A DNA stretch of 64,000 nt from Candidatus Saccharibacteria bacterium (GTDB lineage Bacteria; Patescibacteriota; Saccharimonadia; Saccharimonadales; Saccharimonadaceae): NCBI GenBank assembly GCA_016699895.1, contig CP064991.1:620001-684000 (forward strand), written 5' to 3'. The notes beneath the pieces were generated by a model. It was not told the origin of the DNA. It did no database searches and worked only from the letters and a program-made list of their open reading frames with translations. Position 1 is the first letter of the stretch. The number at the start of each line of letters is the position of its first letter. The position numbers and the translations under genes were made by a program. Below are positions 1 to 64,000 of this stretch, one piece after another.

Positions 1-326
1 ATATGATGGATTTCATCAATCCATTCAACGACGCCACCAAAGATCTGATGGGTAAAGACGTTATCGTTCACATTCAGGTCTACGAAGATCGTACTTTCAC
101 CTGGAACAGCCTCGGTCAGCCAGTTGACGATATGATTCGCGAAAAAGCTGGTATCAAAAAGGGTAGCGGCAAGCCTCACACTGACAAAGTTGGCAAAATC
201 ACTCGTGCTCAGGCCGAGGAAATTGCCCAGGCAAAAATGGATCAGTTAAACGCTAACGACCTCGACGCCGCCGTCAAAGTTGTAGCAGGCACAGCTCGTT
301 CGATGGGTGTCGAACTAGTCGACTAA
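1..326 (+). CDS. rplK: 50S ribosomal protein L11 (3' part; 5' end outside window)
   Basis: L11 sits at the GTPase-associated centre of the large ribosomal subunit, bound to 23S rRNA. The visible 107-108 residues cover the end of the N-terminal domain and the whole rRNA-binding C-terminal domain: the YEDRTFTW strand, the AGIKKGSGKPHTDKVGKIT segment and the AGTARSMGVELVD tail are typical of the family. The reading frame is open to the window edge and the first Met codons are internal (family proteins are about 140 aa), so the gene is cut by the window and not truncated biologically. A rho-independent terminator follows, and the next gene is convergent, so L11 is not co-transcribed with L1 as it is in most bacteria. 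Confidence 0.95.
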   Translation, partial: MMDFINPFNDATKDLMGKDVIVHIQVYEDRTFTWNSLGQPVDDMIREKAGIKKGSGKPHTDKVGKITRAQAEEIAQAKMDQLNANDLDAAVKVVAGTARSMGVELVD

Positions 327-340
327 TCGTTATTGCAACA

Positions 341-373
341 AAAAAATCGCCTCTGTTATCAGGGGCGTTTTTT
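341..373 (+). terminator. rho-independent terminator after rplK
   Basis: An 8-bp stem (CGCCTCTG / CAGGGGCG, one G-U pair) at 348-355 and 360-367 with a TTAT loop is followed by seven T residues. It lies just past the L11 stop codon. Confidence 0.85.
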
Positions 374-452
374 GATATAGAAATAATTTCTCAGGAAAAT
401 TCACCTCCCTATCGTACTGTCTTTGACGATAGGGAGGGGGATCGTACTGTTT

Positions 453-1271
453 TTATCGGTGGCGTATCGTCTCCGCCATGCTGGCGCCAACGATGTAGGC
501 TACGACACCCAGTACTACCACAACCCCGACCCACCAGCTAATGGCGAGGGTCGGATAGGCAACAAGCATGACGAACCACAACGAGTCCGTCTTATCGAGC
601 GCGCCACCTTGCCGCCCGAATACGGCACTCAGGCCGATAATGCGGATAATCCGGCTCGGACTGGCAGTCACGAGCTCACCGGAGTCCTTGACCCCGAAGA
701 GACGCTTGAGGCGCGACTCGAGCCAGTCGCCGATTTCGGCAAAGGGCGGCGCGATGATGAGAATCACGAGCCACTGTTTCCAGTTGGCCATGATTTGGTT
801 ACCGAGGCCGCCGAACTGCCAAGCCAAGGCCAGAGCCACAACACCAGCGACCGAGCCAAAGACCCAGCCCCAGGCGGCACCCGCAGCTGTCTTGTTCGGT
901 GAATGGCGTGGAAACAGCTTCGTGCGGCCGAACCGCTTGCCGAAGATCTGGGCAGCGGCATTTTCCAGATAGACTGCGGCGACGATCACCATCGTCAGCC
1001 ACAGTCCTTGCAACTCGACTACGAACATGGCCGCGGTGATACCGAGAGTCGTGATAATAGCCTGGGTCACCACGGCCAGCTCGGCGCCGGGCTTGACCAA
1101 ACGACTCGGCCTGTATGCGAATGAGACTAGCTCCATCGCGCAGGCCATCGCGATGATGGCAATGAGGGCGAAGACCGCCATCTTGCCGAGGGCCACGATG
1201 ACCAGTAAACCCACTGCGAGCAACAGCCCGCGGCCGGTCTTGCCATTAAAAAAGGTCGCCACTGCGACCAC
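453..1271 (-). CDS. cdsA: phosphatidate cytidylyltransferase (CDP-diacylglycerol synthase)
   Basis: Makes CDP-diacylglycerol from phosphatidate and CTP, the branch point of phospholipid synthesis, in the cytoplasmic membrane. The 272-aa protein is almost wholly hydrophobic with about seven or eight predicted membrane segments. The family's SP-KT motif (SPNKTAAG, residues about 123-130) and the C-terminal signature are visible: G-D-W-L-E-S-R-L-K-R...K-D-S-G, then a diverged QGGALDKTDSL where most members have HGGxxDRxDS. The usual His and Arg of that last block are Gln and Lys here, so activity should be checked. It is convergent with rplK and has its own promoter (1317-1345), which overlaps the rplA promoter region. 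Confidence 0.85.
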   Translation of the reverse strand: MVAVATFFNGKTGRGLLLAVGLLVIVALGKMAVFALIAIIAMACAMELVSFAYRPSRLVKPGAELAVVTQAIITTLGITAAMFVVELQGLWLTMVIVAAVYLENAAAQIFGKRFGRTKLFPRHSPNKTAAGAAWGWVFGSVAGVVALALAWQFGGLGNQIMANWKQWLVILIIAPPFAEIGDWLESRLKRLFGVKDSGELVTASPSRIIRIIGLSAVFGRQGGALDKTDSLWFVMLVAYPTLAISWWVGVVVVLGVVAYIVGASMAETIRHR

Positions 1272-1316
1272 CGCCTTTCGGATTGGATAGGTACGGAACA
1301 GATAGATCCAAAACCG

Positions 1317-1345
1317 ATAATAGCATGATTTTGACTATAATTCAA
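1317..1345 (-). promoter_or_regulatory. promoter of cdsA
   Basis: On the minus strand TTGAAT (1345-1340), a 17-bp spacer and TATTAT (1322-1317) form a near-consensus sigma-70 promoter about 46 bp before the cdsA start. It is divergent from and adjacent to the rplA promoter. Confidence 0.7.
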
Positions 1346-1353
1346 TGTTTCCG

Positions 1354-1382
1354 TTGCGCGATTAGCTCTTATCTGGTATAAT
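1354..1382 (+). promoter_or_regulatory. promoter of rplA
   Basis: TTGCGC (1354-1359), a 17-bp spacer and a perfect TATAAT (1377-1382). Transcription would start near 1389 and include the L1 leader element. Confidence 0.75.
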
Positions 1383-1401
1383 GACGACTACAAACAATTA
1401 A

Positions 1402-1440
1402 TTTGTGGGAGGCCGATGAAAAGGCCGCTAGCACCACGAA
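1402..1440 (+). promoter_or_regulatory. ribosomal protein L1 leader (autogenous control element)
   Basis: A 7-bp outer helix (TTTGTGG 1402-1408 with CCACGAA 1434-1440, one G-U) encloses GGGAGGCC and a second GGCC (1411-1414 / 1423-1426). This GTGGGAGG...CCAC layout just before the Shine-Dalgarno resembles the known L1-binding leaders that copy the L1 site of 23S rRNA. Free L1 would bind here and repress its own translation. The structure is visible; the regulation is inferred from the family. Confidence 0.6.
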
Positions 1441-1449
1441 AGGAGATGT

Positions 1450-2442
1450 ATGGCAAAGACTAAACAAGAGCTTTTGAACGAGGCCGACAAACTAGGCCTC
1501 GAACTGAGCGTTAAAAACACCGTAGCTGAGATTCAGGCGGCTATTACTGAGGCGCAAAACCAGCTGGCTGCGGCTACGGAAACCGCCACTGACGACGAAC
1601 ATTTCGCGAAAGCCGGCAAACGTAGCGCCAAAGCTGCTGCCGAGACCGAGGAAAAAATCGCCAAAGAAGAGCGCAAAGCCGCTGGCGATACCACTCCACA
1701 GGATCCAGAGGCCGAAGTCGCCGACAAACGCGGTCCAGTTCCAGTAACTCGCCCACGTATCGAACGCCGCGGTAAAAACTACCGCAAACTAGCCGAGAAA
1801 GTCGACGCTAGCAAGCTCTACAGCCTATCTGAGGCCTTGAAACTTGCCGTCGAAACATCAGCTACCAAATTTGATGGTACGGTTGAAATCCATGCCCGAC
1901 TCGGGGTTGATCCACGCCAGTCCGACCAAAATATCCGCTCGACCGTTAGCCTACCAAACGGCACCGGCAAAACCGTTCGTGTAGCTGCTTTTGTCGCTGA
2001 AGCTGACGCCAAAGCCGCCAAAGAGGCTGGTGCTGATCTCGTAGGCGAAGAAGCCATTACAGGCGCCCTAGACAAGGAAAACCTTGATTTCGACGTACTA
2101 GTCGCTACGCCACAACTGATGCCAAAACTCGGCAAATACGCACGATTGCTCGGACCACGCGGTTTGATGCCAAATCCAAAATCTGGTACCGTCTCGACCA
2201 ACCCAAGCCAAGCCGTCAAAGAAGCCAAAGCCGGCAAAGTTGAATATCGTGTCGACAAACAGTCGATCGTTCACCTCGGCATCGGCAAAGTTTCGTTTGG
2301 CGCCGCTAAATTGGAGCAAAACGCTAACGTTTTCCTATCGAGTCTCAACTCGGTCAAACCAGCTAGTCTGAAAGGTTCATACATTCTCTCACTCGCCATT
2401 TCAACCACTATGGGTCCTGGCATCAAAGTAGAAAACGTATAA
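1450..2442 (+). CDS. rplA: 50S ribosomal protein L1 with long N-terminal extension
   Basis: L1 forms the mobile stalk at the ribosomal E site. The canonical L1 core starts near residue 105 (GKNYRKLAEKVD...) and carries FDGTVEIHARLGVDPRQSDQ, LVGEE, PKLGKYARLLGPRGLMPNPK and GTVS as expected. The first 100 or so residues are extra: a short segment resembling a SAP/HeH-type helical fold (QELLNEADKLGLELSVKNT), then an Ala/Glu/Lys-rich low-complexity linker. Total 330 aa against about 230 for ordinary L1. A strong Shine-Dalgarno (AAAGGAG) precedes the ATG. It is transcribed alone from its own promoter through an L1 leader, with a terminator after it. Confidence 0.95.
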   Translation: MAKTKQELLNEADKLGLELSVKNTVAEIQAAITEAQNQLAAATETATDDEHFAKAGKRSAKAAAETEEKIAKEERKAAGDTTPQDPEAEVADKRGPVPVTRPRIERRGKNYRKLAEKVDASKLYSLSEALKLAVETSATKFDGTVEIHARLGVDPRQSDQNIRSTVSLPNGTGKTVRVAAFVAEADAKAAKEAGADLVGEEAITGALDKENLDFDVLVATPQLMPKLGKYARLLGPRGLMPNPKSGTVSTNPSQAVKEAKAGKVEYRVDKQSIVHLGIGKVSFGAAKLEQNANVFLSSLNSVKPASLKGSYILSLAISTTMGPGIKVENV

Positions 2443-2456
2443 AATCTAGCTACAGC

Positions 2457-2493
2457 AAAAAGCTCGCCTCTAGGTCAGAGAGCGAGCTTTTTT
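2457..2493 (+). terminator. rho-independent terminator after rplA
   Basis: AGCTCGCCTCT and AGAGAGCGAGCT (2461-2488) form a long stem around AGGTC, followed by six T residues. Confidence 0.85.
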
Positions 2494-2515
2494 GAATACA
2501 GGGTCTACTTAATTA

Positions 2516-2524
2516 TGCTACAAT
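2516..2524 (+). promoter_or_regulatory. extended -10 promoter of thyA
   Basis: TGcTACAAT, an extended -10 box, lies 26 bp before the thyA start. The 5' leader holds a good Shine-Dalgarno (AGAGGGGG). No convincing -35 at normal spacing. Confidence 0.55.
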
Positions 2525-2550
2525 AGTGACATAGATATAGAGGGGGAACT

Positions 2551-3471
2551 ATGAAACAGTATTTAGCATTGCTGCAAGATATCAAGGACAACGGTACCGT
2601 CAAAACCGATCGCACCGGCACCGGCACAAAAAGTGTCTTTGGTCGCCAAGTTCGCTATAATCTCGCCGATGGTTTCCCGGCAGTCACCACCAAAAAGCTT
2701 TATTTTAACAGCGTGGTACACGAGCTGCTGTGGTTCCTAAAGGGCACCGGCAATATTGAATACCTGGCACAAAATAACGTTCATATTTGGGATGAATGGC
2801 CGTTCAAGGCGTATCTCGAGAAGAATCATCTGCCAATTCCTGAAGTGAACTCCGACGAGTGGAAGACACAGATGAAAGACTTCATCCAGAAGATCGCGAC
2901 CGATCACGACTTTGCCGAAAAATGGGGCGACCTCGGCCCTGTTTACGGCGTGCAGTGGCGCAAATGGCCTGATGGTAAAGGCGGCGATATTGATCAGATT
3001 GCAAATGTCATTGACATGATCAAAAATACGCCAGACAGCCGCCGTATTATCGTTAGTGCCTGGAACGTTGCCGAAATGCCCGAAATCGTCCATATCGGCG
3101 GCCTGCCGCCATGTCACAGCCTCTTCCAGTTCAATGTTGCAAACGGCAAGCTCGACCTACATCTCTACCAGCGTAGCGCCGACACCTTCCTAGGCGTGCC
3201 GTTCAACATCGCCAGCTACTCGCTGCTCCTCGCTATGATCGCGCAGGTCACTGGGCTAGAACAAGGCGAATTCGTTCACACACTGGCCGATACGCATCTG
3301 TACCTGAACCACATGGAACAAGTCGATGAACAGCTCTCACGTACTCCGCGCGAACTACCCAAACTCTGGCTCAACCCTGACATTAAAAATATCGACGATT
3401 TTACCTTTGATGATATAAAACTCGAAAACTACGGCCCATACCCGCCGATCAAAGCGCCTATTGCCGTTTAG
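2551..3471 (+). CDS. thyA: thymidylate synthase
   Basis: Methylates dUMP to dTMP with methylene-tetrahydrofolate, giving dihydrofolate. The active-site block [12 protein letters not shown] places the nucleophile at Cys188; the folate/dUMP-binding [19 protein letters not shown] and HLYLNH blocks are intact, as is the N-terminal [11 protein letters not shown] loop. At 306 aa it is longer than the 264-aa E. coli enzyme, the excess lying mainly in residues about 85-125, as in other ThyA proteins with an insertion there. Its last four bases overlap the end of the convergent folA, which recycles the dihydrofolate that ThyA makes. Confidence 0.97.
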
Positions 3472-3959
3472 CCACGTATAGGCTCGTACTCGACGAAGGT
3501 GTAACCATACTTATTCTTTTCGTCCGCATCGTGGTGGTCGCGCGATACTTCACGCCAGGCTTCAGGAGCGATCTGCGGGAAATGAACGGTGGCATTCGGG
3601 AATTCGGCATCAACGTAGGTGATGTAGAGCTTGTCCATATCATCCAGCGCCTGCGTGTATATCTGCCCGCCGCCAATTATATAGATGTTCTCGCGCGAAG
3701 CCTTAGCGTACGCCTCTTCGAGGCTGGCGACGCAGATGATCCCATCAGTCTCAAACGGCGTTCGTGTCACGACGATATTCTCACGGCCGGGTAGCGCACG
3801 CCCGATTGACGCGTAGGTTCTCCGGCCCATAATCACCGTCCCGCCAGCAGTAATATACTTAAAATGCTGTAGATCGGTCGGTAAATCACGCTGCCATAGT
3901 AAATCATTATCAGCGCCAATCCCGTTCATACGGTCCATAGCTACGATGATTGCTTTCAT
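3468..3959 (-). CDS. folA: dihydrofolate reductase
   Basis: Reduces dihydrofolate to tetrahydrofolate with NADPH. The 163-aa protein has the family blocks: [27 protein letters not shown] with the proton-donor Asp29, the NADPH-binding [12 protein letters not shown] and [10 protein letters not shown]. The start is set by a leaderless promoter: on the minus strand TAAAAT (3971-3966) ends six bases before the ATG. It is convergent with thyA, sharing four bases at the stops, and divergent from dcd, so three genes of thymidylate metabolism are packed together. Confidence 0.95.
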
Positions 3960-3965
3960 GTTTCT

Positions 3966-3983
3966 ATTTTATCATGCTATAAT
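3966..3983. promoter_or_regulatory. divergent overlapping promoters of folA and dcd
   Basis: A minus-strand TAAAAT (3971-3966, folA) and a plus-strand extended TGcTATAAT (TATAAT 3978-3983, dcd) lie six bases apart in the 33-bp gap. Each start region lies within the footprint of the other promoter, so polymerase binding should be mutually exclusive. Confidence 0.65.
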
Positions 3984-3992
3984 ATCCGGGAA

Positions 3993-4712
3993 ATGGGAGT
4001 TTATAGCAATACTGATATCAAAGAGGCGCTTCGCGACGGCACAATTGTGTGTACGCCACTCCATGACGCCGCCATAGCCGAAGCCAGTCTAGACGTGACG
4101 CTCGGCTATCATTTTTACAAACAGGAATTTAGAGATGACGATCGGATTTATAATCCATTCGACCCATCAGAGGTAGAACGTTATTTCAAAGGTCCACTCA
4201 TTGCCAAATCCCACCTAGAATGGGTGAGGGAAAAGGGCATCAACTCTTTTGCAAATATTCCTGATGATCATCCAATCATCGTACTGGCACCTGGCGAACG
4301 CATCCTAGCTCATACTCACGAATTTGTCGGTATCCGCGCAAATGGTGGCGCCTGCGAGATTAAATCGCGCTCAACCTGGGGTCGAAATGGCGTAGCGGTC
4401 TGTTTTGACGCCGGCTGGATCGATCCAGGCTATATCAACCGTATCACACTCGAAATCTACAACCTGAATCAGCACGAGAGCGTTGTTTTGCCAGTCGGCG
4501 AACGTATTGCCCAGATTATTTTCCATCACTCCGATAATGTCGAAGGCAGCTACGAACAAGGTCGCGACGGCGTCAGCGGCAAATACCAAACGAGTAGCAA
4601 CCTCGACGAATTGATTCGCGATTGGCGCCCAGAGCAAATGCTGCCACGCGCCTACAAAGATAATCGAACCTTGCCAACTGTTATTGATGGACTTGCCGAA
4701 GGGCTAAAATGA
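3993..4712 (+). CDS. dcd: dCTP deaminase (dUTPase-fold)
   Basis: Deaminates dCTP to dUTP, feeding thymidylate synthesis. The trimeric dUTPase-like core is clear: ANGGACEIKSRSTWGRNGV (substrate loop), then DAGWIDPGYINRITLEIYN, which contains the family's catalytic Glu in TLE, and LPVGERIAQIIF. At 239 aa it is longer than E. coli Dcd (193 aa), with extra residues near 40-90. The bifunctional dCTP deaminase/dUTPase activity known in some relatives cannot be judged here. The -10 box ends nine bases before the ATG, so the leader is two or three bases. The stop overlaps the tmk start as ATGA, indicating translational coupling. Confidence 0.88.
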   Translation: MGVYSNTDIKEALRDGTIVCTPLHDAAIAEASLDVTLGYHFYKQEFRDDDRIYNPFDPSEVERYFKGPLIAKSHLEWVREKGINSFANIPDDHPIIVLAPGERILAHTHEFVGIRANGGACEIKSRSTWGRNGVAVCFDAGWIDPGYINRITLEIYNLNQHESVVLPVGERIAQIIFHHSDNVEGSYEQGRDGVSGKYQTSSNLDELIRDWRPEQMLPRAYKDNRTLPTVIDGLAEGLK

Positions 4713-5377
4713 CCAAGTTTATCGTCATTGAGGGCATCGACGGTACAGGCAAAAAGACTCAACAAGATCTACTCGTAACCTATATTCGCGAACAACTACA
4801 CGCACCAGTGCTGGAGCTAGATTTTCCGCAATACGGCAAACCGTCAGCTCGTTACGTCGAACGTTATTTGAACGGAGAATATGGTACGGATGTCCATCCA
4901 GATCTGGCATCTATGCTCTACGCATTTGACCGTTGGCAGGCTGCCCCTAGAGTAAACGAATTTATCACAGACAATCCCGATGGTTATATTATCGCTAATC
5001 GCTACGTTGTTTCAAATCTCGCCCACCAAGGCGGAAAAATTACTGATACTAATGCTCGTCGTATCTTTTATGAGGAAATGATGGATCTGGAGTTTAACCA
5101 GTTCAAGATCCCGCGACCTGACGTTAATTTCGTCATGATACTACCTGAGACAGCCGCTCAAGCCAACGTTGACAAAAAGGCTCAGCGATCATACACAGAT
5201 AAAAAACGTGATATTCATGAGGCGGACCTCGACCATCTCCGCAATGCTAGCGCCGCCTATCGAGAAATCTGTGGACTATATAGCGATAGCATGACACCAA
5301 TTGACTGCTGGGATGCCGAGACACAGCAAATCCTACCAATTGAGACAATTCACCAAAAGCTCATTGCAGGAATATAG
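4709..5377 (+). CDS. tmk: thymidylate kinase
   Basis: Phosphorylates dTMP to dTDP. The 222-aa sequence has the P-loop GIDGTGKKTQ (residues 9-18), the dTMP-binding DFPQYGKPSA, the YAFDRW motif and NRYVVSNLAHQGGK. The first base of its ATG is within the dcd stop region (ATGA overlap), so dcd and tmk form one transcript. Together with thyA and folA nearby this covers the route from dCTP to dTDP. Confidence 0.93.
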   Translation: MTKFIVIEGIDGTGKKTQQDLLVTYIREQLHAPVLELDFPQYGKPSARYVERYLNGEYGTDVHPDLASMLYAFDRWQAAPRVNEFITDNPDGYIIANRYVVSNLAHQGGKITDTNARRIFYEEMMDLEFNQFKIPRPDVNFVMILPETAAQANVDKKAQRSYTDKKRDIHEADLDHLRNASAAYREICGLYSDSMTPIDCWDAETQQILPIETIHQKLIAGI

Positions 5378-5436
5378 TCGAGAGTTTGTAAAAATAATTA
5401 TTTAGTGTTATCATAATCACTATAGGGTTTAACGCT

Positions 5437-7140
5437 ATGACAGAAGCCACCCAAACCATAGAACAAACATATCTCAATTTTCCTAGCGAGAGGTTTCCTT
5501 TGAGTAGCCTAGCGGCTCACGATACTTATCGGACATTTTGGGAAAAAACTCATCAGATAGATAATAGCGAGAAAAATCGCCAAGCTATTGAGAGGTGGGA
5601 AGCAATTGCCGTTGAGACCAATAGGATACTCAATGCCTTTTGTGGTGACGGCGTAAAAGCCGTCTATCCCGAAACCTACGAGGCAGCCGTCTTGACAACA
5701 TTAGCCGATACTGAATCAATGGATCCACCCGATGGTAGTCGTAATGCTAGACGCGCTCTAAAACAATACTTTAAACAAATCGGCTCCGAAAAAAGCCCAG
5801 ATCAAATCGAATATATCGGCGGCTTACTAAATGACAGGAAAAAGATTCGGGATTTCTGGTCGGCACACGCACCCGAGCCGGTGCCGATGGGGCAGTCGTA
5901 CGAATGGGACAAATTGCCGCCACTAGCCGACCTCGATGCCATGCTTGCATTGGTTGATGATGACAGCGAGAATCAAAATCCTATCAACGTAGAATCGGTG
6001 CTTATCCAGGGTGCACAGCTCATTGCCGAACTCGAAAATTTTTTTGCGACAACTAATACGGCCGATGGTATCCACGATTCAAACATTATCGACAAGATCC
6101 ACATGAGTGAATCACTGATCGTGCCAATGCTAGAAATTATGGGATATGACGGCTTTGCTATGCGACTCAATAGCATAACAAAGAAAATCCGTTTAAAAAA
6201 TATCGGTGAAAAAGGCCAATTAGCGCTCGATATTGCAGAGAAAGTACTCGAAAAATACCAGCATGAGTATGTCATCGAGGCTATGCAGCGCGCCCTCTAT
6301 CATTTGTCCGGTAGTACCGATATGACAACTGTCGCCCAGGACTCTACCATAGATTTTGAGCATGCCCGGGTCATCATGACAGAAGGCGTCTGCACAATTC
6401 CAGTGACCACGGATACTGGCCACGCTGCTTTTTACATAATGCGCGTCAAAACACCCGGGTCGCTGGCCTGGAAACTAATGTCGGACCATGAGAAAGGCAA
6501 AATTGATCTGTTTGCTATTGATCAAGGTGCGATAGATAACGCCAGGCTGCCCATGGACATTATTGCTGCGACCGTTATCTTTGACGATAACAATGCTTAC
6601 AATCATAACCAAACAGACTCTACCACGACAGCGTCTGATGGCCTAGCGACATCTTTTGGCGTCATGGTGAACAATGCTCGCAACGATGCTGGCATTGAGC
6701 TACGGCCGTCCCCGAGTCGCGACGCTGCTGTTCATATCCGCGGTACCGAAACCTTTTGCAATAAAATTGCTAGCGAGGTCTACCAGCGTGGCTACTCTAA
6801 GTCTATCGATATTCGAGACAACGAACCAGTTGCTGGTATGGAAGTAGCAAAACTTACCTTTATGTATGAGAGTCTCCGTATGGAGATCCAGTTTATCACC
6901 GAAACCAAACGTAATGCCATGCGCACTGAAGAAATCGCTCATATATTCTATAAACTTGGCATTGCCGACCCAACTGAGGAACAAATCAAAGCCATCAAAC
7001 GTATTAATCAGCGTAAAGATAGCGTCAAGTCTCCAGTGCTAGTTAATCACGACCAAGGCAAACGCTATATCAACAACATAAAAGCGACCGACACCTTCGA
7101 TATGGCATCCTTTACACTCCACATGACAACATCACAATAG
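5437..7140 (+). CDS. large soluble protein of unknown function; possible diverged RelA/SpoT-like nucleotidyltransferase
   Basis: 567 aa, acidic and soluble, no signal peptide or membrane segment. I do not recognise the family with certainty. The C-terminal third has features that faintly recall the (p)ppGpp synthetase fold: RVKTPGSLAWKL near residue 332, then MDIIAATVIFDD (about 370), a histidine- and Asn-rich insertion, and MEIQFITETKRNAM near residue 488, comparable to the E-I-Q-x-R/T strand of synthetases. The first 300 residues are helical and lack an obvious HD motif. Transcribed alone: a 60-bp gap separates it from tmk and the L10 promoter follows. Function unproven. Confidence 0.5.
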   Translation: MTEATQTIEQTYLNFPSERFPLSSLAAHDTYRTFWEKTHQIDNSEKNRQAIERWEAIAVETNRILNAFCGDGVKAVYPETYEAAVLTTLADTESMDPPDGSRNARRALKQYFKQIGSEKSPDQIEYIGGLLNDRKKIRDFWSAHAPEPVPMGQSYEWDKLPPLADLDAMLALVDDDSENQNPINVESVLIQGAQLIAELENFFATTNTADGIHDSNIIDKIHMSESLIVPMLEIMGYDGFAMRLNSITKKIRLKNIGEKGQLALDIAEKVLEKYQHEYVIEAMQRALYHLSGSTDMTTVAQDSTIDFEHARVIMTEGVCTIPVTTDTGHAAFYIMRVKTPGSLAWKLMSDHEKGKIDLFAIDQGAIDNARLPMDIIAATVIFDDNNAYNHNQTDSTTTASDGLATSFGVMVNNARNDAGIELRPSPSRDAAVHIRGTETFCNKIASEVYQRGYSKSIDIRDNEPVAGMEVAKLTFMYESLRMEIQFITETKRNAMRTEEIAHIFYKLGIADPTEEQIKAIKRINQRKDSVKSPVLVNHDQGKRYINNIKATDTFDMASFTLHMTTSQ

Positions 7141-7150
7141 GTCGCACCTC

Positions 7151-7179
7151 TTGCATACATATCTACTTTCTGCTATCAT
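7151..7179 (+). promoter_or_regulatory. promoter of rplJ-rplL
   Basis: TTGCAT (7151-7156), a 17-bp spacer ending in TGC, and TATCAT (7174-7179) form an extended -10 promoter immediately before the L10 leader. Confidence 0.7.
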
Positions 7180-7187
7180 AGAACCAA

Positions 7188-7256
7188 CGTTATCAAAGAC
7201 AGTAGCGGGGAAACCTTAATCATGCTACCGAGATAAAAATTCTTTTTTGATAACGA
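7188..7256 (+). promoter_or_regulatory. ribosomal protein L10 leader
   Basis: The hallmark segments AGACAGTAGCGG, CCTTAAT and GCTACCGAG occur in order, as in L10(L12)4-binding leaders. They are enclosed by a long-range helix, CGTTATCAAA (7189-7198) with TTTGATAACG (7246-7255). The L10-L12 complex is known to bind this fold and repress rplJ-rplL translation; that role is inferred here from the match. Confidence 0.8.
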
Positions 7257-7350
7257 GCGAAAGCGAGCACAGTTATGAATGTATTCGTAACTACGTGAGC
7301 CGAGCTAACCTTAACAATTCGGGTCGTATTAAACTAACCAAAGGAGATTT

Positions 7351-7875
7351 ATGGCAATATCACGCGATAAAAAACAAGCTTTGGTTGCTGAATTAAACGA
7401 GATTTTAGCAAGCGCTAAAATGACAGTATTTGCGGCGTATACCAATATTCCTGTCAAAGAGCTCGAGAAACTGCGTCGCGCAGCCCGCGAACAAGGCGTT
7501 GGCATCAAAGTTGTCAAAAACCGCCTCGTCCGAGTAGCTATGTCGCAGATCGATGCCCTGAAAGACACTGATACCAGTGCCTTGAAAGGTCAGGTGCTCT
7601 ACGCTTATTCGAGCGAAGACGAAGTTATGCCTGCCAAGATTTTGAACGATTTCGCCAAAGACAACCCAAGCCTCGAGCTTGTCGGTGCCTTTAGCGGCGA
7701 AGGTGCGAATCTTGACACTGCAGAAACGACTGATCTGGCTAAACTGCCGAGCAAAAATCAACTCATCGCCGAAGTGGTGGCTACATTGCTATCGCCAGTC
7801 AACGATGTTACGAACGCGCTCAGTGGCAACCTGCATGCTTTGCTGGATGGTGTCGAAGCCAAAGCAAATTCATAA
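7351..7875 (+). CDS. rplJ: 50S ribosomal protein L10
   Basis: Base of the L7/L12 stalk. The 174-aa protein begins MAISRDKKQALVAELNEILA and contains FAAYTNIPVKELEKLRRAAR, VVKNRLVRVA and the C-terminal helix that carries L7/L12 dimers. A Shine-Dalgarno (AAAGGAG) sits six bases before the ATG. It is preceded by an L10 leader and followed after 39 bp by rplL in one operon. Confidence 0.97.
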   Translation: MAISRDKKQALVAELNEILASAKMTVFAAYTNIPVKELEKLRRAAREQGVGIKVVKNRLVRVAMSQIDALKDTDTSALKGQVLYAYSSEDEVMPAKILNDFAKDNPSLELVGAFSGEGANLDTAETTDLAKLPSKNQLIAEVVATLLSPVNDVTNALSGNLHALLDGVEAKANS

Positions 7876-7914
7876 GCAACCAATCAAACTATAATCCATC
7901 GAAAGGACATAATC

Positions 7915-8292
7915 ATGGCTGATGTAAAGAAATTAGCAGAAGAACTGACCAAGTTGACGGTCCTAGAAGTCAACGAATTGAAAAACGTCTTGAAAGACGA
8001 ATATGGCATTGAGCCAGCTGCAGCTGCTGTAGCTGTCGCTGCTGGCCCAGCTGCCGATGCCGGCGCTGCTGCCGACGAAAAGAGCGAGTTTACCGTTCAA
8101 TTGAAAGATGCTGGCGCCCAGAAAGTCGCTGTCATCAAAGCAGTCAAAGAAATCACCGGCCTCGGCCTAGGTGAAGCTAAAGCTATCGTTGACGGTGCTC
8201 CAGCTCCAGTCAAAGAAGGCGTTAGCAAAGACGACGCTGAAGCTGCCAAGAAAACCCTCGAAGAGGCTGGCGCGACTGTCGAACTCGTTTAA
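7915..8292 (+). CDS. rplL: 50S ribosomal protein L7/L12
   Basis: Stalk protein that recruits translation GTPases. The 125 aa show the dimerising N-terminal domain ([20 protein letters not shown]), an Ala-rich hinge (residues about 35-57) and the C-terminal domain with [20 protein letters not shown] and [15 protein letters not shown]. An AAAGGA Shine-Dalgarno precedes it. Second gene of the rplJ-rplL operon; a strong terminator follows. Confidence 0.97.
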
Positions 8293-8326
8293 TCAATTTT
8301 CGACCCTGAATTGTTATAACTATAGA

Positions 8327-8359
8327 AATGAGACGCTTTTACTAGGCGTCTCATTTTTT
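8327..8359 (+). terminator. rho-independent terminator after rplL
   Basis: A perfect 10-bp stem, AATGAGACGC (8327-8336) with GCGTCTCATT (8346-8355), loop of nine, then a run of T. Confidence 0.9.
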
Positions 8360-8469
8360 AGTTGTTTTAGCAAACCCTAGTCTAATGTTTTGAAAAAATC
8401 GCAACTTTATGCCTCAAAATAACAACGTTTTCTGGACTTTCCCCAGATATCGCTGTGGAAAAAAAGTCA

Positions 8470-8498
8470 TTGACTGACGAGACCCCTAGTAGTATAAT
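8470..8498 (+). promoter_or_regulatory. strong promoter of the 8504-9075 unit
   Basis: TTGACT (8470-8475), 17-bp spacer, TATAAT (8493-8498). The expected start (about 8504-8505) falls on an ATG. Confidence 0.75.
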
Positions 8499-8503
8499 GT
8501 GGA

Positions 8504-8548
8504 ATGACAGAAACCTTAATATACAGACAGAAAGCGAGATACGTCTGA
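8504..8548 (+). CDS. leaderless 14-codon upstream ORF, possibly a coupling leader peptide
   Basis: The ATG at 8504 is five bases after the TATAAT box, so it would sit at the 5' end of the transcript. It encodes 14 codons (M-T-E-T-L-I-Y-R-Q-K-A-R-Y-V) and ends in TGA whose A is the first base of the next gene's ATG (TGATG). The next gene has only a weak Shine-Dalgarno, so its translation may depend on this ORF. This is inference from layout; a chance ORF is possible. Confidence 0.35.
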   Translation: MTETLIYRQKARYV

Positions 8549-9075
8549 TGAACGAGAGCGAGAACAACGAGACGGTTCTGCCCGAAAAACAAGTAAAACG
8601 CCTGCGTGCGCTTTTGAATGAGGCAGAGACTAATTTAGCAGCTGCAAAAGAACTATTATTTAGCATTATTGGTGATGATGATTTGCCAAAGCGCACCCCC
8701 GAAGAAGTCACCGGCAAGGTGATCGAGGGCGTTTTTGACGGCCAAACCATGCACGACGCCGATGGCAAAGCCTACCCCGTGCCAGCTAACTATGCCAGTA
8801 AATCCAAACTGGTCGAAGGCGACATTTTGAAACTAACGATCGCCGATGACGGCTCATTCATTTATAAACAAATCGGACCAGTCGCGCGGCGACAAGTGAT
8901 CGGCACGCTCGTCCAACACGATGGTGCGTACTATGTCGAAGCTGGCGGTAAAGAGTTCCGAGTCTTGTTAGCCTCTGTGACCTTCTTTAAAGCTCATGTC
9001 GGCGACCAAGTCAGCATTATCGTACCCGAAGACAACCGCGACGCCGAATGGGCCGCTGTCGAAGCTGTCCTCTAG
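8548..9075 (+). CDS. conserved-looking small soluble protein of unknown function
   Basis: 175 aa. The longer frame back to 8455 begins upstream of the promoter, so the ATG at 8548 is the likely start. The N-terminal 45 residues are a predicted coiled coil (VKRLRALLNEAETNLAAAKELLF). The remainder is beta-rich: VTGKVIEGVFDG, then YPVPANYASKSKLVEGDILKLTI and GTLVQHDGAYYVEAGGKEFRVL, which reads like one or two OB-type or SH3-type barrels. No catalytic motif is visible. Its position before dnaX and the coiled coil plus small barrel suggest a nucleic-acid or protein-binding role, but I cannot name it. Confidence 0.75.
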   Translation: MNESENNETVLPEKQVKRLRALLNEAETNLAAAKELLFSIIGDDDLPKRTPEEVTGKVIEGVFDGQTMHDADGKAYPVPANYASKSKLVEGDILKLTIADDGSFIYKQIGPVARRQVIGTLVQHDGAYYVEAGGKEFRVLLASVTFFKAHVGDQVSIIVPEDNRDAEWAAVEAVL

Positions 9076-9133
9076 AGCTATTTTCGTTAAAATTACAACG
9101 CAAAAAAGTCGCTAAACGCGGTATAATGTTTGT

Positions 9134-10663
9134 ATGAGTGTGAGGGAATCATCCGTGCGATCTGTTAGTGATCGTCCTAAAAAAGTGGGGAAATCGGCGC
9201 ATTTGGCGCTGTACCGTAAATATCGTCCGGAAACCCTCGACCAAATCGTCGGTCAACCGCAAGTTACAGACATTATCAAAAAATCAGCCGCCGGTAATAA
9301 CTTTGCCCATGCCTATTTATTCACCGGGCAACGTGGCACCGGCAAAACAAGTGCGGCGCGTATTGTCGCACATCTCATTAACCAGACCGATTACAGTTCC
9401 GACGATATTGATATTATCGAAATCGATGCCGCCAGCCACGGTGGCGTCGAAGAAGCCCGTGAGCTGCGCGAAAAAGCTTTCCTGGCGCCGATTGCCGCCA
9501 GCCATAAAGTCTACATCATCGACGAAGTTCACATGCTGTCGACCCAGGCCTTTAACGCTCTCCTTAAAATCATCGAGGAGCCGCCTGAGCACATCGTATT
9601 TATCATGGCGACGACCGAGCTCCAGAAAGTCCCGGCCACCATTCTGAGCCGTGTGCAGCGCTTTCATTTCAAGCCAGTCCCGCTCGACGTCGTAGCAGAT
9701 CATTTGGCCTATATAGCCGGGGAAGAGGACATCAAGGCCGATCGATCAGCTCTCGAGCTCATCGCCCGTCACGGCGGTGGCAGTTTTCGCGATAGCATCA
9801 CGTTGCTCGACCAACTAGGCGGATCTGGCGCTATCACTGGCGAGAATGTCGAAGCAGCCCTAGGGCTAGCGCCACAAACGCGCGTTCAGGCTCTCATTCA
9901 GTCAATTATCGAGCATGACGTTGCCGGTGTTATCAAATCAGTCGACGACTTGCAGGCGAGTGGCATTAATACTAGTTCGATCGTCGGACAACTGATCGAT
10001 GAACTACTCGAGATCGCTCCGGAAAATCCCAAGCTCTACAGTTTAATCGAGAGTCTGCTCGAGGTTAACGGATCAGCTGCTCCTGCTATCAAGTTATTAG
10101 CCGTTTTGTCGCTCGCTGCTGCCAAATCCGCTACTAGAAATGCCGTCGTCGCCACTGCGACCACTTACGAACAGGACAAACTAGCGACTATTATCGAAAA
10201 AAAGGTCAAATCCGAGCCAACACTAATCAAGCCCGAGACTACCGTCGTAGTAGAGCAGAGCAAGCCAGAAAAATCACCGGCCGCGGCAAAACTAGCTGAC
10301 AAAAAGGCCGATGCTGCCGCCGAGACAGTTACTGGCCAGCCGCCAGCTGAAATCGTCTGGCAGGACATTTTAGACGAGCTAAGGAACCTCGACCGCCCAG
10401 CAGCACTAGCTACCTTGAAATTTGCCACGACGGATTATGACCATGATACGCTAACACTCTATTTCGAGCGTGCTTTCCATCGTAAAAAGGCCGATGCGCC
10501 TAGTTGTCGTGAATCGCTCCAGCTAGCCTTTGCTAAATTATATAACGGAACGCCGCGCATCGTTGTCGCCACGACCGCTCAATCAGCCGCTGATAGCAAA
10601 GATTCGCTCGTAGCCGGAGTGGCTGCTATAATGGGTGGTGGAGATATAGTGAGAGAGACTTAA
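9134..10663 (+). CDS. dnaX: DNA polymerase III clamp-loader subunit gamma/tau, lacking the zinc module
   Basis: ATPase of the clamp loader that places the beta sliding clamp on DNA. Walker A is GQRGTGKT (residues 65-72), Walker B YIIDEVHML, sensor I MATTELQKVPATILSRVQRF, followed by the clamp-loader collar and an Ala/Lys-rich tail to 509 aa. The usual four-Cys zinc module between Walker A and EIDAAS is absent: residues 82-93 form a short Cys-free loop. The start is leaderless: TATAAT (9122-9127) ends six bases before the ATG. No E. coli-type frameshift heptamer is seen at a suitable place. dnaB follows after four bases. Confidence 0.93.
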   Translation: MSVRESSVRSVSDRPKKVGKSAHLALYRKYRPETLDQIVGQPQVTDIIKKSAAGNNFAHAYLFTGQRGTGKTSAARIVAHLINQTDYSSDDIDIIEIDAASHGGVEEARELREKAFLAPIAASHKVYIIDEVHMLSTQAFNALLKIIEEPPEHIVFIMATTELQKVPATILSRVQRFHFKPVPLDVVADHLAYIAGEEDIKADRSALELIARHGGGSFRDSITLLDQLGGSGAITGENVEAALGLAPQTRVQALIQSIIEHDVAGVIKSVDDLQASGINTSSIVGQLIDELLEIAPENPKLYSLIESLLEVNGSAAPAIKLLAVLSLAAAKSATRNAVVATATTYEQDKLATIIEKKVKSEPTLIKPETTVVVEQSKPEKSPAAAKLADKKADAAAETVTGQPPAEIVWQDILDELRNLDRPAALATLKFATTDYDHDTLTLYFERAFHRKKADAPSCRESLQLAFAKLYNGTPRIVVATTAQSAADSKDSLVAGVAAIMGGGDIVRET

Positions 10664-10667
10664 GGAG

Positions 10668-12116
10668 ATGGCAAAACACAGTTCCAGCAGCGCAGATTTA
10701 GCCGGCGAGCGTCCGAATGACAGCCCGCTCGTTGACGCTGCGAGTAAACAAAAGTTTACTCCTAAAAGTGCCAACGACGAAGTTACCTCGTCGGGCAAGA
10801 TCCCGCCACAGAACCTCGATGCCGAGATGTCACTGCTCGGCGCTATTCTGATCGACGAAGAGGTTTTGTCCGATGTGGCTGATAAAATCCACGTGGCTGA
10901 TTTCTATGACCGGCGCCACGAAAGCATTTTTGCCGCGATGTTACGACTCTACGAAAAGCATTCGCCGATCGACCTGTTAACGTTGACCGATGAGCTGAAA
11001 AAATCCGAAGATCTAAAATCAGTCGGTGGCGCCGCCTATTTGTCCGAGCTAACCAATTATGTTCCGAGTTCGGCTCATGCCGTATCATACGCCCAGATTG
11101 TCGCCTCGGCTGCCGTCCGACGACGCCTGATCAAAGCCGGTGCCACTATTAGTCAGTTAGCCTTTACCGAGGGCGAGGAGATCGGCGAGATCCTAGCTCG
11201 CGCCGAATCTGACCTCTATTCCGTTAGTGAATCAAATGCCAAATCCGACATGGTGTCGATCGAATCGATCCTAGCCGAGAGCTTTGACCGCATGGAGGAA
11301 CTCCACCGCGACAAAGGCAAGTTACGCGGTGTCAAAACCGGTTTTCGCGATCTCGATAAACTGACCGCTGGTCTGCAAAAGTCCGACCTTATCATCCTAG
11401 CCGCTCGCCCAGCCATGGGTAAATCAACCCTGGCGCAAAACCTGGCTTTTAACGTCGCCACCAAGGAAAAGAAAGCTGTCCTAATATTCAACCTCGAGAT
11501 GAGCAACAGTCAGACTGTCGACCGCATGCTGGCCGAAGCTGCCGGTGTTGATAGCTGGAATATTCGCACCGGCAACCTCAGTGATGACGATTTCGCCAAA
11601 ATTAGCGAGGCAATGGGCGAGATGGCGGAGGCGCCAATATTCTTTGATGATACGCCCGGTCTATCCGTTCTCGAAATGCGCACCAAAGCCCGTCGTCAAG
11701 CTCACAAAACGCCGCTCGGCCTGATTGTCGTCGACTATCTACAGCTCATGAGCGGTAGCAAGAGCTACGGCGAAAACCGCGTCCAGGAAGTCAGCGAGAT
11801 CTAACGCGGCTTGAAACTGATTGCCCGCGAGCTTGATGTACCAGTGATTGCCTTGTCACAGTTGTCACGCCTCGTTGAACAGCGTCCCGACAAACGTCCG
11901 ATGCTATCCGACCTCCGCGAGTCCGGCTCTATTGAACAGGATGCCGATATTGTCATGTTCCTCTACCGCGAAGATTATTACAATCCAGAGACCGATCGTC
12001 AGCACATTGCCGAGCTAATCCTAGGCAAACATCGTAACGGTCCAACTGGACGCGTTGAGATGTATTTCCATCCAGAGCGACTCCGTTTTATGACCCTCGA
12101 CAAGCACGCCGAATAA
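10668..12116 (+). CDS. dnaB: replicative DNA helicase DnaB, interrupted by an in-frame TAA
   Basis: Hexameric 5'-3' helicase of the replication fork. The N-terminal primase-interacting domain ([16 protein letters not shown]...), Walker [10 protein letters not shown] near residue 250, the NLEMS motif and Walker [10 protein letters not shown] are present. At 11802-11804 a TAA replaces the expected Ser codon in the conserved EIS-RGLK segment. The same frame then continues without shift through [20 protein letters not shown] and GKHRNGPTG to a proper stop at 12116, giving about 482 aa if read through. One C-to-A change (TCA to TAA) explains it. As the gene is essential, a base-call error or suppression is more likely than loss. 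The AAGGAG before the ATG is unusually close. Confidence 0.9.
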
Positions 12117-12155
12117 ATCTTTTTGAGCCTCAAAACTCACACCTCGGGTCCTTAT

Positions 12156-13625
12156 TTATTTAGAATAAATGCGCACGAGCACTGGATCGTTACTATGCCA
12201 GCTTGTGATAATTTTGCTCGGCAATGTCTTTTTAACGACCTGTCCAGATGACGCAAGAATCATAGTGGTTGCGTCGAGTTTATCGAGTGTATCAACAACC
12301 GATAGGTTAGGGTAGTTTCTCTGCATAACTTGATAAAACGCCAGCTGATCGCTGCTCACTACTAGTTTCACTTTTTCATTTGAACGGCTACGGATTTCCT
12401 GTCTCACCATTCTAAACTCCATGTTGTACCCATAGGCGACGGTCGAGCTATAATTCTGGTTACTCAGATACTGCATGAGAGACGTGCAGGCCACCGCCAT
12501 CACTAGGACGGATAACATGACGACCGCTGTACCGCGCGCATAAGGATTTCGCGGGAATAGCGAGTACCATTTGCTTATTAACACCTCCATACCGAGAGCC
12601 GTTAATAATGTGATCGGCAACAATAGCAGATAAATCAGCCCGGGCTGGCGTAGGCTAATAACCAACGTCATAGCTAACGTTGATAGCACTAGATAAGACC
12701 TGGCAGAAAACGCATCAACTAAAGCCCTCGTGATACCGATCACCACCAATAACAACCCGACAATCGTGATAACCGGCACCATGATACCTTGCACCAGCTC
12801 CGCCGATGATCCAAACAACGCGTCCAGAACCGCCGTGAGATGAGCGATTGACCATTGACCGTCAAATAATAGCAATTGATACAGTGTCTCTGAGCCGCCA
12901 TTTGACCAATGCAACGCCACTGTCCAGATCAACGGCAACATTAGGCAAAAGGCCAGTAATGTCGCCAAAAGCATCTTCCAGACTTTGATACGCACCAATA
13001 ATAACCGCACCTTTGGATGTAACAGCCCAGTCAATAGCAAGGCGATAGTCACATATAGGCCGCCCGGGAAATAAATGAGCAGCGCCAGACAGATCCCAAC
13101 GGCGATCTTTGCCGCCAGAGCCACTAGCTTTGATCGTTTATCGACTACGATAGTCGTCGCAGCAGCTAACGCGCAGACGATCAGGAACAATACCATAGCA
13201 GCTGGCGTCCCACCCCTGGCCAGGCTGATAAATAGCACCGAGGCGGACATCAATAGGCCACCAATCATAGCCAGGCTGAATCTCGACCACTTCTTGATCA
13301 GGAAAAACATCCCAGCGGCGACCAAGCACATCAATATGACAGCTGGTAATCTCACAGAAAAGGTCGATAATCCGAATATGTGGATGCTGGTGCTCTGCAA
13401 AAGGTTCCATGGCAAATTGACGAGCCAATCAGAGCTAGCCGATACGGCTAGCGGCGACCAATGTCCACTGATCGATGCCGCTGTCATTTCCGCCTCGGTT
13501 AGTCCACCGGGCAGCGACCAAAAATTATATCCCGCGAGCAATGCGGTGATAATAATAAAAAAGCCAAATCCCCATAAAACCCGATGTCGATAGAAAATCG
13601 ATCGACGCAAAGAATCTTTCTTCAT
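12156..13625 (-). CDS. polytopic membrane protein, putative GT-C fold glycosyltransferase (PMT/ArnT-like)
   Basis: 489 aa with roughly ten to twelve hydrophobic segments. The order is that of lipid-linked-sugar-dependent glycosyltransferases: a short cytoplasmic N-terminus, TM1, an extracytoplasmic loop with acidic residues (PGGLTEAEMTAAS, residues about 39-51, where the family keeps its catalytic Glu/Asp), many TMs, and a soluble C-terminal domain of about 110 residues. Assignment to the dolichyl-phosphate-mannose or ArnT-like group is from architecture only; acceptor and donor are unknown. The minus-strand TACAAT ends nine bases before the ATG, leaving a leader of two or three bases. It is convergent with dnaB and divergent from ybaB. 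Confidence 0.65.
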   Translation of the reverse strand: MKKDSLRRSIFYRHRVLWGFGFFIIITALLAGYNFWSLPGGLTEAEMTAASISGHWSPLAVSASSDWLVNLPWNLLQSTSIHIFGLSTFSVRLPAVILMCLVAAGMFFLIKKWSRFSLAMIGGLLMSASVLFISLARGGTPAAMVLFLIVCALAAATTIVVDKRSKLVALAAKIAVGICLALLIYFPGGLYVTIALLLTGLLHPKVRLLLVRIKVWKMLLATLLAFCLMLPLIWTVALHWSNGGSETLYQLLLFDGQWSIAHLTAVLDALFGSSAELVQGIMVPVITIVGLLLVVIGITRALVDAFSARSYLVLSTLAMTLVISLRQPGLIYLLLLPITLLTALGMEVLISKWYSLFPRNPYARGTAVVMLSVLVMAVACTSLMQYLSNQNYSSTVAYGYNMEFRMVRQEIRSRSNEKVKLVVSSDQLAFYQVMQRNYPNLSVVDTLDKLDATTMILASSGQVVKKTLPSKIITSWHSNDPVLVRIYSK

Positions 13626-13679
13626 TGTTCGACCATTGTACCATATGCTATACTATTCCAGTAAATCGAAGGAGGAAAC

Positions 13680-13976
13680 ATGGCCGGAATGAAAGATCAA
13701 ATGGCATTAGTGATGAAATTGAAAAAGGCTCAAAAAGAGCTATCCAAAGAAGTTGTTGAGGTCGAGGCCGGTGATGGCGCCGTCGTCGTCCAGATCAATG
13801 GCGAACTAAAAATCGTTAGCGTCAAGCTCGATCCTGAATTGATTGACCTCGATAATGTCGCCGAGCTAGAAGGCTGGATCAAGGCCGCCATGCGCGACGG
13901 ACTAAAGGAAGCCCAAGAAGTCGCTGCTGAAAAAATGAAACCGCTCATGGGTGGTCTCAGCGGCCTCGGGATGTAA
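13680..13976 (+). CDS. YbaB/EbfC family nucleoid-associated protein
   Basis: 98 aa. The family pattern is clear: an N-terminal helix (MALVMKLKKAQKELSKEVVEVEAGDGAVVVQINGE is typical and seen in part), the strand LKIVSVKLDPELID and a C-terminal helix rich in Lys/Ala. Members bind DNA as tweezer-shaped dimers. It has a strong Shine-Dalgarno (GGAGGA) and lies eight bases before recR, the usual neighbour in bacteria, so the two form an operon. Confidence 0.9.
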   Translation: MAGMKDQMALVMKLKKAQKELSKEVVEVEAGDGAVVVQINGELKIVSVKLDPELIDLDNVAELEGWIKAAMRDGLKEAQEVAAEKMKPLMGGLSGLGM

Positions 13977-13984
13977 GCTATCGA

Positions 13985-14605
13985 ATGAATAGTTCCGCTC
14001 TACCACGTGCGTTATCGAACCTCATAGACGCCTTTGGGGCTTTGCCTGGTGTGGGCGCACGCACTGCTGAACGCTATGCCTATGCTGTTTTAAAAGGTGA
14101 TCATAGCAAAGCCGCTCAGCTATCGTCGTCTCTAGCTAAAATTCATAATTCGATAAAGTTGTGTCCGAAGACTTTTGCACTCATTGACGCCGACCAAGAG
14201 TTATCATCGCTCTATACCGATCCAGAACGCGACCGCACGGTCGTTGCCGTAGTCGAGGAGCCATTTGACGTTGTCGCGCTCGAAAACACCCATCAGTTCA
14301 AAGGTACTTATCACGTGCTAGGCGGTGCCATTTCGCCAATTGATGGCGTCGGGCCCGAGCAGCTACATATCCCAGAACTCATCCACCGCCTGCGTGAAGA
14401 CAAGACTCGCGAAGTCATCCTCGCCACCAACGCCAGCGTCGAGGGTGAATCAACCGCACTCTATATCCAGAAACAGCTCGAGGAAGCCGACCTAGGTGAT
14501 ATTAAAATCACCCGACTAGCTCGCGGTCTACCGATCGGCGTCGATCTCGAATACGCCGATCAAATTACGCTGACACACGCCCTCAACGGCCGCCGCGAAT
14601 TATAA
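13985..14605 (+). CDS. recR: recombination protein RecR with degenerate zinc finger
   Basis: Loads RecA with RecO/RecF during gap repair. The helix-hairpin-helix (GALPGVGARTAERYAY) and the Toprim domain (VVEEPFDVVALENT, GPEQL, ATNASVEGESTALYI) are intact over 206 aa. The central finger, normally C-x2-C...C-x2-C, retains only the first Cys (KLCPKT); the other three positions are Lys-Thr, Ser and Tyr-type residues (ELSSLYTDPERDR). Zinc binding therefore appears lost. Eight bases after ybaB; its last six bases overlap the convergent Nudix gene. Confidence 0.92.
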   Translation: MNSSALPRALSNLIDAFGALPGVGARTAERYAYAVLKGDHSKAAQLSSSLAKIHNSIKLCPKTFALIDADQELSSLYTDPERDRTVVAVVEEPFDVVALENTHQFKGTYHVLGGAISPIDGVGPEQLHIPELIHRLREDKTREVILATNASVEGESTALYIQKQLEEADLGDIKITRLARGLPIGVDLEYADQITLTHALNGRREL

Positions 14606-15079
14606 ATTTACAATCTCAAATAGTTTTAATAACCGATCAACAATCAAAAATTCTTGTTTGACCTGCTCGGTTGTCTCTAGTAGCTCGCGTGCTTTTTTGA
14701 TCTCTACCCATCTAACATCATCATGTTCATGGTCATGCAACTCTGTTTCTCTAATAATTTCCATCGCAAAATAATGCGTCGTTTTGTCGGTAAAAATAGT
14801 GGTTTTTGGATGCGTAAATTGATCGTGAATGACACCTAGATAGCCAATAATTTTTCCGCTCTTGCCGCTTTCCTCTAGGGTTTCACGCAGGGCGCAATCT
14901 TCGAGTGTCTCGTTATGCCCCAGAGTACCTTTCGGCAGATGGTAGTGATCGCCATCGTTTTCATGTCTCACTAATACGGCAATTTCGATCATTCCGGACA
15001 CGTTACGAAAAATGATTCCGCCCGCACAAATATGATACGGCCAATCATTTGTCGCGCGCCATTCGGAGGTATTGTCCAT
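14600..15079 (-). CDS. Nudix hydrolase
   Basis: 159 aa. The Nudix box reads G-x5-E-x7-R-E-x2-E-E-x-G (GTLGHNETLEDCALRETLEESG, within residues about 55-76), so it should hydrolyse a nucleoside diphosphate linked to another group. The substrate is not readable; the PYHICAGGIIF start and bis-His strand (HDHEHDDVRWVEI) recall diadenosine-polyphosphate hydrolases. The start is leaderless: minus-strand TATACT (15092-15087) ends seven bases before the ATG. It overlaps the end of recR by six bases. Confidence 0.85.
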   Translation of the reverse strand: MDNTSEWRATNDWPYHICAGGIIFRNVSGMIEIAVLVRHENDGDHYHLPKGTLGHNETLEDCALRETLEESGKSGKIIGYLGVIHDQFTHPKTTIFTDKTTHYFAMEIIRETELHDHEHDDVRWVEIKKARELLETTEQVKQEFLIVDRLLKLFEIVNL

Positions 15080-15094
15080 GATTATTAGTATAGA

Positions 15095-16840
15095 CTATTT
15101 TTCTAATATAAAGTAGAACTTGTCACGTTCAACCACTTGATAATACATAGAAAGTTTCTCAGCAAACTTGCTATCCCGAGTTACAAACAAATTATTCGCT
15201 AGGTCATCACGGCTCAGTGAGAAATTCTCAACTTTTTTGCGCCAGTTGGCTTGTTGTGTCCAGATCGGCTCGGGAATGCGTGCGAAAAACCCGATATTGA
15301 GCGTCAGGTTATTGGCGAGAGCCGCCTGAGCGATCTTGTATGTACCGCTCTGGTCACCACGAAAACCACGGTCGAGCATCACGAGGTGTTGCTGTGTCGT
15401 GAGGAGATCGGAAATCCCCGGCATCACGAATTCTGGCTGATCTACTCGCTGGATCTGCGCAAAACCTTCGCGTTTGATCGTAGCTTTTTCACTAAACCAA
15501 ATGTCCGTCAACTGAATCGTTGCAATAGTCACTAAACAGATAGCTAGTAGCGGCAACGTTGCCTTTTTGTAACGCAACATCGCCCATGAAAAGCCATATA
15601 TTACTAACAAGATCGCGACGTAGTAGAACACCCACGCTTCGCGCGCCGCGGCGCGGAATGCAGACCAGATTTCGTAGATCTTGTCGGGTACCGAATAGGA
15701 AAATAGGGTAATCGGTCCTAGATCCACCCTGATACCGATCGCAAAAATGAGCAGCGCCAAACCAGCCGCTAGCATCAACCAATTACGGAGCTTATGTGCG
15801 CGGAATCGTGCCACGCCGTGACGCCACAGCTTTTTATAACGCCCGCGTAGTTTGTATGCTACGAAAAAGATCATCAGCCAAACGCCGAGACCCAGCCACA
15901 TCAATGTCTCTGGCGAGGTCGAAGCATTAGGAAAACCTGGAATCAACGCCGAAAAGCCGCTAGGGTTGGCAAAACTAAGCAAATTAAAGCCTTTTTCATT
16001 GAGGTCACGAATCTCAGCGCCGCTACCGAGACCAAACCCACCGATCGCAAAAAATACCACGCCTATTGCTACTACTGGCACAATCACACGGGCTAACATT
16101 CCCGGAATCGCTTTCCAGCTGATTTTCGGTGTCAACCGCAAAACCGCTACAGCTAGCATGACTACGAGCATCGGCACGAAATAGGGATGAACCAACACCG
16201 CTGCAACCAATAGACCGCTCCAAGCTAGCAGGAATGACCAGGCTTTTTTGAACTTTGGCGCGTCCCAGACTAGCAAAATGCCGAGTAGGATCAGCCAATG
16301 TGCCGCGAGCGCCGAATGATACAGACTGCGCGCGATCAACATCGGCGTCACGACAAATAGCAAAGCTCCAGCCGCCACAAACAGAATCTGCCATGGGGAG
16401 TTTTGTTCGGTCGGCGTCTTGAACAGTTTGAACCATAGTTTTCGAACTAATATCGCCGCCACGCCGCCCATTAACACATAACAAATGAGCGCCCATAGCC
16501 CGAAATACTGAAAATGAGCAGGCAGTAGCGCCAACAACCATTTGAAAGGAAAGGCGAGCAGTGGAATCGCGTCCATAAAGGTTATCGGCAAGCCTTCTGG
16601 ATAGGCGAGACCGTTAATCATGCCACCGGTCGAATCGGCGCGGAAAAACTCCCAGCCAATAAAGTGCTGCGCCGTATCATGCGTGATCGACTGAAAAATC
16701 CAATCTGTATACCCAGAATTAACGATCGCTAGACCATAAAATGCCGCGAAAAACACCAGTCCAATTAGACCCCCGAGCAAAAATCCGCCCATCGGACGCA
16801 CCATAAACCCTACAACTTTGTGTTTAACTTTTGAAAACAT
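15095..16840 (-). CDS. large polytopic membrane protein, DUF6311-like putative glycosyltransferase
   Basis: 581 aa with about eleven hydrophobic segments and a C-terminal soluble domain of about 110 residues. The first extracytoplasmic loop (HDTAQHFIGWEFFRAD, then GLAYPEGLPITFMDAIPLL) matches what I recall of DUF6311, a GT-C-like family with a conserved D-x-x-Q-H-x-x-G-W motif. It probably transfers sugars from lipid carriers at the outer face; substrate unknown. Its -10 (minus-strand TATAAT, 16855-16850) overlaps the plus-strand -10 of nrnA, so expression of the two genes should compete. Confidence 0.65.
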   Translation of the reverse strand: MFSKVKHKVVGFMVRPMGGFLLGGLIGLVFFAAFYGLAIVNSGYTDWIFQSITHDTAQHFIGWEFFRADSTGGMINGLAYPEGLPITFMDAIPLLAFPFKWLLALLPAHFQYFGLWALICYVLMGGVAAILVRKLWFKLFKTPTEQNSPWQILFVAAGALLFVVTPMLIARSLYHSALAAHWLILLGILLVWDAPKFKKAWSFLLAWSGLLVAAVLVHPYFVPMLVVMLAVAVLRLTPKISWKAIPGMLARVIVPVVAIGVVFFAIGGFGLGSGAEIRDLNEKGFNLLSFANPSGFSALIPGFPNASTSPETLMWLGLGVWLMIFFVAYKLRGRYKKLWRHGVARFRAHKLRNWLMLAAGLALLIFAIGIRVDLGPITLFSYSVPDKIYEIWSAFRAAAREAWVFYYVAILLVIYGFSWAMLRYKKATLPLLAICLVTIATIQLTDIWFSEKATIKREGFAQIQRVDQPEFVMPGISDLLTTQQHLVMLDRGFRGDQSGTYKIAQAALANNLTLNIGFFARIPEPIWTQQANWRKKVENFSLSRDDLANNLFVTRDSKFAEKLSMYYQVVERDKFYFILEK

Positions 16841-16859
16841 TGTCTATTCATTATACAAT
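16831..16859 (+). promoter_or_regulatory. leaderless promoter of the nrnA-cysS operon
   Basis: TTGAAA (16831-16836), a 17-bp spacer and TACAAT (16854-16859), six bases before the ATG at 16866. The box shares bases 16854-16855 with the opposing TATAAT of the membrane protein gene. Confidence 0.8.
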
Positions 16860-16865
16860 AGTCTC

Positions 16866-17930
16866 ATGTTAAATGACGAGCAAAGAGAAATCATCAACAA
16901 GGCTCAGACTATTTTAGTGATCCAGGCCGAGAATCCTGACGGCGATTCGCTAGGATCAGCCCTAGCACTCGAGGAGATTTTTGGCGCCATGGGCAAACAA
17001 GTTTCACTCCATTGCCCGGTACAAATTCCAACCTATTTGCGCCACATTAGCGGCTGGGACAGGGTAACTCCTGATTTTCCAAACAATGCCGATCTAGCAA
17101 TTGTCGTCGACACTTCATCGAAAATCTTGCTATCAAAGACGCTCGATAATCCGATCGCTCGGGCTTTTCTAGAGTCAAAACCGGTCATCGTTTTCGATCA
17201 TCACGTCAGCGTCGAACCAGATTTGCCGTTTAACGCTAATTACATCGTCAGCCAAACCGCCGTGGCCACCGGCGAACTGATTTACGACCTAGCGGTAGAA
17301 GAAAACTGGCCGATCAATGCGCAGGCCGCCTCTCATCTATTCATATCGATCCAAGCCGATAGTCTAGGACTCACCACGGCCGCAACAACCGCTGAAAGCT
17401 TTGCCACATGCGCAGAACTCGTCCGACTCGGCGCCGTGCCAGCCGATATCGAGGCTGCTAGGCGTGAACTCATGAAAAAATCGCCGGAAATCCTCAAATA
17501 CAAAGGTCAATTGATCGAACGAATTGAATATTTCAACGACGGCCGCACTGCGCTCATCAACATACCCTTTGACGAGATTCATGAATACAGCAATCAATAC
17601 AATCCAACGATGCTGGTACTCGACGAAATGCGCCTCGTGATCGGTGTTGATGTCGCCATCGGCGTCAAGACCTATCCTGACGGCAAACTAACTGGAAAAC
17701 TACGTTCTAATATACCGGTATCTCATTTTGCCGCCAAATACTTTGGCGGCGACGGCCATCCGTTCGCCTCGGGCTTTCGCATTTATGAGAGTTACGATGA
17801 GTTCCTGCCCGAACTCGTTCAATGCATGGAAAAGGTCTACGTCGAATACGATGCCGAACACCCTCGCGAAATAGACCAATCTGCAAATAGCGCTGGCTCT
17901 GGTAGCTTTAGAATAAAGGAGGCTCGATGA
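16866..17930 (+). CDS. nrnA: DHH-family phosphoesterase, NrnA-like (nanoRNase / pAp phosphatase)
   Basis: 354 aa. DHH motif I is N-P-D-G-D (residues about 23-27), the DHH box is VFDHHVS, and the DHHA1 domain ends in the GGDGHPFASGF loop. Such enzymes degrade 2-5 nt RNAs and 3'-phosphoadenosine 5'-phosphate with Mn2+. The leaderless promoter fixes the start at 16866; an upstream in-frame ATG at 16818 lies before the promoter. Its TGA overlaps the cysS ATG (ATGA), so both are translated from one message. Confidence 0.88.
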   Translation: MLNDEQREIINKAQTILVIQAENPDGDSLGSALALEEIFGAMGKQVSLHCPVQIPTYLRHISGWDRVTPDFPNNADLAIVVDTSSKILLSKTLDNPIARAFLESKPVIVFDHHVSVEPDLPFNANYIVSQTAVATGELIYDLAVEENWPINAQAASHLFISIQADSLGLTTAATTAESFATCAELVRLGAVPADIEAARRELMKKSPEILKYKGQLIERIEYFNDGRTALINIPFDEIHEYSNQYNPTMLVLDEMRLVIGVDVAIGVKTYPDGKLTGKLRSNIPVSHFAAKYFGGDGHPFASGFRIYESYDEFLPELVQCMEKVYVEYDAEHPREIDQSANSAGSGSFRIKEAR

Positions 17931-19333
17931 AACTATTGAACACTAGAACCAAAAGAATCGATGATCTAAAGCCGCTAGACGATAGCAACATTGTTCGGAT
18001 CTATTCCTGTGGCCCGACAGTTTATAATCACGCTCATATTGGCAATCTGAGCGCCTATATATTTGCCGATATGTTGCGCCGAACAGTGCAGTTGGCTGGA
18101 TACGACACAAAACATGTCATGAACTTTACCGACGTTGATGACAAAACCATTCGTGATTCGGCGATGAACTATCCTGATCTAGACCCTATGCAAGCTCTAA
18201 CAAAATTAACTCGTCATTACGAACATATATTCCTCGATGAAATGCAGGAGATTGGTAACGATACCAAATCTCTGACATTCGTGCGAGCTACCGAATCAAT
18301 TGACGGTATGAAAACTCTTATTGCCGACCTAGCACGACAGGGAATTGCCTATGTTGCAGACGACGGCGTGTATTTTTCAATCAATAAATACCGCGAGAAT
18401 AGGAACTATGGTCAATTATCACATATCGAACTGGCAGATGATACTAGATCTCGCATCAACAATGATGAGTACGACAAAGATTCTGCTCAGGATTTTGCCC
18501 TCTGGAAAACGCAAAAATCGGGCGAGCCAGCTTGGCCGTTTCAGATCGGCGACGTTGACCTGACAGGTCGACCTGGTTGGCATATTGAATGCTCCGTCAT
18601 GAGCGTCGGCGAACTTGGTCAGCCCTTTGACATTCACACCGGCGGTATCGACCTAATATTCCCGCATCACGAAAACGAAATCGCTCAGAGTACGGCCGGC
18701 GATCAGCCTGAACTCTATGCCAACTTCTTTGTTCATAACGAACATCTGCTGGTTGATGGCGTCAAAATGGCGAAAAGCAAACACAACTTTTACACGTTGG
18801 TTGATGTCAAGGAACATGGTTTCGACCCGTTAGATTTCCGCATGCTGATTTTGCAGAGCCATTACGGTAGCGCCAGTAATTTTAGCTGGGATAACCTGAC
18901 CGCCGCGCAAAATCGCCGCCGTAATTGGCGCAACAAAGCCGAGCTGCGATGGCAGCTGCCAGATTCTGGCGACGATGGTCAGGTCGAAATCGTGAATAAC
19001 TTGCTCGACCAGGCAAGCGCCGCCATGCAGGACAATCTCGATACGCCAAACGCCCTGAAATACATCGACGAGGCCTTCGATCAGCTAAAATACGACAATC
19101 TGAGCCATTTCGCGCTCGATAACCTGATTAGCTTTATCGATAACTATCTGGGGCTCAGCATCCGAAACACCACGCCCGACATCGCTGAAATTGACAAGGA
19201 AAAGATCCGGGCACGTTCCGAGGCAAAGGAAAACAAAGATTTTGCCCGCGCCGACCAGATACGCGACGAGCTGCTATCAAATAACTTGACGCTAAACGAC
19301 TCGAGCAACCAGACTATCTGGGCCAGAGAATAA
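17927..19333 (+). CDS. cysS: cysteinyl-tRNA synthetase
   Basis: Class I synthetase charging tRNA-Cys. It has the zinc ligands Cys in YSCGPTVYN, Cys in GWHIECS and HHENE, the HIGH motif as HAHIGN and KMSKS as KMAKS. 468 aa is the normal length, with the anticodon-binding domain and the C-terminal end (QTIWARE) intact. Coupled to nrnA by an ATGA overlap; its end is five bases from the end of the convergent permease gene. Confidence 0.96.
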   Translation: MKLLNTRTKRIDDLKPLDDSNIVRIYSCGPTVYNHAHIGNLSAYIFADMLRRTVQLAGYDTKHVMNFTDVDDKTIRDSAMNYPDLDPMQALTKLTRHYEHIFLDEMQEIGNDTKSLTFVRATESIDGMKTLIADLARQGIAYVADDGVYFSINKYRENRNYGQLSHIELADDTRSRINNDEYDKDSAQDFALWKTQKSGEPAWPFQIGDVDLTGRPGWHIECSVMSVGELGQPFDIHTGGIDLIFPHHENEIAQSTAGDQPELYANFFVHNEHLLVDGVKMAKSKHNFYTLVDVKEHGFDPLDFRMLILQSHYGSASNFSWDNLTAAQNRRRNWRNKAELRWQLPDSGDDGQVEIVNNLLDQASAAMQDNLDTPNALKYIDEAFDQLKYDNLSHFALDNLISFIDNYLGLSIRNTTPDIAEIDKEKIRARSEAKENKDFARADQIRDELLSNNLTLNDSSNQTIWARE

Positions 19334-19338
19334 GACAA

Positions 19339-20535
19339 TTATTTATTACGTCGGAACGAGATTTTTGGCAAACGGATCCTGACAAATTCACGCTGAATGT
19401 CAAACACTGGCGCTAGATCTTCGTCATCAGCCTCGATAATGGCATTTTCAGCTTTGAGCTTGCGGCGGCGAGAATAGAACGCTTCTTTGGCGAGAACCAC
19501 CAAACTACCAGCTACAGGAATCGCTACTAGCGCGCCGAGTAGCCCACCGACATTCAAACCGAGGAGGATTGCGATCAAGATGACTAGAGCCGACAGGTTC
19601 AATTTCTTTGACTGGATATGTGGCGCGATTAAATTGTTTTCAATCTGTTGCTCGATGATAAAGTAGGCCAGATAGATTAGAGCCGCCGGCCACGAGTAGA
19701 TGAGTAACAGCAAGGTCACAACGCCGCCACCGATGATAGCGCCAAACATCGGTACGAAAGTCATAACGAATATGATCGTCCAGGCCGGCCAAGCTAACGA
19801 TAGTTCAAAGCCAAAGATCAGGCTCAAGATCACAACCGCGATGGCCGTCAATGTCGCACTGATCAACGCCACCGTGATTTGACCACTCATGTAGCCAGTT
19901 ACCACATTGGAAATCTTGCGGGCCACCGCCTGATGATATTTGCGTTTCTTGTCATCAGTATAGGCGAGTCGCCAGTATTTTTCCTCCCAGGCCGGCCCCT
20001 CAATCAGCATCAGGAACGTTAGCACGGCCACAAAAATACTGTTAACCGTCGCGCCGACTAAACCGTTTAATAGGCCGACAAACGAGCCGCCGATAGCGCC
20101 GGCCGCGCTGGCAGCTTCTTTTTGCAAACCGTTCAACCAGTCATGATATTGATTAGTCAAATTATATTTAGCGAGGAAATCGCCCAGCCACAGCGTATTT
20201 TTCTGTAATGATTCTACGATATGCGGGAAATCACCGAGAAAGTTCGCGAGCTGTTTCACAAAAACCGGCACAACATTGAAAAATACCAAGATGATAATCG
20301 CCAGAATCATGAGATACGCTACCAACGTTGCAAATGCGCGCGATTTACCCGGCAAATGCCGTGCTAACCAGGAAACTGGGCGATTCAAAACTAGGGCGAG
20401 GAAAAACGAAATCGCCACGATCACCAACGGACCTTGTGCCAACCAAACAAACCCAATTACCCCTGCAAAACCCAAGATGACTAACCAAAACCTGATAAAC
20501 GTTCCTGTATCGACTGTTACTTTCGTATCTTTCAT
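19339..20535 (-). CDS. AI-2E family transporter (PerM-like permease)
   Basis: 398 aa with about eight membrane segments in the family arrangement: two paired TMs at each end and a central soluble segment (residues about 95-165). The GYMSGQITVALI, FVPMFGAIIGG and EQQIENNLIAPHI motifs are characteristic. Members include autoinducer-2 exporters and Na+/H+ antiporters, so the substrate is not fixed by family. A 60-residue basic/acidic tail faces the cytoplasm. Start: minus-strand TACAAT (20548-20543) ends seven bases before the ATG, so the transcript is leaderless. Confidence 0.88.
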   Translation of the reverse strand: MKDTKVTVDTGTFIRFWLVILGFAGVIGFVWLAQGPLVIVAISFFLALVLNRPVSWLARHLPGKSRAFATLVAYLMILAIIILVFFNVVPVFVKQLANFLGDFPHIVESLQKNTLWLGDFLAKYNLTNQYHDWLNGLQKEAASAAGAIGGSFVGLLNGLVGATVNSIFVAVLTFLMLIEGPAWEEKYWRLAYTDDKKRKYHQAVARKISNVVTGYMSGQITVALISATLTAIAVVILSLIFGFELSLAWPAWTIIFVMTFVPMFGAIIGGGVVTLLLLIYSWPAALIYLAYFIIEQQIENNLIAPHIQSKKLNLSALVILIAILLGLNVGGLLGALVAIPVAGSLVVLAKEAFYSRRRKLKAENAIIEADDEDLAPVFDIQREFVRIRLPKISFRRNK

Positions 20536-20568
20536 AGCTCATATTGTAAAGCACTGGGGTAGAAAAGT

Positions 20569-21807
20569 CTAGTTATAATAACGTTTCAGCCACACATCAC
20601 GAAAATCTGCGAAGCTTCCGCTAGTCAGCGACTCTCTAGTTTGCTCCATCAACCTAATAATGAACCGAACGTTGTGTTGCGATAGGAGCGTCATCGCCTC
20701 TGATCTATCATTCATGTCGAGGGATTTCAATTTCTCACGCAGACTAGCTCGATTCATTCCGGCCACACAGGTTGGACAATCGCATTCCGTATCGAGCAGT
20801 CTCTGATCGTCCTTCAACTCTGATCGTTTCAGATTTATATCACCATCTAATGTATAGATCCGACCATGACGTGCCTCGCGCGTCGGCGCCACGCAATCAA
20901 ACGTGTCCGCACCGTTTTCGACACCGGCAAAAATATCATCTGGCTTGGATAATCCCAATAAATGCCGCGGCTTGTTCTCCGGTAAAATTCGCGTCATCCA
21001 AGCCAGCGTTTCGCCCAAGGTTTCCTTTTCAAACGCACCGCCCAAACCAAACCCGTCGAATTGCCAATTATCTATAGACATCGCCGCTAGATCACGCGCT
21101 GCTTTTTCGCGTAAATCTTGCCAATGACCACCCTGGAGAACCCCATAGAGCGCCTGGTATGGTTTGTCCGCACGCATAGCGGTCTGGCGCGCATGCTCGC
21201 GCAGGCTTCGCTCCGCCCAGAGCCGTGTTCGCTCCAAAGCCTCAATATTATATTCGTAACTGTCGCTAATGCTTGTCAATTCGTCGAACGCCATCATAAC
21301 ATCGGCGCCTAATTTATGCTGCGTCGCAATCGACATTTCCGGCGTGAATTTGATAATACGGCTAGAAAAGGGGTCTCGGAATTCGACGCCCTCGTCATCG
21401 ACTATTGCTAACCGTTCCTCTTTGCGAGTTAGCCTCTCGGTGATCATCTCGTCCTTTTGGTCCATCGATACAATCTTTCCGAGTCCCGATCCGAGCGACA
21501 TCACCTGGAATCCGCCGCTATCGGTCAGAGTTGGTCCATTCCAGCCACTAAACTTCGCCAATCCACCGTCAGCGTCGATCATGACTGCCCGACGCAGCAA
21601 ATGATAGCCATTCGACAGTACCGCCTGCACGCCGATCGAACGCAGATTTTCTGGTGGCAAAAACTTCACCTCGGCGTGCGTCCCCACAACAGTGAATGTC
21701 GGCGTTTTGATATCGCCGTGCGGTGTTTTGATCACCCCAGCCCGAGCTAACGGAAACTCCGCACCGCCACGTGCGGTAATCTCAAAGGAAAAGGGTTTGT
21801 TTATCAT
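20569..21807 (-). CDS. tgt: queuine/preQ1 tRNA-ribosyltransferase (tRNA-guanine transglycosylase)
   Basis: Exchanges guanine-34 of GUN-anticodon tRNAs for preQ1. Motifs: TPTFTVVGTHAEVK, LTDSGGFQVMSLG, the nucleophile region FDCVAPTREARHGRIYT and the zinc site C-x-C-x2-C (CDCPTC) with a later His (LLSQHNVRF). 412 aa, slightly longer than the 375-aa E. coli enzyme. It overlaps pyrD by four bases (ATGA) and is the second gene of that minus-strand operon. No queuosine biosynthesis gene is seen in the window, so preQ1 may be scavenged. Confidence 0.95.
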   Translation of the reverse strand: MINKPFSFEITARGGAEFPLARAGVIKTPHGDIKTPTFTVVGTHAEVKFLPPENLRSIGVQAVLSNGYHLLRRAVMIDADGGLAKFSGWNGPTLTDSGGFQVMSLGSGLGKIVSMDQKDEMITERLTRKEERLAIVDDEGVEFRDPFSSRIIKFTPEMSIATQHKLGADVMMAFDELTSISDSYEYNIEALERTRLWAERSLREHARQTAMRADKPYQALYGVLQGGHWQDLREKAARDLAAMSIDNWQFDGFGLGGAFEKETLGETLAWMTRILPENKPRHLLGLSKPDDIFAGVENGADTFDCVAPTREARHGRIYTLDGDINLKRSELKDDQRLLDTECDCPTCVAGMNRASLREKLKSLDMNDRSEAMTLLSQHNVRFIIRLMEQTRESLTSGSFADFRDVWLKRYYN

Positions 21808-22841
21808 TTAATATCAACACCAACCGCTTCGGCCACATTAGAAAAACCATCTCTCTCGAGTAATTTGACGAGACCGCGGTTAATTTGGCCGACGATTTGC
21901 GGGCCTTCGAACATCAAGGCGGTGACCATTTGCACCAAATTAGCGCCGGATCGGATCTTGGTATAGGCATCCTCGGCCGAAAATACGCCGCCTACGCCGC
22001 TGATCACTAATTTATTGCCGGCTCGCTGCCTGGCAAGTTTAATGAGTTGATTGCTACGATCAAAGGTTGGTTTACCCGACAGATTTCCGGGTACAGAATC
22101 TGGCAATTTATCAGCTAATGTTACTTTCGTACGGTCCTTGAATAGATTCGAGATAGTCACCCCAGCAATATTATGTTTCAGAATCACGGCGATCAAGTCT
22201 GCAAACTCGTCGTCAGTTTTATCAATCGGCATCTTGACGAAAACCGGCATATCCAGTTTCAGATCATCCACCGCAGCGAGTAGTCGCCCTAGCTTGAACG
22301 GTGTTGTGAACGGTTCGCCACCATAGGTGTTAGGGCAGGAGATATTCAGTGTCACCAGGTCAGCTTTGCGGCTCTTTTTTATGAGCTTCAACGAACCGAT
22401 GTAATCCGCGATAGCTTCGCCCTCCGTGCAGGTCTGTTTATCGTTGGTATACGCCACGGAAACGTTTATCCGCATATCGCCCAGCTGGTTTTGTTTGTAG
22501 CGCCCCAGCCGAGCCAAAATCCGTCGAGCGCCGTGATTAGCGAGACCCGCATTCACAACCAGTGATTTGGATTTTGGTAAACGATAGAACCACGGTTTCG
22601 GGTTACCGGCACAAGGATGAAAAGTGATCGAGCCGCCCTCCATTTGACCAAAGCCAATCGAGCTAACTACGCCAGCAATTTCAAAATTCTTGTCGAGACC
22701 AGCTGATAATCCGAGAGGGTTTTGAAACTCTAATCCGCACAGTGTTTGCGATAACCTGTCAGGGTTTTGATAAGCCCACGACCAACGCATCAAACCGCGC
22801 AGGAAACCAACGCGCTGCACGACCGAACCAGCAGCTATCAT
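21804..22841 (-). CDS. pyrD: dihydroorotate dehydrogenase, class 2-like with a class 1-type catalytic Cys
   Basis: Oxidises dihydroorotate to orotate in pyrimidine synthesis. The FMN barrel is clear: NPLGLSAGLDKNFE, FGQMEGGSIT, VNAGLANHG, VFVKMPID and ISGVGGVFSAEDA. The overall pattern is class 2 (quinone-linked), but the catalytic position reads NISCPNTYGG, with Cys where class 2 enzymes have Ser and class 1 enzymes have Cys. The N-terminal membrane-associating helix pair is short. 345 aa. First gene of the pyrD-tgt operon. Confidence 0.9.
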   Translation of the reverse strand: MIAAGSVVQRVGFLRGLMRWSWAYQNPDRLSQTLCGLEFQNPLGLSAGLDKNFEIAGVVSSIGFGQMEGGSITFHPCAGNPKPWFYRLPKSKSLVVNAGLANHGARRILARLGRYKQNQLGDMRINVSVAYTNDKQTCTEGEAIADYIGSLKLIKKSRKADLVTLNISCPNTYGGEPFTTPFKLGRLLAAVDDLKLDMPVFVKMPIDKTDDEFADLIAVILKHNIAGVTISNLFKDRTKVTLADKLPDSVPGNLSGKPTFDRSNQLIKLARQRAGNKLVISGVGGVFSAEDAYTKIRSGANLVQMVTALMFEGPQIVGQINRGLVKLLERDGFSNVAEAVGVDIK

Positions 22842-22970
22842 CCTGTCGTGGGGCTATGTCCGGAGGTAGTTTAAATAATAACGGCTTGGCGATGCGCCTA
22901 TAGATAGCACTCGATAATTTCGATATGGCGACGATCATTACCTAATATTGTAGCAAATCAGCGTAAAGTT

Positions 22971-22979
22971 TGGTATAAT
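22971..22979 (+). promoter_or_regulatory. extended -10 promoter of tRNA-Gln
   Basis: TGgTATAAT ends eleven bases before the mature 5' end of the tRNA. Confidence 0.65.
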
Positions 22980-22990
22980 TTTGCCTGTAT

Positions 22991-23065
22991 TGGGGCGTGG
23001 CCAAGTGGTAAGGCACCAGGTTTTGGTCCTGGCATTCGGGGGTTCGAATCCCTCCGCCCCAGCCA
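22991..23065 (+). tRNA. tRNA-Gln (anticodon TTG)
   Basis: A 7-bp acceptor stem (TGGGGCG / CGCCCCA), D arm with GTGGTAAGG, a 5-bp anticodon stem CCAGG/CCTGG around loop TTTTGGT (anticodon TTG), T loop TTCGAAT, discriminator G. The CCA end (23063-23065) is encoded. Promoter and terminator are adjacent. Confidence 0.95.
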
Positions 23066-23072
23066 TGAAAAT

Positions 23073-23099
23073 CGTCAGACCTTTTGGTCTGGCGTTTTT
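23073..23099 (+). terminator. rho-independent terminator after tRNA-Gln
   Basis: GTCAGACC and GGTCTGGC form a stem around TTTT (with one mismatch toward the base), followed by five T residues. Confidence 0.8.
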
Positions 23100-23124
23100 C
23101 ATTGTCTCGCGGTCGGGATCCGAG

Positions 23125-23244
23125 CCGCCGATGTTTTGCGCCAGCAAAACGTATCGGGGGTGCGGCGTAGTGAACGTAGCGAAAAAGTGTTTACATTTTT
23201 TCGCGAGTGAACGGAGGAGCGAAACGCAGTGGAGCGATATCCCT
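23125..23244 (+). repeat. tRNA-linked dispersed element, copy A
   Basis: A hairpin (GTTTTGC 23133-23139 with GCAAAAC 23144-23150, extended by CCGAT/ATCGG) is followed by a tail that starts CGGCGTAG, passes a GAAAAA and a TTTTT block, reads CGGAGGAGCG and ends GAGCGATATCCC. The same order is found after tRNA-Glu (copy B, 61828-61932). Origin unknown. Confidence 0.5.
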
Positions 23245-23316
23245 CACGATCAACCAAATCTATGCTAAAATAACTACTGAAAGTTAGTTTAATTAATCAT
23301 TCAACTAGGAGGAGTC

Positions 23317-23761
23317 ATGTCAAAAAAATCAGAGCCCAAAGTTTCGATCGAAAAAGAAGTAGCTGCCGTGAGAAACCTCACCAAAGAATTCAAAGAGTTT
23401 ATTTCACGCGGTAACGTCGTCGACCTGGCCGTTGGTGTCGTTATTGGTGGCGCGTTTGGCAAAATCGTGTCGTCACTCGTTAGTGATATTATCATGCCGC
23501 TAATTGGCATTCTGCTCGGTGGAGCGGACCTATCGGCACTTGCATTCAATATTGGCGATGCACGTATTGCCTATGGTAGCTTTTTGCAGAATATTATCGA
23601 TTTCCTCATCATCGGTGCCAGCATCTTCTTGTTTGTAAAGCTCATCAACAGCTTTAATCGCAAGAAAAAGACCGAGGAAGCCAAGCCTGAGAAAGAAAGA
23701 AGATCCTCAGCTGGTGATACTAAAAGAAATCCGCGACGAATTGAAAAAATCTCGTAAATAA
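23317..23761 (+). CDS. mscL: large-conductance mechanosensitive channel MscL, frameshifted near the C-terminus
   Basis: Pentameric channel that opens under membrane tension to release solutes. The first TM helix ([20 protein letters not shown]), the periplasmic loop and TM2 ([16 protein letters not shown]) are intact. After residue 127 the frame as given ends in an Arg/Ser-rich tail at 23757. In the next frame the normal C-terminal helix follows ([20 protein letters not shown], stop 23761). One extra A in the AAA run at 23696-23698 explains the switch; without it the protein would be about 147 aa. A good Shine-Dalgarno (AGGAGG) and an extended -10 (TGcTAAAAT, 23266-23271) precede it. Confidence 0.9.
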
Positions 23762-23809
23762 CCATTAGTTGTTTGCTCCGATATTAAAAAGTTTGCTAGA
23801 ATATTTACC

Positions 23810-25561
23810 ATGAGTGGGCAACCAAAAACAGATAATGATTTGATTGAAGATGTTGCGGAATTTTATTCTGCGATTGATCGCGGCAGCTTGACGCACAAAA
23901 TTAGCGCTGAGCGTCCATACGTCTACACAACGATGGAGATCTACGACGCCAGCAATGGCATCCGCGGCGCCGGCGGCTTGGGGGTTCTCGCGGCCGATAC
24001 GAGGCGTGTCGCCGAGAGTTTAGACATTCCGTTTGTGATGCTGACGCCGTTCTACCGCGAAGAGCGTCACCAGGAAATGAATGACCTGGAGCCACATAAT
24101 ATCTTGGTGCCGAAACAGCCGACTGATTTTGGTTTTGAAAAGGTCGGCGAAACCGCTATTAGAGTAACGGGTAAACCTGATTCGGTATTAGACATTTACC
24201 AAAAAATTCTCGGCTCAACGAGATTCCTCACTATGGGCGAAGACAGCTTTGGTCAACTCTATAGCGGCGATCCGTCGAGTGAACATCGCCTGTATCAAAT
24301 GGTGTCGCTAGGTTTTAGCGGCTACGCAGCCCTAAAAATGCTAGGTTTGAAACCTGCCGTCATCCAGCTCAATGAAACTGCCACTGTATTTGCTGCCGTG
24401 GCACGTCTCGATGAGCTATGTCGCAACGGCATGGGGATTTACGAAGCCATCGTCTATGTCCGCAAACACACGCTCTACACCAACCACACACTGGTCCAGG
24501 CGGCTGAGAGCGAGTTTTCCTACGAGCAGTTCGAACAGTTTGTCTTTCCTAATATCTCATCGCCGGCCCTCAAACATTTCATTGGTGGCCTATTCCGAAA
24601 CGGCAAATTACGCCTCAGTAATCTGACGATCGAACTAGCCGAAGCCAAAAACGGCGTCAGTCGGCTCCACGCCAAAATCGCTGAATATCGCGATCTGAGC
24701 GGTGAGAGGGTTGAGTTCCGCGCCATCACGAACGGTATCGATCTGAATACGTGGGTTATGCCAGAAATGTTAGATTTTTATAAACAGAATAATATCGTTG
24801 ACAAGTTCAATATGCCGAGCGAAACCTTCCGCGATCAATTAGAATCAATCTCCGCTGCGGACATTAGAAAGATCAAGCAGCTCGGTCGCAAACGCCTCAA
24901 CGAAGAGCTCGAGCATCGCAGAGACCAATACGGCGAGGTCGTGCAGATCCCAGACGATGCTCTGTTATTCGAATTCAAACGACGCTTTGTCGAATACAAA
25001 CGACCCTGGATGCCATTCGAAGACATCGATGAATTGAAATCCATCTTGCTCGATAGCGGCGCTCACTATATCATGGCTGGCATGATGGCGGGGAACGTGG
25101 GCGAGGGCGACTCGACCTACGATCGCCTCCAGGCCATGCTCAAAACCATCGCTGACGACCCGATTTTGCGCGAACGCGTTCACTACATTACCGACTATGA
25201 CGAGAGCTTGTCATACGCCATGTCAATCGGTAGCGATGTCTCGATCAACGTCCCCGAGGTCGGTCTAGAGGCCTGCGGTACATCGTTCATGAAAGACATC
25301 ATCAATATGACGATCCTAATTTCAACTAATGACGGCGGTGTCGCCGATCTCGATCCGCCATCCGTGTTAACGGTTTCTGGCGACACATATCAAGAAGAAG
25401 TCGTGTCGCTCTATTCCAATATGCGTATCGCCTGTGCCGCCGTGCGGGACGAAACCAAATGGGCTGCAGAAGTCACGCGTCAAATATCGGGCTATCTGCC
25501 GATCATTTGTGGTTCACGCATGATCCGTGATTACCTGCGATTCCTGTTCAAGACTAACTAA
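23810..25561 (+). CDS. alpha-glucan phosphorylase (GT35, short form)
   Basis: Releases glucose-1-phosphate from alpha-1,4-glucans using pyridoxal phosphate. 583 aa, the short type seen in archaea and some bacteria, versus about 800 aa for classical GlgP. Visible features: the glycogen-phosphorylase-like start (GIRGAGGLGVLAADT), LNETATVFAAVARLDE, HTLYTNHTLVQAAE, TNGIDLNTW and the PLP block EACGTSFMKDIIN with the expected Lys. The usual EASGTSGMK is slightly changed. Leaderless start: TAGAAT (23797-23802) seven bases before the ATG with TTGCTC upstream. It implies storage-glucan or maltodextrin use. Confidence 0.82.
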   Translation: MSGQPKTDNDLIEDVAEFYSAIDRGSLTHKISAERPYVYTTMEIYDASNGIRGAGGLGVLAADTRRVAESLDIPFVMLTPFYREERHQEMNDLEPHNILVPKQPTDFGFEKVGETAIRVTGKPDSVLDIYQKILGSTRFLTMGEDSFGQLYSGDPSSEHRLYQMVSLGFSGYAALKMLGLKPAVIQLNETATVFAAVARLDELCRNGMGIYEAIVYVRKHTLYTNHTLVQAAESEFSYEQFEQFVFPNISSPALKHFIGGLFRNGKLRLSNLTIELAEAKNGVSRLHAKIAEYRDLSGERVEFRAITNGIDLNTWVMPEMLDFYKQNNIVDKFNMPSETFRDQLESISAADIRKIKQLGRKRLNEELEHRRDQYGEVVQIPDDALLFEFKRRFVEYKRPWMPFEDIDELKSILLDSGAHYIMAGMMAGNVGEGDSTYDRLQAMLKTIADDPILRERVHYITDYDESLSYAMSIGSDVSINVPEVGLEACGTSFMKDIINMTILISTNDGGVADLDPPSVLTVSGDTYQEEVVSLYSNMRIACAAVRDETKWAAEVTRQISGYLPIICGSRMIRDYLRFLFKTN

Positions 25562-25578
25562 TTTGTCCTCTCACATAA

Positions 25579-25606
25579 AAACGCCCTCCACTATGAAAGG
25601 GCGTTT
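25579..25606. terminator. bidirectional terminator between the phosphorylase and ABC permease genes
   Basis: A 9-bp stem, AAACGCCCT (25579-25587) with AGGGCGTTT (25598-25606). The minus strand continues into TTTTTATG, a good T tract for the permease gene; the plus strand has only TTTCT. Confidence 0.7.
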
Positions 25607-25623
25607 CTAGTAACTGATAGAAC

Positions 25624-26916
25624 CTACTCGTAACGCAAAGCTTCGATCGGATCTTTTTTGCTCGCGCGGCGGGCGGGCAAGGTGCCGGCCAAGAATCCAA
25701 TCGTCATCACGATCGCTACAATGACAGTCAATGTAACCGGGTTAAACTCTATCAAGGTAAAGCCTGGCAATCCGCTCAGGAATGTCTCAGCCGCTATAGG
25801 ATTGATGATCACCTTGATGAGATAGGCGAGACCAACACCGAGCGCTGCGCCCCAGAACCCGAGCATGACAGCCTCCCACGAAAACATCGCGAAGATCTTA
25901 CCGCGTCCTAGACCCATAGCTTTCATGAGGCCAATTTCGCGAGTGCGTTCCTGGACCGCCATAAATAGCGTGTTAATGATACCGATCGACGCCGCCAGTA
26001 AGGCAATGACACCAAAGATAGTCAGTATCATCGTCACTGCGTCAAAGAACGTTTTGACTATACCGACCTGATCCTCAACCGTCATAGCGGTAAAGCCCAT
26101 ATCTTTCAGATCGTCTTTGACTTGCTGGGTTTTCTCATCGCTCAGCCAATCATCTTTTAGCTGCGCCATGGCAAAGTAGGACTGATTTCTATATTCGGCC
26201 GGCATACCTGCGAGTACTCGATCGCTCAGCGCATGGCTACCTCGATCATTCACCCAGCTGCGACCCATGCCAATAACACTAGGGTTAGTAACACCACTGA
26301 TGGTCAGTTCAACTTCGCTCATTTCGCCGCTAATTTGGTTTGTAACGGCAATTTTGACTTTTTTGCCAACCGCGTCCTCGTTACTACTAAAACCGAGAGG
26401 TTTCACATATTTGTCGGCAATAACGATCTCCGGAGTGGCGCTATCGATGTCAACGGCACGACCGGCCGCCATATCCAGATTAATTGTATCGCTCGGCAAG
26501 GTAGCCACCTCGATCGTAAACTTTTTGTCTGTGTTAGGACTCGTCACATAATCAGCCTGCAACATAGCCCACATCTTGGCAGACTCCACACCATCAACCG
26601 CCCGAATCTTGTCGATATCTTTGCTGGTAATGATCAACGATGCCATCGATTCGTCTTCGGCGCTGTATTCTTGGACTTCGTTGCTCATGCCACTGAGGCC
26701 ACTCGTTGTCGTTGATGCACGCATAATTTCTAAGTAGCCTTCGCCGCCTGCGCTATTCATTTGTTTGTCGATATAGGTATTAACGCCATTATTAACGCCC
26801 GTCGTCATGATGATAGTAAACGAGCCGATAAAGATAGCCAAAATCGTCAGAAAGGAGCGGCCTTTGTTACGCAATAGATTTGAGTTAGCGCCCCTCACAA
26901 TATCCCAGAATTTCAT
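25624..26916 (-). CDS. ABC transporter permease, MacB/FtsX type
   Basis: 430 aa. TM1 (residues about 20-40) is followed by a roughly 230-residue extracytoplasmic domain of MacB type and three C-terminal TMs of the FtsX domain. The coupling stretch TREIGLMKAMGLGRGKIFAMF and the C-terminal ARRASKKDPIEALRYE are typical. Such proteins do not move substrate through the membrane themselves; they convert ATP energy to work on lipoproteins, peptides or antibiotics outside. It overlaps the ATPase gene by four bases and forms an operon with it. Confidence 0.88.
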   Translation of the reverse strand: MKFWDIVRGANSNLLRNKGRSFLTILAIFIGSFTIIMTTGVNNGVNTYIDKQMNSAGGEGYLEIMRASTTTSGLSGMSNEVQEYSAEDESMASLIITSKDIDKIRAVDGVESAKMWAMLQADYVTSPNTDKKFTIEVATLPSDTINLDMAAGRAVDIDSATPEIVIADKYVKPLGFSSNEDAVGKKVKIAVTNQISGEMSEVELTISGVTNPSVIGMGRSWVNDRGSHALSDRVLAGMPAEYRNQSYFAMAQLKDDWLSDEKTQQVKDDLKDMGFTAMTVEDQVGIVKTFFDAVTMILTIFGVIALLAASIGIINTLFMAVQERTREIGLMKAMGLGRGKIFAMFSWEAVMLGFWGAALGVGLAYLIKVIINPIAAETFLSGLPGFTLIEFNPVTLTVIVAIVMTIGFLAGTLPARRASKKDPIEALRYE

Positions 26917-27617
26917 TTTTTTGCTCCTTTCCGCGGTTCGGCTAATAACTGTCCATCCTTGATATGAATTTGCCTATGGCAACGATTCGCCAGATCCTCG
27001 TCGTGTGTCACTATGATCAACGTAATGTCTTTCTCTTTGTTGAGACTAAACAGCAGGTCTTCGACCAGTTTACCGGTAGTCGAATCGAGATTACCCGTCG
27101 GTTCGTCGGCAAAAATCACGGCCGGGTTATTAACGAGAGCTCTCGCGATACACACACGCTGTTTCTGTCCACCCGACAGATCATTAGCACGGCTTTTGGC
27201 CTTGTCAGCTAGATCAACAATCTCGAGAGCTTCGAGTGCGCGTCTTTTTCGTTCAGACGGTTTTATGCCGGCAATTCTGAGGGGAAGCATGACGTTATTC
27301 AGTACTGAATCGCGCGAATTCATGAAAAACTGTTGAAAGACAAAACCAAAACGACGATTACGCAGACGATTGATCTGGCGATTTTTTAGCTTTGTCGAGT
27401 CTTTGCCGCTAATTTCTATCGTACCCGAAGTTGGTTTATCGAGCAGGGCCAACAAATGCATCAAGGTCGATTTGCCCGAGCCGCTCTTGCCAATAATTGC
27501 CACCGATTCGCCGCGTTTGATATCTAGATTGACATTATCGAGTGCCGTGAATGCTGCCGACTTTTTGCCATATACTTTGGTCAAATTCGTTGTCTTTATA
27601 ATAGTTGTTTCGCTCAT
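26913..27617 (-). CDS. ABC transporter ATP-binding protein, MacB/LolD type
   Basis: 234 aa from the ATG at 27617, which has a GGAGGG Shine-Dalgarno 12 bases upstream; an in-frame TTG at 27650 is an alternative. Walker A GKSGSGKST, Q-loop FQQFF, signature LSGGQKQR, Walker B VIFADEPTGNLD and the H-loop VTHDE are all present. It is the partner of the downstream permease, so the pair makes a MacB-like mechanotransmission exporter. Confidence 0.9.
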   Translation of the reverse strand: MSETTIIKTTNLTKVYGKKSAAFTALDNVNLDIKRGESVAIIGKSGSGKSTLMHLLALLDKPTSGTIEISGKDSTKLKNRQINRLRNRRFGFVFQQFFMNSRDSVLNNVMLPLRIAGIKPSERKRRALEALEIVDLADKAKSRANDLSGGQKQRVCIARALVNNPAVIFADEPTGNLDSTTGKLVEDLLFSLNKEKDITLIIVTHDEDLANRCHRQIHIKDGQLLAEPRKGAKK

Positions 27618-27651
27618 TATCGTTTCTAGCCCTCCTTTTCGAACATTCAAC

Positions 27652-27681
27652 CTCTATTGTACCATGGATGATACAATAGAG
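27652..27681. promoter_or_regulatory. palindromic divergent promoter
   Basis: A perfect 10-bp inverted repeat, CTCTATTGTA (27652-27661) and TACAATAGAG (27672-27681), places a TACAAT -10 box on each strand. One serves the methyltransferase gene (GTG six bases later); the other points into the ABC operon. The symmetry may also be an operator. Confidence 0.55.
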
Positions 27682-27683
27682 AG

Positions 27684-28866
27684 GTGAAGCAGCTCAGTAC
27701 TGAAACAATTACGTTAGACAAAATTGTTGGCGGTGGCCAAGCTATTGGTGAACTGCCGGACGGACGAAAAGTATTTGTCTGGGGAGGATTACCGGGCGAA
27801 ACGGTTACTATTCAATTAACCAAACTCAAAAAGTCCTACGCCGAAGGTATTGTGACCGAAGTCATCACAGCTAGTCCAGATCGAATCGAACCGCGTGATT
27901 CCGAGGCATACCTATCGACTAGTCCGTGGCAAATCATGAATTTTGCAGTCGAGCAACACCTCAAAAGTACATTAGTCAAAGAAGCATTCGCATTATCCCA
28001 TATCGATATCGACGCTCCAGTATCAGTTATTACCGATGACAATTTCTATCATTATCGCAACAAAATGGAGTATTCGTTATGGTGGGATAATGAAACGGAA
28101 TTAATTTCACTCGCTTTTCATCTGCGCGGCACTCATCAGAAAGCTCCGATTAGTCAATCGTCGATCGAGCGACCAGAAATTTTTGCGAGAGCCAGTCAAA
28201 TCGTCGAAAAGCTAAACAGAGAAGGCGGCGAAGCCAGGCGTTATCAGTCGCTACTCGTCCGCAGCAATCAATCTGGCGATGTATCGAGCGCATTGTTTGA
28301 AAAGCATCAACCACACCCCTCAATGAATCTCCTTACCGACAACGTGCTCGGCTACCATTATTCCTATTCGCCTAACGGCTTTTTCCAGATTAATTTGCCC
28401 GTTTATGAACTGGCGCTCCAGGAAATCGCAAAACATATCACAACCGACCATGTCATTGATATGTATGCTGGTGTCGGTACGATCGGTTTGTCGATAGCCC
28501 GCGATCGAAAATTGAGACTGGTCGAAACCGATAAAAGCGCGTTCGATGAAATGCTCCGCAACATTCCGACCAAGGCCACAAACATTCATCCTATTCATGC
28601 CAAGAGCGAACAAGCACTCGAACACATTGCCAGCGATGCGACTATCATCCTCGATCCGCCGCGCGCCGGTTTACATCAAACCGTGGTTGATCGTTTACTA
28701 GAAACAACTCCGCCTCAAATTATTTATTTGTCGTGCAATCCCGTTACTCAAAGCGCGCGACATTGCGCCGCTACTCGAAAAATATCATGTGACACTGGTG
28801 CAGCCGTTTAATTTCTTTCCACGAACGCCACATATTGAAAATTTGGTCGTATTAGAACGAAACTAG
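27684..28866 (+). CDS. 23S rRNA/tRNA (uracil-C5)-methyltransferase (RlmD/RumA/TrmA family), frameshifted near the end
   Basis: Transfers a methyl group to C5 of uracil in RNA. It has an N-terminal TRAM-like domain (ETITLDKIVGGGQAIGE), the SAM-binding VIDMYAGVGTIGLSIA, LDPPRAGLH and the catalytic Cys in YLSCNP. The four-Cys iron-sulfur cluster of RlmD is not seen. After NPVTQ the frame as given runs into a short unrelated tail (stop 28811). The next frame gives the family ending ARDIAPLLEKYHVTLVQPF...PHIENLVVLE, stop 28864-28866. One extra A at 28750-28752 explains this. GTG start, leaderless (TACAAT 27672-27677). Its true stop overlaps the convergent gene by four bases. Confidence 0.85.
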
Positions 28867-29348
28867 CTCGTTCGGATGCGTCGATAGGCAAACTTGACAC
28901 TCGGACGCCAGCTCGTCGCCGCATCGCGGTCGTATTGTTTGATGGTCCCGTCAACCACCTCCGCGATCTGAATCAGTGCCGGATTATAAGGTGCCAAAGT
29001 GCGATAAAAGGCCAAGTCGCTGTCTTTCACATTATCGCGACCAGGGAAAACCTCACGAAATTTCCTCTCCGCAATTAAGTCAAAATAGTGCGGATCAGCG
29101 CGCGGCGGAATCAGCTGCTCGGCGCGCAGGTTCATTCTCGATACAATCTTTTTGATATCGCCGAGCGTTGTATTTTTCTGACCTACGATTATGGCAAATA
29201 ACAGGCCTTTGCTCGATAAAAACACTTTGGCAGTCGTGCCAGGTCCAACCGGTAATTTATCGGCAATAGTCGATTTAATCTCTAGCGTGAGACCAAATGC
29301 CTGTTTGATATATTTTTCTAAACTCAATTCCTCAAAGACCTGCTCCAT
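28863..29348 (-). CDS. conserved-looking protein of unknown function
   Basis: 161 aa from the ATG at 29348. A minus-strand TAAAAT (29361-29356) ends seven bases before this ATG, so I prefer it to the upstream in-frame ATG at 29402. Alpha/beta protein with a KVFLSSKGLLFAII strand, a GDIKKIVSRMNL helix and a C-terminal FREVFPGRDNVKDSDLAFYR segment. No membrane segment, signal or catalytic motif I recognise. Confidence 0.7.
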   Translation of the reverse strand: MEQVFEELSLEKYIKQAFGLTLEIKSTIADKLPVGPGTTAKVFLSSKGLLFAIIVGQKNTTLGDIKKIVSRMNLRAEQLIPPRADPHYFDLIAERKFREVFPGRDNVKDSDLAFYRTLAPYNPALIQIAEVVDGTIKQYDRDAATSWRPSVKFAYRRIRTS

Positions 29349-29400
29349 GACACTTATTTTACTACCAATTGCGGGTAAAGTAAAGAAGGATTGAACCGTC

Positions 29401-29451
29401 AAAACCTCCTCGGGGGCTGCCCCGCCTCACGTCACCCGAGGTGAGAGTTTT
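29401..29451. repeat. GC-rich imperfect palindrome between divergent genes
   Basis: AAAAC...GTTTT (29401-29405 / 29447-29451), CCTCGGG...CCCGAGG (29408-29414 / 29435-29441) and an internal CGGGG/CCCCG can form a branched hairpin. It looks like a bidirectional terminator but lies between two diverging starts. Role unknown. Confidence 0.45.
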
Positions 29452-29492
29452 AGATTTTGAATACAGCCCTATAATAGCGTAAAATAGTTGCA

Positions 29493-32400
29493 ATGAGTTT
29501 TGATACAAAGTTTCTAGATAATTACAGAAGTCTCAACGAGGCGCAGCGTCTAGCCGTTGACCAAATCGACGGGCCAGTTATCGTGGTCGCTGGTCCGGGC
29601 ACCGGAAAAACCCAGCTGCTCGCCATGCGCGTTGGCAACATCTTGAGACAAACCGACACCGATCCTAGCAGTATTTTATGTTTGACCTTTACCGAATCCG
29701 CCGCCGCTAACATGACAGAGCGTATGGCCGCCATCTTTGGCCCAACCGCCTACCAGGTCACCGTCAACACCTTTCACGGTCTAGGCTCGGAAATCATTAG
29801 CCGACATAGCGAGCATTTTTATAACGGGGCAATTTTTAAACCTGCCGATGAATTGACCGCTGGTCAAGTGGTTCAGGAAATCCTAGCCGGACTGCCGCAT
29901 TCCAATCCGCTGACCAAAGTTTTCAATGATAAATTCACCTATTTGGACAAGGTCACTAGGGCGATTTCCGACATCAAACGCGCTGGTCTATTGCCCGAGG
30001 AAATGCATCTTTTACTAGAACAAAACCTAGCTTTTTGCCGCCAAGCTAGTCCGATCATTAGCGAAATTTTTGCCGAACGTATTACCAAAAAGACTATAGA
30101 TGCTGCCAGCTCCGTCCTAAACGATCTCGAAACTATAGTGTCTGACTACAAACAACTGAGTTTTGTGAACGAACCACCGCTCGCCGAAGTCATCGTAAAT
30201 AGTTTCAAATCCGCCATTGAAGACGCCGAGACCTCAGGCAAAACCAACTCTCTGACCGCCTGGAAAAAGTCCAATCTAGAGACGAACGACAAAGGCAAAC
30301 ACGTCCTTAAAGACCAGACGAGAACCGAGATCCTCGCCGCCGTCAGCGGTGTGTACGCCGAATATCTGCGGCGTATGGACGTCCATCAACTCTACGATTA
30401 TGACGACATGATCTTGCGCGTCATCCAAGCCGTCGAAACCTCTCCGGCGCTCAAGGCGGATCTACAGGAAAAATACCAATATATCCTAGTCGACGAGTTT
30501 CAGGATACCAACGACAGCCAGATGCGTCTATTAAAAAACCTAACCGATTTCGATAATCATCCCAATGTCATGGTGGTGGGTGACGACGATCAGGCTATCT
30601 TTCGTTTCCAAGGTGCCGACATCTCGAACATCATGTCGTTCCATGACACCTATCCTGATTCTGACCCGATCGTTCTTACTAACAATTATCGTAGTGGTCG
30701 TCATATCCTCGACGCCGCCAGCAATGTCGCCGGGCAGATCGGCGAACGACTCAGCACCAGCCTAGGTTTTGAAAAGCAATTGATCGACGCCAAACCGGTA
30801 GACACCATCGTCCGCCAAGTCCTAGCCAACACCGAGGAGCACGAGAACGCCAATCTCGTTTCGATGATCGAGCAGGAGATAAAGGCCGGACGCAGCCCAG
30901 CTGATATTGCCGTGATCGCGCGTAAACATAAAGACCTAATTAGCCTGTTGCCATTTTTAGCCAAAGCTAATATCCCAGTCAATTACGAACGCGAGAACGA
31001 CGTCCTGGCCAGCGAACCTATCGTCGCCCTTGAACAGCTAGTTCGCGTGGTGATCAGCCTGGCAGGCCGCGAAGATGATATGGTTGACACATTGCTACCC
31101 GAGCTGCTCAGCCATCCAGCCTGGCAATTATCTCCGCAGGACATTTGGCAGATCAGTCTAGCCGCCAACCGCGATCATAAATACTGGCTAGAAATTTTAC
31201 TAGAATACTCCGACCAAACAAAAGCTATCGGCGAATGGATAATTAAAATGAGCGCATTTTCACACCATACGCCGCTCGAAACCATGCTCGATTGGCTGTT
31301 TGGCAATGAAACTGCAGCCGATGAAAGCTTTACTTCGCCACTTTATAAATATTTCTTTGCCGAGGAGCGACTAGCGGGTGATCCGACGGCTTATTTAACA
31401 TTTTTATCGAACATCAGCACCCTGCGCAACGCGCTGCGCGATTATCGCCCAGACAACACTTCTAATCCGTTACTCTACGAATTCTTGAGCCTAATTGATG
31501 CCTACCGATCACTCGGCAAGCGCCTCGTCGCCGTGACGGCTATCGGCGGTCATGATCGGCTAAATCTACTGACCGTACACAAAGCCAAAGGCATGGAATT
31601 TGATAGCGTTTATATCGTCAATGCTTCGTCAAACATGTGGGGACAGAAATCACGCGGTAATAATTCGTCGATTACTTTTCCTGGTAATATGCCGTTTCAG
31701 CCAGCTGGTGATAGTAGCGACGAACAACTACGCTTGTTATTCGTGGCGATGACTCGCGCCAGACGTCAACTGACCATTAGCTCGCATCAGCTCAGCCCGA
31801 CCGGCAAACCGTTGTTGCCGCTAGAATACATCATTGACGACGACACTATAGCTGTCGAATCGTTGCCCGAGCCGACCATTCCGGAACTCGAGGATCAGCT
31901 AGAAACCGCCTGGCACGCAGCTCTAACTAGCACCACCGGCACCGACCAACGTCAAACCTTGCTCGATACGCTATCGGACAAATTAGCACGCTATCGACTC
32001 AGCGCTACCGACCTAAACCGCTTTATCGATATTCCCGACGGCGGACCGCAGGGCTTTTTGATGCAGAGTTTATTAAAATTCCCGAGTGCTCGCACCGCGC
32101 CGCTGGTTTTTGGCACAGCCATGCACGCCACCCTGCAACGCAGCCATACTCACTTGACCGTCCATGGCCACGCTAAACCGCTCGAGGATGTCCTAGGCGA
32201 TTTCGAGACCATACTACGCGGCGAATCACTGAGCGATCGCGATTTTGAGTTCTATTTACAAAAAGGTCTGGACGATCTAAAAGTATTTTACGACCAACGC
32301 ATTTCGAGCTTCACGCCTGCCCAAATGACTGAATTCGATTTCTATAGTGACAATATCATGATAGGCGAGGCGCGCCTCACCGGCAAACTTGACCTGATTG

Positions 32401-32807
32401 ACATCGACAAAGACGACAAAACCCTGATCGTTACCGATTACAAAACTGGCAAAGCGCCGCTATCGTGGAAGGGTAAAACCGATTACGAAAAGATCAAACT
32501 GCACAGGTATCGTCGCCAGTTACTGTTCTATAAATTATTGGTTGAACGATCCTCACAGTTCAAAAATTATACGATGGAACGCGGCGTATTGGAGTTCGTC
32601 GAGCCGGTAGACGGCGAGATTAGACGGCTCGAACTCGACTATAGCGAGGTAGATATGGACGACTTTGTGAACATCATCCACGCTGTCTGGCGGTTCATTA
32701 TGACGCTAGACCTACCCGACATCAGTCAATTTTCGGCAGATTACAAGGGAATTCTAGAATTTGAAGACTTTTTGAGACTTTATTACTCAAATAGTATTGA
32801 CATTTGA
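29493..32807 (+). CDS. UvrD/RecB-type superfamily 1 helicase with C-terminal PD-(D/E)XK nuclease
   Basis: 1104 aa. The helicase has the Q motif LNEAQRLAVDQ, Walker A AGPGTGKTQLL (near residue 33), motif Ia FTESAAANM, Walker B ILVDEFQDTN, motif III VVGDDDQAIFRFQGA, IV LTNNYRS, V LLTVHKAKGMEFDSVYI and VI LLFVAMTRARRQL. The C-terminal 230 residues carry a RecB-like nuclease: ...FGTAMHATLQ, EARLTGKLDLID and VTDYKTGK (the D...D-x-K triad). This fits an AddA/AdnB-like recombination or repair nuclease working without an obvious partner in the window. Start: TAAAAT (29480-29485) ends seven bases before the ATG; a second TATAAT lies at 29470-29475. Confidence 0.9.
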   Translation: MSFDTKFLDNYRSLNEAQRLAVDQIDGPVIVVAGPGTGKTQLLAMRVGNILRQTDTDPSSILCLTFTESAAANMTERMAAIFGPTAYQVTVNTFHGLGSEIISRHSEHFYNGAIFKPADELTAGQVVQEILAGLPHSNPLTKVFNDKFTYLDKVTRAISDIKRAGLLPEEMHLLLEQNLAFCRQASPIISEIFAERITKKTIDAASSVLNDLETIVSDYKQLSFVNEPPLAEVIVNSFKSAIEDAETSGKTNSLTAWKKSNLETNDKGKHVLKDQTRTEILAAVSGVYAEYLRRMDVHQLYDYDDMILRVIQAVETSPALKADLQEKYQYILVDEFQDTNDSQMRLLKNLTDFDNHPNVMVVGDDDQAIFRFQGADISNIMSFHDTYPDSDPIVLTNNYRSGRHILDAASNVAGQIGERLSTSLGFEKQLIDAKPVDTIVRQVLANTEEHENANLVSMIEQEIKAGRSPADIAVIARKHKDLISLLPFLAKANIPVNYERENDVLASEPIVALEQLVRVVISLAGREDDMVDTLLPELLSHPAWQLSPQDIWQISLAANRDHKYWLEILLEYSDQTKAIGEWIIKMSAFSHHTPLETMLDWLFGNETAADESFTSPLYKYFFAEERLAGDPTAYLTFLSNISTLRNALRDYRPDNTSNPLLYEFLSLIDAYRSLGKRLVAVTAIGGHDRLNLLTVHKAKGMEFDSVYIVNASSNMWGQKSRGNNSSITFPGNMPFQPAGDSSDEQLRLLFVAMTRARRQLTISSHQLSPTGKPLLPLEYIIDDDTIAVESLPEPTIPELEDQLETAWHAALTSTTGTDQRQTLLDTLSDKLARYRLSATDLNRFIDIPDGGPQGFLMQSLLKFPSARTAPLVFGTAMHATLQRSHTHLTVHGHAKPLEDVLGDFETILRGESLSDRDFEFYLQKGLDDLKVFYDQRISSFTPAQMTEFDFYSDNIMIGEARLTGKLDLIDIDKDDKTLIVTDYKTGKAPLSWKGKTDYEKIKLHRYRRQLLFYKLLVERSSQFKNYTMERGVLEFVEPVDGEIRRLELDYSEVDMDDFVNIIHAVWRFIMTLDLPDISQFSADYKGILEFEDFLRLYYSNSIDI

Positions 32808-32825
32808 TACAGTATGTGATAAGAT
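32797..32825 (+). promoter_or_regulatory. consensus promoter of the large structured RNA
   Basis: A perfect TTGACA (32797-32802), 17-bp spacer and TAAGAT (32820-32825). The -35 box lies inside the last codons of the helicase gene. This is the only perfect -35 I found in the window. Confidence 0.8.
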
Positions 32826-32831
32826 TTTACA

Positions 32832-33511
32832 CATGTTCTGAACTGAGTCTGACTAGGCACAGCAAAGAATCGTGGTTTTCAGCGCACGCGGGAGTGTCAG
32901 CGACGGGGTGCAGAAGTGCAAATCCTCGTTGGACGTTTAGGCGTCAACACTCGATAGTCTTCTGGATGATTTCCCGAAAGGGATCTCTATCCGAGACTCC
33001 GGCGGAGGTTCGAATGGGACGAGTAATCGGCCCTAGTAGATAGCCAAAGTGCGCGGGCGACAAAAATAGAGTTAGCTACCTGTTTCATAAGGTGGCAATG
33101 CAACAGCAGAAATGCTGCCGGTCAGGTATAGTCTCAATGGTGAGACGGGTAAAATCCTCGACACGCGGTAGATAACGCATGTGTAAAACTCTTTCTTTTG
33201 TCGCCGAAGCTCGCCTCGATGAGAGGCAAAAACTTCCGGGAGTCCCATCCCGGAAGAGCTCCGTAAACTGCTAGCGGCAATCCCCCCGTCGCAGCAAGTC
33301 CGGAGCAGCCGAGTCGGGCGGATCAGGTTCTAGTGCGCCAGAAGGAGTGCACGGAATTACTGGTGCTGCGCGCCAGTCGATTCCCTAACAAGGGAGATCG
33401 TGATCCGTCCGGCTCCGGCCCGACAACAGAGTTACCTAGGTGACTCTGTCATAGAGCCACCTGTAAACGTTTTGAGCTTCGCTCCGTCGCCACAGGTGGC
33501 TATTTTCTTTT
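32832..33511 (+). ncRNA. large structured non-coding RNA, about 680 nt, unidentified
   Basis: No supported protein gene lies here, yet the segment has a consensus promoter, rich local pairing and a strong terminator. Helices seen: a closing pair GAGTC/GACTC (32845-32849 / 33442-33446) and CTAGG/CCTAG (32853-32857 / 33435-33439); CAGCA-GAAA-TGCTG (33104-33117); GTCTC/GAGAC (33131-33146); TTCCGGGA/TCCCGGAA (33234-33255); TCCC-GAAA-GGGA near 32972; CCGGAGC/GCTCCGG (33300-33306 / 33412-33418); CGGATCA/TGATCCG (33319-33325 / 33401-33407); ACAGAGT/ACTCTGT (33426-33449). The conserved blocks I know for RNase P RNA (GAGGAAAGTCC) and for tmRNA (tRNA-like ends, tag ORF) are not found. Short ORFs inside it look fortuitous. 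Confidence 0.65.
33455..33511 (+). terminator. rho-independent terminator of the large RNA
   Basis: A 10-bp stem, AGCCACCTGT (33455-33464) with ACAGGTGGCT (33492-33501), followed by ATTTTCTTTT. Confidence 0.85.
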
Positions 33512-33528
33512 CTGGTACAATATATATG

Positions 33529-34494
33529 ATGAACTTTTGGAATGATTTGCCGCAGCCATTTTTTATTTTGGCGCCGATGGAAGACGTAACGGACGTTGTT
33601 TTTCGTCACGTCGTCAAACAGGCCGCCGCACCCGACGTATTTTTCACCGAGTTCACCAATGCGACCGGCTGGGTGCACGCTGGCCAAAAGGCCATCGGCA
33701 ATCGTCTCGTCAAGGCTGACGATGAATATCCATTAGTCGCCCAGATCTGGGGCGGGGAACCAGGCGATATGGAAAAGCTGGCGGCGCATTGCCTCGAACT
33801 TGGTTTTCACGGTATCGATATCAACATGGGCTGTCCCGCGAAATCGGCCGTCAAATCGGGCGGTTCGGCCTTGATCCGCAAACCCGATATCGCCGTTGCC
33901 TCGATTGCCGCCGCTAAAACCGCCGGGTTGCCAGTCAGTGTCAAAACTCGTCTCGGTTATACGTCCGTAGAAGAGTGGCGCGAGTGGCTCACGGTTCTAT
34001 TGCAACAGGACATTGTCAATCTGACGATTCATTTACGCACCAAAAAAGAAATGAGCAAAGTTCCAGCCCATTTTGACTTGATCGACGACATCATTGCACT
34101 TCGCGACCAAATCGCTCCGCACACGAAACTGACCATAAACGGCGATATAGCCGACCGACAACAGGGAATGAAATTGCATCAGGATCATCCCGGTATTGAT
34201 GGCATCATGATCGGACGCGGCATTTTTCATAATCCATTTGCGTTTGAAAAAGAGCCGCGAACCCATGACCAACAGGAACTCCTCGATCTACTAGGCATCC
34301 ATTTAGATTTGTTTGATCAATATAATATCGATATGTCGCGCAGATTCGATCCCTTGAAACGCTTTTTCAAAATCTATGTCAAAGATTTTCCCGGTGCCAA
34401 GGAAATGCGCGAGCAATTGATACAGGCGACAACTACCAACGAAGCTCGCGCCATTATTGCATCAGCGCTGGCGGCGACTATGACGGCGCCGTAA
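33529..34494 (+). CDS. dus: tRNA-dihydrouridine synthase
   Basis: FMN enzyme reducing uridines in tRNA loops. Motifs: LAPMEDVTDVVFR at the N-terminus, the catalytic Cys in DINMGCPAKSAVKSGG, VKTRLGY, and the FMN-phosphate site NGDIADR...GIMIGRGIFHNP. 321 aa. The start is ATG 33529, seven bases after TACAAT (33516-33521) with TGG before it; the adjacent ATG at 33526 is possible. A longer reading back to 33400 would run through the RNA terminator and is rejected. Its last 33 bases overlap the convergent plsC gene. Confidence 0.93.
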   Translation: MNFWNDLPQPFFILAPMEDVTDVVFRHVVKQAAAPDVFFTEFTNATGWVHAGQKAIGNRLVKADDEYPLVAQIWGGEPGDMEKLAAHCLELGFHGIDINMGCPAKSAVKSGGSALIRKPDIAVASIAAAKTAGLPVSVKTRLGYTSVEEWREWLTVLLQQDIVNLTIHLRTKKEMSKVPAHFDLIDDIIALRDQIAPHTKLTINGDIADRQQGMKLHQDHPGIDGIMIGRGIFHNPFAFEKEPRTHDQQELLDLLGIHLDLFDQYNIDMSRRFDPLKRFFKIYVKDFPGAKEMREQLIQATTTNEARAIIASALAATMTAP

Positions 34495-35229
34495 TTCACC
34501 TGGTTTTGCAAATGCTCCGGTTCGCGTGTAACCAGTCAGCGCTGCCAAACTAGCCTCTAAATCAGTGGTGACAAATCTAGCTTCTGCGGCCGATTGGTGT
34601 ATATGGTGCAAGCCGTTACTGTGCGATTCGGTATCTACCGGTTCGCCGAATCTCACGTTTATAGCTGATAGCCAACCATCTGGTTTCAGCTCGCCGTTAG
34701 TATCACGATCTGGCGTAATCGCTACTGGCACGAGTGGTACATTGGCTCGCAAGGCGATCTGCGCCGCCCCGGCATGGAATCGCGCCTGTTTGCCCGGTTC
34801 AGCCAAAGTTCCCTCGGGGAATATCCCGATTGCATGTTCGTCATTAGTCAAAGCCTGCACGGCAGCATCGAGTGCTGCGCCGCCATTGCCTCGTCCGCCA
34901 CGATCAACTGGGATTTGACCCGTGGCGTTCATCACAAATTTGACTACCTGACCAAATTTTCCTTTATCATCAGTACCTTTGCCATCAAAATAACCTCTTT
35001 TCGCCAAAAACCGCAAAGGTTCTTGTGTTTCCTCGTAATAGGCTAGCGCCAAATATAACGGATCAAATATACTACTGTGATTGGCCGCTATCACCGCAGG
35101 ACCAGCCGGTATATTTTCCGTCCCGGTAACATTGAGACGTCTAGAAACATTCACAGCCAACCTAGCCATTGGATATAGCCGCTGGTAATTCCTCACATAG
35201 GCCGCAACATTTGGGTCTCGTTCTCTCAT
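34462..35229 (-). CDS. plsC: 1-acyl-sn-glycerol-3-phosphate acyltransferase
   Basis: Adds the second acyl chain to lysophosphatidate. The H-x4-D motif is NHSSIFD (His51, Asp56), the substrate motif FPEGTLAEPG, and PVDRGGRGN precedes it. 255 aa, one amphipathic or membrane-associated N-terminal region. Together with cdsA it suggests a partial phospholipid pathway, perhaps using host-derived precursors. The minus-strand TATAAT lies 16 bases before the ATG. Confidence 0.9.
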   Translation of the reverse strand: MRERDPNVAAYVRNYQRLYPMARLAVNVSRRLNVTGTENIPAGPAVIAANHSSIFDPLYLALAYYEETQEPLRFLAKRGYFDGKGTDDKGKFGQVVKFVMNATGQIPVDRGGRGNGGAALDAAVQALTNDEHAIGIFPEGTLAEPGKQARFHAGAAQIALRANVPLVPVAITPDRDTNGELKPDGWLSAINVRFGEPVDTESHSNGLHHIHQSAAEARFVTTDLEASLAALTGYTRTGAFAKPGELRRRHSRRQR

Positions 35230-35277
35230 AACTATAGTAATCTATATTATAACAGAGACAAGACACTGATCAAAATA

Positions 35278-36276
35278 TTATTGGCGATGAAGCACTTCGA
35301 GATTCTCATTGCCGAGGACTAGTACCGTTGCGAGATTATAGTCAATTAGAAAATCGATAGCCTGCGTAATTTCAGTTTCGCTCGGTTTGCCCGCCACAGG
35401 ATCCTTGATCATAACGCCCTTGGCGTCAAACTCAGCGCCATAACGCGCCTGCAATGTCATCATCGCCGTATCATGAAAAGCCCAGGCGTCAACGTTAAAG
35501 ATTTCCATTTCCGTGCCGTCGTCTTTATGGAGATCGGCGTCTCTCGCCATTGCCGATAATGCTGATCGGTTCAAGGTTGCTTTGTCACGACCAGAGTTCC
35601 AAAGGGCGGCAATCTCACCGTGCTGATCAATGAGATGTGTGGATTTATGCTCCATGACTTCCTCTAATGCAGCAGTTCGCTCCTGCGCCAGATCGCCAGC
35701 CGACTTGTCAGAATCTGCTGATGGCGTCATCATTGATTGAACCGTTGCTAGATAATCCATGTCGGTTGTACTAGCACCGTAGCCTAGCCCGGTACGTAGT
35801 TGCGCAATTGATCCGCGCGCGTCCTGCATCTTTTGCAAAATGTCGAGCAATCTATCATTCGCGCCGCAGCCGCTGTTACGACCTTGATCATCGTCATGCG
35901 CCCCGAGCGGCAAACCGGCGTCCTTCATGCGCTGTGCAAAATTTGGCATCGTATCAACCGTACCAGTACCGAGCAGCATAAAATAAAGTCCGATCGAGCC
36001 GCCCGCGCCGTTGGCTGTCAGTTCGCCTAGCTCATCTGGGCTGCGACCATCAACGCAAGATTGAACGAGACGTTGCAGATTTTCGAGCTTTTGATAATAT
36101 TTCGATGCATCTGAGCGCACAATCTCGCCGCGCATCATCATAGCTCTATTGGTTTCTGTCTCGCTATCGTTATCTGGTCCGATTGAGCCGGTAGCTACGG
36201 ATGGATCATCTAATAAATCACCGAGCCGCCCCAGACGAACGATGTTGATGTCTGGCCGTGTTTCTACTTCGGGCAT
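35278..36276 (-). CDS. zeta-class (cadmium-type) carbonic anhydrase-like metalloprotein
   Basis: 332 aa, cytoplasmic. It carries C-x-D-x-R (Cys74, Asp76, Arg78 in SCVDGR) and H-x9-C (His127, Cys137 in GAHDDDQGRNSGCGAND). In the diatom enzyme CDCA1 the metal ligands are Cys263, His315 and Cys325, spaced 52 and 10; here the spacing is 53 and 10. The Asp-Arg dyad next to the first Cys is shared by beta- and zeta-class enzymes. The rest (NGAGGSIGLYF, then a long helical C-terminal half) is not informative. GGAGG Shine-Dalgarno. It follows atpC by 51 bases on the same strand and may belong to the atp transcript. Activity is inferred from ligand spacing only. Confidence 0.65.
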   Translation of the reverse strand: MPEVETRPDINIVRLGRLGDLLDDPSVATGSIGPDNDSETETNRAMMMRGEIVRSDASKYYQKLENLQRLVQSCVDGRSPDELGELTANGAGGSIGLYFMLLGTGTVDTMPNFAQRMKDAGLPLGAHDDDQGRNSGCGANDRLLDILQKMQDARGSIAQLRTGLGYGASTTDMDYLATVQSMMTPSADSDKSAGDLAQERTAALEEVMEHKSTHLIDQHGEIAALWNSGRDKATLNRSALSAMARDADLHKDDGTEMEIFNVDAWAFHDTAMMTLQARYGAEFDAKGVMIKDPVAGKPSETEITQAIDFLIDYNLATVLVLGNENLEVLHRQ

Positions 36277-36327
36277 AGTAAAGCCTCCTTGATTTGGGTT
36301 AGTCGTATATCTCTCCTCGTTAATAGT

Positions 36328-36779
36328 TTATTTGAATCTGGTTCGCGTTTGATGGCGACGTAGTCCAGCCACCTTGAGACGAGTCTGATGGCGATCGATC
36401 AGCTGCGTAGCTTTCTCTAGCTCGACCTGATCAGCGGCATTGTCACGCATCTGGAGCGCGCGTTCGAGCGCCTTTTGGCTTTCGGCTTCGATGATGTCAT
36501 CACCATGGTCAGCTTCGTCGACTAGCACTCTTACCCGTCCAGGATCGATCTCAATTATACCACCGCTGGTCGCAAAATACTCTAGTGCCGTGTCGGGATC
36601 GGTCTTTTGCCGTCTCACTGCAATTACACCAGCTTTTGCTAGACTAACTAGCGGCTCATGGCCAGGAAAAACCGATATCTCACCGATCGTAGTCGGCAAA
36701 ATTACCTCATAAACCTCCTCGTCCATCTTTTGGCCGAGTAGGGTAATGAGTTGCAGTTGTAGCATTGGCTGGGTAGCCA

Positions 36780-36780
<1 letters not shown>
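36328..36780 (-). CDS. atpC: ATP synthase epsilon subunit
   Basis: Central-stalk subunit that regulates ATPase activity. 150 aa: the beta-sandwich N-terminal domain (MLQLQLITLLGQK...ISVFPGHEPLVSLAKAGVIAV, with GGIIEIDPGRVRVLVDEAD) and a C-terminal helical hairpin. Last gene of the atp operon; its start overlaps the end of atpD by one base (TAATG). Confidence 0.92.
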
Positions 36781-39069
<2,289 letters not shown>

Positions 39070-39070
<1 letters not shown>

Positions 39071-39558
39071 TAGTCTTGCTCCTCGTCAATATTATCGTCA
39101 AGTTCATGGATATCGCCACCAGATTTTTCGAGATCGATTAGCCGTTTCACTTTATCAACGAGCATTTCGTAGTTCTGCCACAATCGCTCCTCGGTAAAAC
39201 GAGGTCCCAGGTCTAGAACCTGCCACCAGATAACATTATCGCCCCTGAACCAATCTGGAGTTTGTTCACGATCGGCAATATTAACCACCAAGTCATACTG
39301 CGACAACATTTCTGGAGTTAGTTGATGGCGAGCGAAATCACTAGCATCTATCCCAAACTTTTCGGATAGAGCAGTCAGAGTACTAGGTCGATGATGACCT
39401 AGTCGTTCAACTTCGCCCAGTGTCTGTTGCTCTGGATTCGTTTCATAAACCCCGGTACCCGCGCTATTTGCAGAATCGGTTTTCGTCCAATGGTTATACA
39501 AGGCCATCGCGGTTTGCGAGCGACCGATGTTTGCATAACAAACGAACAGAACTTTCAC
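39070..39558 (-). CDS. low-molecular-weight phosphatase / arsenate reductase-like protein inside the atp operon
   Basis: 162 aa. The N-terminal P-loop C-x5-R-S reads VCYANIGRSQTA (Cys7, Arg13), followed by SAGTGVYE and the RHQLTPEMLSQYDLVVN stretch; a late Asp (VLDLGPRF) may be the acid. This is the LMW protein tyrosine phosphatase/ArsC fold; the substrate is unknown. GTG start whose G is the last base of the true atpA stop (TAGTG), and its own stop overlaps atpG (TAATG), so it is translationally locked into the atp operon between atpA and atpG, where bacteria normally have nothing. Confidence 0.8.
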
Positions 39559-41085
39559 TAGTTAAACTCCTTCGCCACTTTCTCGGCCAATGCTTTGATC
39601 GCGCCGATTAGTGCATCGTCTGGCTTGTCGCCGTTACCTGAGGCTCTTGACGGCGTCTTTTTGGTCTTTTTGGAAACGGGCAAGCAGGGCATCAACTGCG
39701 TCGTGGATTTTCGCCACTGGAACTTCGTCAAACGCACCGCTCGTTAAGGCCGACACCGACACCACCTGTTGCCAAATGGCGAGAGGCTGATACTGCGGTT
39801 GTTTCAATAGTTCAGTCAAGCGCTGACCGCGGTCGATACGCGCTTTGGTTTCGGCATCGAGATCCGAACCGAACTGGGCAAAGCTCGCTAGTTCACGGAA
39901 CTGAGCCAGGCTGAGGCGCAAGTTACCACTAACGGTTTTGACCGCCTTTGTCTGAGCAGCACCACCGACGCGTGACACCGACAAACCAACCGAAATAGCT
40001 GGCCTGATACCTTGATAGAACAGATCTGTCTCGAGGAAAATCTGACCGTCAGTAATCGAAATCACGTTAGTCGGAATATAGGCTGAAATGTCACCGGCCT
40101 GCGTCTCGATGATCGGCAGAGCCGTCAAGCTACCGCCGCCTAGATCGTCAGACAATTTAGCCGAACGCTCGAGCAAACGCGAATGCAGGTAAAAGACATC
40201 GCCAGGGAAGGCTTCGCGTCCCGGTGGACGACGCAGCAACAATGACATTTGGCGATAAGCCGCGGCATGTTTCGACAAATCATCATAGATGATCAAGGCG
40301 TGCTCGCTATTATCGCGGAAATATTCACCCATTGCAGTACCAGCGTACGGTGCCAAGTAGAGCATCGAAGCCGGATCAGCTGGACTGGTCGCCACCACGA
40401 TAGTTTGTTCCATCACGCCTTCGGCTTTGAGTCGCTCGACCAGGCGAGCTACCTTTGATAGTTTCTGACCAATCGCCACATAAACGTTCACCACACCGGT
40501 GTTTTGCCGCGCCTGGTTAATCATCGTATCGAGAGTAATGGCGGTTTTACCGGTTTGACGGTCGCCAATAATCAGCTCACGCTGGCCGCGACCGATCGGG
40601 ATCATGGTATCAATCGCCATAATACCTGTCATCAGTGGTTCATGGACGGCTTTTCGCGCCATGACACCAGGAGCTGATTTTTCAACTAACCCACGATGTT
40701 CGGTCTTGATTTCGCCTAAACCGTCGAGTGGCTCACCGAGCGGGTTAACGACGCGGCCGAGGAGCTCTGGGCCGACTGGAACTGATACAACTTCGCCAGT
40801 CAATGTAACTTTGGCACCAGCGGCGATCTGATTCTCGTCGCCTAGGAGTACGGCGCCGATTTCATCTTCCATTAGGTTCAGGGCGAAAGCATCGGCCACG
40901 CCGCCGTCAATCGTTTCGATTTTCAAGATTTCACTCGAGCCAGCCTCGCGGAGACCGTAAATCCAGGCCACGCCGTCACCGACGCGGATGACGATGCCAG
41001 ATTTTTCTAGCCCCTCGCTGACGTCTAGGTTAGCGATCGCATCGCGTAGTTCTTTTGATAATTCCTTGACTGATAATTCTGCCAT
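39558..41085 (-). CDS. atpA: ATP synthase alpha subunit, frameshifted near the C-terminus
   Basis: Non-catalytic nucleotide-binding F1 subunit. P-loop [24 protein letters not shown] and [10 protein letters not shown] blocks intact. The frame as given stops at 39634 (483 aa, ending DAVKSLR). In the next frame the family-like end follows: [19 protein letters not shown] and AEKVAKEFN, stop 39558-39560, which overlaps the next gene's GTG by one base. One extra base near 39645 explains this; the restored protein is about 508 aa, the usual size. The remote stop fits the tight spacing of this operon much better. Confidence 0.93.
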
Positions 41086-41095
41086 ATTACTCCTT

Positions 41096-41485
41096 TCAAA
41101 TCGCTCGTAGGCGCGTTAACTTTTTCTTTAGGCTGGCGTCCATTTCGGCCTCTGGGGTACGGACGATCACACCACCTAGCAGATCGCCGTCAACGCGCTC
41201 TGATAGCTCGACGGTTTTCGCTCCAGTTGCCGCCTTTAACATATCAACTAGCGCATCTCTCGTCTCCGTCGTCAGAGCTCTGGCGCTCGTGATATCAACG
41301 CTGAGATGCTGGTAATTTTTGACTAGCTCGGTCTCAATGTCTCTAATAATTAGATTGCTTTGGCGCATCTGGTGATTCGACGATAAATAAGCCGCCAGCA
41401 CCCTGGCAATGCGCTTTGGGGATTCACCAGCCACCAATTGAGCAGCGATAAATTTCGCTATTCGGCGACGAGAGGTCGAGTTCAC
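41096..41485 (-). CDS. atpH: ATP synthase delta subunit, short form
   Basis: Stator subunit linking F1 to the b subunits. 129 aa, well below the usual 175-180. The C-terminal domain is typical ([19 protein letters not shown], then [11 protein letters not shown]), but only about 45-60 residues stand for the N-terminal six-helix bundle. Four-base overlap with atpF. No frameshift that would restore a longer N-terminus is seen, because atpF is intact upstream. Confidence 0.82.
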
Positions 41486-42030
41486 TTGGCGCTCTCCTTG
41501 ATGGCTTTTGAGATGATCTTTTTATCAGCCGCATTGTCGACTTTCTGACTCACGACTTTTTCGGTCGCGAGAGCCACTAACGAAGCAGTCTCATCCCGTA
41601 GCATGGTGCGTGCTGCCTCGACATCACGATCTAGTTGAGCCTTGGCGGCCGATACCATAGCCTCGGCACGACGTTCGGCATCCTTTTCGCTATCGAGCAG
41701 CATCTGGGTTGATTGTTCACGAGCAGCGTCAACTATCTCGTTCGCCTCGTCGCGAGCGGTTTTCAATTGAGCAGCGATTTCCTCGGCAGCTTTTTCGGAC
41801 TTTTCAGTCGCTTCTTTGGCGGCTTTGACCGAATCATTGATCAATTTGTCGCGACGATCAAGCATCGCGAGAATCGGTGGATAGATCCATTTCGCGAGAA
41901 TAAACACCAACAAACCAAAGGCGATAGCCTGCAGAGTCAGAATCTTCCAGTCTATGCCCAGTGACTCAAAAATTCCACCGGAGGCTTCGCTCGTGGCCGC
42001 ATTTGCTAGTAGGGTGAGAATTTCTTGCAT
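41482..42030 (-). CDS. atpF: ATP synthase b subunit
   Basis: 182 aa. One N-terminal TM (ILTLQAIAFGLLVFILAKWIYPPIL, about residues 30-54) and a long charged coiled coil rich in Ala, Glu, Lys and Arg forming the peripheral stalk. Only one b-type gene is present, so the stalk should be a b homodimer. Confidence 0.93.
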   Translation of the reverse strand: MQEILTLLANAATSEASGGIFESLGIDWKILTLQAIAFGLLVFILAKWIYPPILAMLDRRDKLINDSVKAAKEATEKSEKAAEEIAAQLKTARDEANEIVDAAREQSTQMLLDSEKDAERRAEAMVSAAKAQLDRDVEAARTMLRDETASLVALATEKVVSQKVDNAADKKIISKAIKESAK

Positions 42031-42043
42031 CTTTTACGGATTC

Positions 42044-42256
42044 CTACATTACTTTACTGAGAATTGCTACGATGATACCGATGATAGCTAGGGCGTCTGT
42101 AAACGAGATCGCGAGCACCATCAAGGTACGAATATCACCGATTTTTTCTGGGTTGCGACCAGCTGCACTCAAACCAGCAAAACCGATCAAACCTACGCCG
42201 ATTGCAGCACCAAAAGCTGGGATTGCATAGGCCAAACTAAATGCTAAACTTTCCAT
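42044..42256 (-). CDS. atpE: ATP synthase c subunit
   Basis: 70-aa hairpin of two TMs joined by the polar loop AGRNPEKIGD. The ion-binding carboxylate is Asp54 in SFTDALAIIG. The Gln/Glu-Thr/Ser ligands of Na+-type rings are not seen in helix 1, which suggests proton coupling. Confidence 0.95.
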   Translation of the reverse strand: MESLAFSLAYAIPAFGAAIGVGLIGFAGLSAAGRNPEKIGDIRTLMVLAISFTDALAIIGIIVAILSKVM

Positions 42257-42273
42257 TATTACTCCTTACTTTT

Positions 42274-43080
42274 TTACGTTGTTATCTCACTCATCCGCTT
42301 AGCTTCAGCTGAGTGATCGGGCTCATGGTGACCGCCGTGTTCGACAGCCAATCCAACAAAAACGGTGGCCAACATAAAGAACACATAGGCCTGAATGCCA
42401 CCGATGAACAATTCAAAGATATAAAATAACGGTAATATCGCCGGGCTGGCATATTGGCCTAGGTAGGCGACGACAATCAACAGCACTTCGCCGGCAAAAA
42501 CGTTACCGAACAAGCGCATTGCCAGGGCGATCAGACGCGAAAATTCGGCAATGATCTCTAGTAGACCACTAAATGAACCGATCGGATCTTTGATCGGGTT
42601 GATGAAATAGCGTTCAAAATTAGCTTTGCTACCGAGTACCTTGATCGCCCAAACCTGCACAGCGATAATCGTGATAATCGCTAGCATTACGGTAAAATTC
42701 AAATCCGCCGCCTGCGAACGAAATAGGGCATGCTCGCCCCAGGTGACTGCTTCGCCAACAAATGGCAAAACGCCGGTGTAATATTGAATCGCTACAATAA
42801 AAAAGATCGTGATCGCAAACGGCGCGACCTGGCGAGCAACTTTTTTATTAGGAATTACATCGTGAATGGTTTTATAAAGCCCCTCGAAACACCACAACGC
42901 CAGTCGGGTAAAGAAACCTTTTCGGGCTAAGCCGTCGCGATCTTTTTTGACCGCATGCGCCGTAAACGCTAGCCAACCGATCACGATCACTATGCCCAAA
43001 ATACCTAATAGGATCGAATTCGTAATCGTAACCCCAAAAATCTCAAATAGTGGCTCGGCTTTGATCGAAATACCGTGCAT
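42274..43080 (-). CDS. atpB: ATP synthase a subunit
   Basis: 268 aa, about six TMs. The half-channel helix EFSRLIALAMRLFGNVFAGE has the essential Arg, followed by the IFELFIGGIQAYVFFMLATVF helix with Glu and Gln. A His-rich cytoplasmic tail (EHGGHHEPDH) ends the protein. Confidence 0.95.
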   Translation of the reverse strand: MHGISIKAEPLFEIFGVTITNSILLGILGIVIVIGWLAFTAHAVKKDRDGLARKGFFTRLALWCFEGLYKTIHDVIPNKKVARQVAPFAITIFFIVAIQYYTGVLPFVGEAVTWGEHALFRSQAADLNFTVMLAIITIIAVQVWAIKVLGSKANFERYFINPIKDPIGSFSGLLEIIAEFSRLIALAMRLFGNVFAGEVLLIVVAYLGQYASPAILPLFYIFELFIGGIQAYVFFMLATVFVGLAVEHGGHHEPDHSAEAKRMSEITT

Positions 43081-43371
43081 CTATTTCTTCTCCTCGGGAG
43101 TCTTCTCTTTGGTAGCAGGAGACTTTTTCTGATAACTTTTCAGCTGTTTATAAATTAGCCAACCAGCCACCACAAACCCGACAACTGCGCCGATGATGGC
43201 ATAAAAGGCAGTCTGCACCAAATAGGCATCGACTAGCAAACCAGCCATAAATAGTACAAAAACTGGTATCGCCATGCGGCAGGTCGCAGACAGCATTGCG
43301 TTAACTAGATCAACTTTAACACCTCGCTCGGCAGCACGAACAGACTCTGGGGGCATGTGTTTCTCGCTCAT
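43081..43371 (-). CDS. AtpI/AtpZ-like small membrane protein, first gene of the atp operon
   Basis: 96 aa with two TMs (PVFVLFMAGLLVDAY and FYAIIGAVVGFVVAGWLIY) and a Lys-rich tail, the usual layout of AtpI/AtpZ proteins that precede atpB and help c-ring assembly or ion supply. The stop abuts the atpB start. A minus-strand TGcTATGAT box ends nine bases before its ATG (43386-43381), with AGGAA in between. Confidence 0.75.
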   Translation of the reverse strand: MSEKHMPPESVRAAERGVKVDLVNAMLSATCRMAIPVFVLFMAGLLVDAYLVQTAFYAIIGAVVGFVVAGWLIYKQLKSYQKKSPATKEKTPEEKK

Positions 43372-43380
43372 TTCCTATAT

Positions 43381-43386
43381 ATCATA
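43381..43386 (-). promoter_or_regulatory. promoter -10 of the atp operon
   Basis: Minus-strand TATGAT preceded by TGC. It would give a leader of only two or three bases for the first of ten co-directional genes. Confidence 0.55.
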
Positions 43387-43448
43387 GCAGGTATTTCAGG
43401 CAGTTTCAAGCACAAAATATAGCTATTTACGGGCTATGAATCGACCGA

Positions 43449-44756
43449 TTATTTTAGAGCTTGATCTTCTTTCATCGCCCGACGAAACAGGGCGACGACC
43501 TTTTCCGTTTGAGTCCGTTCGCCGAGCGATTCTGCCAGCTGTTTGCTATGGGCGCTGAATTTGGCACGCAATTTATCGTCCGACAAAATCGTAGCGATCT
43601 TGGCCGCCACATCACGCGGCGTATTTTTGGCGAGGAAACCATTTTCGCCGTCATGGAAACATTCCGAAACATCAGGGTCACAGAGCACCAGCGGCAATCC
43701 GGTATGCGCCGCCTCTTGAATGACTAATCCTTGGGTATCGGTCAGGGACGGGAACACGAAAACCTCGGCAGCCTGATACGCCATCGATAGCTCATCACGC
43801 GGCAAACGACCGGCAAATAGCACTTTACCAGCCGCCCGCGACGCGGTAGCCATCTCCTCTAGAGTTTCGCGGAAATCAAAATCGCCGACAAACACCAATT
43901 TGGCGTTGGGGCGTTTGCGAATCAGTTTTTCCATCATCGGGATCAACATCGCTAGGTTTTTCTCCTCGCCGAGACGTCCGACATAGATCACCACTTCGTC
44001 GGTCGGCGTCAGACCCAGACTTTTCCGGAAAGATTGCACCTTTTTGTCGCTCGCCACCGGCAAAGCATTCACCCCTGTTGGAATAACTTGTAGATTCAAA
44101 GATTGATGATTTTTCTCGGCTAGCATCGATAATTGTTTAGCCGACTTGCGACTCAGGGCGATCGTCGCATCGCAGGCGCTATAAAGGACTGAGATAGTTG
44201 CGCCGATCACGTTGGCCGGCAGAGACGAGTTGGTGCGACTGCTTTTCGATACAGGAGGAACGTAAGCTTTGGCCAACAGCTTCTTTTGCTCGGGGGTCAG
44301 TTCGAGTGTCATCGGCAAGATCATGCTAGCCATCGGCAGAGCCACAGCGGTCAAAAATGGGTAGCTCTTGGCATATTCATAAACATCGGTTGAATGTTGA
44401 CCGACTAACACGGCATTAGTTTTGCGCGCCGCATACGCCGCCATCGCACCGACCTGTCCAGTGGTCAGGAAATATAGCACGTCTAATTTCAATTCCCGAA
44501 TCTTTTTCAAAATGCGTGGCGGGAAAAACAGCGACAATTGAGACTCGCTAAACCCGACGCCTTTGATAGCGGGGAAGTGAATCACGCGTGGATCGTCGCG
44601 GTCAACCTCCATAACGTGATTGCGCAAATTAGCCGCCGGCGCAAAAATATAAACTTCGTGACCTAGGGCCTCGAGTTCACGCCTCGTAATCTCAACTACG
44701 TAGACAATGCCGTTGGTGGCTGGACGATAACTATCTGTAAAAAGACCGATTTTCAT
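43449..44756 (-). CDS. glycosyltransferase family 4 (GT-B), glycolipid-type
   Basis: 435 aa. N-terminal FTDSYRPATNGIVYVV, a membrane-associating hydrophobic helix near residue 140, VIPTGV, VYVGRLGEEKNL and the E-x7-E motif (FPSLTDTQGLVIQEA) in the C-terminal domain. This resembles enzymes that put glucose or mannose on diacylglycerol. The minus-strand TATAAT lies 13 bases before the ATG. The next gene downstream is another GT4. Confidence 0.85.
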   Translation of the reverse strand: MKIGLFTDSYRPATNGIVYVVEITRRELEALGHEVYIFAPAANLRNHVMEVDRDDPRVIHFPAIKGVGFSESQLSLFFPPRILKKIRELKLDVLYFLTTGQVGAMAAYAARKTNAVLVGQHSTDVYEYAKSYPFLTAVALPMASMILPMTLELTPEQKKLLAKAYVPPVSKSSRTNSSLPANVIGATISVLYSACDATIALSRKSAKQLSMLAEKNHQSLNLQVIPTGVNALPVASDKKVQSFRKSLGLTPTDEVVIYVGRLGEEKNLAMLIPMMEKLIRKRPNAKLVFVGDFDFRETLEEMATASRAAGKVLFAGRLPRDELSMAYQAAEVFVFPSLTDTQGLVIQEAAHTGLPLVLCDPDVSECFHDGENGFLAKNTPRDVAAKIATILSDDKLRAKFSAHSKQLAESLGERTQTEKVVALFRRAMKEDQALK

Positions 44757-44775
44757 TACTCTAGCCCCTATTATA

Positions 44776-45789
44776 TCATTTATCTAGCAAAGACCAGTAC
44801 AACTCAACTAACTGAGCACTGCCAGTCGGACTGTCGAAACGTTTGGCAATTGCCTTTGACCCTGCGATCGCTCGTTTCACGTATGCATTATCGGTGCGAA
44901 GTTTGTCTATGATTTTGACAAAGTCCGCATCGTTAGTGGCCATAAGTGCGTCGCCCCGAAAAGTATCGTCGTATTCTGGTATGTCGCGCAGAATTATCGG
45001 CAGCCCAGCGCCGGCCGCTTCGAGTACCGACATCGGATGATTTTCCTGATCGCTTGGCAGGAAAAAAGCATCAGCCGCCGCCAAATATTCGCGAGCCTGA
45101 TCTAGCGACACCACGCCGGTCCACTGCACGTTGCTAGGGGATTTGTCGACAATAGCATTCATCTTGCCAGTATCAGCGCCCAAGGCACCAAACGGCACGC
45201 CGCCAACCCAAATAAATTTTACCTGCGGCAATTTACGCGCCACGGTCGCAAAAGTGTCGATGCGTTTGCGCGGCTGGAGCTGGCCATTGCCGACCACTAC
45301 GAATTCATCGGCGCCGATTCCTAGTTTGTCGCGCGCTGCTTTTCGAGTCGCAGCATCAACCCGCAAAGCCGCCATGTTGATCGTGTTATAAATCGTTATA
45401 ACTGGTGTTTTAACGCGCATTTCTCCCTGCAAAATCTTTGCTGATTTACCGCTAACCGCAACTACCGCATCAACCCGATTATAAAAAGCATGTCGCACAT
45501 ACCAGAAAAAGATTCTCTCGACAAACTTGCCGCCCTTGATCGAGCCATTCATCGAACCGACGACCTGATGCGCTGTGAAAACTTTTTTACCGCGCGAAAA
45601 CAATAGGTGCAACATCGACATTGGATCAGGCGAATGAACATGGATAATGTCAGCCTTGTCCCAGCTATTGATCGTCACCGATACATCCGGTCGCGCTCGC
45701 AGTCCCCGCGACATTTCCTCGAACGCCGTGGCGACGCCATGACCTTTTGATTTGGTAGCGTAGAGAACATTAACGTGGAGTTTTTTCAT
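44776..45789 (-). CDS. glycosyltransferase family 4
   Basis: 337 aa. DIIHVHSPDPMSML, VVAVSGKSAKIL, VVGNGQLQPRKR and FLPSDQENHPMSVLEAAGAGLPIILRD (E-x7-E) mark a GT-B enzyme using a nucleotide sugar. Acceptor unknown, probably a glycolipid, given the preceding GT. Its ATG overlaps the stop of the hydrolase gene (TAATG). Confidence 0.85.
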   Translation of the reverse strand: MKKLHVNVLYATKSKGHGVATAFEEMSRGLRARPDVSVTINSWDKADIIHVHSPDPMSMLHLLFSRGKKVFTAHQVVGSMNGSIKGGKFVERIFFWYVRHAFYNRVDAVVAVSGKSAKILQGEMRVKTPVITIYNTINMAALRVDAATRKAARDKLGIGADEFVVVGNGQLQPRKRIDTFATVARKLPQVKFIWVGGVPFGALGADTGKMNAIVDKSPSNVQWTGVVSLDQAREYLAAADAFFLPSDQENHPMSVLEAAGAGLPIILRDIPEYDDTFRGDALMATNDADFVKIIDKLRTDNAYVKRAIAGSKAIAKRFDSPTGSAQLVELYWSLLDK

Positions 45790-46598
45790 TATAGACCAAT
45801 TATAGCAAAGACTTCGTCCGCGTTTTCGATCGGCGCCAGGTGACCACCCGGCACGGAGTTAATAGTTGCCGAGCGGAAAACTTTTTGCATCTGCGCGGCA
45901 GTCCTCTCGTCGGCGACTTTATCGGCTAGTCCAATAATTACCATGTCGGGATCGATGCCTCGAAATATATCTTCTTGGTTGCTCATTAGCGCCAGACGAG
46001 CTTGATAACGACGCTGTTTGACCGTTGCTGCTCGACTGACTTTTGATAAAAATACGACTAGATCAATCGTCTGTTTAGTCCTAATGTGTAATAATTTCAC
46101 ACCACGTGCAACTGAAAAAGGAAATGAGTTATAAAGGGCAACAGCTAGCCTAGTTTTGAACAAAAAATCACCGAGTCTGGACATGTGGGTATAGAACTTG
46201 CTAGCGGTCGGAACAGGGCAGATGAAGACCGATTTTATCTGGTTATCTCGGCCAGCGGCATAACATCCGAACGAATGAGTAACAATGAGTGCCGGTCGAC
46301 CATAGCGTTGAGCTACTTGATCGACAACCTGGCTGAACCAACGCCGAATCGTCGTTATATCTGCCGCACCATTCCGCGGTATGTCAGTTTCGCCATGACC
46401 TACCAGATCTACCAGAATCGGTCGGTAGTTTTGCGCTGCGTGAGCAAGTGGCACTAGGCCGTGATGATCGCCGTTGATACCGTGTAGGAATATGGCGACT
46501 GGCTTGCCATTATCTGGACTAGCAAAAATCGCCGTTTTGATACCATGCACGCTAATGAACGTTTTCTCTAGATGGCGTGTCCACTCGTTCAGCATCAT
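45789..46598 (-). CDS. alpha/beta hydrolase
   Basis: 269 aa. Oxyanion HGINGD, nucleophile elbow VTHSFGCYA (H-S-F-G, with the glycine pattern relaxed), the catalytic Asp region VIIGLADKVAD and the late His in VPGGHLAPIE give an ordered triad. Substrate unknown. First gene of an operon with the GT4 downstream. Leaderless: minus-strand TATAAT (46610-46605) six bases before the first of two ATGs. Confidence 0.82.
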   Translation of the reverse strand: MMLNEWTRHLEKTFISVHGIKTAIFASPDNGKPVAIFLHGINGDHHGLVPLAHAAQNYRPILVDLVGHGETDIPRNGAADITTIRRWFSQVVDQVAQRYGRPALIVTHSFGCYAAGRDNQIKSVFICPVPTASKFYTHMSRLGDFLFKTRLAVALYNSFPFSVARGVKLLHIRTKQTIDLVVFLSKVSRAATVKQRRYQARLALMSNQEDIFRGIDPDMVIIGLADKVADERTAAQMQKVFRSATINSVPGGHLAPIENADEVFAIIGL

Positions 46599-46637
46599 CT
46601 GTAAATTATATCATCATGCTATAATTATCTGTATACT

Positions 46638-47159
46638 ATGGCAAAGAAAGTTACCAGACGCGGACATAGAACCACGGGATCAAAATCCAACGGGGCAATT
46701 GTTAATCGTCGCGCCAGATTTGACTACGAGCTAGGTGATACTGTCACCGTCGGGTTAGAGCTGACCGGCGCTGAAACCAAAGCAGCTAGGCTCGGCCACA
46801 TCCAATTACGCGGTTCCTACGTTGTGCCGAAAATAAATATCGCGAACCAACGTGCCGAACTTTTTTTGATCAATGCCTCGTTTTCACTCGCCACCAACGT
46901 GCCGAAACACTCTAGTCGAGAAGCTAGCATCGTTGATACTCGCGCCCGCAAAGTGTTAGCCAAACGCCGCGAGATCGATCAACTAGTCGCCGCTCGCAAT
47001 AATGGATCAACGATCATTCCGACCAAACTACTGACCACCGGTAGGTACATAAAACTTGTCATTGCCCTAGGTAAAGGTAAAAAGAAATACGACAAGCGCG
47101 AAACCATCAAACGCCGTGACCTCCAGCGCGAAAACGCCAAACTGCTCAAAAAGATATAG
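46638..47159 (+). CDS. smpB: SsrA-binding protein SmpB
   Basis: Delivers tmRNA to stalled ribosomes. Core motifs: NRRARFDYELGDT, GLELTGAETKAARLGHIQLRGSYV, IDTRARKVLAKRREIDQL, KLVIALGKGKKKYDKRETIKRRD. 173 aa, with a basic N-terminal extension of about 22 residues. The presence of SmpB implies an ssrA gene elsewhere. TATAAT (46620-46625) stands 12 bases before the ATG. Confidence 0.93.
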   Translation: MAKKVTRRGHRTTGSKSNGAIVNRRARFDYELGDTVTVGLELTGAETKAARLGHIQLRGSYVVPKINIANQRAELFLINASFSLATNVPKHSSREASIVDTRARKVLAKRREIDQLVAARNNGSTIIPTKLLTTGRYIKLVIALGKGKKKYDKRETIKRRDLQRENAKLLKKI

Positions 47160-47230
47160 AGTTATTACTTTTCCTGAAAATATGCTAAAATAAGGCTACC
47201 ATTAAACATAATTTCATAAGGAGAAATTTA

Positions 47231-47824
47231 ATGTCTGATCAACCACCTGTCAAAGAAAACAATCCGCCGGAGGTTAACGCACAGCCAGTGCAACAGCCAG
47301 TGATGGTTCAGCCAGGCCAGCCCGGCGTCCAGGTACAATATGTTGTCCAGGAAAAATCACTCGTCGGTGTTGGCGGTTGGTTGATTTTCTGGCTCATCGT
47401 CCTCGGTATCTATGCACTTTACGGCGTGATATTCACCTTTATCTGGATCTCAGCCCTCGTGAGCGGCTCGTCAGATGCTAACTTGATTGTTGCCACTATC
47501 TTTACGCCGCTGATTGCCGCCAGCTTCATCGCAACTATCGTACTCATCACCTTGCAAAAGAAACTTGGTAAATTGCTAGCCTGGGTTTCATTCGGCACAG
47601 TCGCACTATTTGTGACTGTCATGGGTATCGTTGCAATGGTACGCGAGTATTGTACATCATCATACTCATACTATTCATACTCGTATTCGTCAAGCTGTTC
47701 ACACATGGAAGCCTCTGGCATCGTCATGGTCATCGGTTTGATCATCACTGCTTGGGTTGGTGCCGGTTTGGTATCGCTCTACTTCCTAAAGAGCAAGCGC
47801 GTCGCCCTCACGCTCACCAAATAG
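47231..47824 (+). CDS. small polytopic membrane protein (DUF2569-like start)
   Basis: 197 aa. A Pro/Gln-rich cytoplasmic N-terminus (residues 1-45), then VGVGGWLIFWLIVLGIYALY typical of DUF2569/GGWL proteins, and four TMs in total. The loop between TM3 and TM4 is an unusual Ser/Tyr repeat (residues about 142-157) encoded by imperfect TCATAC/TATTC repeats. Clear Shine-Dalgarno (AAGGAG) and extended -10 (TGcTAAAAT). Function unknown. Confidence 0.7.
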   Translation: MSDQPPVKENNPPEVNAQPVQQPVMVQPGQPGVQVQYVVQEKSLVGVGGWLIFWLIVLGIYALYGVIFTFIWISALVSGSSDANLIVATIFTPLIAASFIATIVLITLQKKLGKLLAWVSFGTVALFVTVMGIVAMVREYCTSSYSYYSYSYSSSCSHMEASGIVMVIGLIITAWVGAGLVSLYFLKSKRVALTLTK

Positions 47825-47841
47825 TAACTGCGTTCGTATCG

Positions 47842-47876
47842 AAAATGCCATCCTCGCATAGAGGGTGGCATTTTTT
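47842..47876 (+). terminator. rho-independent terminator
   Basis: AAAATGCCA (47842-47850) pairs with TGGCATTTT (47866-47874), with an inner TCCTC/GAGGG; six T residues at 47871-47876. Confidence 0.85.
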
Positions 47877-47893
47877 AGTGATACAATGGAAAT

Positions 47894-48708
47894 ATGCGAA
47901 TTTTCTCTTGGAATGTGAACGGTCTCAGGTCTATTTTGAAAAAGAGGAGCTACAGGCGTTCCTAGACGCCGAACAGCCAGATATTATCTGTTTACAGGAA
48001 ATCAAAGCGAGTAGCGGACAGGCGAGTATTGATCTAGCGGATTACCAGATATTCACGAACAGCGCCGAACGCCCTGGCTATAGCGGCACAGCGATTTTGG
48101 TGCGCAAGTTCCTGTCCGATCTCCAGCCGATCAATGTCCTCTACGATCTGCCAAACAAAATCGCCAACCGCTACAATCTCGACGATGATACTTTTGGCAA
48201 CCCAAATACCGAGGGACGCGTGTTAACGATCGAGCTACCGGAGTTCTTTTTGACGACTGTTTACACCCCGAATAGCAAAAATGATTTGTCTCGGCTAAAA
48301 CTACGCTCACACCAATGGGATCCAGCTTTTCGCGATTACGTGGTTGGTCTGCGCCAACATAAACCGGTCGTGTTCTGCGGCGATCTGAACGTGGCACATA
48401 CCGAAATTGACCTAGCCAGACCAGTCGAAAACGAAGGCAAACACGGCTACACCCGCGAGGAGCGCCTCGGCTTTGATGCCTTGCTCGAAGCCGGTTTTAT
48501 CGATAGCTTTAGAGCTGTGAAGGGCGACATCACCGAGGCTTACACCTGGTGGACACATTGGGCAAAGGCTCGCGAGCGCAACGTCGGCTGGCGTATCGAT
48601 TATTTCTTGGTTGACGAATCGCTCCGATCTAATCTGTCGGACGCCGCTATTTATCCGCACCAAATGGGCAGTGATCACTGTCCGGTATCGGTCACTCTGG
48701 AGTTTTAA
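47894..48708 (+). CDS. xth: exodeoxyribonuclease III (AP endonuclease), frameshifted after residue 17
   Basis: Base-excision repair AP endonuclease/3' exonuclease. Residues 1-17 (MRIFSWNVNGLRSILKK) are in the frame starting at the ATG 47894, which soon reaches a stop. The rest, EELQAFLDAEQPDIICLQE through the catalytic CGDLNVAH and GSDHCPV, lies in the frame one base back, open to 48708. One missing A in the run 47939-47943 (five instead of six) restores a 271-aa protein. A leaderless promoter, TACAAT (47882-47887), six bases before the ATG, confirms the N-terminus. A -1 ribosomal shift at AAA-AAG is the alternative. TAATG overlap with the next gene. Confidence 0.88.
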
Positions 48709-49511
48709 TGGATAGCAGTTTTTGGCAAAAACAAGATCGATCTACGCCGTTATTTCCCGACGTCGCCTGGAGTAAACCGGAACGACGCGATCTAGCCGGC
48801 AAACTAGCTATCATCGGCGGCAATAGTCAGGTGTTTGTGGCTGTAGCCGCCGCTCGGCAAACCGCTTTTCAGATTGGTGCCGGCGAAGTTAAGGTTATCA
48901 TGCCAGAATCGCTAAAAAAAACGCTCCCGTCGTCATTTACAAATCAATTATCAGATGTAATATTTTCAGCAGCCGGTCCGAGCGGCGGGTTTGCCGCGGC
49001 CGCGTTACACGATTGGCTCGCCGCTGCCAACTGGGCTAATGTCGTGCTATTCATTGGTGATAGCGGCGCCAACTCCGAGACTGCATCGCTCGTGGAAACT
49101 TTCCTCGACCACGATCAGACAACCTCGGTTGTCATTACGCGCGATGCGGTTGATCTAATCAAGCACTCCGCCGAGAGTATCCTGCGCCGCGAGCCGACTC
49201 ATCTGGTTGTCAGTTTTAGCCAACTCCAAAAGCTATTCCGATCGGTTTACTATCCAAAAGTCCTGACCTTTAACCAAGGCGTTAAACAAATCGCCGAAAC
49301 GCTCCATAAATTCACCATTTCGTATCCGGCGACAATTTCATTGTGGCACGCGGATCATCTGTTTGTCGCCAAAAATGGCGATGTTATCACCACCGAGTTT
49401 ACCGCGCCGCTACGCGTCTGGAGCGGGGAAGTCGCCACCAAAATCGCCGTCTGGCAGATCTGGCAATCCGACCCCTTGCGAGCCACCGCGACGAGCTGGC
49501 TAGATAGCTAG
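48708..49511 (+). CDS. NnrD-like (ADP-dependent NAD(P)H-hydrate dehydratase) ribokinase-fold protein, diverged
   Basis: 267 aa. The N-terminal stretch LAGKLAIIGGNSQVFVAVAAARQTAFQIGAGEVKVIMPESL closely follows the pattern of the YjeF C-terminal domain (metabolite repair of NADH hydrate). Later motifs are weak: the usual GTGD nucleotide/catalytic motif is not visible, only GEVATKIAVW near the end. It may be a pseudo-enzyme or specialised kinase. Coupled to xth by a TAATG overlap. Confidence 0.55.
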   Translation: MDSSFWQKQDRSTPLFPDVAWSKPERRDLAGKLAIIGGNSQVFVAVAAARQTAFQIGAGEVKVIMPESLKKTLPSSFTNQLSDVIFSAAGPSGGFAAAALHDWLAAANWANVVLFIGDSGANSETASLVETFLDHDQTTSVVITRDAVDLIKHSAESILRREPTHLVVSFSQLQKLFRSVYYPKVLTFNQGVKQIAETLHKFTISYPATISLWHADHLFVAKNGDVITTEFTAPLRVWSGEVATKIAVWQIWQSDPLRATATSWLDS

Positions 49512-49542
49512 AGAAATATCAAAACTCTCGAGTGCCAAAACA

Positions 49543-49827
49543 CTAGCGGACTACTGCGCAGCCCGATATGACATCTGGATCGTTGATATCTAGCTCGGGA
49601 TTATCACGTACAGCTTGCTCTCGACAAGCCTGTGATCGTGCATTATCCTTATCAATAGTTTCCTGGGTATAACATTGTCCAGTCGGTGCAATAAATTTAC
49701 ACTGACTCCTCCCAACTATCCACAAAACAGCAACTATACTCGCCACTAGTACGACGGCAACAATCGCAATTAGCCACCAGCGTGGGGACTTTTTTGACGA
49801 TTTCGTTTCATTTTTAGATTTATTCAT
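49543..49827 (-). CDS. small membrane-anchored protein of unknown function
   Basis: 94 aa. Charged N-terminus, one TM (residues about 17-38), and an outside domain with four Cys (Cys43, Cys52, Cys69, Cys90) that could form two disulphides. No family recognised. Confidence 0.6.
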   Translation of the reverse strand: MNKSKNETKSSKKSPRWWLIAIVAVVLVASIVAVLWIVGRSQCKFIAPTGQCYTQETIDKDNARSQACREQAVRDNPELDINDPDVISGCAVVR

Positions 49828-49869
49828 AACCGTTAGTATAGCACAGATCAGACAGTTGCAATAGATTGT

Positions 49870-51108
49870 TTAAGCTTTATTTGACTTCTCGACGAAGGTC
49901 AGGGCAAAGCCAGTTTTACCAGCGCGACCAGCACGACCAATACGGTGAACGTAGTCAGCATAGGTCTGCGGCTCGGCATAGTTGATCACGTGTGTAATAT
50001 CCGACACATCGATGCCGCGTGCCGCCACGTCGGTCGCCACCAAAACATTGGTAGTATTCGATTTGAATTCGCGCAGCGTGCGGCTCCTGGCACCCTGGGT
50101 TTTGCCACCATGGATCGATCCAGCGGCGAAACCGCGATCGACGAGGGTTTGCCCCAAACGATCTGCGCCGTATTTGGTCTCATGAAAAATCAAAACCTTC
50201 TTGGCGGCTTCGTCGATCAACAGATCGTGCAGCAAATCGATCTTCTCGGCTTTGTCTTTGTAAAACACCACGTTCTGTTCCACGGTATCGGTCGTCTCGC
50301 CAGATTTCACCGACACAGTAACTGGATCTTTCGTGAATTCGGCGACGAGGGATTTAACTTTGGCATCGAGTGTCGCAGAGAAAAAGAAGCTCTGTCGGTC
50401 ATCGGCTAGCTCACCGAGAATCATGCGCATATCGTTGACGAATCCCATGTCGAGCATGCGATCAAATTCGTCTAACACGATCATATTAACGTTCGATAGA
50501 TCGAGTGTACCGCGCTGGAGATGATCCTTGACGCGACCCGGCGTACCAATGATAATTTCTGGATTGTCCTTTAGTGCCATAAACTGCGGACGCATATTGA
50601 CACCACCAATCAATGTTGCACCGAATAATCCGGAGCCTTTGCCGATGCTCTTCATTTCAATCTCAATCTGTTCGGCTAGTTCGCGGGTCGGCGCTAGCAC
50701 CAGCGCTCTCGAACCCGGCTCGTTCATTAGGCGATTTATAACCGGAATGGCAAATGCTAGCGTCTTGCCGGTACCGGTATTGGCGATACCGACGATATCG
50801 TTGCCAGCTAGAGCCACCGGGATCGACTGATCCTGAATCGGCGATGGTGTGACGATGCCTTTTTTCTCTATATTCTGTTTCAACAGGGGATTAACCTCGA
50901 AATCAGCAAAAGTATGTTCAGGCTGATAAACTTCATCGGCCTGAACAGCACTGGCTGGTTTAATATAGCGTGAATAGTGGATCGATTCGCCAGCTTTTTT
51001 CGACTTGCCGGCAAAATTACGACGATTATTATTCGGGCCGAACGATTTGCGGCCGCCATAGCTATGCGCGCGGGCAGGGCCGCGACGATTACGATTTTGA
51101 TAAGACAT
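49870..51108 (-). CDS. DEAD-box ATP-dependent RNA helicase with DEFD motif II
   Basis: 412 aa from the ATG at 51108 (AAAGGA Shine-Dalgarno nine bases upstream). The N-terminal 65 residues are Arg/Gly/Asn-rich, a likely RNA-binding tail. Helicase motifs: Q motif (TPSPIQDQSIP), I ANTGTGKT, Ia PTRELAEQI, TPGR, II as DEFD rather than DEAD, III SAT, V ARGIDVSD, VI HRIGRAGRAGKTG. Such enzymes unwind short RNA duplexes in ribosome assembly, cold adaptation or decay. Confidence 0.92.
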   Translation of the reverse strand: MSYQNRNRRGPARAHSYGGRKSFGPNNNRRNFAGKSKKAGESIHYSRYIKPASAVQADEVYQPEHTFADFEVNPLLKQNIEKKGIVTPSPIQDQSIPVALAGNDIVGIANTGTGKTLAFAIPVINRLMNEPGSRALVLAPTRELAEQIEIEMKSIGKGSGLFGATLIGGVNMRPQFMALKDNPEIIIGTPGRVKDHLQRGTLDLSNVNMIVLDEFDRMLDMGFVNDMRMILGELADDRQSFFFSATLDAKVKSLVAEFTKDPVTVSVKSGETTDTVEQNVVFYKDKAEKIDLLHDLLIDEAAKKVLIFHETKYGADRLGQTLVDRGFAAGSIHGGKTQGARSRTLREFKSNTTNVLVATDVAARGIDVSDITHVINYAEPQTYADYVHRIGRAGRAGKTGFALTFVEKSNKA

Positions 51109-51273
51109 TTTTATCCTTTCGGTAGGTTTACTTTGTGCGAAGAATGAAATCAGCACAATGCGAACCGAGCGAAATCATAAATCAACCTAACCATTATAGC
51201 ACAATATATCTAAAAAGTCAATGTCTGAGAATTAGGTCTTTATTTATTACATGTATTATGAGACAATAAAGTA

Positions 51274-51396
51274 GTCCAATCACAGAATAACTGACTCATT
51301 TTCGAGTATTTAGACCGAGAAATCGGGCATCTACTTGAAAACAGTCGGTCTAGAATCGTTCTGTGGTTGGACACCTAGAGTAGGTGTCCGTTTTTT
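51274..51396 (+). ncRNA. small structured RNA or attenuator with intrinsic terminator
   Basis: A 14-bp closing helix, GTCCAATCACAGAA (51274-51287) with TTCTGTGGTTGGAC (51359-51372, one G-U), encloses TAGACCGA/TCGGTCTA (51311-51318 / 51345-51352). The terminator hairpin GGACACCT/AGGTGTCC (51369-51376 / 51382-51389) with T6 uses the same GGAC (51369-51372) as the closing helix, so the two can compete. It stands 27 bases before the first gene of the AT-rich island. It could be a switch for that gene or an independent sRNA. TATTAT at 51254-51259 is a possible -10. Confidence 0.55.
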
Positions 51397-51422
51397 ATTA
51401 ACAAGAAAGGAAGGTTGCGGAA

Positions 51423-52119
51423 ATGATTGATCTGCTATTAAATATCGGGGGTCGTTATTGGAATGCTAGCTGGAATTCTATTCATTACTAATATATTGAT
51501 TACGATTTTATTTCAAATTCCACTTAAAGAAACTGCGTCAATCAAAATTATCAATGGTATTAATTGGATGCCGCAAATTAGACGGCTAATATTAGCTGCT
51601 GTTGTTATGGTTGGTTTGGCAATAATTCCATCTGTCGGAATAAAAAATAGGATTGTTGTTCGCATTTTTTGGTACTATCAGGCTTGTAATGAGAAAGGAT
51701 CAGCGAAATACTATCTATTTAGATCTTGTTGACAAGAGTATCACTCAAGATGAACGTTATACCATAAATGATTCCTATAACTGGGAAGGCTTCGTCGATG
51801 TTATCCAACTTATTGACAGTTCATCCAAGTATAAGAAACTACTAGAGAAAAATCTTGCGATTATAACTCAACAGATTTCCGATACTAACCAGCTCGCAGC
51901 TGCCTATTGCCTTACTGTTCCGTCGCAAATCCATAACGTCTCCAATCTGATAGAACTGAATGAAATATTGAGAGACGAAATGCTACGTTCACCAGCATCG
52001 GAATGGGGAGAAATGGAGGAAAGAGAGTCTGCATTGCAAGAAGGATTATTCAACAAGATACTTGATGAGAAAAGTCATTTGAAGAGATAGAATCACAACT
52101 TAATTCTTATCATGAATAG
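51423..52119 (+). pseudogene. membrane protein of unknown function, broken by three apparent +1 insertions
   Basis: From ATG 51423 (GGAAGG Shine-Dalgarno) the product can be followed through three frames. Removing one G from GGGGG (51447-51451), one A from AAAAAA (51642-51647) and one A from AAAA (52070-52073) yields a single protein of about 231 aa: two or three N-terminal TMs (LLLNIGVVIGMLAGILFITN, LILAAVVMVGLAIIPSVG, LLFAFFGTIRLVM) and a soluble acidic helical domain ending EEIESQLNSYHE. The restored stop (52117-52119) overlaps the next gene's ATG (52112), as expected of coupled genes. Base composition is much more AT-rich than its neighbours. No family recognised. Confidence 0.6.
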
Positions 52120-52596
52120 AATAATCTTTAACATAAAACCAGAGTTACGTAAAATAGACTGCGCCTTGAAAAACACAGTCTGGTCTAATTATAAGGAAAA
52201 TAAAGTTCTGGACAGGATATCTAGTCAGCTGAGCACTAATATATCTGGAATAATTGAGAGATACTATGTAACTAAATCAGACCTTAAAGTCATACACGAG
52301 TATTTAGACGAACTATGTGATGACATAACAGGGGATAACACCAAGGGTATGAAGATCAATGAGGCTGTTAGCAAGTTCGATAATACCTTACTTCATAATA
52401 TCATTTTCTCTAGTAACGATTCAGAAAAAATACAAAAAGAACTTCCTCACGCTATTTCATTGATAAAGCAACAAACTAATAATACTTACGTTTCAGAAAA
52501 ACGAAAAGGAGAATATCCACTTTGTCGTTGATTATTTCAATAATATCCGTAATTATCGCCATAGTATCTATACTGTTGCCTTCTAATGCGCAATGA
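52112..52596 (+). pseudogene. tail-anchored protein of unknown function, broken by an apparent -1 deletion
   Basis: The frame as given ends at 52531 (139 aa). Adding one A to the AAAAA run at 52497-52501 continues into KTKRRISTLSLIISIIS and VIIAIVSILLPSNAQ, a typical C-terminal TM tail with stop 52594-52596, total about 161 aa. The soluble part is helical and charged. It overlaps the upstream gene and probably works with it. AT-rich; no family recognised. Confidence 0.55.
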
Positions 52597-52619
52597 TATA
52601 CTCGACCAAAAAATAAACC

Positions 52620-52707
52620 TGGTGGGCGAGGAGGGACTTGAACCCTCACGAGCGTAAAGCTCACAAGATTTTGAGTCTAGCGCGTCTACCAATTCCGCCA
52701 CTCGCCC
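52620..52707 (-). tRNA. tRNA-Leu (anticodon CAA)
   Basis: On the minus strand: acceptor GGGCGAG/CTCGCCC, D arm with TTGGTAGACGCG, anticodon loop CTCAAAA (anticodon CAA), a long variable arm (GTGAGC...GCTC) typical of class II tRNAs, T loop TTCAAGT, discriminator A, and an encoded CCA (52622-52620). One T-T mismatch in the anticodon stem. It borders the AT-rich island. Confidence 0.93.
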
Positions 52708-52769
52708 GAAAACTCCATTATTCTACCATAAAGTATCCTGATAAATCAAAAAATGGTAAAATATTAAGC

Positions 52770-54044
52770 ATGAACCCAACCGACCCGTTCAAACCGATTA
52801 CTAATCGCCCGGCGTCCACACCACCACCACGCCCAGATGCCGTGGATGCTAGCCGCAACAGTGTGGCCGATGTAGCTCGTAGTCAAATCGAGCAGATTTT
52901 CGGTCCGGACGGCCGGCCAAACACCACTTTGTCGCACAGCAATCAGCCGATGATTGATCGCCCAGCAAGACCCGTAGTAGCACCGGCCGAACCTAGCCGC
53001 CCCACACCAGTCCCAGTTCAGCCGCCAGCGCAGACAGCAGAATCGAAAAAACCCGCCGAACAGCCAGAACCAGTACAATCCGTAGCCGAGCCGAGATCCA
53101 GCACCAACGAAGCTCACCGCAAATACCATAGCGCCTGGCAGGACTACTATAAAACCTATTACGAACGCTATTATGTCTCAGAGCTAGCCCAGCAAAAACA
53201 GCAATTCGCCGCCGGTCAGGCCTCAATCAAGGATGATTCACCCGATGGTTCATTCACCCAAAAAGAAGCCATCGACGAATTAAAAGGTGACTTGCGCCAC
53301 AAAATTAGCGCCCACGCCAAAAAGGTCCGAAAATCTCGTCATTTTATGCCTGCCGTAGCGGCAGTAGTCGTGTTATTGCTGGCGGCCTTTGTCCAGTACA
53401 ACGGGCTGCTATTCGCCCAGGTTTCCGCCTTTATCAGCCCCGGGTCATCCACTAGCCAAGACATCATTGTTGGCACGGGTGCCGACCAAGAAGTCAGCTC
53501 CGACCCACGCATCATCATCCCAAAAATTAGCGTCAACGCCCCAGTTATCTATGGACTAGACGATCTCAGCGAGAACAGCGCCCAAGAAGCGCTCCAGAGC
53601 GGCGTGATTCATTATCCGATCGCCGGTGCCAATGCGTTGCCAGGACAAAACGGCAACACCGTCATCCTAGGCCACAGCTCGGCGGACTTTTTCGAGCCAG
53701 GTGACTACAAATTTATCTTTGTCCAGCTCAACCGCCTGACGACTGGCGATCTGTTCTATCTCGATTACGAAGGCACACGCTACACGTATCGCGTCAACAA
53801 AACCGAGATCATCAGCCCGACTGACATCGGCAAACTAGCCATTGGCGACGACAAACCCTATGCCACGCTGATTACCTGCGATCCACCAGGTACCGCTAAA
53901 AACCGCCTAGTGGTCTACGGGGAACAGATCTCACCCGATCCGAGCAAGACCACCGAGAGTCAGAGTTCTAACAGCTCAGCTACCGCCGACACCACTATCG
54001 TCGGCAATCCACCAACTTTGTTTGAACAGATCTTTGGCAACTAA
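52770..54044 (+). CDS. sortase (class D/E-like) with long Pro-rich cytoplasmic N-terminus
   Basis: Cysteine transpeptidase of the cell surface. 424 aa: residues 1-190 Pro/Ala/Gln-rich and charged, TM near 193-212 (MPAVAAVVVLLLAAFVQY), then the sortase barrel with PKISVNAPVIYGL, the catalytic His in VILGHSS, Cys in ATLITCDPPG and Arg in KNRLVV. A leaderless promoter, TGgTAAAAT (52757-52762) seven bases before the ATG, sets the start and excludes a longer reading through the tRNA. It shares four bases with the convergent PEGA gene. Confidence 0.9.
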   Translation: MNPTDPFKPITNRPASTPPPRPDAVDASRNSVADVARSQIEQIFGPDGRPNTTLSHSNQPMIDRPARPVVAPAEPSRPTPVPVQPPAQTAESKKPAEQPEPVQSVAEPRSSTNEAHRKYHSAWQDYYKTYYERYYVSELAQQKQQFAAGQASIKDDSPDGSFTQKEAIDELKGDLRHKISAHAKKVRKSRHFMPAVAAVVVLLLAAFVQYNGLLFAQVSAFISPGSSTSQDIIVGTGADQEVSSDPRIIIPKISVNAPVIYGLDDLSENSAQEALQSGVIHYPIAGANALPGQNGNTVILGHSSADFFEPGDYKFIFVQLNRLTTGDLFYLDYEGTRYTYRVNKTEIISPTDIGKLAIGDDKPYATLITCDPPGTAKNRLVVYGEQISPDPSKTTESQSSNSSATADTTIVGNPPTLFEQIFGN

Positions 54045-55483
54045 TCAATATACAATTTCGAGCGCTGCAACATAGTGTTCTTGTCTGTAATGTCGAAGCT
54101 AAACAGATATTTCTCATCACCACTCAGGGTAACTCGCCCCGAGCCACTGACGATATCTTCGCTATTCGCGCCGTCAAATTCTACTAGCTTGATCGTGCCG
54201 CCTGACATATCGACGATATGCGTATCGTCAACCCACTGCGGTGCGCCGTTGACTTCGCCTAGCTCGAAAGAGTAGTTGTCGTCGGTATCAAGGTCGAAAT
54301 CAACCAATTTATTCTGGTAGCCGGCGATAATAAAGCGTCCGCTCGGGCTAAAGTCCAACCAGTCGACACCGCCTGGGCTATTGAGATAAATTGCGCCAGA
54401 GACGTGGTTTTCATCCAAAGGACTAGGGTAGATCGCTACCGTTTCACCGCGTGCCACTGCTAGATAATCTTGATCGCGATAGCGCGTCACGCCAGCATAC
54501 GTCGTCGCAACCGTATCGTAGGTTTTGATAGTTTTGACCTGACCATCGTTATAAATACCGACCGTCTGGGTAGTTTTGCCGTCCTTGGTCTCGGTCGCAA
54601 CAAAGGAAATCATGTTATTTTCGGTTAACTGATAGCTCTGTACTCCTGTAGCGAGCGGTGCACTCGCCGTTTGATTCGAGGCGTCAAATTTGCGCAGGTC
54701 GCTGCCGGTGAGTGCAAAAAAGATCTGTCCCGATGTGCCGGAAAAGTGCGGACTGCTAATATCGAGGCCAAAGGTTTTCGTCAGGTTACTGGTCATAGTC
54801 GGGTTCTCGCGGTCGATCCGTAAATATTCGCTAGTGTCACCCACTTGATGTTTCAATAAAATATACCGCGAGCCCATATCCCACTCGACGATCGAAAACT
54901 TCTCGGTCTGGCCACTAGTCGGCGCTGTAATATCATTCGCGCTAATCGTTATATCTGAAAAACGCACGTTTTTTGGATCGGAGATATCAGCCAGTGTCAA
55001 GACATAGGCGTTATTAGTGCGCTCGTTATCGCTAGTGCGGAGCAAAATCCAGTGCTGGTTGGGCGATTCTAGCATCTCGCTAACAGTCGAAAAGCTCTTT
55101 ATCTGGTCGGTCGTGATGCTATTTGGAATGAGCCGAATATAGTCGAGCCAACGCACCTCACTGGGATCCAGCGTGACAGTTTTTTGCCAGGAACGATAGC
55201 CGGTTTTGGTAATTTCAACAGTGTTCTCACCGGACTGGACATTTTCGCGCGTGGTCGTCTTGCTAGACAAGGTCTCACCGTTAATCTTCACCGTCGCGCC
55301 GTTTGGAAAGCTGTCAAATTGCAGCAGGGCAACCTGCGTCAGTTTACCTCCGTTAAAATCAAATCGAAAACCCATCGCCCAAGCCAGCGACAGCAACACT
55401 CCAAACACAGCTGCGAGCGTCATCGCCCCGTAGGTGAATGACCTGATCGCAATCTGTTGTCGACGAGTTCGTTTCTTGTGCAA
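54041..55483 (-). CDS. PEGA-domain membrane-anchored protein with C-terminal beta-propeller-like region
   Basis: 480 aa. Basic N-terminus, one TM (residues about 14-36), then a PEGA domain (SFPNGATVKINGETLSSKT, GENTVEITKTGYRSWQKTV) at 55-105, and about 360 residues of repeated beta strands with WD40/TolB-like phrases (VDWLDFSPSGRFIIAGYQN). Probably an outer-face protein with carbohydrate or protein-binding role in the envelope. No clear -10 close to the start. Confidence 0.8.
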   Translation of the reverse strand: MHKKRTRRQQIAIRSFTYGAMTLAAVFGVLLSLAWAMGFRFDFNGGKLTQVALLQFDSFPNGATVKINGETLSSKTTTRENVQSGENTVEITKTGYRSWQKTVTLDPSEVRWLDYIRLIPNSITTDQIKSFSTVSEMLESPNQHWILLRTSDNERTNNAYVLTLADISDPKNVRFSDITISANDITAPTSGQTEKFSIVEWDMGSRYILLKHQVGDTSEYLRIDRENPTMTSNLTKTFGLDISSPHFSGTSGQIFFALTGSDLRKFDASNQTASAPLATGVQSYQLTENNMISFVATETKDGKTTQTVGIYNDGQVKTIKTYDTVATTYAGVTRYRDQDYLAVARGETVAIYPSPLDENHVSGAIYLNSPGGVDWLDFSPSGRFIIAGYQNKLVDFDLDTDDNYSFELGEVNGAPQWVDDTHIVDMSGGTIKLVEFDGANSEDIVSGSGRVTLSGDEKYLFSFDITDKNTMLQRSKLYID

Positions 55484-55643
55484 GTTATAGCTCCTTGTTC
55501 GTGCTAATTAGCCTCTATATTTTATGGTTTAACCACTAAAAAAGCAAGTATTGCACTGTGATTGCGGTTTTGCTAAAATGGTACGCGATATAGTATGTCA
55601 TCGAGAGGGCAAGAGACGACAGTAACAGGTGAAAAGGGGATAC

Positions 55644-56969
55644 ATGGGCAAAGTAATAATTAACGGTAAAACGTACGACTCATTGACTGGTTTACAGATC
55701 ACTGATGCTAATCATGTCGTGTCAGTCGTCGAGACAGTTGATACACCAGTAGAGACTGTCGGAACTATCGAGACCGTCGAGGTTGTCGACAAAGCAAAGC
55801 CCGCAGCCCCAGTTGCCAAAGCCCATACTCCTAGAGCAAAACGCGTCTCTAAACAGGAACGCCTCGCCGCCGCCGTCGCCGAGGAGTTTGCTACCGAAAA
55901 GTCTGCTCGTCACAAGAAAAAAATTGCCCCCGTCGTTAAAAAAGAGGCCGTCATCGCACCTGTCGCCACCAATGCACCTAATTGGATCTCTAACTTTGTC
56001 GAAGGCCACGATCCGATTGAAATCGAGCCAATCCGCATCGAGGATCGCAAACCAGCCGAGCACAGTAAACGAGATCACGTTGCGGCGCAGCATTATAGCC
56101 GTAACCGCCGCACCCAGCGCTCTCAGACCCTGAATCGCAATTTTGTGAAAAAACCAGCCGAGTCGCCAGCTCATATAGCGGTGAATCGCCGCTCCGCCGC
56201 GCCAGCTATCGACAAACATCCAGCCGTACATCGCTTTGCGCCGGTTGCGCCAGCTATCGACAAAGCTCCGAACATTACTACTGTGGATAAAAAAGACGGC
56301 ATTGTACCAGTCAAAAAGGTCGCTACGCCGTCAACTCCAGATACACCTTTCATGCCAGCCGTGAGCCACAACGCCGCTAAAAAATTGGTTAGCCAGCCTA
56401 AACCAGCCGTTTTATCTAGTAGCGAACTAAAGGATTTCCTCATCCAAAATCAGTTAGATCAGCCTATCGATAAAAAATCTCGTCGCCAGGCCGAAAAATC
56501 CGCCGCTAAATTCGGCACGAAACGTTATTTTACGCGAACTAGCCTGGTAACCGCCGCCCTCGCCGTTGCCGTGCTCGGCGGCTACATGGCTTATATCAAT
56601 ATGCCATCGCTCAGCATTCGCGTGGCTGCGAATAGCGCTGGCATCGACTCAGATATTCCTTATACGCCGAACGGCTATTCACTGGATGGACCAGTGGCGT
56701 ATTCTCCCGGACAATTAACCATCAAATACAAATCGAACTCCGGCGGATCGGGCTACTCTATCACCGAACAGACCACTGGACTAGATAGCCGGGAAGCCTT
56801 CGCTAGCTCGCACGACGAAGCATCATATACCACCGAAGACCTCGACGGCGTCACTGTTTACTATTACGGTAACAATGCCGCCTGGGTCAAAGACGGCGTG
56901 CTCTACACCTTGAACGGCAATCATTTGCTCGGCAACGATCAGATCACCCAGATCGTCCAAAGTGTTTAG
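55644..56969 (+). CDS. single-TM protein with long disordered cytoplasmic part and DUF4367-like outer domain
   Basis: 441 aa from the ATG at 55644 (AAAAGGGG Shine-Dalgarno); an in-frame GTG at 55629 is an alternative. Residues 1-290 are Ala/Pro/Lys-rich and basic with repeats of PAIDK and PVAPAIDKAP type. A TM near 297-315 is followed by about 125 residues outside: GYSLDGPVAYSPGQLTIKYKS, DLDGVTVYYYGNNAAWVKDG, NGNHLLGNDQITQIVQSV, matching the DUF4367 pattern of anti-sigma/RsgI-like and lipoprotein sensors. Partner unknown; it may bind DNA or another protein inside the cell through its basic tail. Confidence 0.7.
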   Translation: MGKVIINGKTYDSLTGLQITDANHVVSVVETVDTPVETVGTIETVEVVDKAKPAAPVAKAHTPRAKRVSKQERLAAAVAEEFATEKSARHKKKIAPVVKKEAVIAPVATNAPNWISNFVEGHDPIEIEPIRIEDRKPAEHSKRDHVAAQHYSRNRRTQRSQTLNRNFVKKPAESPAHIAVNRRSAAPAIDKHPAVHRFAPVAPAIDKAPNITTVDKKDGIVPVKKVATPSTPDTPFMPAVSHNAAKKLVSQPKPAVLSSSELKDFLIQNQLDQPIDKKSRRQAEKSAAKFGTKRYFTRTSLVTAALAVAVLGGYMAYINMPSLSIRVAANSAGIDSDIPYTPNGYSLDGPVAYSPGQLTIKYKSNSGGSGYSITEQTTGLDSREAFASSHDEASYTTEDLDGVTVYYYGNNAAWVKDGVLYTLNGNHLLGNDQITQIVQSV

Positions 56970-57000
56970 ATCCTGAATATTTCGTGCTATACTAACAGAT

Positions 57001-58419
57001 ATGAATACGAGAACACGTTTCGCACCGAGCCCGACTGGCTACATTCATGTCGGCAACGTACGTTCCGCGCTCTTTCCATACCTCATCGCACGTCAAACTG
57101 ACGGGCAATTTGTGTTACGTATCGAGGATACCGACCGAGCCCGGTTCGTCCCTGGCGCGGAGGATCTAATTCTGGACGCACTAGAATGGCTCGGCATCGA
57201 CTGGGATGAAGGCCCGAGGAAAGGTGGCGACAAAGGCCCGTACCACCAATCGGAACGCCTGGCAATTTACCACCGCTGGGCACAAAAGCTCATCAGCAAA
57301 GGTCTAGCCTACGCTGACCCCTATACACCCGAAGAAGTCCAGAGCTTCCGCGAGCAAGCGAAAGCTGCTAAAAAGGCCTTTCTATACCGCGATTATCGCC
57401 CCGAAAATCCACCCGAATGGGACGGCACCAAGCCGCTCCGATTTAAGGTGAGTCATCCCAAGCGCTACACCTGGGATGACGCCGTCATGGGCGAACTTTC
57501 AGCTGGACCAGAGGCATTAGACGATTTTATTCTCATCAAAGCTGACGGCTATCCAACCTACAACTTTGCCCACATTGTCGATGACGCCGAAATGGGCATC
57601 ACGCACGTCATACGTGGCATAGAGTACATCTCCAGCACACCACGGTATCTCAGTCTATATGAGGCGCTCGACATCACACCACCCGTTCTAGCGTGTCTAC
57701 CGCACATTATGGCTCCAGACGGCAAGAAAAAACTGGGTAAACGCGACGGAGCCAAAAGCGTGACAGACTATCGTACGGATGGCATTTTGCCCGAAGCAAT
57801 GCTAAATTTCCTAGCCAGCATGGGTTGGAACGATGGTACCGAACAAGAGATCTTCACCAAAGATGAGCTAATTGAAAAATTTAGCCTAGATCGCGTCCAA
57901 AAGAGTGGGGCAAGATTCGACGAAAAACGACTACTGTGGATGAACGGATACTGGATCCGATCGCTAGACCTAGATGATTTATATAGGCGTGTCGCGAATT
58001 ACTGGCCAGCCGAGGCAGCTGCGTATGAGGATGTTTACAAAAAACAGGTGCTGGCACTAGCCCAGGATCGCCTAAAAACACTGGCCGAGCTCAGTATGAT
58101 GACACGCTATTTCTTTGCCGAACCAGTCCGAAACGACGAATTAATTACTAGCAACAAACAGCTCAAGAAACTAGATGAAACCGAAATCCGCGAATTACTA
58201 ACTGCGGCGATCGATCAGTTCGAGGCAATGGACGCTTGGACTCCAGAGACGATCCAGGAAACGCTCAACCAACTACTCGAAACCACGGGTCAGAAACCCG
58301 GCATCCTATTCAGCCTGATCCGCATCGCAGTTACCTGGGCGCCATTTAGTCCGCAATTAAACGATACGCTCGCACTGCTCGGTCGTGATCGCGCCGTCAC
58401 GCGGCTAAAAAATTTCTAG
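57001..58419 (+). CDS. gltX: glutamyl-tRNA synthetase
   Basis: Class Ic synthetase charging tRNA-Glu, possibly also tRNA-Gln if GatCAB is used. FAPSPTGYIHVGN carries the HIGH motif as HVGN; KMSKS appears as KKLGKRDGA. 472 aa with the bacterial helical anticodon-binding domain. The leaderless promoter TGcTATACT (56988-56993) ends seven bases before the ATG. Confidence 0.95.
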   Translation: MNTRTRFAPSPTGYIHVGNVRSALFPYLIARQTDGQFVLRIEDTDRARFVPGAEDLILDALEWLGIDWDEGPRKGGDKGPYHQSERLAIYHRWAQKLISKGLAYADPYTPEEVQSFREQAKAAKKAFLYRDYRPENPPEWDGTKPLRFKVSHPKRYTWDDAVMGELSAGPEALDDFILIKADGYPTYNFAHIVDDAEMGITHVIRGIEYISSTPRYLSLYEALDITPPVLACLPHIMAPDGKKKLGKRDGAKSVTDYRTDGILPEAMLNFLASMGWNDGTEQEIFTKDELIEKFSLDRVQKSGARFDEKRLLWMNGYWIRSLDLDDLYRRVANYWPAEAAAYEDVYKKQVLALAQDRLKTLAELSMMTRYFFAEPVRNDELITSNKQLKKLDETEIRELLTAAIDQFEAMDAWTPETIQETLNQLLETTGQKPGILFSLIRIAVTWAPFSPQLNDTLALLGRDRAVTRLKNF

Positions 58420-58466
58420 AGAACGACTACTTGCGTACCGCAAAGCATATGCGGTATAATATCACC

Positions 58467-59639
58467 ATGAGCGCCATGAAAAAACTATCTGATATTGCGC
58501 CGCTCTCAGAAAAACACCATTCCGAGAAAAAGCAACATCATGGTAAAGAAGCGGCTACTAACAACAAGTTGCCGAGATCTTCGAACGATAAAAAAACTCA
58601 TATCTGGACAAAGCGTAAAACTATCATTATCGCGGGCGCTAGCTTACTCGTTTTGGCTATTGCCGCTATTTTAATCATGCTGTTTTCTGGCCACAGCAAC
58701 TTTACTGGTGGTACCGTGAAAAATCCCGACACGGCCAACAAAACCAACGTCAAATACTATTCGCCGCTAACTGGTAGAGAAGTCGCCGACGAAGCCTCAA
58801 CCAAACATCCAGTTTTGGCTGTCATGATCGAAAACTCACCTGATGCCCGCCCGCAGTCTGGGCTGAAAGACGCCGGGGTGGTCTTTGAGGCTGTCGCCGA
58901 AGGTGGCATCACCAGGTTCATTGCCCTCTACCAAGATACTGAACCAAGCCTGATTGGGCCGGTTCGCAGTGTTCGACCTTATTATTTAGAGTGGGCAGCG
59001 GCCTTTTCGCCAGCCATAGCACATGTCGGCGGGTCGCCCCAAGCCCTGACCATGATCCGGAGCGGCAATTATGGCGTTGATCTCGACCAATTCGCCAATG
59101 GATCGTCCTACTGGCGAGCCAAAGACCGCAAAGCGCCACATAATGTTTATACTGACTATTCCAACCTCACTAAACTAGCCTCCGCGAAAGGCAAATCTAG
59201 TTCCGAATTTACTGGACTAGCCAGACAATCCACCCCTAGCACATCAGAAACCTCGGCTACCTCCATTAACCTAGCGGTCAGCACTGGTCAATTTGCCGTA
59301 TCCTATAAATATGACGCGACTAGCCGCACTTATCTCAGATATCTCGGAGGTGTTGCTCATATGGATAGAGAAAAAGGCCAAGTAGCGCCCGACGTCGTCA
59401 TCGCCATCCACGTCAATCAGGCATTGCAGTCCGATCGGACTCATAACACCATTACGACCGCCGGTAGTGGTGAATGCTACGTATTCCAGAACGGCACGGT
59501 CATCAAAGGCACGTGGCACAAAGACGCCGCCACCGCACAACTAAAATTCCTCGACGAATCGAACCAGGAGATCAAGTTGGCGCGCGGTCAAACGTGGATC
59601 ACGGCCGTACAAAATGGAAGGTCGATTACCTGGCAATGA
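58467..59639 (+). CDS. DUF3048 (YerB-like) membrane-anchored protein
   Basis: 390 aa. Basic, His-rich N-terminus, TM at about residues 50-71, then the DUF3048 domain: YYSPLTGREV, PVLAVMIENSPDARPQSGLKDAGVVFE, EGGITRFIALYQ and IGPVRSVRPYY. YerB-type proteins are outer-face proteins of unknown activity. ATG 58467 is six bases after TATAAT (58455-58460), so the message is leaderless; an upstream in-frame start at 58431 lies before the promoter. Its TGA overlaps the kinase ATG. Confidence 0.87.
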   Translation: MSAMKKLSDIAPLSEKHHSEKKQHHGKEAATNNKLPRSSNDKKTHIWTKRKTIIIAGASLLVLAIAAILIMLFSGHSNFTGGTVKNPDTANKTNVKYYSPLTGREVADEASTKHPVLAVMIENSPDARPQSGLKDAGVVFEAVAEGGITRFIALYQDTEPSLIGPVRSVRPYYLEWAAAFSPAIAHVGGSPQALTMIRSGNYGVDLDQFANGSSYWRAKDRKAPHNVYTDYSNLTKLASAKGKSSSEFTGLARQSTPSTSETSATSINLAVSTGQFAVSYKYDATSRTYLRYLGGVAHMDREKGQVAPDVVIAIHVNQALQSDRTHNTITTAGSGECYVFQNGTVIKGTWHKDAATAQLKFLDESNQEIKLARGQTWITAVQNGRSITWQ

Positions 59640-61183
59640 GCGAACGACGCGACAGCATGGCGCTGCCTAGACTCTCTGACTTTTACGCCAACTTATTTAG
59701 CCGTAGCTGGTTACTATTCCTACTATCGGAAATTATCGTCATCGCTATCGTTGTAACTGTTTTTGGTTTTATAGTCGGACGCGTTAATCCGGAATCGGCC
59801 TTTATGATAACCATTATTGCTTTGATTCTGATCCAGTCATTCGTCAGCTATATGTTGTTACGCTATACACTAAAGCCAACAGAGATTATTATGCGCGCCT
59901 TGATCCAAGTCAGTGGTGAACCGTCGACCCAATCTCCGCCCGATCGCAAAGATCCGAGTTTTAAAAAGGACGGACTAGACCACGTTTTGGATATTATATA
60001 TGCTAGAGAGCATATCGCACCTAGTGAAACACGCCATCCAGCCGATGATTTCCGTATCAAGATCCTCGAGACGCTACCGATCGGCATGATCGCACTCGAT
60101 CGCGATAATAGGGTGATAGCCAAGAACTCTCGAGCACCAGTGACGGTTGACGAAAATCACGTCACCGAAATCCAATTAGATTTTTCAACCGTTGGAGATT
60201 CTCTATCTGAATGGTTAGCCCAAGTTGCGGGTAATCAAATCTCGGCCGAAAAGGTCTGGACGCGCATACCGAATGTTGCACCTGGCAATACCACCGAACG
60301 TCGCATCTTTGATGTCATCGCTCACTATAAAAAAGATGCTCCGACTGGCATCGAGACCATCCTTATAACCGTCGATCGCACCGCCGAGTACGCCGACGAA
60401 GAAGCTAACTTGGACTTTATTGCACTGGCGGCACACGAGCTACGTGGTCCTGTCACCGTTATTCGCGGCTACCTAGACATTTTGGACGAACAACTCGTCG
60501 GTCAACTCAGCGGCGAACAGCACCAGCTCATCGACCGCCTTAACGTCAGTGCTAAACGCCTCGCATCTTATATTAGTAACATTTTGAACGCTAGCCGATA
60601 TGACCGCAAACATCTCCAGCTCACGCTCAAAGAAACCTCTCTCGCTAGTATCATTGACGACATCAAAGACGACCTAGAGCTACGAGCTCGCACCCTTAAC
60701 CGCCAAATAGTTTGGCAAATACCTGCGAATTTACCGACCGTCGCCGCCGATCAATCCTCAATTGACGAGGTGATTTCCAATCTCATAGATAACGCTATCA
60801 AATACAGCCACGATGGCGGCAACATCGAAGTCGGTGCCGCGATCGACGATAAATTTGTAGCGATTTCGGTCCGCGACCATGGTATCGGCATCCCAGAAAA
60901 TGTAGCGAGTGGTCTATTTAGTAAATTTTACCGTTCGCACCGCAGCCGCGACGCTATTAGCGGCACCGGCCTCGGCCTCTATATCTCACGTGCTATCGTC
61001 GAAAGCCACGGTGGCAATATCGAGGTAGAATCGCGCGAAGGTGAAGGCTCGCTATTTACCTTTACCTTGCCAATCTACGCTAGCGTATCAGATAAACTAG
61101 CAGGCGATAACAGTAACGCCCAGCTCATCAACGATACGAGCCAAAATGGCTGGATCAATAATCATTCTAGGGTAAAGAAGTAA
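59636..61183 (+). CDS. membrane sensor histidine kinase
   Basis: 515 aa from ATG 59636 (ATGA overlap with the previous gene). Two TMs (about residues 21-44 and 52-72) with almost no outside loop, so the signal is probably membrane-borne. A PAS-like region (about 120-240) follows, then HisKA with His267 in ALAAHELRGPVTVIRGYLDIL and HATPase_c with N-box VISNLIDNAIKYS, G1 DHGIGIP, F and G2 GTGLGLYIS. It should phosphorylate the receiver encoded three bases downstream. Confidence 0.92.
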   Translation: MSERRDSMALPRLSDFYANLFSRSWLLFLLSEIIVIAIVVTVFGFIVGRVNPESAFMITIIALILIQSFVSYMLLRYTLKPTEIIMRALIQVSGEPSTQSPPDRKDPSFKKDGLDHVLDIIYAREHIAPSETRHPADDFRIKILETLPIGMIALDRDNRVIAKNSRAPVTVDENHVTEIQLDFSTVGDSLSEWLAQVAGNQISAEKVWTRIPNVAPGNTTERRIFDVIAHYKKDAPTGIETILITVDRTAEYADEEANLDFIALAAHELRGPVTVIRGYLDILDEQLVGQLSGEQHQLIDRLNVSAKRLASYISNILNASRYDRKHLQLTLKETSLASIIDDIKDDLELRARTLNRQIVWQIPANLPTVAADQSSIDEVISNLIDNAIKYSHDGGNIEVGAAIDDKFVAISVRDHGIGIPENVASGLFSKFYRSHRSRDAISGTGLGLYISRAIVESHGGNIEVESREGEGSLFTFTLPIYASVSDKLAGDNSNAQLINDTSQNGWINNHSRVKK

Positions 61184-61186
61184 GCC

Positions 61187-61576
61187 ATGGAACAAACGAA
61201 CCCCGCTGCCAAACGTATCCTCATCATCGAGGATGATCACTTTATCGGTGAAATGTATGGCCAAGCCCTAACATTTGCCGGTTTCAATGTCGAGTGGACA
61301 GCCGATGGTGAACGTGGACTGCTAGCCGCACAACAAGGCCAATTCGATCTGATCTTGCTCGATATTATGCTACCAGGCAGAATGGGCAACGAGATTTTGC
61401 ACGAGCTAAAAGCTGGCCCTCATCCTATCAACTCACGCATTATTGTCACTACTAATTTTGAACAGGACAAAGAATCTCGCGCCATCATGGAATCTCTGGC
61501 CGACGCCTACCTCATCAAAGCCGACATCACGCCGCGCCGACTAGTTGAGATTATACGTAGTGTTCTCTCTACCTAA
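61187..61576 (+). CDS. stand-alone response-regulator receiver
   Basis: 129 aa, receiver domain only. Acidic pocket EDD (residues 16-18), phospho-acceptor Asp59 in LILLDIMLPG, Thr in VTTN and Lys in LIKADITP. No output domain, so it must act by protein contact, as CheY or Spo0F do. Three bases after the kinase gene. It resembles the second receiver at 62910-63284, including the K-A-(D/N)-x-T-P-R ending. Confidence 0.9.
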   Translation: MEQTNPAAKRILIIEDDHFIGEMYGQALTFAGFNVEWTADGERGLLAAQQGQFDLILLDIMLPGRMGNEILHELKAGPHPINSRIIVTTNFEQDKESRAIMESLADAYLIKADITPRRLVEIIRSVLST

Positions 61577-61605
61577 AACCAGTTCACTTTTCAAATCTAA
61601 CCTGT

Positions 61606-61643
61606 TATAATATGAAAGCGGTCTCATACTAGAGGTATGAGAC
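61606..61643 (+). promoter_or_regulatory. promoter and leader hairpin of tRNA-Glu
   Basis: TGtTATAAT (TATAAT 61606-61611) is followed at the expected start by a 9-bp hairpin, GTCTCATAC/GTATGAGAC (61621-61629 / 61635-61643). Its left arm copies the first bases of the tRNA (GGTCTCAT). About 70 more leader bases follow, including a second hairpin near 61655-61680. Confidence 0.55.
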
Positions 61644-61712
61644 GGTTGCACTTCGGAAATAACGACAAAAATATGTGAGCACATTTTTGCTCGTTTATTT
61701 CTCTCATTGCTA

Positions 61713-61787
61713 GGTCTCATCGTCTAACGGTTAGGACATCAGGTTCTCATCCTGACAATCGGGGTTCGATTCCCCGTGAGATCACCA
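61713..61787 (+). tRNA. tRNA-Glu (anticodon CTC)
   Basis: Acceptor GGTCTCA/TGAGATC (one G-U), D arm with AACGGTTAGGA, anticodon stem TCAGG/CCTGA around TTCTCAT (anticodon CTC), T loop TTCGATT, discriminator A and encoded CCA (61785-61787). It lies amid signalling genes. Confidence 0.95.
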
Positions 61788-61825
61788 GTGAAAGCGCCCC
61801 AGTTTATCTGGGGTGTTTTCACTGG
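61785..61825 (+). terminator. terminator after tRNA-Glu
   Basis: CCCCAG (61797-61802) and CTGGGG (61808-61813) form the core stem, extended outward by CCAGTGAAA/TTTTCACTGG. A T stretch lies in the right arm. Confidence 0.75.
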
Positions 61826-61827
61826 TA

Positions 61828-61932
61828 GGGTTTCTACAGGAAACCCAAACCACGAAGGGGTCCGGCGTAGCGCAGTGCAGAAAAATTAGCTCGCTCATTT
61901 TTCAAACAAGCGGAGGAGCGCAGCGATTTCCC
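61828..61932 (+). repeat. tRNA-linked dispersed element, copy B
   Basis: A 7-bp hairpin GGGTTTC/GAAACCC (61828-61846) followed by CGGCGTAG, a GAAAAA block, a TTTTT block, GCGGAGGAGCG and CAGCGATTTCCC, the same order as copy A after tRNA-Gln (23125-23244). A 62-codon frame at 61813-62001 crosses it and is probably not a gene. Confidence 0.5.
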
Positions 61933-61991
61933 CTAGATAGGGTATTCTACCGATTGCTCATTTTTGAACGAGGAAGTTTTATACCTATGGT

Positions 61992-62007
61992 ATTCCCGTG
62001 AGATCGC
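61992..62007 (+). repeat. partial copy of the tRNA-Glu 3' end
   Basis: ATTCCCGTGAGATCGC repeats the tRNA's 3' sequence ATTCCCCGTGAGATCACC (61769-61786) with a one-base gap and one change, 220 bases downstream in direct orientation. This is what an integration or excision scar at a tRNA attachment site would look like. Confidence 0.45.
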
Positions 62008-62022
62008 TGTTACAATATAAAA

Positions 62023-62913
62023 ATGATAAAACGTACAGAGACGCTACTAAAACCCGGCGTTCAGGTCGGACCCTACCAAGTAGATCGATTCAAAACGAAA
62101 ACGCGCCTATCCGAGATTGCCGAGGCTACCCATGTTGAAACAGGTTATTCTGTGGCCTTGAAAATACCGACTGGGCCCGAAGGCCAAGAATTACTAGAAA
62201 ATGAAATGACTATTTATCACTGCCTAAGGGGTATAAAAAATCTATATCTCGTTACAATGCATGGATCGGGCTTGTGGGGCGACACTCCCTATATCGCTAC
62301 CGAATGGCAATCAAATGGCACATTACAGGAAAGAATCCCTACGCCGCCAAGTGCGGCAGAACTCACCGACACAATAGCTCAGCCACCTAGTCCGCGGGTT
62401 TTACAGCGCAACCTCAAAATTGTAGCTGATGCCGCAGCAGGACTCGCCGCACTACATGAAAATGCCACTGTCCATCGCGATATCAAACCGGCCAACGTGG
62501 CTGTTGATGACGTCAACACAGGAAAACTGCTCGATTTTGGTCTGGCGGCATCAATGAATAGTGCTTTATACTCGGAGCCAGGAATGATTGATGGTACGCT
62601 GGGTCAGAGTATCCCACCCGAAATTTTCCTAGACGGTGCAATCGCTGCTCCCTCCCGAGACGTATGGGCTATGGCCACAACGGCGTTTCGATCTTTGACC
62701 GGGGTTATGGTATTTGGCGAACCTAACCCAGCCGACCCAATAGAGCACTACCGCCAAATTGTTAAAGGACCGCAGCAAACACTCCGCGACTTTCACCCAA
62801 ATGCGTCTTCTTATCTTGATAGTATCATTACCGAAGGTCTGAACCCAGACCCTACAAAGCGACCCTCGGCAGCAGAGATGCGAGATGTCTTTAACAGCTC
62901 AACTATCAGCTAG
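62023..62913 (+). CDS. soluble Hanks-type serine/threonine protein kinase
   Basis: 296 aa. Catalytic Lys47 (VALK), Glu61, HRDIKPAN (151-158), DFG (171-173), the P+1/APE region as IPPEIF, and DVWAMATT. The Gly-rich loop has lost its glycines (FKTKTRLSEIAEAT). There is no TM or PASTA domain, so this is a cytoplasmic kinase. Leaderless: TACAAT (62011-62016) six bases before the ATG. Its stop overlaps the end of the convergent receiver gene by four bases. Confidence 0.88.
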   Translation: MIKRTETLLKPGVQVGPYQVDRFKTKTRLSEIAEATHVETGYSVALKIPTGPEGQELLENEMTIYHCLRGIKNLYLVTMHGSGLWGDTPYIATEWQSNGTLQERIPTPPSAAELTDTIAQPPSPRVLQRNLKIVADAAAGLAALHENATVHRDIKPANVAVDDVNTGKLLDFGLAASMNSALYSEPGMIDGTLGQSIPPEIFLDGAIAAPSRDVWAMATTAFRSLTGVMVFGEPNPADPIEHYRQIVKGPQQTLRDFHPNASSYLDSIITEGLNPDPTKRPSAAEMRDVFNSSTIS

Positions 62914-63284
62914 ACAAGATCTTTGATCGTCGACTTAACGAGCGCCACCACCTGACGCGGCGTGTAGTTTGCTTTGACGATATAGCTATGCACATTTAGC
63001 GCTTTCATTTCGCTCGGTGCTTCTTCTTCGCCAATGTTGGTCAAAATAATAACTGGGGTAGATTTACTGGCTTCGTCTTCGCGAATTAATTTGAGCGCTT
63101 CGGCACCGTCCATCTCAGGCATCTGAATATCGAGCAAAATAATATCTGGATTGAACGTCTTGACCAGATCCACACCAGCCTTGCCATCGATCGCAATCCT
63201 CACCTCGAATCCATCGGCTTCGAATTTCATACCATACATGCGGCCAATCGTCTGATTGTCTTCGATAATAGCGATTTTGGTCAT
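62910..63284 (-). CDS. stand-alone response-regulator receiver
   Basis: 124 aa, receiver only. Acidic pocket ED (residues 8-9), Asp52 in IILLDIQMPEMDG, Thr in ILTN and Lys in IVKANYTP. It is a paralogue-like match to the receiver at 61187-61576. Leaderless: minus-strand TATACT (63296-63291) six bases before the ATG. No kinase is adjacent on its strand; the HK two genes away is a candidate partner. Confidence 0.9.
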   Translation of the reverse strand: MTKIAIIEDNQTIGRMYGMKFEADGFEVRIAIDGKAGVDLVKTFNPDIILLDIQMPEMDGAEALKLIREDEASKSTPVIILTNIGEEEAPSEMKALNVHSYIVKANYTPRQVVALVKSTIKDLV

Positions 63285-63363
63285 GGTTATAGTATATCAC
63301 AAGCTAGGCGCCCACGACGCCTAGCCTAGTCATCTCGATTACGTTATAATAGGGCACAAGAAC

Positions 63364-64000
63364 ATGAAACAATATCCTGCAGATACCATAGCTGACACAG
63401 ACAGATCGCCAGAAACCGTGCTGCTACCGGACAGGCGTGCGACGTTAACGACAACGATGTCTGGTAAAGCTGTTCATAGCACGGAATTCTACGCTAGCCA
63501 GAGCAAGGCAGAGACCTTGCGCCTAGATTTAATGGCACAACCAACCGGCATCGTTTCCCTGCAGGCGCTCGGCAGCATTCAGGACGCGACGATCGTAGAT
63601 TTCGGCGCAGGCAATAGCTCATGGCTCGGTCAACAGATAGAGGAGGGGGGAGCTCGCTACATCGGGTTAGATACTCGCCCTGATGCTGTCGAAAGCCTGG
63701 CAACTGCTGGTCTCGAATCTCATATATTGGAATCGGATGGACGAGCCAATAATCTGCCGCCACATTGTGCAGATAAAATTCACGCTCGTTTCGTCCTGTC
63801 GTGGCTCGACGTAGGCGCCCGCAGAGAAGCTCTCGAGGAAATGTTCCGCCTCGTCAAAGCGGATGGACAGCTCGTAATTATTGACTACAACTGGGACGCC
63901 ATCCAGGGGCCGCCAGAGCTCATGACAGCCGTCAAGACAACAATAGGCATTATGCAAGATTTTGGCTTTGACCCACAGTATGGGACAAAACTCGATACTG
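63364..64000 (+). CDS. SAM-dependent methyltransferase (5' part; runs off the window)
   Basis: Open from ATG 63364 to the window end, 212 codons. Class I methyltransferase: motif I VDFGAGNSSWLG (near residue 80), an acidic end of strand 2 (GLDTRPDA), motif IV region RFVLSWLDV and the post-motif ...EMFRLVKADGQLVIIDYNWD, as in UbiE-type enzymes. Substrate not readable. TATAAT at about 63345-63350 precedes the start by 13 bases. Confidence 0.75.
   Translation, partial: MKQYPADTIADTDRSPETVLLPDRRATLTTTMSGKAVHSTEFYASQSKAETLRLDLMAQPTGIVSLQALGSIQDATIVDFGAGNSSWLGQQIEEGGARYIGLDTRPDAVESLATAGLESHILESDGRANNLPPHCADKIHARFVLSWLDVGARREALEEMFRLVKADGQLVIIDYNWDAIQGPPELMTAVKTTIGIMQDFGFDPQYGTKLDT

Follow-up and report, generated by a model that had tools for sequence, protein, structure and literature searches.

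The stretch of DNA analyzed here (the window) comprises 64,000 nucleotides of a Candidatus Saccharibacteria bacterium (GenBank assembly GCA_016699895.1, contig CP064991.1, positions 620,001 to 684,000); members of this group have very small genomes and grow as epibionts on other bacteria. Between the genes for a UvrD-like helicase-nuclease and for a tRNA-dihydrouridine synthase (dus), both of which were recognized by Pfam profiles where the original prediction had placed them, lies a predicted RNA gene of ~700 nt on the forward strand, whose ends we infer from a promoter and a terminator. The region is ORF poor: nowhere else in the window does so long a run (positions 32808 to 33399) lack ORFs of at least 80 amino acids (aa); the runner-up in this respect (61577 to 62022) contains a tRNA-Glu. 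The features of the locus are listed below in the coordinates of the window, with L001 denoting the homologous locus described further on.

29493 to 32807, forward strand: upstream neighbor, a UvrD-like helicase with a PD-(D/E)XK nuclease domain (Pfam PF00580, PF13361, and PF12705)
32797 to 32825, forward strand: sigma-70-type promoter, TTGACA-17-TAAGAT with an extended -10 element, overlapping the last codons of the uvrD-like gene
32832 to 33511, forward strand: large structured RNA (fold z score, no Rfam match, homolog in L001, and pairs changed on both sides)
32832 to 32874, forward strand: 5' hairpin domain, CAUGUUCU...AGAAUCGUG with inner GUCU/AGGC (predicted fold)
32882 to 33054, forward strand: domain closed by GCGCAC/GUGCGC, including the most conserved block of the molecule, ~32994 to 33057 (fold and alignment with L001)
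33004 to 33043, forward strand: GGAGG, 5 nt, and the ATG of a candidate micro-ORF, MGRVIGPSR* (ORF, 33014 to 33043; MGRAIGPSR* in the alignment with L001)
33056 to 33205, forward strand: hypervariable domain with the stem 33056-33073/33187-33205, small hairpins, and one GAAA loop (alignment with L001 hardly possible in the interior)
33258 to 33306, forward strand: hairpin with the C-rich apical loop AAUCCCCCC (33279 to 33287)
33308 to 33419, forward strand: 3' junction domain with the 14-bp stem 33312-33325/33401-33414 (predicted fold and alignment with L001)
33455 to 33511, forward strand: terminator-like hairpin and T-rich tail (corresponding hairpin in L001)
33526 to 34494, forward strand: downstream neighbor, dus, tRNA-dihydrouridine synthase (Pfam PF01207)

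Both transcription signals that had been proposed for this RNA were found. The promoter had also been ranked as the best in the window, which did not hold, since two others score 11/12 and a perfect TTGACA is found in another two; the terminator described as canonical corresponds to the terminator-like hairpin and T-rich tail at the 3' end. This end lies ~15 nt upstream of the dus start codon (33526). At 33513 to 33530, TGGTACAAT is like an extended -10 element, and 4 nt separate its end from the dus ATG, so that the dus mRNA may be leaderless and started directly behind the RNA terminator. TANNNT occurs at most 18 nt from dus in 57 of 109 loci (a raw count, with no control).

Fold and domains of the window RNA

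The strong stems noted in the original prediction were borne out by folding, with a predicted energy of -297 kcal/mol for the RNA, as opposed to -231.6 kcal/mol (standard deviation, 7.1) for 20 dinucleotide shuffles (z = -9.2). In a second test with eight shuffles, the window RNA reached a z score of -8.0, the dus coding sequence of the window one of -0.3, and the strongest of 13 coding controls one of -3.4. The predicted molecule is a chain of hairpin and junction domains, and the two GAAA tetraloops that had been pointed out are present at 32976 to 32979 and 33109 to 33112.

The candidate micro-ORF has nine codons and lies within the most conserved block of the RNA. Its sole change relative to L001 alters the amino acid; selection on the peptide is thus not demonstrated, and we list it as a candidate only. 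ARAGORN recovered no tRNA in the window RNA, which also has no Shine-Dalgarno ORF of 35 to 70 aa. A tRNA-like module around the conserved T-loop-like word GGTTCGAAT was considered and dropped, as the word overlaps the GGAGG-ATG of the micro-ORF and no T-stem was seen.

Comparison with known RNA families and the literature

Scanning the window with cmscan against all Rfam families recovered, at gathering scores, three ordinary tRNAs elsewhere and no match at 32832 to 33511. Up to an E value of 10, the window RNA and L001 gave one match each, far below the gathering score, and both were taken as chance: snoU2-30 in the window RNA (E = 2.9) and SMAD5-AS1_1, antisense, in L001 (E = 6.6). A comparable scan of 20 loci up to E = 0.05 recovered five tRNA matches and two matches below the gathering score. 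One of the latter, to Plastid-ycf2 (RF04354), runs antisense over the tRNA-like module of L174 and was likewise taken as chance; the other is a sense match to RsmW (RF02809) in L199 at 131 to 302 (minus strand; 35.8 bits, gathering score of 52, E = 0.021), which lies below the cutoff and would suggest a possible CsrA/RsmA link. GOLLD, ROOL, and OLE gave no match in the window RNA and L001 up to E = 10, in 10 loci at gathering scores, or in 20 loci up to E = 0.05. Blastn searches with the window RNA against phage and plasmid records recovered no match, and exact patterns derived from two conserved blocks were not found in viral contigs.

Among the matches listed by our literature searches, those on Saccharibacteria noncoding RNA included no title on a uvrD-dus RNA, and those on the Nanosynbacter lyticus transcriptome or noncoding RNA and on noncoding or structured RNA of Patescibacteria included none of relevance (for the last, as judged by title). 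No paper was found on Saccharibacteria with tRNA-like or dual-function RNA or on TM7x with small RNA. The terms Saccharibacteria, TM7, dihydrouridine, and Candidate Phyla are absent from the main text of a large survey of structured RNAs from human microbiomes (PMC8040213); the supplements of that survey may list an unnamed candidate.

A homolog with compensatory changes

The nearest relative of the window RNA that we found is in Saccharibacteria MAG17 (genome G001), at the locus L001, where dus and uvrD are both ~86% identical to those of the window. The RNA at the same place between them is 66% identical to the window RNA over 830 columns, has a promoter with the same -35 hexamer and spacing (TTGACA-17-TAATAT) and a terminal hairpin at the same place, and folds with a z score of -9.5. 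Conservation between the two is uneven. A 64-nt block (32994 to 33057) differs at one position, GGCACAGCAAAGAATCG of the 5' hairpin domain is unchanged, and 142 of 170 ungapped columns (84%) are identical in the 3' hairpin and junction; the middle (~33080 to 33230) is barely alignable.

The pattern of substitutions follows the predicted pairing. When the fold of the window RNA was applied to L001, 14 pairs changed on both sides were kept, versus 5.0 upon permutation, and 44 pairs were broken, versus 60.1; none of 1,000 permutations was as good. The reverse test, with the L001 fold applied to the window RNA, gave 11 both-side changes versus 4.6 and 38 broken pairs versus 50.0. RNAalifold predicted 186 pairs for the two sequences together, 15 of them changed on both sides. 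Among other locus pairs, both-side changes were in excess for L019/L024 and L059/L056 and, in one direction only, for L003/L009, with no excess for L041/L043, L011/L030, and L179/L180; broken pairs were fewer than expected in most of these pairs. That positions 32832 to 33511 constitute a structured, independently transcribed RNA gene without an Rfam family is well supported, by the computed structure, the homolog with its compensatory changes, the conservation of the locus (see below), the outcome of the Rfam scan, and the promoter and terminator of its own; the original prediction of a structured RNA outside the recognized classes stands in this form.

Searches for further homologs by sequence reached little beyond L001. 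Blastn searches with the window RNA against 392 genomes of the order (E = 0.001) matched only G001. With L001 as the query (E = 0.05), 19 of 394 genomes of the family matched; the best matches besides G001 (L094 and L095) were dropped, being isolated words of 25 to 31 bases with no uvrD or dus nearby. At most two candidates were scored per genome in both scans. A covariance model of the 3' domain of the window RNA recovered only G001 among 382 genomes of the class (under stricter Infernal filters); in 100 local sources, it gave no convincing match.

The uvrD-dus locus across Saccharibacteria

A dus protein search yielded 80 loci, some of them from Bacillota, and with 60 more stretches we obtained 109 distinct dus-upstream sequences, including the window; the uvrD end is recognizable in 91. 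The 18 sequences with no recognized uvrD end were excluded from the helix, fold, loop, ORF, and promoter counts, as were gaps of <300 or <400 nt. uvrD and dus are adjacent in most Saccharibacteria loci in which the contig reaches far enough. Their distance is 236 to 2,348 nt in 84 of the 91 loci, with some of the longest gaps containing further genes (e.g., L021 and L061), and 12 to 19 nt in the other seven (L147, L156, L160, L170, L184, L187, and L193).

Most gaps have no blastn match to most other gaps. Of 83 gaps, 58 begin with a promoter scoring at least 10/12, versus 3.4 expected, and nine of these promoters are perfect; the scan included 70 extra bases, and trimming at the uvrD stop gave 20 of 83 at the same score and missed the promoter of the window itself. 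Relative to shuffles, 78 of 83 gap RNAs (up to 900 nt; eight shuffles per RNA; standard deviation floor of 3) fold more strongly than every one of the 13 coding controls. Position between a uvrD-like gene and dus, a promoter of its own, and a strong fold, by which we delimit a class of uvrD-dus RNAs, are all found in the window.

Two side observations concern the neighboring genes. The UvrD-like nuclease of the window (29493 to 32807), 86% identical to that of L001, is mostly ~40 to 46% identical to those of other Saccharibacteria loci, and dus is mostly 60 to 72% identical. In L020, L022, L027, and L031, an extra small gene (66 to 85 aa) lies between the RNA and dus, and the C-terminal ends of its products are related (TPEDLSYSA, MPDGLTYSA, DPEGLSFSA, and TPEDLNWSA).

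A helix joining the RNA ends

Many gaps carry a CATTGACAGAGATAGTGA-like word ~100 nt from their start, and in many the reverse complement of its second part sits right before the terminal hairpin. We assembled 30 loci with this closing helix, selected for pairing and shared words, and the following figures describe those loci rather than the whole set: each of 11 closing positions is paired in 23 to 30 of the loci, through two to five types of pair; covariation extends to the terminal hairpin; and in 21 of 30 cases, no other 3' strand scores higher with a 5' strand than the one from the same locus (mean score, 33.5 versus 20.0 across species). If helix score is the only criterion, 21 of 83 loci lie above the 95% level (33.35) of block-shuffled controls, and three of these (L047, L025, and L189) have other helices. 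Part of the 30 loci lie below this level and were taken for their shared words and the place of the helix beside the terminal hairpin; L037 shows a helix and is excluded from the 30-locus counts. With fixed end windows, 11 of 48 loci scored above the 95% control level, and with a terminator finder, 7 of 23 scored above the 99% level. These two approaches overlooked many loci, in part because another small gene stands between the RNA and dus in several genomes. A start-site helix considered in L002 and L008 scored no better than controls and was rejected.

The window is not among the 30 helix loci. The closing helix originally predicted for it, linking the two ends of the RNA, was not supported: the candidate that we found, 32842-32857/33435-33449, has pair probabilities of at most 2.6 × 10−6 and costs 8.2 kcal/mol if forced, being disfavored because its 3' strand lies in a hairpin of its own.

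tRNA-like modules, small ORFs, and C-rich loops

ARAGORN recovered 34 tRNAs in 27 of the 109 upstream sequences, five of them in sequences with no recognized uvrD end; one, in L194, lies on the antisense strand and could be an ordinary gene. Among the other 33, which we term tRNA-like modules, 12 have an A as the first anticodon base (aaa, acc, aca, act, atc, agc, agg, and att), nine have two- or four-base anticodons, and 12 look normal. To our knowledge, A34 is hardly used by bacteria except in tRNA-Arg, and together with the odd anticodons this makes most of the modules unlikely to be ordinary decoders. In L010, L034, L036, and L151, they lie within the helix-closed part. T-loop words of the form GTTCGA(A/C/T)(T/C) occur in 35 of 82 gaps, versus 7.0 in shuffles.

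Shine-Dalgarno ORFs of 35 to 70 codons were found in 41 of 82 gaps, versus 9.6 expected, a count that includes some downstream of the terminal hairpin of the RNA (e.g., in L029). The strong Shine-Dalgarno sequence of these mini-ORFs is often GGAGGUGA, and GGAGGTGA occurs in 25 of 82 gaps, versus 1.0 expected (its complement, 3 versus 1.8). The gap ORFs form several families without mutual match, and the families recur between loci. Pfam searches with four gap ORFs recovered no match; one gap ORF searched against 5.8 billion proteins had two matches, both 98% identical, one of them named a hypothetical protein of a Saccharibacterium. CxxC- and GxG-rich mini-proteins are encoded by gap ORFs of L002, L019, L024, L025, L026, L042, L049, L056, and L140 and may resemble the zinc finger region of DnaJ. 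Between L002 and L008, both ends and the tRNA-like module are 83 to 90% identical, and the stretches between them differ and carry different ORFs, a pattern that looks like cassette exchange.

In the predicted folds of 82 RNAs, there are 54 CCCC apical loops, versus 14.0 expected from shuffles, distributed over 37 of the RNAs, whereas AAAA (45 versus 47) and UUUU (19 versus 17) loops are not enriched. GGGG apical loops are also enriched (9 versus 0.7), and 45 of the 82 RNAs are predicted to fold without any CCCC loop; given both observations, the C-rich loops may serve other contacts than the one considered below. The window RNA and L001 share the C-rich loop trait, with AAUCCCCCC kept in both.

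Identity of the window RNA

We regard the uvrD-dus RNAs as a new, fast-evolving class, new in that no described RNA family matches them and in kind still large structured bacterial RNAs. That the window RNA is a strongly diverged member of this Saccharibacteria-wide class is our main reading, to which we assign a probability of roughly 0.55. Since the 3'-domain covariance model matches only the genome of L001, membership rests on position and architecture rather than on sequence, and we infer homology to the other occupants from position, direction, promoter, size, degree of folding, and the C-rich loop. A lineage-specific structured RNA that replaced the other occupants, with the RNAs of the window and L001 not homologous to them, is a weaker contender that we consider rather doubtful. 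It would account for the lack of any sequence or covariance match beyond L001 and for a window RNA that has a different terminal hairpin and neither closing helix, Shine-Dalgarno ORF, nor tRNA-like module; however, position, direction, promoter position, size range, folding degree, and the C-rich apical loop all agree with the other occupants, most of which likewise have no blastn match to most of their relatives. A diverged housekeeping RNA, in particular the RNase P RNA with insertions raised in the original prediction, is extremely improbable. The words GTAAAC and GCAAG that had suggested it are present, but both lie inside the hairpin at 33258 to 33306, and the likeness to RNase P RNA (RF00010) and tmRNA (RF00023) is one of size class and general structuredness only. 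No covariance model of RNase P RNA and neither RF00023 nor ARAGORN in the case of tmRNA matched the window RNA; G001 has an RNase P RNA and a tmRNA of its own (254 and 57.5 bits, respectively) on another contig than L001, and both RNAs were found over the cutoff elsewhere in all nine genomes searched, G001 included, which refutes these two identities.

Possible mode of action

As to mechanism, we favor a dual-function RNA that acts on translation in the general manner of Staphylococcus aureus RNAIII, though as a possibility that is itself somewhat unlikely. RNAIII has 514 nt, many hairpins, and long-range helices. In the accessible part of the source, its C-rich hairpin loops are described as docking on ribosome-binding sites and the RNA as having a dual function with a small ORF (PMC2837412). 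The uvrD-dus RNAs are similarly free-standing RNAs, with predicted C-rich hairpin loops and candidate small ORFs in many of them, and we claim no homology; they differ in their locus and in their tRNA-like modules, and the window has a micro-ORF candidate only. The RNA, predicted to be transcribed from its near-consensus promoter, to end at its own terminator, and to fold, in the window, as a chain of long hairpins and junctions, would by this analogy use its C-rich apical loops (AAUCCCCCC in the window) to bind target mRNAs at their G-rich Shine-Dalgarno regions. Many members also bear a strong Shine-Dalgarno sequence with an ORF of ~50 codons, a tRNA-like module, or both, and in the 30 helix loci the predicted helix joins both RNA ends; in the window member, the nine-codon micro-ORF is the only ORF candidate.

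Two other mechanisms are each improbable in our view, and the second of them only marginally less so. The RNA might be a large ornate scaffold or RNA particle like GOLLD and ROOL, with tRNA-like pieces and mini-mRNAs as linker cargo and with a sequence that drifts while the architecture holds. GOLLD and ROOL are described as large ornate RNAs of unknown function, with the GOLLD linker sometimes containing tRNAs (PMC12286853, in the part accessible). The size and hairpin arrays of the uvrD-dus RNAs, the end-joining helix around a hypervariable interior, and the tRNA-like modules inside the closed part of four loci fit such a scaffold, whereas the absence of Rfam matches to GOLLD, ROOL, and OLE, the fixed place between a uvrD-like gene and dus in lieu of a phage or prophage tRNA island, and mini-ORFs with strong Shine-Dalgarno sequences, which suggest translation, speak against it. 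Alternatively, these could be structured mRNAs, that is, long untranslated frames around a small protein gene with a structure that serves stability, of which the lineage of the window lost the ORF or keeps a micro-ORF only. The excess of Shine-Dalgarno ORFs, the recurrence of their families between loci, and the annotated hypothetical-protein copy of one family are in line with this, but the other half of the RNAs, including that of the window, have no such ORF, several ORF families that do not match one another occur while the frame persists, and hundreds of structured bases exceed the needs of translation.

For the locus as a whole, we tentatively suggest that one chromosomal site keeps a strongly expressed, hypervariable RNA with a frame of promoter, 5' hairpin, end-joining helix, and terminal hairpin, the interior of which would be swapped like cassettes between species. 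The cassettes would comprise tRNA-like modules, most of them unable to decode, mini-genes from several protein families, preceded by very strong Shine-Dalgarno sequences, and hairpins with C-rich loops. The speed of change would suggest either an arms race or a partner specific to each species, such as perhaps the bacterium on which the epibiont lives, and the ribosome would be the likely contact point. We consider this picture possible rather than probable.

That a predicted RNA gene of ~700 nt should persist at a single site in most of the genomes sampled and yet be hardly alignable among them points to an important, unstudied function. Given the tRNA-like modules with odd anticodons and the mini-genes with strong Shine-Dalgarno sequences, a link to the ribosome can be tested directly. 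One locus (L009) belongs to a contig with the name Nanosynbacter, and L016 and L030 are in oral TM7 genomes, so that tests in cultured relatives are feasible.
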